The notes beneath the pieces were generated by a model. It did not search any database, was not told the origin of the DNA, and was given only the letters and a program-made list of their open reading frames with translations. Position numbers and translations under genes: made by a program. Positions 1 through 22,786 of a DNA stretch of 22,786 bases are shown in pieces (the first letter of the stretch is position 1; each line of letters begins with the position of its first letter). Source of the DNA: a virus; the IMG/VR virus record IMGVR_UViG_3300033571_016602, positions 1 to 22,786 of that record; one strand, written 5' to 3'.

Positions 1-110
1 AGCGCCCAGGTTTCCAGCGTCAAGGCAAACTCCCAGCGGCGAAACGTTGGAACGTGGCCGAACAAATCGGATGCAGGCAACGGCTCGGGGGCTGTCTGTC
101 GTGTTTTCAT
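1..110 (-). CDS. Partial accessory ORF running off the left edge
   Basis: On the minus strand an ATG at 110-108 opens a frame that stays open to the window edge (36 codons visible). Its first codons lie in the loop and one arm of the attC-like site at 57-149. The product starts MKTRQTAPEPLPAS, and past the core continues DLFGHVPTFRRWEF. The same leader-type start, ATG in the loop followed by an in-frame arm, is seen for the gene at 145-483 and the methyltransferase at 8336. No function is recognisable. The start could instead lie beyond the left edge of the site, so the ATG choice is tentative. Confidence 0.35.
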   Translation of the reverse strand, partial: MKTRQTAPEPLPASDLFGHVPTFRRWEFALTLETWA

Positions 111-149
111 ATTTTTGTGCTCGCCGTCGCCTGATCCGAAGCGTTCAGA
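57..149 (+). other. attC-like recombination site 1
   Basis: Imperfect palindrome of 93 bp. The left arm starts with core GCCGAAC and contains GGATGCAGGC; the right arm contains GCCTGATCC and ends with core GTTCAGA. The arms pair over about 25 bases, and one G in the left arm is unpaired (GGATGCAGGC against GGATCAGGC). This is the R''-L''-loop-L'-R' plan of integron attC sites with an extrahelical base. It separates the partial gene at 1-110 from the gene at 145-483, whose TGA stop lies in the GTTCAGA core. It shares its arm and loop sequence with sites 2, 4 and 5. Confidence 0.75.
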
Positions 150-483
150 CAATAGGCTTTCCGGTAAACGGGTCGAAGTTCCACGAGCTTTTGCGCGTGA
201 CTGCAATGCCGAGGCACCGACATACTTCGGCGTGCGATTTGTTACCATAGCCACGCACGCGCCCCGGAATGATATTGCGGCACTCAATATCGGTTTTCAC
301 ATCATCCGCTTTAGGTATCAGTTTTTCCCACGGTTCGTTTTTCCATTTCGCAATTTTCCTGTAGTGGTTGACCAATGCGTTTTGGGCCCTACTCGATAGG
401 CAACGCGGCCAGTCTGAACAAGCGGATGCAGGCAACCCAGTGGGGCTATCTGTCGGAGTTTGAAAGTCGGTTTCTTCGGCCAT
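145..483 (-). CDS. Small cassette protein, possible RNA polymerase alpha-CTD-like fold
   Basis: 112 aa. The first ~28 residues are encoded by attC-like site 2 and look like an appended leader; the likely folded part starts at CLSSRAQNAL. The pattern LSSRAQNAL followed later by IPGRVRGYGNKSHAEV and CRCLGI resembles the two helical motifs of the RNA polymerase alpha C-terminal domain (LSxRxxNxL and a GxKSxxEI hairpin). This is a motif-level resemblance only. The stop TGA lies in the core of attC-like site 1. No in-frame ATG exists after the site 2 core, so either the loop ATG at 483 is used or the gene was decapitated when it inserted. If the fold is right it might bind DNA or transcription factors, but I cannot assign a function. 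Confidence 0.55.
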   Translation of the reverse strand: MAEETDFQTPTDSPTGLPASACSDWPRCLSSRAQNALVNHYRKIAKWKNEPWEKLIPKADDVKTDIECRNIIPGRVRGYGNKSHAEVCRCLGIAVTRKSSWNFDPFTGKPIV

Positions 484-550
484 AGTTTTGAGTCGGTTGA
501 TTGTCTTTCGCGGTTATACCCCACGGGTTGCCTGATGCTTGTCGTTAGCC
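413..550 (+). other. attC-like recombination site 2
   Basis: Palindrome of 138 bp. The left arm starts TCTGAAC, then AAGCGGATGCAGGCAACCC and GTGGGG; the right arm reads CCCCACGGGTTGCCTGAT and ends GTCGTTAGCC, a perfect GTTRRRY core. The left arm carries the unpaired extra bases. It lies between the genes at 145-483 and 514-807; the latter reads through the right arm and stops at 514. It is longer than the other sites because of a larger loop. Confidence 0.75.
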
Positions 551-807
551 TCAGAAATTGGAACCAGTTCACCGCTTTCAAATCGGTGGCGGCGAGTCAC
601 CCCCTGGAAGCGCCCCCAATCAAGACGCCCATCGGTGGGATGCGCTTTTTCGATCATGTCGCTGTATTCCGCCCGGTTTTGGTCGAGCATAGGCCCGGCA
701 GTTGACATCCGAAACACGGCGAGGCAGTGGTGGAATCCATTGGCTTCGGCGGCCTCAATCTCTTTGAGAGCTACCCTGAGTTGTTCGGCTGTAATTACAA
801 AGTCCAT
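514..807 (-). CDS. Conserved-looking hypothetical cassette protein
   Basis: 97 aa. It starts at ATG 807, only two bases past the GTTAGCC core of attC-like site 3, which is the classical position of a cassette start codon. The core of the protein (AEQLRVALKEIEAAEANGFHHCLAVFRM, then AEYSDMIEKAHPTDGRLDWGR) has balanced composition and looks like a real soluble protein. The last ~12 residues (EANDKHQATRGV) are encoded by the arm of attC-like site 2. I do not recognise a functional family. It is the middle member of the minus-strand string behind the repressor. Confidence 0.7.
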   Translation of the reverse strand: MDFVITAEQLRVALKEIEAAEANGFHHCLAVFRMSTAGPMLDQNRAEYSDMIEKAHPTDGRLDWGRFQGVTRRHRFESGELVPISEANDKHQATRGV

Positions 808-809
808 AA

Positions 810-900
810 GGCTAACAAGTGGATGCTGACGACGGCGGGAAGTCGTCTGTTGGTTTATTCGGAGTCCAGCGCCCGCCGCGCCATATTCTTGTCGTTCTGT
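810..900 (+). other. attC-like recombination site 3
   Basis: 91 bp. It opens with GGCTAAC and AAGTGGATGCTGACGACGGC, a left half very close to ordinary integron attC sites, and closes with CCCGCCGCGCC and GTTCTGT. GGCGGG pairs with CCCGCC, but arm pairing outside this is weaker than in the other sites. It separates the genes at 514-807 and 855-1157. Confidence 0.6.
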
Positions 901-1157
901 GCATCAAACATGGCGTTGTAGGCTTTGGAGATGGCGAGCCCTAGACCGGGACATGCCACCGCAGCGCCGCCACTGGTGCAGATGCGGACGCCATTTGTTG
1001 GATAGTGATCTGGTCCATCTGCGACGGCGACATACCAGTCGCCATTGCCACCCTGCATGATGCAGAGTTCGGAGCTTGATATGTCACGGTCGTCTGTTTT
1101 GTAGCGAAGCATTTGGCCCCACGACACAGAACTAGCGGCTGGAGAGGAACGGCTCAT
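855..1157 (-). CDS. Hypothetical cassette protein
   Basis: 100 aa. The ATG at 1157 overlaps the TGA of the gene at 1154-1582 by four bases (ATGA), so the two are probably translationally coupled and travelled together. The interior reads ELCIMQGGNGDWYVAVADG and VRICTSGGAAVACPGLGLAI, a glycine-rich, probably beta-rich small domain. The C-terminal tail AQNDKNMARRALDSE is encoded by the arm and loop of attC-like site 3. No family is recognised. Confidence 0.7.
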   Translation of the reverse strand: MSRSSPAASSVSWGQMLRYKTDDRDISSSELCIMQGGNGDWYVAVADGPDHYPTNGVRICTSGGAAVACPGLGLAISKAYNAMFDAQNDKNMARRALDSE

Positions 1158-1582
1158 AGGTTGCTGTTGGTGTTTGCGAGGTCTAGCGTTCGCCGTCCCT
1201 CATCCTTGATGTTCAATGCTGGCAATAACTTGCTGGCAAGGTAGCCAGTGGCGTGTGCGACTTTTTCCTCGTAATCGTCATCCGCATACGCTTCGTCATC
1301 GAGTTGGATGCCTCCACGTTTGACCATCCATGCCGCCGCATGCACGCATTCATGCACCAGCAGATCAGCATCAGGCCACCGAAGGAAAATGGTTCCAATC
1401 TCGTTGGGTTCGTCACTCCGTCGAAACACCGCGAAAGCTCCCTCGTCGTCCTCATTGTCTTTGATGACGAGGCTGCATTTCCACTCGCCCATTACCGCTG
1501 GTAGTTCAGGGGTTAGAAGGCACTGAACATTGCGAGGCAAAGAACCGTTTGGAGGCATTGCAGGTAGTTTTTGATTACTCAT
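1154..1582 (-). CDS. HExxH-motif protein, putative small zinc metallopeptidase
   Basis: 142 aa. Residues 77-81 read HECVH, a zincin-type HExxH motif in a helix (LLVHECVHAAAW), followed about 25 residues later by an acidic segment with Glu-Glu (DDYEEKVAHATG) that could give a third metal ligand. This size and motif recur in small phage proteins of unknown substrate. An AAAGGA ribosome-binding sequence lies upstream of the ATG, unlike most accessory genes here. It follows the repressor gene directly and is coupled to the next gene by ATGA. Peptidase activity is inferred from the motif only. Confidence 0.75.
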   Translation of the reverse strand: MSNQKLPAMPPNGSLPRNVQCLLTPELPAVMGEWKCSLVIKDNEDDEGAFAVFRRSDEPNEIGTIFLRWPDADLLVHECVHAAAWMVKRGGIQLDDEAYADDDYEEKVAHATGYLASKLLPALNIKDEGRRTLDLANTNSNL

Positions 1583-1608
1583 GGCGTGCGATCCTTTGCT
1601 TTTTGGCG

Positions 1609-2043
1609 TTAAGCTCCCAAAATGAGCTGGACGGTTTTGATGAACCAGCGGGCTAAGGAGGTGTCGGCTTGGATGGCGGTTTGGAGGCGGTGCCAGGCGG
1701 CTAGGACGGCGGCTGGGCTGTGATCCAACGTGGCGCCGTAGGCTGCGGCGGTTTCGCGGAGGGTGGCGGCGGTGGCGTCGCTGCCGGGTGCCTGAATGAG
1801 GATCTGGAGGCGAGCCAGGTATTCAGGCGGGCAATCGTCGCGAAGGTAGGCGATGAGCCAGCGCTGAGCGGTGTCGTCATCGACGGCGCGCAGGAGCTGG
1901 CCGAAGCGCTCGGGACGTGGGTGGGTGTCGCGCAGGATATGCGAGATGGTCGCTCCTGGCACACCGGCGCGGTTTTCAATGTCGCGCGCAGTGATGCCCG
2001 GACGGCTGCAGTAGTCTTGGACGGCAACGGCTAGATGGCTCAT
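1609..2043 (-). CDS. XRE/Cro-CI-type HTH regulator, likely phage repressor
   Basis: 144 aa from ATG 2043; the frame extends further upstream but that part is a low-complexity shadow of the opposite strand. Residues ~8-40 (YCSRPGITARDIENRAGVPGATISHILRD) form a helix-turn-helix of the XRE family. The C-terminal ~90 residues are helical with no protease-like Ser/Lys pattern that I can see. It is divergent from the rightward early genes with 96 bp between them, the classic arrangement of a lysogeny repressor. Its stop codon TAA lies in GCTTAAC (1614-1608), a perfect RYYYAAC core motif. Confidence 0.8.
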   Translation of the reverse strand: MSHLAVAVQDYCSRPGITARDIENRAGVPGATISHILRDTHPRPERFGQLLRAVDDDTAQRWLIAYLRDDCPPEYLARLQILIQAPGSDATAATLRETAAAYGATLDHSPAAVLAAWHRLQTAIQADTSLARWFIKTVQLILGA

Positions 2044-2139
2044 GGGAATTGAGTTTGGTGCAAATTTGAAAATGAGCAAGATTTTTGTTGCGCGCGTTTT
2101 GGTTTTCTGCCAATCTTGGATTAACGCTAATTTAAGCCT
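2044..2139. promoter_or_regulatory. Divergent control region between repressor and early genes
   Basis: AT-rich 96-bp gap between divergent genes in a GC-rich genome, so it must hold both the repressor promoter and the early rightward promoter. CAAATTTG (2061-2068) is a perfect palindrome. ATTAACGCTAAT (2120-2131) is an imperfect one just before the first early ATG. Either could be an operator. I cannot place -35/-10 boxes with confidence. Confidence 0.5.
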
Positions 2140-2340
2140 ATGCCTCAAGACGACGTTTTCACGCCCCCGCCCGAGCTGATCGTGCTCGATGCCCTGAAGG
2201 AAACCTGCGAGCTGGTGCGCAAGCACAACTCCAACCCGGAGATCGCGAAGGCGGCTCTGGATTGGGAGACGCGCATTGCCACGCGCATGCAGAAGCTCCA
2301 ACCGGAGGCGCAGGCCGCGACGGCTGTGTTGCCAGCGTGA
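2140..2340 (+). CDS. Small early phage protein, hypothetical
   Basis: 66 aa, first gene of the rightward operon. Mostly helical and charged (LIVLDALKETCELVRKHN, then AKAALDWETRI), with no membrane segment and no recognisable family. The stop overlaps the GTG of the next gene (GTGA). Confidence 0.65.
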   Translation: MPQDDVFTPPPELIVLDALKETCELVRKHNSNPEIAKAALDWETRIATRMQKLQPEAQAATAVLPA

Positions 2341-2513
2341 ACGCGGGCGATGTGATGCTGTTGATCGCTGCGCTGGCGCTGCTGGTGCTGTGCGGCGTGA
2401 TGACGTGGGTGTGCGTGCTGCCTCCGCGCCGGGATTACTCGGCGGATGATTTGGAGATCGCGCAGCAACTGGAGTTGGAGGGCCGCAGCGGTGACGCTGC
2501 GGAGGTGGCATGA
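2337..2513 (+). CDS. Small single-span membrane protein
   Basis: 58 aa from GTG 2337, chosen because it overlaps the upstream stop in GTGA. Residues ~6-24 (VMLLIAALALLVLCGVMTW) form one transmembrane helix, followed by a charged tail (SADDLEIAQQLELEG). Possible roles in early phage genes include membrane anchoring or superinfection exclusion, but nothing specific is visible. Confidence 0.6.
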   Translation: MNAGDVMLLIAALALLVLCGVMTWVCVLPPRRDYSADDLEIAQQLELEGRSGDAAEVA

Positions 2514-2755
2514 TGACGGACCTGCAACGAAGCATTTCCGGGCTGCTGTCGAGGTCGGCAGCTCAGGTGGGAACGACGGGCGGCTGCGCGGTGGGGAGCC
2601 GCGCGGCCGGCCCGTGCTCCGCCGCGATGGATCTGGAGCACGCGATGGTGCCGCGGCGGCCGTCGGTGCCTCGTGTGCGTGCCTACGTGGTGCGTGAGTG
2701 CTGCGGCGGTGTGTCTCGATCGGAGACGGTGTTTGTGCGGCTGGCTGGCCGGTGA
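2510..2755 (+). CDS. Hypothetical early protein
   Basis: 81 aa, ATG in ATGATGA overlapping the preceding stop, with GGAGG about six bases upstream. Composition is Arg/Ala/Ser-rich and unremarkable (VPRRPSVPRVRAYVVRECC). No family is recognised. The coupled position and ribosome-binding site favour a real gene, but coding quality is modest. Confidence 0.45.
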   Translation: MMTDLQRSISGLLSRSAAQVGTTGGCAVGSRAAGPCSAAMDLEHAMVPRRPSVPRVRAYVVRECCGGVSRSETVFVRLAGR

Positions 2756-2785
2756 TGGCCTGCACTGCGGCGGCCCGCGATGCCG

Positions 2786-2807
2786 CGCCCCCTTTTTCTT
2801 TTTTTTG
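2786..2807 (-). repeat. Poly-A/GAAA/poly-G element, copy a
   Basis: On the minus strand this reads CAAAAAAAAGAAAAAGGGGG followed by CGCG. Related copies lie at 3017-3034 (minus), 3633-3650 (plus) and 5053-5071 (plus). It sits directly before the ATG at 2813. Confidence 0.6.
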
Positions 2808-2812
2808 AACCC

Positions 2813-3238
2813 ATGAGTGCCAGGAATCGACATGACCAAGGATCGGAGGTGACGCAGGCGGGCGTGATGGCCCGGGCGTTGGCCGCTGGTGGGCCGTGGC
2901 GTGTCGAGGAGGTGGCAAGGCTGCTGGATGTGCCTGCTGAGCAGGTGACGCTGTGGTGCCGCTCTGGTGCGCTGCTGGCGAGGGTCCGCGAGGGCCAGCC
3001 GGTGGTGGATCGGCGCGGCCTTTTTCTTTTTTTGTCGGGTCAGGTGGAGAGTCTGCTGAGCCCTGAGTCTGTGGCGGCGGTGCTGGACGTGGAGACGCGG
3101 ACGGTGCGTGAGTGGCTGGCGGCTGGGCGTCTGCGCTCGGTGAAGCTGGGCGACGGCCGGAAGGCTCCGCGCCGTGTGCCGGCCGGTGAACTGCGGCGGT
3201 GGATTGAGACGCTGAGCGGGAAGGGGGTGGCTGCATGA
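2813..3238 (+). CDS. Tandem HTH_17/excisionase-type DNA-binding protein
   Basis: 141 aa from ATG 2813; the codons upstream of it are only the poly-T element. Residues ~29-60 (WRVEEVARLLDVPAEQVTLWCRSG) and ~81-132 (LLSPESVAAVLDVETRTVREWLAAGRL) each match the MerR/excisionase-like winged-helix pattern: helix, LDV turn, recognition helix, and in the second a wing before the final helix. The hinge between them (RRGLFLFLSGQ) is encoded by a poly-T element copy. It could be an excisionase or an early transcription regulator. The stop overlaps the next ATG (ATGA). Confidence 0.7.
   Translation: MSARNRHDQGSEVTQAGVMARALAAGGPWRVEEVARLLDVPAEQVTLWCRSGALLARVREGQPVVDRRGLFLFLSGQVESLLSPESVAAVLDVETRTVREWLAAGRLRSVKLGDGRKAPRRVPAGELRRWIETLSGKGVAA
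3017..3034 (-). repeat. Poly-A/GAAA/poly-G element, copy b (inside the HTH gene)
   Basis: Minus strand CAAAAAAAGAAAAAGGCC. It lies in frame between the two DNA-binding domains and encodes the hydrophobic stretch LFLFL. Confidence 0.55.
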
Positions 3239-3660
3239 AAACGCTGTGGAGCAATTTGTGCGGACATTACTCTGTCGCCGTGGTGCTCGGTGCGCTGGCG
3301 GCGGCTGGAATGGATTGGAGCCGGGAGAATGTGGGCGCATTGCGCGGGGCGTCGTGGATCGGCGGAATGCAGGCTGCGGTGGTGGCAAATGTCCGGTCAG
3401 CGGATATTGTATCTGCCGAGTCTGTGGCAATCTCTCTACATAGAGCGGCGGTTTTGGTGGCAGTTCCCACGATTTGCCACGAATGGGCCGCGATGGGTGA
3501 CCAGGTGCGCGGCGTGCTGGGCGATGCGGACCGGGGGGGAGGGGGCCGCACGGCGCGGATCGCCGATGGTATTCAATACATTACCCCGGAGACAAAATTT
3601 CTGCATTGCCACGGCCCTTGCCTGATGGGCTCCAAAAAAAGAAAGGGGGCCGCGGCATGA
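3235..3660 (+). CDS. Hypothetical early protein of mixed composition
   Basis: 141 aa, coupled to both neighbours by ATGA overlaps. The N-terminal ~50 residues (CGHYSVAVVLGALAAAGMDW) look like phage protein. From about 3395 to 3490 the base composition changes and the product reads RSADIVSAESVAISLHRAAV, which looks like an in-frame insertion of a short dispersed repeat: CGGATA TTG TATCTG is an imperfect hairpin. The tail GSKKRKGAAA comes from poly-A element copy c. Function unknown; the gene may be degraded. Confidence 0.45.
   Translation: MKTLWSNLCGHYSVAVVLGALAAAGMDWSRENVGALRGASWIGGMQAAVVANVRSADIVSAESVAISLHRAAVLVAVPTICHEWAAMGDQVRGVLGDADRGGGGRTARIADGIQYITPETKFLHCHGPCLMGSKKRKGAAA
3633..3650 (+). 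repeat. Poly-A/GAAA/poly-G element, copy c
   Basis: CAAAAAAAGAAAGGGGGC. Its purine run also serves as a ribosome-binding sequence for the ATG at 3657. Confidence 0.6.
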
Positions 3661-3950
3661 GCGCGGTTCTTTGGGAGCAGGCCCCGGCAACGGCGGCGAT
3701 TCACGAGCGGCCCGTGCACGAGCTCGTGCAGGCCAAGGCACGACTGGAGCAGTGCTCGCAGATCCTTTCCGACATCGAGGCCCTGCTGGCGCGGGATGAC
3801 ATTGAGGAGATCGACAAGCTGGCGCTGCTTCATGAGCGCAGCACCACGCGGATCAGCGCCATCGCCTGCGCCAACATCATCACCGCCTGCGAGGAACGCA
3901 TGCGGCAGCAGGCCCGCCAGATGCAGCAGCGGCATGGCTGGCTGCTTTGA
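3657..3950 (+). CDS. Small coiled-coil protein, hypothetical
   Basis: 97 aa from ATG 3657, which overlaps the preceding stop and is preceded by AAAGGGGG. Almost wholly helical (ELVQAKARLEQCSQILSDIEALL, then EEIDKLALLHERSTTRI) with heptad-like leucines, so probably an oligomeric early protein. No family is recognised. Confidence 0.65.
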   Translation: MSAVLWEQAPATAAIHERPVHELVQAKARLEQCSQILSDIEALLARDDIEEIDKLALLHERSTTRISAIACANIITACEERMRQQARQMQQRHGWLL

Positions 3951-3970
3951 CACCCTTTTCTTACCTACCC

Positions 3971-4243
3971 ATGAGCAACCTAGACCTCAAAGACATCCCG
4001 ATCATCGACGCCGTGCAGGTGCTGCGATACCGAACCAACCCTGAAACCGGTGTGCTGGAGCCGTGGCCCGTCGCCACCTGCGAGATCGATCGTGCCGGGC
4101 GAGTCATTTGGCGCGGCGATGCAGGCAGGGCGTATGAACCGCTGCTGCGCGCCACAAAAAAAGCGGGCGCGGTGCTGGCTCATCAAACCATCGCCGAAAC
4201 CTTGGCCGAAACCGAATCAAAAAAGGAGGCCGCCGGTGAATAA
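3971..4243 (+). CDS. Hypothetical early protein
   Basis: 90 aa from ATG 3971. The frame is open slightly further upstream, but the spacer with CTACCC looks like a leader. The product has a beta-type N-terminal part (VLRYRTNPETGVLEPWPVAT, then EIDRAGRVIWRGDAGR) and a helical Ala/Glu-rich tail. An AAAAAAGGAGG run close to its end provides the ribosome-binding site for the next gene, which starts on the last base of its stop region. Confidence 0.6.
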   Translation: MSNLDLKDIPIIDAVQVLRYRTNPETGVLEPWPVATCEIDRAGRVIWRGDAGRAYEPLLRATKKAGAVLAHQTIAETLAETESKKEAAGE

Positions 4244-4476
4244 TGAAGCTGACTGCTTGGATCAACGAATCCGCCCACAATCTCGGCATCAAGCCGCGCA
4301 CGCTGTGGATGACGCTGTATCGCGGCCGGCTGCCGTGGCCAGCACTCGAGCGAAAAAATCAGCGCGTCGTGGAGACGCACGCCGCGCCCCTGTCGTCGGT
4401 GCCGTGTGGCGTGATGCCCAGGGCCAGACGCGCCTGCGCCTCACCTACATCACCCGCAGCACGGTCGATTTCCTGA
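4243..4476 (+). CDS. HTH-like early protein, zero-frame product
   Basis: 77 aa, ATG 4243 with GGAGG upstream. The first ~40 residues (LTAWINESAHNLGIKPRTLW, then MTLYRGRLPWPALERKNQR) look like a small helix-turn-helix protein. After codon ~40 the composition turns to Arg/Ala/Ser/Pro typical of a wrong frame. A slippery A AAA AAT (4353-4359) lies exactly at that change, in zero frame, and the -1 frame continues with good coding character to 4547. The functional product may therefore be a 101-aa -1 frameshift protein. Confidence 0.55.
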   Translation: MKLTAWINESAHNLGIKPRTLWMTLYRGRLPWPALERKNQRVVETHAAPLSSVPCGVMPRARRACASPTSPAARSIS

Positions 4477-4547
4477 ATCTCACCACCGACGGCCACGGCG
4501 TGATGAGCCGCACCTGGCTGGAAAACCATTTCACCGCTGAATCCTGA
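4359..4547 (+). CDS. Minus-one-frame extension of the HTH-like gene
   Basis: 62 codons in the -1 frame after the heptamer A AAA AAT. The end of the product (RLRLTYITRSTVDFLNLTTD, then MSRTWLENHF) has ordinary protein composition while the zero frame does not. The stop overlaps the ATG of the replication gene (TGATG). If no frameshift occurs, this segment could be a separate small protein started from GTG 4402. A homopolymer sequencing error would give the same picture. Confidence 0.5.
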   Translation, partial: SARRGDARRAPVVGAVWRDAQGQTRLRLTYITRSTVDFLNLTTDGHGVMSRTWLENHFTAES

Positions 4548-5536
4548 TGCACAAATATCTCCGCCATCTCGGCGACTACGCCAAGGACACCAAGCACCTT
4601 TCCATGCTGGAGCACGGTGCCTACAACCAGATGCTGGATTGGTGCTATGCGGCCGAAAAACCGCTGCCCACCGATGAAAAGGCCCTTTTCCGGCTTTGCT
4701 CCGCGTTTGACAAAGCCGAGCAGCAGGCCGTGCGCTCGATCCGTGACGAGTTCTTTGTGCTCACCGAGGACGGTTACACGCAGAAACGCGTGCTGGAAGA
4801 GATCGCCGATTACAAAGACAAGGCAGCCAAAGCGGCCCGTGCAGCGGATAAGCGTTGGCAAAGCGAACGCAATGCGGACGCAATGCAGACGCATAGCGAA
4901 CGCAATGCGGACGGTATGCCTCGCGCGCGCGTTCCGATAACCGATAACCATAAACCGATAACCAACTTCTTGTCCGCACCTGACGGTGCTGGACCGAACG
5001 GCGATGGCGCTGCCCCGGCTTCCGCTGCTGAACTCGAACCCGATTCTGGCCAGAAAAAAAAGAAAGGGGGCGCGGTGCTGGATGGCATTCAGCCCTTGGC
5101 GTGGACCGCAGAGGCGGGTTGGCAGGGATTCACGCAGGATCTGTGGGACGAGCTGGCGCTGGCTTATCCGGCCTGCGACATCCGGCGGCAGATGCTCGCC
5201 ATGGAGCAGTGGCTCAAGGCGAATCCGGCCAAGGCCCGCAAGAGCAACTGGCGGAAGTTTGTCACCAACTGGCTCGCCAAGGAGCAGGACCGCGGCGGCG
5301 ATCTGCGCGGCATGGCTCAGCCAGCTTGGGCAGGGTTGGCCGCCAAAAAAGACGGGGCGGCGGAAAAGCCGTTGCTGACGATCGAGGCCGCGCCGGAGGG
5401 CCATGAGCAGGCCATGCAGGCGCTGTTTGGCGAGCAGTGGCGCGAGATGTGCCCCGCGTGGCCGCAAATGACCGCCAGTGACAAGTCGCAGGTTCGCGCC
5501 TGGCTGCGAGAGCAGCATGGAAAGGAGGCGGCGTGA
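4547..5536 (+). CDS. DUF1376-type phage replication protein
   Basis: 329 aa. The N-terminal ~90 residues (HLGDYAKDTKHLSMLEHGAY, then LDWCYAAEKPLPTDEKALFRL and EIADYKDKA) match the DUF1376/YdaU pattern found in phage replisome-organiser proteins next to helicase genes. The middle (residues ~100-180) is low-complexity and is encoded by direct repeats that look like origin iterons. The C-terminal part (residues ~185-325) is helical and Trp-rich (KSNWRKFVTNWLAKEQDR), perhaps for helicase loading. It overlaps the helicase gene by four bases (GTGA). Known for the family: association with replication. Inferred: origin binding. Confidence 0.8.
   Translation: MHKYLRHLGDYAKDTKHLSMLEHGAYNQMLDWCYAAEKPLPTDEKALFRLCSAFDKAEQQAVRSIRDEFFVLTEDGYTQKRVLEEIADYKDKAAKAARAADKRWQSERNADAMQTHSERNADGMPRARVPITDNHKPITNFLSAPDGAGPNGDGAAPASAAELEPDSGQKKKKGGAVLDGIQPLAWTAEAGWQGFTQDLWDELALAYPACDIRRQMLAMEQWLKANPAKARKSNWRKFVTNWLAKEQDRGGDLRGMAQPAWAGLAAKKDGAAEKPLLTIEAAPEGHEQAMQALFGEQWREMCPAWPQMTASDKSQVRAWLREQHGKEAA
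4862..4964 (+). repeat. Iteron-like direct repeats inside the replication gene
   Basis: AGCGAACGCAATGCGGACG occurs twice (4862-4880 and 4895-4913). Then CCGATAACC-type units occur three times (4934-4964) in an AT-rich stretch. Phage lambda has its origin in the same position, inside the O gene. Confidence 0.6.
5053..5071 (+). repeat. Poly-A/GAAA/poly-G element, copy d
   Basis: GAAAAAAAAGAAAGGGGGC in the hinge of the replication gene, translated as KKKKGG. It contains an in-frame A AAA AAG heptamer. The -1 frame after it is open to 5406 but has shadow-like composition. Confidence 0.55.
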
Positions 5537-7221
5537 GCACCGAAAACACCCTGCCGCCCGACCGCAAACCGGACGCCAGCACCGAGGCCAAGCTGGCGCG
5601 TATCAATCGCGCCATGCCGGCGGCTCCGGATGCGGAGAAGGGATTGCTTTCCTGCCTGCTGCAAGATCCGGAGCGCATCACGGAGGTGCGTTCGCGGCTG
5701 AGCGTGGAATCGTTTTACCATCCAGCGCACCAGACCGTTTATGAGACGATGCTGGGGCTGATCGATGGGAACAAGCCCGTGGAGCCGGTGACGCTGACGC
5801 ACACGCTGCGCGAGCTTGGGAAGCTCGATTTTGTCGGCGGCGCGGCGGAAATCAGCGATCTGTTTTCCTTCACGCCGATTGCGGCGCATTACCCGTTTTA
5901 TCTGCGCATCGTGCGTGAAAAGTGGATGCTGCGCAGCACCATTCATGCCTGTGCGGAAAGCATCGAGGAGTGCTTTGAGCACGGCAAAGAGCAAAACGAT
6001 GAGGATGCCACCTCGGTGATTGGCCGCGCGGAGAGTCGCGTGTTTGATTGCGTGCAGGCCATGCAGACCAGCGGCGAGTATTCGACGGGCCCGGTGCTGG
6101 CCGCGCGCGGCGTGGTGGACTGGGTGGACCGCACCGAGGCCACGATTGCGAACCGTGGCAAAATCATGGGCCTCGAAACCGGCATTCTGGAGTTGGATCA
6201 GACCGTGCACGGGCTCGATGATGCCCAGGGTGAGATCGTAGTGATCGCAGGCCGTCCAGGCCAAGGCAAGACGGCCATGGCCACCACGCTGATCCATAAT
6301 CTGGCCGTGACTCGCAATGTGCCGGGCCTTGTGTTCAGCGCGGAGATGAGCGGCGTGCAGCTTTACGATCGCATCATTCTCGGCGGTTCCAGCATCGACA
6401 CCAGCAAGGCCATCACGGGCATGTTTTCCCGCGCCGATCAGGAGGCCATGAGCCTGAAGGTGCGCGAGGTGCAGCGCGCGCCGTTGCTGATCTCCGACGG
6501 TGGCGCGATCACCACGGCAGACATCCGCAGCCAGGTGCAGGTGGCCAAACGCAAGCACGGCATCCGCTGGATCGTGGTGGATCACCTGCACCTGATCAAA
6601 GCGGTGTCGAAGCGCGGGCTAAAAGATGAGCGCGAGGCACTGGTGGAGGTCATGGAGACGCTGCAATTTGTGAAGAAGCACTACAAGCTCGTGGTGCTGC
6701 TCATGGTGCAGCTCAATCGCGAGACAGACCGCAACGCAGGCAAACCGCCCGTGCTGGCCGATCTGAGCGGCAGCGCGGCCATTGAATGGTATGCAGACCA
6801 TGTGTGGATGCTGCACCGTGATCCGTATTTCTTCGGCTGGCACACGCTGAGCGATGAGAAGAAGCGCGGCTGGCAGGACGCGGTGGAGCCTCGCCGCGAG
6901 CGCAATCCGCAGTGCTGGAGCAGCGGCGACAAATACGGCGAAGAAGACGGCGGCTGGCCGCGCGAGGACTACGAGCAGGACGCCAAAATCTACGTGCGCA
7001 AGAATCGCCGAGGCCCCACGCCGGAGCTGCACGTGCGGTTTGAAGACTGGCGCACGTGGTTCAGCAGCCGCATGCCAAAACTCAACAGCGCCGACTGGCG
7101 CGACTGGCAGTTTGGCAGCTATGCCGTGCCCAAAAAGCCCAAGGCCGAGAAAACCGGATGGTCGAACAAGGGCAAAGGCAAAGCCGCTGACGACGGCTGG
7201 GACGATGATTTCAAAAGCTGA
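5533..7221 (+). CDS. dnaB: Replicative DNA helicase, DnaB family
   Basis: 562 aa from GTG 5533, overlapping the upstream stop. The N-terminal domain carries the DnaB signature (PDAEKGLLSCLLQDPERI). The RecA-like domain shows Walker A GRPGQGKT at residues 240-247, Walker B WIVVDHL around 346-352 and the QLNRETD segment typical of DnaB motif H4. It is longer than the usual ~450-470 aa because of a C-terminal extension rich in Trp, Lys and Asp (KAEKTGWSNKGKGKAADDGW). It unwinds DNA at the fork as a hexamer. Its partners are probably the DUF1376 protein upstream and SSB downstream. No separate primase is seen in the window. Confidence 0.92.
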   Translation: MSTENTLPPDRKPDASTEAKLARINRAMPAAPDAEKGLLSCLLQDPERITEVRSRLSVESFYHPAHQTVYETMLGLIDGNKPVEPVTLTHTLRELGKLDFVGGAAEISDLFSFTPIAAHYPFYLRIVREKWMLRSTIHACAESIEECFEHGKEQNDEDATSVIGRAESRVFDCVQAMQTSGEYSTGPVLAARGVVDWVDRTEATIANRGKIMGLETGILELDQTVHGLDDAQGEIVVIAGRPGQGKTAMATTLIHNLAVTRNVPGLVFSAEMSGVQLYDRIILGGSSIDTSKAITGMFSRADQEAMSLKVREVQRAPLLISDGGAITTADIRSQVQVAKRKHGIRWIVVDHLHLIKAVSKRGLKDEREALVEVMETLQFVKKHYKLVVLLMVQLNRETDRNAGKPPVLADLSGSAAIEWYADHVWMLHRDPYFFGWHTLSDEKKRGWQDAVEPRRERNPQCWSSGDKYGEEDGGWPREDYEQDAKIYVRKNRRGPTPELHVRFEDWRTWFSSRMPKLNSADWRDWQFGSYAVPKKPKAEKTGWSNKGKGKAADDGWDDDFKS

Positions 7222-7259
7222 TTTTTAACCGGGCGTGAGCCCATCAACACACACAACAC

Positions 7260-7691
7260 ATGAACAAACTGATTCAAAAAGGCAACATCACGCGCGAGCT
7301 GGAATTGCGCTATACGCCCACCGGCACGCCGGTGGTGGATTTTGGGATCGCCGTGAACCGCGCGTGGAAGGACAGCAGCGGCACCAAGCATGAAGCGGTG
7401 ACTTTCACCGACTGGCGATGCTGGGGCCCATCGGCGGAGACGCTGGTGAAATGCTTCCACAAAGGCAAGCCCATCCTGCTGGAAGGTCGGCTGGAGCAAG
7501 ACGAATGGACCGACAAGCAAACCGGCGAGAAACGCCGCAAAACGCTGGGCGTGGTGGAGAGCTGGCACTTTGCGGGCGACACGCGCGCCGGTGGCAAAGC
7601 CTCCGAACCTCCGCCGCCGGACAGCAGCAAACGGCCCGCGCCGCCGGTGGATGGTCAACTGAGCCCCGAAGACGACGAAATTCCGTTTTAA
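7260..7691 (+). CDS. ssb: Single-stranded DNA-binding protein
   Basis: 143 aa. The OB-fold spans residues 1-105 (NKLIQKGNITRELELRYTPT, VDFGIAVNRAW, VTFTDWRCWGPSAE, GKPILLEGRLEQDEW). A Pro-rich linker leads to the acidic tip DDEIPF, which in bacterial SSBs recruits replication and repair proteins. The leader (CAACACACACAACACATG) has no Shine-Dalgarno. It follows the helicase and completes the replication module. Confidence 0.93.
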   Translation: MNKLIQKGNITRELELRYTPTGTPVVDFGIAVNRAWKDSSGTKHEAVTFTDWRCWGPSAETLVKCFHKGKPILLEGRLEQDEWTDKQTGEKRRKTLGVVESWHFAGDTRAGGKASEPPPPDSSKRPAPPVDGQLSPEDDEIPF

Positions 7692-7694
7692 ACC

Positions 7695-8339
7695 ATGAGC
7701 ACCCCTGCCCTTCCCTTGACTTTGCCTGGTGGTGAACCGCTGCCGCCGCCGCCCGCGGCTGGATGGCGCGAGCACACGGCCGGCCGATTCCGCGAACAGG
7801 ACGCCGAAGGCTACGCGTTCGCCTGCTATCTCGTGCGCGAGCTTGGCATCACCAACAAATCGGAGATCGTGCGCCTCGTCGATGAGCACCGCGAGGCCCG
7901 GCAATTGGATGGCATCTCGCGCAACACCATCATTGCGTTGATGAATGATCCCACCGAGTTCAAAGCGGGCGAGATCGAGGACATCATCCGGCGTCGCTCC
8001 CTGCTCACCAGCGCTGATGCGTTGGACAAGGTGGAGGAACTGCTGAGCAAAGCCAAGTCCGCCAAAGACCTCGGCGCTGCCGCCATGGCCCTGACGAGCG
8101 TTTACAACGTCAAGCAGCTCAGCAGCGGCGGAGCCACGCGAATCAGTGGCAACACGCAGGACAGCACGAAGGCCAAAGGCTTCGACCACTTCATGCAGCT
8201 CGCCCAGGCCGAACTGCAAAAACGCCAGCAAACTGTTCTCGCCACAGCGCTGCCGGACGATTCCGGCCGCGTGGTGATCGAGGCGGAGACGGTGGCGGTG
8301 AGCGACCAGAATCAGGGACCGCGAACCCAGGACTCATGA
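7695..8339 (+). CDS. Hypothetical protein, candidate small terminase subunit
   Basis: 214 aa. After a Pro-rich N-terminus comes a helical region with an HTH-like stretch (LVRELGITNKSEIVRLVDEH), then long helices (TSADALDKVEELLSKAKSAK). No family is certain. The small-terminase idea rests on size, helical architecture and position: if the accessory island at 8340-11038 is set aside, this gene lies directly before the large terminase. The last residues (VSDQNQGPRTQDS) are encoded by the arm of attC-like site 4, so its natural C-terminus has probably been altered by insertion. Confidence 0.5.
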   Translation: MSTPALPLTLPGGEPLPPPPAAGWREHTAGRFREQDAEGYAFACYLVRELGITNKSEIVRLVDEHREARQLDGISRNTIIALMNDPTEFKAGEIEDIIRRRSLLTSADALDKVEELLSKAKSAKDLGAAAMALTSVYNVKQLSSGGATRISGNTQDSTKAKGFDHFMQLAQAELQKRQQTVLATALPDDSGRVVIEAETVAVSDQNQGPRTQDS

Positions 8340-8388
8340 ATACACTACAGACAGCCCCGAGCGGTTCCCTGCATTCTGCTTGTTATGC
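8300..8388 (+). other. attC-like recombination site 4
   Basis: 89 bp. The left arm GAGCGAC CAGAATCAGGGACCGC pairs with the right arm GCGGTTCCCTGCATTCTG followed by core GTTATGC. The right arm has one unpaired base (TGCAGG against TCAGG). The loop and right arm are close to those of sites 1 and 5. The left core is degenerate (GAGCGAC in place of RYYYAAC). Confidence 0.7.
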
Positions 8389-9160
8389 CTCTCCGTGTGG
8401 CCGAGTGACGTTGTATTTGGGTGACTGTATGGACATCATGCCGCGCCTGACTGGCATAGACTCGGTTATCTCAGATCCGCCGTTCAGTTCACGGACTCAT
8501 GCCGGACATGATGCGGTAAAAGGCGCGGGGCTGACTGCAAAAGATGGAAGCCCCACAGTCCGCGAGGTCATCAGCTATGGAGCATGGGGCGATGAAGAGG
8601 TGGCGGCAGTCTGCCGGATGCTGCCTGCGCACGGCTGGGCGTGCATCATCACAGATCACGTTCTCGCCCGCGACTGGGAACGCCGAATGAAGGAAGCTGG
8701 GCGCTACGTCTTCGCGCCGATACCAGTAATCGCACGCGGGCGCTCAGTGAGACTCACTGGAGATGGCCCAAGCTCATGGACTGACTGGCTGATACCGGCC
8801 CGCACAAAGGCGGAAATCAAATGGGGGACGCTGCCGGGAGTCTATGAAGGGAACAAGACAAGCATCGAGCACAAGGGCGGAAAGCCGCTGAACGCTATGT
8901 GCCGCATCGTGGAGGACTACAGCCGAGAGGGCGACACTGTGCTAGACTTCTGCATGGGAGCAGCAACAACGGGCGTCGCCTGCCTCCGCACGGGTAGAAA
9001 CTTCGTCGGTATCGAGCGCGACCCCACGCACTACGCGAACGCTCTACAACGCATCACGAACGAACTGGCCCAAGGCGATCTTTTCGCGGGGCATAACGTG
9101 GAGGTCAGGCAAAAACAGGGCGCGCTCGACTCCACTTCACCCCCGACAAAAACGCCCTGA
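8336..9160 (+). CDS. DNA methyltransferase (N4/N6-type), cassette gene
   Basis: 274 aa from ATG 8336, which overlaps the previous stop and lies in the loop of attC-like site 4; GTG 8405, past the core, is an alternative. Catalytic motif IV is DPPF (residues 47-50). The AdoMet-binding motif I follows near the C-terminus (LDFCMGAATTG, residues ~203-213), the beta-class order. Family knowledge: such enzymes methylate adenine N6 or cytosine N4, and phages use them against host restriction. No restriction enzyme is nearby. The tail (VRQKQGALDSTSPPTKTP) is encoded by attC-like site 6. Codon use is less GC-biased than in the head genes, consistent with transfer. Confidence 0.88.
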   Translation: MNTLQTAPSGSLHSACYASPCGRVTLYLGDCMDIMPRLTGIDSVISDPPFSSRTHAGHDAVKGAGLTAKDGSPTVREVISYGAWGDEEVAAVCRMLPAHGWACIITDHVLARDWERRMKEAGRYVFAPIPVIARGRSVRLTGDGPSSWTDWLIPARTKAEIKWGTLPGVYEGNKTSIEHKGGKPLNAMCRIVEDYSREGDTVLDFCMGAATTGVACLRTGRNFVGIERDPTHYANALQRITNELAQGDLFAGHNVEVRQKQGALDSTSPPTKTP

Positions 9161-9186
9161 TTTTTGCATGCACCGTTGTGTTATGC
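9091..9186 (+). other. attC-like recombination site 6
   Basis: 96 bp, the best paired of the set. Left GCATAAC ... CAGGCAAAAACAGGGCG against right CGCCCTGATTTTTGCATG ... GTTATGC; terminal cores are exact inverse complements (GCATAAC/GTTATGC). The right arm carries extra bases (TGCATGC against TCAGGC). It lies between the methyltransferase, which ends in its loop, and the small gene at 9212. Confidence 0.8.
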
Positions 9187-9211
9187 CCGAACAACCCAAA
9201 ACATCACTACC

Positions 9212-9394
9212 ATGAAACCGAACAAACCTGAAGACCCCGAGAAAATCAAAAATGAACGCGATGTGCTGCTCTCCACAGTGCAGTCGGCGCAACGCCGTGA
9301 ACTGGAAGCAAACCGCACCATCGAACTGCTGGTGCTGGCCGGACACGTCAAAGAGGATCGAGTGGCCCAAGCGCGTGAACTCGCCAAGGCATAA
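9212..9394 (+). CDS. Small helical protein, hypothetical
   Basis: 60 aa from ATG 9212, 26 bases past the GTTATGC core of site 6; the frame is open further upstream into the attC. Wholly helical and charged (EKIKNERDVLLSTVQSAQRR, then ELAKA). The leader CCCAAAACATCACTACC is C/A-rich with no Shine-Dalgarno. The stop lies in GGCATAACACCC, a core-like sequence. Function unknown. Confidence 0.6.
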   Translation: MKPNKPEDPEKIKNERDVLLSTVQSAQRRELEANRTIELLVLAGHVKEDRVAQARELAKA

Positions 9395-9414
9395 CACCCA
9401 AACTCACACACCGC

Positions 9415-9663
9415 ATGAGCGCCGCTGACTCCGCAACCACGAACGACACAACCGCGAATGCGGTTGTGGTGCAGTGCCCTTGTTCGGCTTCGTGTCGAAC
9501 TTGCAAACACTGGTCCGAGCAAAATGAGGGATTTGGGACGTGTGCCAATGCCGCGAACCGCGAGCTTTTGCGGGTGCTGGGCGGATACATGCTCTGCCAT
9601 GCTGCTTTTGGGTGTGTGGTGCATGAGCCGAACAGTGATTATCCACACCAAAAGGGTGAATAA
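9415..9663 (+). CDS. Cys-rich small protein, putative zinc-binding
   Basis: 82 aa with seven Cys (CPCSASCRTCKHW, then GTCANA, MLCHAAFGCVVHEP). The spacing and the W-G-C/FGC pattern resemble small phage proteins with a knuckle-like metal site, function unknown. The last ten residues (NSDYPHQKGE) are identical to the end of the unrelated gene at 14007-14303, because both end in the same 53-bp repeat. Confidence 0.65.
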   Translation: MSAADSATTNDTTANAVVVQCPCSASCRTCKHWSEQNEGFGTCANAANRELLRVLGGYMLCHAAFGCVVHEPNSDYPHQKGE

Positions 9664-9682
9664 CACCCGCAATTCCACACCA
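9630..9682 (+). repeat. 53-bp repeat, copy 1, with hairpin and DnaA-box-like sequence
   Basis: Differs from the copy at 14270-14322 by one base (9665 A, 14305 G). It spans the last codons of one gene and the leader of the next. It contains TTATCCACA (9639-9647), identical to the consensus DnaA box, in a hairpin ATTATCCACACC-AAAA-GGGTGAATAA with one bulged A. Confidence 0.9.
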
Positions 9683-10716
9683 TGAAACTCAACGAGATGC
9701 TTGAACAAGTGCGAATCACCTGCCGCATGCGGCGGTTGTCGTGGCAGACAGAGCAGTGTTATGCGGGATGGATTGCGCGTTTTGCGCGGCATGTGGCCCG
9801 ATGTGGCGACGTGACGCGGGAGGAGAAGGTGCGCTTGTTTCTGGAACAACTGGCACAGCGGTGCTCGGCATCGACGCAGAACCAGGCTTTGAACGCCATC
9901 GTGTTTTTGTATCGCGATGTGATCAAGGAGCCGCTGCAAGACATCGGGCCGTGGGCGCGGGCGAAACGGCCCAAGCGGCTGCCCACCTGGCTGGCACCGG
10001 AGGAAATGCGGCGCATGCTGGAGGTGATGCCATCGGGCACGCGATTGATGGCGGAGCTGGCTTATGGATCGGGCCTGCGCATCGCGGAGCTGCTGGCGCT
10101 GCGCGTGAAGGACATCGACCTGAGCGCCCGGCTGGTCACGGTGCGCGGCGGCAAAGGCGACAAGGATCGCGTGACGTGCCTGCCGCAATCGCTGGTGTTC
10201 CGTTTGCAGGCGCACCTTGAGCGGGTTCGCGTGCTGTATGATCAGGACCGCGCTGCCGGTGCTGCGCCGATCTACCTGCCGAATGGACTGGAGCGCAAGT
10301 TCCCCAATGGCGGACGAGAGTGGACGTGGTTCTGGCTTTTCCCGGCCGGGCAGGAGTCGCGTGATCCGCGGCTCGGGAACTGGCGGCGGCATCATGTGCA
10401 TGAAAACACGCTGGGCAAAGCGCTCAAACTGGCAGCCCGGCGTGCGGGCCTCACCAAGCGCGTCACGGCCCACACGCTGCGCCATTCCTTTGCCACGAAT
10501 CTGCTGGCCGGTGGCGCCAGCATCACGCAGGTGCAGGAATTGCTCGGGCACAACAGCGTGGAAACCACGCAGGTGTATCTGCACTGCATCCCGCAGTTTG
10601 CCCAAACGATCACCAGCCCGCTGGATGCGCTGCCACAAGTGGCTAAGGTGGTGCCGTTTCAAAACGAAGATGCGGGCAGGAGTGCCCGCGCTCCCGTGGT
10701 AAGGAGGGCGGCATGA
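9682..10716 (+). CDS. intI: Integron integrase (IntI-family tyrosine recombinase)
   Basis: 344 aa, normal IntI length. Core-binding domain: residues 1-~100. Catalytic residues: R133 (YGSGLRIAEL), K158 region (GGKGDKDR), H264 and R267 (HTLRHSFATNLL), H290 (LLGHNSVETT) and Y299. The diagnostic IntI insert is present at residues ~200-222 (LERKFPNGGREWTWFWLFPA); XerC/D and ordinary phage integrases lack it. The C-terminal SPLDALP motif also matches IntI proteins. IntI enzymes recombine attI and folded single-stranded attC sites. Here it lies in an accessory island inside phage packaging genes, and its stop overlaps the next ATG (ATGA). The last ~15 residues come from a 24-bp hairpin repeat shared with the gene at 20257. 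No classical attI or LexA box is seen. Confidence 0.95.
   Translation: MKLNEMLEQVRITCRMRRLSWQTEQCYAGWIARFARHVARCGDVTREEKVRLFLEQLAQRCSASTQNQALNAIVFLYRDVIKEPLQDIGPWARAKRPKRLPTWLAPEEMRRMLEVMPSGTRLMAELAYGSGLRIAELLALRVKDIDLSARLVTVRGGKGDKDRVTCLPQSLVFRLQAHLERVRVLYDQDRAAGAAPIYLPNGLERKFPNGGREWTWFWLFPAGQESRDPRLGNWRRHHVHENTLGKALKLAARRAGLTKRVTAHTLRHSFATNLLAGGASITQVQELLGHNSVETTQVYLHCIPQFAQTITSPLDALPQVAKVVPFQNEDAGRSARAPVVRRAA
10672..10695 (+). repeat. 24-bp REP-like hairpin, copy 1
   Basis: GCGGGCA-GGAG-TGCCCGC, a perfect 7-bp stem, followed by GCTCCC. It is identical to 20637-20660. It lies in the 3' end of intI and encodes AGRSARAP. Confidence 0.85.
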
Positions 10717-11042
10717 GTGCGATACAGCCGACACCGGAAACCGATCAAGCGTGGGCAAAGTGGCCTTATGCTGGGCCGGGAGTTCATGCAAACTTTGCCC
10801 GCAAACTGGAACGTGAGCGCGACGAGGCCCAAGAACGTGCCGAATCCAAACACGGGCTTTGGATGGCCGAACTAAGCCGCGTGACAGAGCTTGAAAAGCA
10901 ACTCGAAGCCATGCGCAAGGCAATGCGCGAAGCCGCTGCCATTGTCGCCCAAATCCCCGTGGCCTATGATCACCGATTCTTCCGTGCCGGGCAATGGGCA
11001 AACGCAGCCCTCGCCCAACTCCAGCCTCATCCTTGCCCATGA
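10713..11042 (+). CDS. Small coiled-coil phage protein
   Basis: 109 aa, ATG overlapping the integrase stop, with AAGGAGGG upstream. The central region (NFARKLERERDEAQERAESK, then ELEKQLEAMRKAMREAA) is a heptad-type coiled coil; the start (PTPETDQAW) recurs in small phage proteins of unknown role. Its end overlaps the terminase ATG (ATGA), so integrase, this gene and terminase form one coupled unit. Confidence 0.7.
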   Translation: MSAIQPTPETDQAWAKWPYAGPGVHANFARKLERERDEAQERAESKHGLWMAELSRVTELEKQLEAMRKAMREAAAIVAQIPVAYDHRFFRAGQWANAALAQLQPHPCP

Positions 11043-13033
11043 CCCCCGACGCCCAAACCCTCGCTTTCCAACTTCTCGCCGATTCGCAGCAGCATCATGG
11101 CATGCTGCCCAAGTTCACGGTGGATCAACTCATGGCCCTCGGGCCGGACGATGCAGTGGCGGCGATCGAGGCGCGGCGGGCGCGGATCGCGCTGGCGGAT
11201 GAGGATCACTACAACCATGGCTGGTTCTTCAAATCGTGGGACGGCATCTTGTGGGAGACGTGTCGGCTGCGGGTGGATAATCCGGGCGTGCCGGTCACCA
11301 TGGGCATCGGTGGCTCCAATGGCTCGGGCAAATCCATGGCGCTGGCGCGATTCCTGACGCTGGCGATGGAGCAGTGCGCGCCCGATCAACCGGAGCACCA
11401 GCGCACGTTTTGGACGTTCAGTTACGACGACGACAAAAGCGCGGAGGTGATCGAGAGCCAAATGCGATTCTGGCAACCGAATGAATACAAGACCGAAACC
11501 GGCCGGCTGAAAAAGCTCGCCAATCAAAAGATGGCCTACGATCGCGCCGGAGGATTCACGAACAACGAATGTGCGGTGATGAGCGGAGCGGTGTGCCGGT
11601 TCAAAACGTGGGCGCAGGACATCGGCAAGCTGGAAGGACCGCGCCCGACGTGCTCGTGGGGTGATGAGGCCGTTCCGGTGCAGGTGCTGGAAGCCGTCGA
11701 AAACCGCCTGCTCACCGCAGCAGAGTGGACGCACCAGAACATGCCGCGGTGGAAGGAATTGCTGGCGCAAAAGGAGCGCGAGCCGGAGCTGGCGTTTCCG
11801 CGTGAGCTGATCGGCCGCGTGATGGTCGGCGTGCAGTTTGTCACCTACACCTTCCGCGATGGCTACACGGACACCGTGCGCTGGTTCATGGATGGCAGCA
11901 AGGTGATGCGCGAGATCGAGGCCGATCCCGAGCTGCTGCCGCGTCGCGATGCCGATGGCAACATCCTGGGCGGCGAGCGCTTGCCCTGCCTCGTGCATTG
12001 CAAGAATCCCACGCGGCGGTTCCTGTGGATCTACGCCTGGGACAATCCGCTGGGCGGCAACTGGGACGGGATGAAGAAGGCGGAGAAGGACAGCCCGCGC
12101 AGCAAAAAGCTGTGGAAATGCTACGGCATCGCCGAAGGCACCGCCGATTCACCGTTTCCGAATTTCCATGTGCAGGTGCATGTGCGGCCCATCTCGTGGC
12201 TGCCGCCGCACGATCTCGGCACCTGGTGGATGGCCTGCGATCCAAATGCCACCGGCGGCCGGGCGTGGTTCATGCTCTGGGCCTTTGTGCTCGGCAAAGC
12301 GTGGAATCACTTCTCGCCCGGTGACATCTTCATCGCGCACGAATATCCGCAGACCAATGACAACGTGGTGGTGCCAGGGCAAAGCATCTTCACCGGTGAA
12401 GACTGCGAATGGGCCAAGACCGGAGGCAAGAACGGCATGGGCATCAAAGGCAACGCGCAGAAGCAGTGGCCCGTGGGCTACCAATTCCGCGCCGATGAGA
12501 TCCGCCGCATCGAGGCCAAGCTGGGCCAGCTTCAAGGCGTCGCCGACATGCTCGGCACGCACGAACGCACCATGATCGACGTTTACGGCCGCCGCATCGC
12601 CGACTCGCGCAGCTCCAATGCTGTGAGTGAGAATCAGGACGGCGGCAAGACCATGATCGAATACATGGAGGACAACGGCATCTACTTCACCCAGGCCGGG
12701 CGCGATGCCGGCGGCGAGGCAGGCGGCGGGCGCGTGCTGCCGGGCGAGCAGAACATCAACAGCATGCTCATGTGGAACCGCGAGATCACCGTGCTTGACA
12801 ACAAAACCGGTTTGATGGAAGCTGATCCCCAGCGAGGGCGCGGCCCTCGTGTGCGCATCGCCGACCACTGCACCAATTTGATTGGAGCCCTGCAGAACTA
12901 CCCCGGTTTCGCGGTGCCCGGCGCGTCCACTTCCGCTTGGAAGGACCCCATCGACGTGCTGCGCTACCTCCTGAACGCGAACCCGTGTCATGAGGATTTG
13001 AGCGGCTGGGACTTTGGAGGGGGCAGTTACTGA
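11039..13033 (+). CDS. terL: Large terminase subunit
   Basis: 664 aa from ATG 11039, chosen for the ATGA overlap; the frame is open upstream. The ATPase domain has Walker A GSNGSGKS (residues 92-99) and a Walker B-like CSWGDE (205-210) with the catalytic Glu. The nuclease domain begins near WWMACDPNATGG with the first metal-binding Asp at 401. It drives DNA into the procapsid through the portal and cuts it. At 664 aa it is longer than many TerL proteins (~450-600). The Walker A GSNGSGKS differs from the common GxxxxGKT form. Confidence 0.88.
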   Translation: MTPDAQTLAFQLLADSQQHHGMLPKFTVDQLMALGPDDAVAAIEARRARIALADEDHYNHGWFFKSWDGILWETCRLRVDNPGVPVTMGIGGSNGSGKSMALARFLTLAMEQCAPDQPEHQRTFWTFSYDDDKSAEVIESQMRFWQPNEYKTETGRLKKLANQKMAYDRAGGFTNNECAVMSGAVCRFKTWAQDIGKLEGPRPTCSWGDEAVPVQVLEAVENRLLTAAEWTHQNMPRWKELLAQKEREPELAFPRELIGRVMVGVQFVTYTFRDGYTDTVRWFMDGSKVMREIEADPELLPRRDADGNILGGERLPCLVHCKNPTRRFLWIYAWDNPLGGNWDGMKKAEKDSPRSKKLWKCYGIAEGTADSPFPNFHVQVHVRPISWLPPHDLGTWWMACDPNATGGRAWFMLWAFVLGKAWNHFSPGDIFIAHEYPQTNDNVVVPGQSIFTGEDCEWAKTGGKNGMGIKGNAQKQWPVGYQFRADEIRRIEAKLGQLQGVADMLGTHERTMIDVYGRRIADSRSSNAVSENQDGGKTMIEYMEDNGIYFTQAGRDAGGEAGGGRVLPGEQNINSMLMWNREITVLDNKTGLMEADPQRGRGPRVRIADHCTNLIGALQNYPGFAVPGASTSAWKDPIDVLRYLLNANPCHEDLSGWDFGGGSY

Positions 13034-13037
13034 CCGA

Positions 13038-13052
13038 CCACGCAGGGCGTGG
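13038..13052. terminator. Short hairpin after the terminase gene
   Basis: CCACGC-AGG-GCGTGG, a perfect 6-bp stem five bases after the stop. There is no T-tract, so this may be a repeat remnant, not a terminator. The following AACGACGAAATCAGAATGAC resembles short intergenic repeats I associate with Verrucomicrobiota and Planctomycetota genomes (from memory). Confidence 0.35.
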
Positions 13053-13079
13053 AACGACGAAATCAGAATGACAAATGAC

Positions 13080-13274
13080 ATGAACATCATTGCACAGTTT
13101 ATCTGGACAATCCGTGACGTGTTCGACGTTGTGGGATTGATTATTGTCGTCAGTGTTTTGCTGGCATTGTGGATCTGGCGCAAAATGGATGAACGCGCAT
13201 ATAAAATCGCGGACAAACAACGGCGAAAGATGGCTGAAGCAGCCACCGCAAAACCAAAGGAGGCGCAGCCATGA
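13080..13274 (+). CDS. Small membrane protein
   Basis: 64 aa from ATG 13080 (ATG 13068 is an in-frame alternative). Residues ~12-34 (FDVVGLIIVVSVLLALWIW) form one transmembrane helix, followed by a basic cytoplasmic tail (KIADKQRRKMAEAATAKPKE). The stop overlaps the next ATG. Plausible roles include lysis accessory or exclusion; nothing specific is visible. Confidence 0.65.
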   Translation: MNIIAQFIWTIRDVFDVVGLIIVVSVLLALWIWRKMDERAYKIADKQRRKMAEAATAKPKEAQP

Positions 13275-13639
13275 GTGAATTGACGGCACCGCGTTTGCGC
13301 TGCTACCTTCAGCGGCGTCCTTTTCTGCAGCATCAAACGGATGTGCTGTTGATGCGGGAGCATGAGGGGAAGCGGCATCGACTTCAGATGCAACTGATCG
13401 AAGTGGTGGACGACGCTTGTGAAATGCCTCCGACGTTCACGTTGCGATCCGATGAAGCGCAGGCGCTGGTGGATGAATTGCATCGCAACGGATTCCGGCC
13501 CACCGAGCAAATCCAAGAGCAATCCGCCCTGCCTTACATTACCGCGCATTTGAATGACATGCGGCGGCTGGTGTTTGAGAAGCATAACGTCGAAAATCAG
13601 GCGACGACGAGCGCCAAGCCTGATTTACACGACAGATAG
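13271..13639 (+). CDS. Conserved-looking phage hypothetical protein
   Basis: 122 aa. The segment LRSDEAQALVDELHRNGFRP followed by TAHLNDMRRLVF resembles a small phage protein family that I know only as unnamed (DEAQxLMDELW...HLxDMR). GGAGG lies upstream of ATG 13271. The last ~17 residues (NVENQATTSAKPDLHDR) come from attC-like site 5. Confidence 0.7.
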   Translation: MSELTAPRLRCYLQRRPFLQHQTDVLLMREHEGKRHRLQMQLIEVVDDACEMPPTFTLRSDEAQALVDELHRNGFRPTEQIQEQSALPYITAHLNDMRRLVFEKHNVENQATTSAKPDLHDR

Positions 13640-13674
13640 CCCCCGAGCCGTTGCCTGCATTTTCTTTGTTCTGC
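13582..13674 (+). other. attC-like recombination site 5
   Basis: 93 bp. Left GCATAAC GTCGAAAATCAGGCGACG against right CGTTGCCTGCATTTTCTTT, core GTTCTGC. The right arm has one unpaired base (ATGCAGG against ATCAGG). Loop and right arm (CACGACAGATAGCCCCCGAG) nearly match the complement of site 1. Confidence 0.75.
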
Positions 13675-13686
13675 TTCGATTTACCC

Positions 13687-14010
13687 ATGAATACCCAATA
13701 CAGATTTAGCCTTTGCGTCGAGTGCCCTGATGGCAAACGACATATCCAAGCCTTCAACGTGGACACCTTCGCTGCTCCTCAGCTCCAACCCTACGATCTA
13801 TGCAGCGAGCCGATAACGGCAATGATGGCGGGCGGAGTAATGAGCATGGGAGCTGCCCGCATCGACACGGACAGGAAGCGACTCGCGGAGCAAGTATCCG
13901 CCGCCCTCACTGACGGCATCCTGACCGCCATCAAAGGCCGCGACCTACGCAACGGCTATGAGCAGAACAATAAAACTGTGCCGACCGAGGGCGGCGAAAA
14001 AACACTATGA
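13687..14010 (+). CDS. Hypothetical accessory protein
   Basis: 107 aa from ATG 13687, 12 bases past the core of site 5; the upstream extension is attC sequence. The product is soluble with no clear motif (YRFSLCVECPDGKRHIQAFN, then AARIDTDRKRLAEQVSAAL). The stop overlaps the next ATG (ATGA). Codon use is less GC-rich than in the head genes. Confidence 0.65.
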   Translation: MNTQYRFSLCVECPDGKRHIQAFNVDTFAAPQLQPYDLCSEPITAMMAGGVMSMGAARIDTDRKRLAEQVSAALTDGILTAIKGRDLRNGYEQNNKTVPTEGGEKTL

Positions 14011-14303
14011 AAACACAATCGACTACCACGCCGACCGAAGGTTGGCACCAGTGCCTGGTTCTGGCGTTCAAGCGCCTCAAATACATCCGATTCGGTGAAC
14101 CATATTGGACGCACCGCTACCGCTGGCTCTACCTGCCGTGGGAATGGTCACGCAAGAAAAGCGCACATGGAGGCTGGTTCTTCCTGACATGGCGGACTCC
14201 CATCGAAATGTTCGTCGGAGTCGAAAACCTCTCCCGTTGGCAAAACAAACGCACGGCACGCCGTCGCCAGAACAGTGATTATCCACACCAAAAGGGTGAA
14301 TAA
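14007..14303 (+). CDS. Hypothetical accessory protein, Trp/Arg-rich
   Basis: 98 aa, rich in Trp, Tyr and Arg (YWTHRYRWLYLPWEWSRKKS, then GGWFFLTWRTPIEMF). It ends with NSDYPHQKGE, identical to the end of the gene at 9415-9663, from the second 53-bp repeat. No family is recognised. Confidence 0.6.
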   Translation: MKTQSTTTPTEGWHQCLVLAFKRLKYIRFGEPYWTHRYRWLYLPWEWSRKKSAHGGWFFLTWRTPIEMFVGVENLSRWQNKRTARRRQNSDYPHQKGE

Positions 14304-14322
14304 CGCCCGCAATTCCACACCA
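14270..14322 (+). repeat. 53-bp repeat, copy 2
   Basis: One mismatch to 9630-9682. The same DnaA-box-like TTATCCACA lies at 14279-14287, with the same hairpin. It sits at the junction between the second accessory island and the head genes. Confidence 0.9.
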
Positions 14323-14324
14323 CC

Positions 14325-14558
14325 ATGCCTGTCATTGCCCAATCTCCTGCTGTGGAGCGTCATCAACAAACCTACCTGCAATGGTGGCAGGTGATGGAGA
14401 TTTGTGAGGAGGCGGGGATCACGGTGAAACAGGCACGGCTCATGCTGGATGAGGAGAGCGGGGCGCGGAAGTATTTGCCAAAACGCTCGCGGCCCTTATA
14501 CATCCGGCGTGTCGTGCTCAGTCTCTTTGGCCTGCTGGAGGAGGATTCCCCAGCGTAA
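14325..14558 (+). CDS. Small HTH-like hypothetical protein
   Basis: 77 aa. EICEEAGITVKQARLMLDE and a basic segment (KYLPKRSRPLYIRRVVL) suggest a small DNA-binding domain. It directly precedes the portal, a place where small terminases or accessory DNA-binding proteins are often found, so it is a second candidate for TerS. No firm family. Confidence 0.6.
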   Translation: MPVIAQSPAVERHQQTYLQWWQVMEICEEAGITVKQARLMLDEESGARKYLPKRSRPLYIRRVVLSLFGLLEEDSPA

Positions 14559-14593
14559 GGCCGGGCGAGGAATAATCCTTTCCTTTCACTGCC

Positions 14594-16894
14594 ATGAGCG
14601 ATTCCGACGACACCCTGCACGAGCTGGAAACTGAGGCTGCGACCTCAGCGGCCGGCAGCAGCGAGCCATCCCTGCACACTCAAAAACTGGTGGAGGAACT
14701 GGAGCGCGAAACGGGCGATCTGGGGTCCTGGCTGACCACGGCTCGCGCCAATGAGGAGAACCTGCTGGCGATCTGGGACGGGCAAAGCGACGACGCCAAG
14801 AAGTGGGAGAAGAATTACAGCGAGCGCGTGTTTCCGTGGGACGGAGCCAGCGACACGCGGGTGCGGCTGATTGATGCCACCTCCGATGAACTGGCCTGCC
14901 TGTGCGTGATGAGCGTGTTCAGCGCGGATCTGCGTGTGATGGCGATGGAAGCGAGGGACGTGGACGCGGCGGGCCGGGTGCAGACGCTGATCAATTACGA
15001 GCTGAAGCAGCGCCTCCGGGCCGAGCTGTGGCGCGAGCTGAATTTCCTCGCGCAATGGCAGCAATGCTTTGGCCATGCCATCATGCACGTGGGCTGGAAG
15101 CAGGAATGGACAACCGGCCGCGAGTCCCTGAGCGAGCAGCAACTGGCCGAGATGATGGCGCAGGAAGGGCTGATGGAGATGGAGGCGATGACCGGCCAGC
15201 CTGTGGATGAGCAGCAGGCCGTGCTGATTCAGGAGGTGAGCCTTGCCACGGTGCTGGATGCGCTGGAAAGCGGCGGCCGTGCGCGGGAGATCGAGGGGCT
15301 GATCATGCGCCGCTTCCCGACCATCACCGAAAAGCGGGCCAAGCAAATCGTGAAGGACATTCGCGCTGAGGGCGTGGCGGAGTTTCGCCTGCCGGTGGCC
15401 AAACCGGGCCGCCCGACGGTCAAAGCGCTGACTCCGGGCATTGACGTGCTTTATCCCGGCTGGTGCGATGCGGTGACGGATGCACCCTGGGTGGCGATGG
15501 TGGTGCGGCTGAGCGAGCCGGATCTGCGGGCCAAGGTGAACGAAGGCTGGAGCAGCGAGTTCATCGACGCCATGCTGGATGCCGGGCCTTCGCCCGTGCT
15601 CGACACCTCCATTCTGGAGCGCAATTTGAGCAGCCAGGTGAACCGCGTGCCGAATGGCCGCACCCGCGAGAATTTGCAGCGCAGGCTGGAGCGCAATGGC
15701 GAGTGCTACGAGTGCTTTCATGTGTTTGTCCGCGTGGTGGACGAGGAAGGCATTCCCGGCACGCAGGAGCTGGTGCTGCGCCCGGACCTCAAGAGCAAGG
15801 ACGGCGGGCACATTCTCGGGCTGGACCGGCTGCTGGACTACTGGCACGAAGGCGGCTGCTTTGTCGATTTCCGCCGCGAGTGGAAGACGCGCAGCCTGTG
15901 GCAAGCCCGCGGACTGCCGGAGATGCTGGGCCCGTCGCAATGGGAAGTGAAGCATTTGCGGGACAGCCGCATGGATCGCACCAGCCTCGCCACGCTGCCG
16001 CCGACTCGCGTGAATCCGCGCCGCCTGCCGGGCAATCAGGGCAAGTGGGATGTGAAGCCCGGCACCAAGATCCCGGCCACCGAGGGCGACAACACCGATT
16101 TCATGCGCGTGCCGCCGATGGATGGCAGCAGCCTCGAAATGGAGGCCAGCATCCGCCGCGATGCCGCCGATGTGGCCGGACGTGTGCATCCCGAACTGCC
16201 ACCGACGAAGATCGACCTGCAACGCCAGTGGATCGTGAACGGTTTCCTCACGCAGGCCCGCGAGGTGGTGCTGCGCATCCTGTCGCTGGATCAGCAATTC
16301 ATGAGCCCGATTCAGGTGAGCCGCGTGATCGGCTCCGGGCCGATCCCGTATCAGGTGACCCGCGAGGAAATCGCCGGGCAATACGATCTGGTGATGAGCT
16401 TTGACGTGCGCACGCTCGATCCGAAGTTTGTCACCGAGCGCTGGGCGGCCATCAACGAAGCGCTCAAGACCGACCGCAGCGGCGCGCTCAATGACGTGGC
16501 ACTCACTCGCTGGAAGCTGGCCAGCATCGACCCGAATCTGGCCGATCTGGCGATGCTGGACATGCAGGCCAAGAGCAAGCAGGAGGTGGAGGAGGAGCGC
16601 ACCGCGCTCGGCAAGCTCATGCTCGGCATCGAAACGGTGCCGCCGGAGGGTGCCAATGCCCGCGTGCGGCTGGAGACGCTGCAAGGCGAGATCCAGCGCA
16701 ATCCGAAAGCGCTGAGCCAGTATCAGCAAGACCCGCTTTTCCGCGATTCCGTGGACAAACGGCTGGCGAAGTGGGAATTTGACCTCACGCAGCAGGACAA
16801 CGCCCGCATCGGCGCCACCGGCTGGGAGCCTGCGATGAAGGAACCGACCGCGGCGGAGAATCTGGCGGGAGCCACCGGCGTGATGCCGCAATGA
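14594..16894 (+). CDS. Portal protein
   Basis: 766 aa. The segment SERVFPWDGASDTRVRLIDA near residues 75-95 is the conserved entry motif of large portal proteins (FPWDGASxxR). Long helical regions follow, and a Pro/Gly-rich area lies near residue 470-480 (LATLPPTRVNPRRLPGNQGK). It lies between terminase and scaffold, the canonical place. It forms the ring through which DNA enters. Its length fits large podovirus/SU10-like portals better than HK97-type (~400-500 aa). A 790-codon open frame on the opposite strand is a GC-driven shadow. Confidence 0.85.
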   Translation: MSDSDDTLHELETEAATSAAGSSEPSLHTQKLVEELERETGDLGSWLTTARANEENLLAIWDGQSDDAKKWEKNYSERVFPWDGASDTRVRLIDATSDELACLCVMSVFSADLRVMAMEARDVDAAGRVQTLINYELKQRLRAELWRELNFLAQWQQCFGHAIMHVGWKQEWTTGRESLSEQQLAEMMAQEGLMEMEAMTGQPVDEQQAVLIQEVSLATVLDALESGGRAREIEGLIMRRFPTITEKRAKQIVKDIRAEGVAEFRLPVAKPGRPTVKALTPGIDVLYPGWCDAVTDAPWVAMVVRLSEPDLRAKVNEGWSSEFIDAMLDAGPSPVLDTSILERNLSSQVNRVPNGRTRENLQRRLERNGECYECFHVFVRVVDEEGIPGTQELVLRPDLKSKDGGHILGLDRLLDYWHEGGCFVDFRREWKTRSLWQARGLPEMLGPSQWEVKHLRDSRMDRTSLATLPPTRVNPRRLPGNQGKWDVKPGTKIPATEGDNTDFMRVPPMDGSSLEMEASIRRDAADVAGRVHPELPPTKIDLQRQWIVNGFLTQAREVVLRILSLDQQFMSPIQVSRVIGSGPIPYQVTREEIAGQYDLVMSFDVRTLDPKFVTERWAAINEALKTDRSGALNDVALTRWKLASIDPNLADLAMLDMQAKSKQEVEEERTALGKLMLGIETVPPEGANARVRLETLQGEIQRNPKALSQYQQDPLFRDSVDKRLAKWEFDLTQQDNARIGATGWEPAMKEPTAAENLAGATGVMPQ

Positions 16895-16907
16895 CGAATT
16901 TGAAACC

Positions 16908-17174
16908 ATGAGCACGATGCTGATCGAAACCATTCTCGAAGGCGGGCACCTGACGCAGGAGGAATGCCAGAAGGCGCTGGCGGGCAAGCAGGGCACACCG
17001 GAGGTGCAGGCGTGCATCTCGTGGATCGAGTATCACATTGGCCTGGCGCACCAGGACGCGGAGGACCAGCACGGACCGCGGCGAGATGAGGCCTGCGGCG
17101 CGGCCAAGGCGCTGCGAAAACTGCGCGAGGACCTGAAGGAGATGCTGGTGAGCGTGCGGCGGGAGGAAAGCTGA
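16908..17174 (+). CDS. Small helical protein between portal and scaffold
   Basis: 88 aa, helical (AACGAATTTGAAACC leader). Two helices with Leu/Glu heptads (GGHLTQEECQKALAGKQG, then KALRKLREDLKEMLVSVRR). Position suggests a head-assembly accessory role, but no family is recognised. Confidence 0.65.
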   Translation: MSTMLIETILEGGHLTQEECQKALAGKQGTPEVQACISWIEYHIGLAHQDAEDQHGPRRDEACGAAKALRKLREDLKEMLVSVRREES

Positions 17175-17301
17175 GAGGCTTTTTACTATCCCAATCTGCC
17201 CCAATGTGCCCCAATCTATCCGCTGGGAACGGCGGAGGATGACAGAGTGGCAAGGAGTGTGGTTCGGTGGGCCTCATGCGCGGCAGGGCTGTGCATGACT
17301 T
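17175..17301. other. Intergenic gap with three tandem 10-mers
   Basis: 127 bp. CCCAATCTGC, CCCAATGTGC and CCCAATCTAT follow one another at 17190-17219. It may hold a promoter or processing site for the head genes. I see no good -35/-10 pair and no gene. Confidence 0.5.
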
Positions 17302-18486
17302 ATGGCAAAACCATCCAAAGCAGGAGGTGATTCAGCCTCCACTCCCGTTCAGGAAGCGGCACCGCAGCCAGCGGTGGCGCGTGCGGCGTCGGGACGCCGT
17401 GCCGAGAGCCCGGACCTCGCCAAGTCCGAGCAAGCCGCCATGCAGGCGGCGGAAGCCATGGCCGCAGAGCTGGCCGGTGTCGTCATGGACGAGCCGACCG
17501 AGGAAGTGACCAAGAAAGCTGCCGCTGCGAAGAAGGCGGAACCCCAGGCCGATGCTGACGCATCACGCTCCGACGATCCCGACGACGGACCGCAGTTCAA
17601 TCCCGACGCGCCGATTCTGGCCGACGAGGAAGACAACGGCGATCTGACCGACGACGACGCAGCGGCGGAAGGCGCGGCCGAGACAGAAGACGAATCCGAA
17701 CACGAAGACGACGACCCCAAGGTTGCCGCCCTCAAGAAGGAGAACTTCAAGCAGCGCGAGAAGAAGCGCGAGCTTGAGGCGCAGATCAAAGCCCTCGCCG
17801 ATGAAAAAGCCGAGCTGCAACGCAAGCTGTCCACGCTGGAAACCACGCCCACCGCGATGCCGGACCTCGGCATCTACGCGGAGGCCAAAACGGTGACCGA
17901 CGTGGAAAAGCTGGAAGCGCAGCAGAGCCAGTTTGTCGATTACCTGGAAAGCCTGCTGGATGACGTGCAGGAGGTTTACACCCTCCCGACCGCCGCCGGA
18001 CAGGAGCAGGAGTTCACCCGCCAGCAGCTCCGCGATTACCTGCGCGGTGCCAAGGCCAATGTGAAGATGGCCGACAAAGCCCGCAAGGCGCTGCAAATCT
18101 CCCACGAGGCGGAAGCCAAAGCCCGCAAAGTGTATCCCTGGGTGTTTGACCCCAAGGCCAAGAACAACGGCGTGGTGCTCGATCTCGTGCAGGAAACCCC
18201 GGCGCTCAATGCGCTCCCGAACAAAGCCCTGCTGCTTGGCCGTCTGGCCATCGGCAAGATGGTGGAGAGCGGGAAATACTACCTCGTGCCTTACGGGACC
18301 AAGAAGCCCAAGGCGCAGGAAGCGGAGGAACGTCGTCCCACTGTCTCGGCCGCACCGTCTGCCGCGCGCCGCAGCGCCCCACCGGCGCGGACCAAGGAAA
18401 GCGTGCTCGACCGGATCAACCGCGGGGACAGCCAGGCCGCCGAAGAGGCCGCCATGGAACTGCTCAACAGCCATCCCGGCCTGTGA
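17302..18486 (+). CDS. Capsid scaffolding protein
   Basis: 394 aa. A low-complexity Ala/Pro N-terminus is followed by a strongly acidic stretch (residues ~85-140, e.g. DEEDNGDLTDDDAAAEGAAE) and a coiled coil (~140-185, KKENFKQREKKRELEAQIKA). The end is Ala/Arg-rich (SAAPSAARRSAPPARTKESV). This acidic, coiled-coil protein just before the major capsid gene fits a scaffolding protein that is removed during DNA packaging. There is no protease domain. Confidence 0.75.
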   Translation: MAKPSKAGGDSASTPVQEAAPQPAVARAASGRRAESPDLAKSEQAAMQAAEAMAAELAGVVMDEPTEEVTKKAAAAKKAEPQADADASRSDDPDDGPQFNPDAPILADEEDNGDLTDDDAAAEGAAETEDESEHEDDDPKVAALKKENFKQREKKRELEAQIKALADEKAELQRKLSTLETTPTAMPDLGIYAEAKTVTDVEKLEAQQSQFVDYLESLLDDVQEVYTLPTAAGQEQEFTRQQLRDYLRGAKANVKMADKARKALQISHEAEAKARKVYPWVFDPKAKNNGVVLDLVQETPALNALPNKALLLGRLAIGKMVESGKYYLVPYGTKKPKAQEAEERRPTVSAAPSAARRSAPPARTKESVLDRINRGDSQAAEEAAMELLNSHPGL

Positions 18487-18525
18487 GCTCACTCACACCA
18501 AACCCATTCCTGAAAGGACAATACA
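18487..18525 (+). promoter_or_regulatory. Capsid gene leader with strong ribosome-binding site
   Basis: CACCAAACCCATT ... TGAAAGGACA before ATG 18526. The same block with a longer spacer precedes the decoration gene at 19621. These are the clearest Shine-Dalgarno sequences in the late region, as expected for the most abundant virion proteins. Confidence 0.6.
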
Positions 18526-19524
18526 ATGCCTCAAACCTTTGAACGCTCTCAAGTCGGCAAGCGCGAATCGCTTTCCGATGTCATCGCCGTGGCCGATGCC
18601 AAGAAGACGCCCCTCTTTGCCACCATCCGCAAGGGCTCCGACCCTGCCAACAGCCTGTTCTCGTGGCAGGCCGACGCCTACGCCACGCCGCAATCCGGCG
18701 CGATCGTGGACGGCTCCGACGTGAGCACCACCGAAGACGCCGCCGAAAACCGCCGCCTGCTCTCCAACTACACGGAAGAGTTCCGCCGCACGCCCAAAGT
18801 CAGCAAACGCTCGGAGCTCTCCGACGTGGCTGGCATCGGCATGAAGAAGGAAATGGCCAAGGCCATCGTGAAGAAGCAGTTCGAGATCAAGCGCGACATC
18901 GAGGTCGCCTGGTGCTCCGACAACGTGGCGCAGGCCGACAACGGCACCGTCGGCTATCGCGGCCACGGCCTCGGCTCGTGGATCAAAGCCACGGCGCAGA
19001 CCGTGCTCCCGGTGGACAGCCTGTTCCTCACGCCTTCCGCCAGCATCGACACCACCGCGATGGCGTCCCTCACCACCGCTTTGGCGAATGGTGTGATGGA
19101 AAGCCAGTATGGCGTCGTCGGTGCGGAGATGAGCTACATGCTCCTGTGCGGCACCAGCCTGAAAAAGCAGTTCACCAAGATGGTGGGCTATCAGCCCGAC
19201 GTGGCCAGCAACACCGCCATCAAGCGCACCTCCCGCGGCGATGAAGGCAAGTGGATCGACAACATCCAGGTGTTCACCGGCGATTTCGGCACTTACGAGC
19301 TCGTGCTCAGCAACTGGCTCGGCTGGAACTACTCCACCAGCGCCAACAGCACCTATCGCGGCTATGCCCTCGACATGGACATGCTGGAGTGCCGCTGGCA
19401 GCAGCCGGTGAAGTATGACCCGCTTCCTGATCTCGGCGGCGGTCCTCGTGGCGTGATCAGCGCCATCGTGGGCCTGTGCGTCAAGAACCCGAAGGGCCTC
19501 GGCAAATTCGCGGCCACCTCGTAA
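18526..19524 (+). CDS. Major capsid protein, SU10/DUF5309-like
   Basis: 332 aa. The N-terminal pattern (LSDVIAVADAKKTPLFATIR, then NSLFSWQADAYATPQSGAIV and DGSDV) matches SU10/DUF5309 major capsid proteins (TPxxSxIxKG, EWQxD, EGxD). The middle (YTEEFRRTPKVSKRSELSDV, ELVLSNWLGWNYS) is also typical. The HK97 fold is inferred from the family. It assembles on the scaffold upstream and has a strong ribosome-binding site. Confidence 0.85.
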   Translation: MPQTFERSQVGKRESLSDVIAVADAKKTPLFATIRKGSDPANSLFSWQADAYATPQSGAIVDGSDVSTTEDAAENRRLLSNYTEEFRRTPKVSKRSELSDVAGIGMKKEMAKAIVKKQFEIKRDIEVAWCSDNVAQADNGTVGYRGHGLGSWIKATAQTVLPVDSLFLTPSASIDTTAMASLTTALANGVMESQYGVVGAEMSYMLLCGTSLKKQFTKMVGYQPDVASNTAIKRTSRGDEGKWIDNIQVFTGDFGTYELVLSNWLGWNYSTSANSTYRGYALDMDMLECRWQQPVKYDPLPDLGGGPRGVISAIVGLCVKNPKGLGKFAATS

Positions 19525-19540
19525 GCCGCGCCTCCCATCT

Positions 19541-19569
19541 CCGGCGGCAGGTGATGAGCCTGCCGCCGG
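19541..19569. terminator. Strong hairpin after the capsid gene
   Basis: CCGGCGGCAGG-TGATGAG-CCTGCCGCCGG, a perfect 11-bp GC stem 16 bases after the capsid stop. There is no T-tract, so it may attenuate transcription or protect the capsid mRNA 3' end. Confidence 0.65.
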
Positions 19570-19620
19570 GGAATCCCCTCACCAAACCCATTTCACACCC
19601 TCTTTTGAAAGGACACCATC

Positions 19621-20124
19621 ATGGCTGACCAAGCAGTTACCCTCGCCACGGCGACCAGCGCCTCCAAAGGCATCAAGATCGAACAGCTCTCCGCGGAGCA
19701 GAAGCGCCAGACGGGCTTCTCCCACTACTTCCGCATCCCGTTCGACATCCTCAACACTTCCACCTGGACCACCCAGGGCGATACCGTCACGGTGACGCTC
19801 GGCTCCACGCCCACGAAGTTCATCGTGGACAAGGCGGCGGTGAACATCTCCACCGCGTTTGCCACCACCGGCACGCTCACCATTCAGGTGGGCACGGACG
19901 GCGACCCGGACAACTTCATCGACGCGCAGGACGCCAAGACGGCCGCGGTGCTCATCGGTGCCAGCGGCGCGGTGCCCGTCACGGAGGCCGGCACCATCGG
20001 TGTGGCCAGTGACGTGCTCGTGGCCCGTTTCACCACGCAGAGTGCCACCGGTGCCCCGGCGGACATCACTGCCGGTGTGGCCGAGGTCTTCCTCAGCGTG
20101 GTCAACGTGGACGACATCCTTTGA
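19621..20124 (+). CDS. Virion structural protein, probable capsid decoration
   Basis: 167 aa, rich in Thr, Val and Ala with alternating beta-type segments (WTTQGDTVTVTLGSTPTKFI, then TTGTLTIQVGTDGDPDNFID). It follows the capsid gene and shares its leader (ACCAAACCCATTT ... TTGAAAGGACA), suggesting high expression. Decoration/cement or head-fibre function is inferred from position, size and composition; no domain is certain. Confidence 0.65.
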   Translation: MADQAVTLATATSASKGIKIEQLSAEQKRQTGFSHYFRIPFDILNTSTWTTQGDTVTVTLGSTPTKFIVDKAAVNISTAFATTGTLTIQVGTDGDPDNFIDAQDAKTAAVLIGASGAVPVTEAGTIGVASDVLVARFTTQSATGAPADITAGVAEVFLSVVNVDDIL

Positions 20125-20142
20125 TCCGCCCTCACGCGGATC
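20123..20142. terminator. Hairpin overlapping the decoration gene stop
   Basis: GATCCGC-CCTCAC-GCGGATC, perfect 7-bp stem starting in the stop codon. No T-tract. Together with the 19541 hairpin it brackets the decoration gene. Confidence 0.5.
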
Positions 20143-20256
20143 TCACCCGCTTGCCTGGAGACGGGCACGACACACCTCGGGCGGTTCTGGTCACTCTTCA
20201 TGGTTGACCGGGGCCGTTCGAGGGTGCGGCGGGAGCTTCATGCCTTTTCACCTTTC

Positions 20257-20712
20257 ATGCACACCGAAGCCCAGACTGAGACGTTTCTCGATTCCATCGC
20301 GCAAACAGGCGGCCACGAGCTGCTGAAGGCGGTGGAGGACGAGTTTCGCATGGGCTGGGAGATGGAGAAGGTGATGGTGGAGATGGAGCGCAATCGCATG
20401 GCGGAAGCCTGCACCCGGCTGGAAAGCGCTGCGGTGGATGGACTCGGCCGCGTGGAGATGGACATCCCGGCCGCGAGTTATTATTACTGGATTCACGAGG
20501 GCCGGAAGCGTGGCGAAAAGCACATCTGGCGGCACAAGGAATTCCGCGAGGACTTCCGCAAGAAGAACCCGCAGTTTGCAGTGAGGTATCGCAGCGCCAA
20601 GCCGCGCAGCGGATGGACGCCTGAGATGAATACCCAGCGGGCAGGAGTGCCCGCGCTCCCTTCTGCTGGCATCGTGGCTGGCAGTAAATACGGACTGGGG
20701 GTGGCGGCATGA
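20257..20712 (+). CDS. Hypothetical virion-assembly protein
   Basis: 151 aa from ATG 20257; the upstream in-frame ATG 20200 would add an Arg-rich stretch of poor quality. The core (IPAASYYYWIHEGRKRGEKH, then WRHKEFREDFRKKNPQFAVR) occurs in small phage structural proteins that I know without a function. Residues ~127-134 (RAGVPALP) are encoded by the second 24-bp hairpin repeat. The stop overlaps the next ATG (ATGA). Confidence 0.65.
   Translation: MHTEAQTETFLDSIAQTGGHELLKAVEDEFRMGWEMEKVMVEMERNRMAEACTRLESAAVDGLGRVEMDIPAASYYYWIHEGRKRGEKHIWRHKEFREDFRKKNPQFAVRYRSAKPRSGWTPEMNTQRAGVPALPSAGIVAGSKYGLGVAA
20637..20660 (+). repeat. 24-bp REP-like hairpin, copy 2
   Basis: Identical to 10672-10695 but read in another frame (RAGVPALP here, AGRSARAP in the integrase). 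Confidence 0.85.
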
Positions 20713-21389
20713 GGGGCCTCGCATTCAAGACGCTGCGCGATGGCATCCTGGACGATCTGGGCCGCACGGGCGACACGAGCACCACGATCCTCACGCAGAT
20801 CACCACGGCGCTGAATCAGGCGCTGGACATCGCTTATCCGTGGATGACGAGCGGCTGGCCGGAGCTGCGCAAGGCGACGAGTGAAACGGTGACGAGTCAG
20901 GTGATCGATCTGGACACCGTGGGCAGCGGTTACTGGGGAGTGAGCCGCGTGATCCAAGTCACGCGCAATCATCCGCACACCGATGACCAGCCGCGCCCGG
21001 TGGAGTTCACCATCACGGGCAGCGGCATCGTGGTGCGTGGCGATGATCTGCCGAGCACGCTTTACGTGGAGCACATCGAGGCTCCGCCGGTGTTTGCGAA
21101 CACGCTGTGGGCCACGGCGACGCCTTATGCGGTGGGCGATGTGGTGCTGCAAACGAACGATGCCTACTACTGCACCACCGCGCACACCAGCGGCACGTTT
21201 TCCACGGATCTAGCCGCCTCCAAATGGGCGGTGCTGAAGGTGCCCGCCTTTCTCCACATCCCCCTGCGCACGGCTGTGACGGCCTACGTGCGCGGCACGG
21301 GTGCCCAAGACCAAACCAAACAACAACTGCTGACGCTGGTGGAACGCCAGCTCGAAGCCGTGGCTTTGCGCTACGAAAACCACTCTTAA
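20709..21389 (+). CDS. Head-tail connector/adaptor-like protein
   Basis: 226 aa. The N-terminus (TLRDGILDDLGRTGDTSTTI, then ALNQALDIAYPWM) resembles phage adaptor proteins. Residues ~135-175 (WATATPYAVGDVVLQTNDAY, then YCTTAHTSGTF) match the small carbohydrate-binding fold common in phage tails and chitinases (YxxGDVV...YxCxxAHTSG). Such a module inside a connector-like protein is unusual and may be exposed at the neck. The function is inferred from order and motifs. Confidence 0.65.
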   Translation: MRGLAFKTLRDGILDDLGRTGDTSTTILTQITTALNQALDIAYPWMTSGWPELRKATSETVTSQVIDLDTVGSGYWGVSRVIQVTRNHPHTDDQPRPVEFTITGSGIVVRGDDLPSTLYVEHIEAPPVFANTLWATATPYAVGDVVLQTNDAYYCTTAHTSGTFSTDLAASKWAVLKVPAFLHIPLRTAVTAYVRGTGAQDQTKQQLLTLVERQLEAVALRYENHS

Positions 21390-21391
21390 CT

Positions 21392-21709
21392 ATGAATGCC
21401 CTCCAAACCTCCGACCGCCAAAGCGCTGCCGCGCCGAGCACTTATGCCATCGACACGGCCAATCAGACTGTTTTCACCCTTGCCGCCGGTGAGGTGGGAT
21501 TCATCCAGAATCTGGATGATGCCGCTCTGGCGGTGAAGCTGGGCGCATCGGCCAGCACCACCTCGCTTTCCATGATCCTGCAAGCGGGCTCCGCGGCGGA
21601 TGATGGCAAAGGCGGTTTCACCTACATCACCGATTATACCGGCGCGGTGAGCGTGTGCGCGATGAGCGGCACGGCGCGCTACATCGCCTGGAAGCGCGCG
21701 CTTGGCTGA
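21392..21709 (+). CDS. Small structural protein, hypothetical
   Basis: 105 aa from ATG 21392, two bases after the preceding stop; the frame is open further up but in shadow sequence. Beta-rich (TYAIDTANQTVFTLAAGEVG, then DDAALAVKLGASASTTSLSM). It resembles short virion proteins lying between connector and fibre genes. No domain is certain. Confidence 0.65.
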   Translation: MNALQTSDRQSAAAPSTYAIDTANQTVFTLAAGEVGFIQNLDDAALAVKLGASASTTSLSMILQAGSAADDGKGGFTYITDYTGAVSVCAMSGTARYIAWKRALG

Positions 21710-21736
21710 TCTTTTCACCCCTTCCCTGCCCTGCTC

Positions 21737-22465
21737 ATGAATCTGCTGCTGCGCACTGCTTCGCAAATCGTGAACCCGCTGGCCCGTCAGCGGTTCATGG
21801 GGTTTGGGACGGCTCCGGGCGGGGCGGCGGCGTTTAGCCCGTTGTCGCTCTCGCCGTCAACGTGGCTGGATGCCTCGCAGGAAACGCTGACGAATGGGGA
21901 TGCCGCGCAGCCGCTGGATTTCAGCGGGAACGGTCGGCAGTTCAAGAATGCGACCTCGACGCGCAGGCCGACCTTCACGACGAATCAACAGAACGGGAAG
22001 CCGGGTTTTGTGTTCGACGGCGTGGATGACTACGTTTTGCCGGATGCGGGAATCGCGGTGAAGTGGGTGTTCTTGGTGGCGAAGCACAACGGCGCAACGT
22101 TTCCGGGCTTCTCGGGCTTTTACAACAACCTGAAAGACAGCGGCGGAGATCACACTTTTATCGGCAACAGCGGCGGCACTACGCTTTTCGCCTTTCACGG
22201 CAGTCTCGGGACGGTGACTTACCGCTTCAATCGAGCCGTATCCGCCTCTCGCGCCGCGCCGATGAATGCGGCAGGGCTGATGGTGGCGAAATTCGGCACG
22301 GCGGTGTCGTCCGGTCTGCGATTGGGCCTTGGTGGCGACCGCCTTTTTGCGGGCCGCTGGTTCAACGGGACCGTGTTCGAGCTTTTGGAGTTCACCGCAG
22401 ATCTGGCTGAAGCGGACTGCACCGCCTTAGAAAACTATCTCGCCGCTAAATGGGGCACTCCTTGA
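21737..22465 (+). CDS. LamG/concanavalin-like tail or fibre protein
   Basis: 242 aa. WLDASQETLTNG, DFSGNGRQFKNAT and GKPGFVFDGVDDYV are the hallmark of LamG/concanavalin-A-like jelly-roll domains; the end FTADLAEADCTALENYLAAK is the usual closing motif of such domains in Verrucomicrobiota and Planctomycetota proteins. Probably a carbohydrate-binding tail or fibre component for host recognition. It is short for a whole fibre. Receptor binding is inferred. Confidence 0.7.
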   Translation: MNLLLRTASQIVNPLARQRFMGFGTAPGGAAAFSPLSLSPSTWLDASQETLTNGDAAQPLDFSGNGRQFKNATSTRRPTFTTNQQNGKPGFVFDGVDDYVLPDAGIAVKWVFLVAKHNGATFPGFSGFYNNLKDSGGDHTFIGNSGGTTLFAFHGSLGTVTYRFNRAVSASRAAPMNAAGLMVAKFGTAVSSGLRLGLGGDRLFAGRWFNGTVFELLEFTADLAEADCTALENYLAAKWGTP

Positions 22466-22471
22466 TTCATC

Positions 22472-22786
22472 ATGACGCGCGGACTTATCATCATTCAATC
22501 GGCTCATGTTCCTAGCGCCATTGCTTTGGCGACGGCTTCGCCGTTTTTGATGTCCGAAGAAGCGGCGGCGAATCTGTGGGTGCCATGCGCCAGTGCCACC
22601 GGCGCGGAACCGGCCACGCATCATTGGTGCGGTGGCAGTTTTACGCCTGAGCACTGGAGCGCCATCCTGGGCCTTGCGATGCTGCTGCCGTGGGCGGATG
22701 CGCACGAATACGATTTGATCGAGCAGCCGGACTATCCGCGCTCGCGACTGGCTGCGCTGAACCTTTTACCGCTGGAGGTGCCGCAA
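22472..22786 (+). CDS. Late gene, truncated by the window end
   Basis: 105 codons visible from ATG 22472, open to the edge. The product starts MTRGLIIIQSAHVPSAIALA and contains WVPCASATGAEPATHHWCGG. Not recognised; a virion or assembly protein is likely from its position. Confidence 0.6.
   Translation, partial: MTRGLIIIQSAHVPSAIALATASPFLMSEEAAANLWVPCASATGAEPATHHWCGGSFTPEHWSAILGLAMLLPWADAHEYDLIEQPDYPRSRLAALNLLPLEVPQ

Follow-up and report, generated by a model that had tools for sequence, protein, structure and literature searches.

The stretch of viral DNA analysed here (22,786 nucleotides, hereafter the window; record IMGVR_UViG_3300033571_016602) carries at positions 9682–10716, on the plus strand, a gene for an integron integrase of 344 amino acids (intI). 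On the same strand upstream lie the genes for a DnaB-like helicase (5533–7221; phrog_19) and SSB (7260–7691; phrog_44), both conserved upstream neighbours in this lineage, and a gene at 7695–8339 that is probably a small terminase or packaging gene as judged from its position and from synteny, its counterpart sitting between intI and terL in relatives. Downstream, a small ORF (10713–11042) is followed by the gene for a divergent large terminase (terL, 11039–13033) and then, within 14594–19524, by putative genes at the portal and scaffold positions, assigned by position and synteny only, and by the major head protein gene (18526–19524; phrog_1328, 2e-38), all on the plus strand. The coupling by ATGA from intI to the small ORF and on to the large terminase that the first-pass annotation had described is exact at both overlaps (ATG at 10713 with stop at 10714–10716, and ATG at 11039 with stop at 11040–11042). 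The same annotation had placed intI in the late gene order; the packaging genes do adjoin it, but intI in fact marks the boundary between the replication genes (DnaB, SSB) and the packaging genes. An endolysin and a tail-fibre-like protein are encoded in the same genome. The replication gene at 4547–5536 contains a run of 11-nt repeats (GCAATGCGGAC-like) at 4847–4919, and a similar run is found in the relative L009 near 1993–2068.

The terminase itself gave no match in Pfam or PHROG. A structural model of only moderate quality (mean pLDDT 57), built from eight relatives, matched viral terminases in BFVD (top match 4.2e-26) and the large terminase of D6E in the PDB (1.6e-3), which agrees with its earlier assignment; its Walker A motif, GSNGSGKS, and DE motif are invariant in 8 relatives. 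A further protein of 2,419 amino acids (L277, 8876–16135) is kept throughout the lineage; hardly any relatives of it are known, and its PHROG matches are only weak.

The protein encoded at 9682–10716 matches the integron integrase model TIGR02249 at 2.5e-105 and 352 bits, above the curated cut-off of 265, whereas the XerC and XerD models reach approximately 143 bits against cut-offs of approximately 330. The closest solved structure is IntI4 of V. cholerae (2a3v, 9.5e-64), with which the IntI-specific block can be aligned (LERKFPNGGREWTWFWLFPA in the query, LKEKYPNAPYEFRWHYLFPS in IntI4), and the residues R-K-HxxR-H-Y are all intact. In a maximum-likelihood tree with XerD as outgroup the protein lies inside IntI, far from XerD. 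Model score, aligned block and tree placement thus confirm what the first-pass annotation had proposed, that this is a true integron integrase and not a generic phage integrase. Comparison of the phage intI genes gave dN/dS values of 0.05–0.17, and intI is therefore under purifying selection. In one relative (L030 10001–10977, G007 15148–16076) the gene is split over two frames, through either a natural frameshift or a sequencing error; the near-identical L020 has an intact intI.

Relatives of the enzyme that are 61–79% identical to it, the core of its clade, were found at 28 further IMG/VR loci, some of them from the same phage, while no bacterial IntI found exceeded 53% identity. The viral IntIs fall mainly into three all-viral groups of 20, 17 and 3 rows (SH-aLRT 85, 94 and 98), and the window protein belongs to the first, with Verrucomicrobiota rows among its neighbours; since the tree was obtained by a quick search, its deep branches are unsure. 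The enzyme is accordingly not close to the IntI of a bacterial host integron. The other two all-viral clades, one with L037–L066 and one with L050, L057 and L291 (Rctr41k), also have attC sites upstream of intI. A search of IMG/VR showed that the position of intI beside terS and terL recurs, as does the gene order DnaB-SSB-(array)-intI-terS-terL-portal, in contigs of relatives from many samples, and the window is identical to IMG/VR contig 3300032296_003095 (39,247 nt) over all 20,713 bases compared. Chimerism, one of the two outcomes by which the earlier proposal would have fallen, is thereby answered: because of the all-viral clade, the purifying selection and the terS/terL neighbourhood in many samples, intI can be put down neither to misassembly nor to a host gene gone astray.

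Directly upstream of intI, a block reading AAC and then A(G/A)(T/G)(G/A)ATTATCC, followed in most cases by a TTTCCAGATAGCC-like stretch, is kept in approximately 30 loci, whereas the sequence left of AAC varies among the phages. Read on the minus strand, the junction after AAC becomes G followed by TT, as at the crossover of an ordinary attI, and the site points away from intI. The conserved block, its GTT crossover and its variable left side identify it as attI. In the window, attI1 (9627–9682, minus strand) has the R box GCCGAAC (GTTCGGC on the minus strand, with crossover after the first G), and the conserved block runs to the start of intI. A second copy without an adjoining intI, attI2 (14267–14322, minus strand), lies at the end of another array, is 98% identical to attI1 over a 53-nt repeat, and is present in the relative L158 too. 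The 39,247-nt contig contains a third copy near position 38,441 on the minus strand, and a second one is likewise present in the genome of L019. A search of IMG/VR with a 14-base attI pattern returned mostly chance matches; it yielded L158.

Between the genes upstream of intI the sequence folds into hairpins that have R and L boxes and are bulged at one or two bases. These were scored with a covariance model (R1) made from 24 attC sites of other phages, none from the window, in which 11 of the 12 consensus pairs show changes on both sides. With this model ten attC sites were located in the window, at E values from 2e-15 to 0.011. Three of them precede attI1, two precede attI2, and the remaining five lie at 57–1614 on the opposite strand; no other site in the window fell below E 0.05, and Rfam gave no match in the window. 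Of 34 neighbour pairs, 26 have an R' box equal to the R'' box at the far end of the interval (expectation 3.2; 0 of 2000 shuffles), and the bulge lies in the same arm in 49 of 51 attC sites, both counts including a few near-copy loci. Model, covariation and chained R boxes together identify the hairpins as attC sites. On the hairpin strand, all 24 phage sites have C as the bulged base nearest the R box (column 102 of alignment A2). Textbook attC sites have G at this position, and some bacterial sites also have C.

Three cassette arrays with three attI copies in one genome go beyond what the first-pass annotation had claimed, as does the reversed polarity of the cassette genes described below. 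Array 1, before attI1, includes the attC of a methyltransferase cassette (8297–8388, E 6e-11; plus strand as the hairpin strand, minus as top strand), the R'' box of which is degenerate (GGTGAGC, where L158 has GAGAAC). This cassette, the third from attI1, carries a gene for an N6/N4 DNA methyltransferase (8336–9160, plus strand; PF01555, 1.6e-14). The second cassette consists of an attC at 9091–9186 (plus strand), weak by score (E 0.011) and with perfect R boxes (GCATAAC/GTTATGC), and an ORF at 9213–9394 (plus strand) that lies between this attC and the next; the first consists of the attC at 9389–9487 (plus strand, E 9.3e-7) and an ORF at 9415–9663 (plus strand) whose last codons (NSDYPHQKGE and stop) are supplied by attI1. 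Array 2, also on the plus strand, has attC sites at 13582–13674 (E 6e-13), which folds into an R stem, a bubble and a bulged L stem, and at 13962–14064 (E 3.8e-10), adjoining attI2, with cassette ORFs at 13687–14010 and 14007–14303; the latter ends in the same NSDYPHQKGE tail, at attI2. Some ORFs begin within their own attC and end within attI, which gives the last codons. Array 3, on the minus strand, comprises five attC sites with chained R boxes (57–149, 413–550, 809–900, 1125–1217 and 1522–1614; E 2e-15 to 3.5e-5) and four single-ORF cassettes.

Comparison of natural variants showed that cassettes are gained and lost as exact units and shared between phages. L030 and L022 share 2,616 identical nucleotides that end at GGCGAAC, differ from there by a whole cassette, and are again 98–99.6% identical in intI and downstream. 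A 520-nt cassette abuts attI in L003 and lies, 100% identical, inside an array of eleven sites in L005; it occurs in a third context in L004 (99.8%). L005 and L010 have in common a stretch of 1,011 nt (99.8%) bounded by AAC. The two ends of one contig (L021/L281) lie inside the array and give two different versions of it, as expected for a mixed population. This variation points to recombination at the attC and attI sites in nature, and the window IntI would be the enzyme acting on the cassettes. A larger difference separates the window from L158, a close relative (head protein 100%, portal 88%, DnaB 90%), in which one cassette of approximately 490 nt plus attI (5905–6738, minus strand) stands in place of window positions 8307–14270, intI and terL included, with collinearity on both sides. 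Either the block between the att sites moves as a unit, terminase included, or terL lies elsewhere in L158, whose contig is short; the gap may also be an assembly shortcut across the repeats.

The shared cassettes also define the direction of their genes. The unit that moves is the left attC together with the gene to its right. The site is therefore on the 5' side of its gene, and the reading direction of the gene is toward attI and intI. This is settled by the methyltransferase gene, which ends in GGGCATAAC and directly abuts an attC in the window and attI in L028. The class 1 orientation, in which the gene lies 5' of its own attC and the site at its 3' end, was rejected since the shared cassettes carry the left attC and not the right. 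As usual, attI and attC face away from intI; the cassette genes point toward it, along phage transcription. The bulge arm agrees with the canonical attC bottom strand, for which the VCR layout is the reference. Because whole-region ORF counts are noisy at this G+C, Pfam matches on both strands were used as a control: on the plus strand, 11 of 20 cargo ORFs reached the Pfam cut-off, eight as methyltransferases and one each as an RNA ligase, a PAPS-reductase-like protein and an HTH protein, and on the minus strand none of 10 did. Nine of 34 intervals have their longest ORF on the minus strand, and some cassettes may therefore be ORF-less or conventional. In bacterial integrons retrieved with the same query, attC faces the same way and the genes are mostly on the other strand; in the Akkermansiaceae array L085, with attC sites scoring 80 bits to the phage model, genes with signal-peptide-like starts face away from intI. 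The other viral IntI clades show what may be a similar polarity tendency. The new point is polarity: cassette genes are inverted relative to their attC.

With the identity of IntI, the attI and attC sites, the exact gain, loss and sharing of cassettes and the direction of the genes all shown at the level of sequence, we consider it very probable that this is an integron of a tailed-phage lineage, in use in nature, in which IntI joins attI and attC, the flipped cassette genes are read with the phage operon, and accessory genes are probably exchanged quickly. IntI would cut the folded plus strand of attC and join it to attI; every new cassette would thereby enter beside intI, at the boundary of replication and packaging genes, and the extra attI copies in the same genome would receive cassettes as well. 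Because it is inverted inside its cassette, each gene would read toward intI, terS and terL, join the phage operon and need no integron promoter; were a Pc to point away from intI, its transcripts would be antisense to the flipped genes, and transcription by the phage is assumed instead. Such an integron probably serves to exchange short accessory genes quickly, foremost methyltransferases, by which phage DNA may be masked from restriction. The host is probably a member of the Verrucomicrobiota, to which the tree neighbours, the likeness of attC and syntenic phage regions in two genomes of one order point; since a search of 387 genomes of that order found only two distant, integrase-less terminase relatives, the host is only suggested.

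The array differences themselves could have come from homologous recombination between co-infecting phages, with an IntI that is no longer at work. The long, identical flanks of the variants would fit this, as would some shared cassettes that are 92–95% identical, as after exchange between lineages, but the breakpoints lie exactly at AAC on both sides with unrelated sequence adjoining, and a relic would not keep strong purifying selection and all catalytic residues; we regard this account as improbable. Even less credit can be given to IntI as an ordinary lysogeny integrase, with the attI block as attP. In favour of this reading, intI is a tyrosine recombinase gene with a conserved site adjoining, and the sequence alone is compatible with an IntI-like enzyme in that role. 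Several attI copies and chained attC hairpins are nevertheless unlike attP, what varies beside the site is a cassette and not host DNA, and the genome has a second tyrosine recombinase (L277 16787–18313, 508 amino acids). The latter is very divergent, adjoins the third attI copy, has a weak match to phrog_1 (7.6e-4) and, with homologs in three other contigs, keeps R-K-HxxR-Y across four phages, and is a better candidate for lysogeny than IntI. No prophage of the lineage with its flanks was found.

A host chromosomal integron acquired by chance, or fused to a phage through misassembly, is very unlikely in our judgement. The known integrons of Vibrio and Shewanella phages are pieces of this kind (PMC9892861), and the phage attC sites resemble an Akkermansiaceae array. 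Against this, the all-viral clade at 61–79% identity contrasts with at most 53% to bacteria, on which grounds a host-derived phage integron was rejected; the place by terS and terL is fixed in many samples, dN/dS for intI is low, as given above, and the cassette genes are oriented opposite to those of bacterial arrays. There is perhaps an even chance of a broader scenario, in which phages took up integrons at least three times, as the three all-viral IntI clades would suggest, and made a phage form of them, with flipped genes, one IntI serving several attI sites, a shared pool of DNA-modification cassettes and perhaps a mobile intI-terL block.

No other known system matches integrons in importance for storing up and reshuffling promoterless genes, and the origin of cassettes and their travel from cell to cell are open questions. 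An integron kept by a phage lineage opens a viral route of travel to cassettes and allows a test of whether they are built by phages. Judging by the flipped polarity, the direction of a cassette gene may follow the local transcription unit, which bears on cassette formation, and the cargo suggests a modular counter-restriction in which methyltransferase genes are exchanged as cassettes at a fixed site. Searches of the open-access literature turned up neither a phage lineage that has an IntI clade to itself nor flipped cassettes, and within that scope both are likely to be novel.

Among bacterial systems, the reverse integrons of Treponema denticola have intI turned toward attI and cassettes downstream (PMC3607928, PMC7691350), whereas the window has the usual intI/attI layout and a gene turned inside the cassette. 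A reverse integron of this type was rejected since attI lies at the 5' side of intI, which is thus not transcribed toward it. Sedentary chromosomal integrons of Verrucomicrobiota (such as L077 and L085) share with the window the divergent intI/attI layout and very similar attC sites, but, as in class 1, their genes point away from intI, and their IntI is at most 53% identical. The virus Rctr41k (KX853513), a phage genome from an enrichment culture, has an IntI-like gene (annotated xerD) with same-strand upstream genes and methyltransferases nearby; its IntI is of another viral clade than that of the window.

The first-pass annotation knew of no well-described phage using IntI in its late gene order. 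Integrons as such are known from phages: complete integrons have been described in temperate phages and integrase-less arrays (CALINs) in virulent phages (Qi et al., 2023; PMC9892861). Phage attC sites were found to recombine with IntI1, among them five of six tested CALIN sites of virulent phages (PMC9892861). The CALIN phages TJE1, P12002L and PH101 likewise carry attC cassettes, in P12002L with methyltransferase cargo (PMC9892861), but have no integrase gene, whereas the window phage has intI. Vibrio Va_90-11-286_p16, Shewanella M16-3 and P1 L-II also have intI, attI, attC and cassettes in a phage genome, and methyltransferases are cargo in some of the phage arrays, as in the window lineage (PMC9892861). 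The integrons of those temperate phages are, however, pieces of host chromosomal or class 1 integrons (PMC9892861), while the window lineage is set apart from them by its own viral IntI clade, a fixed place by terS and terL, extra attI sites and flipped genes.
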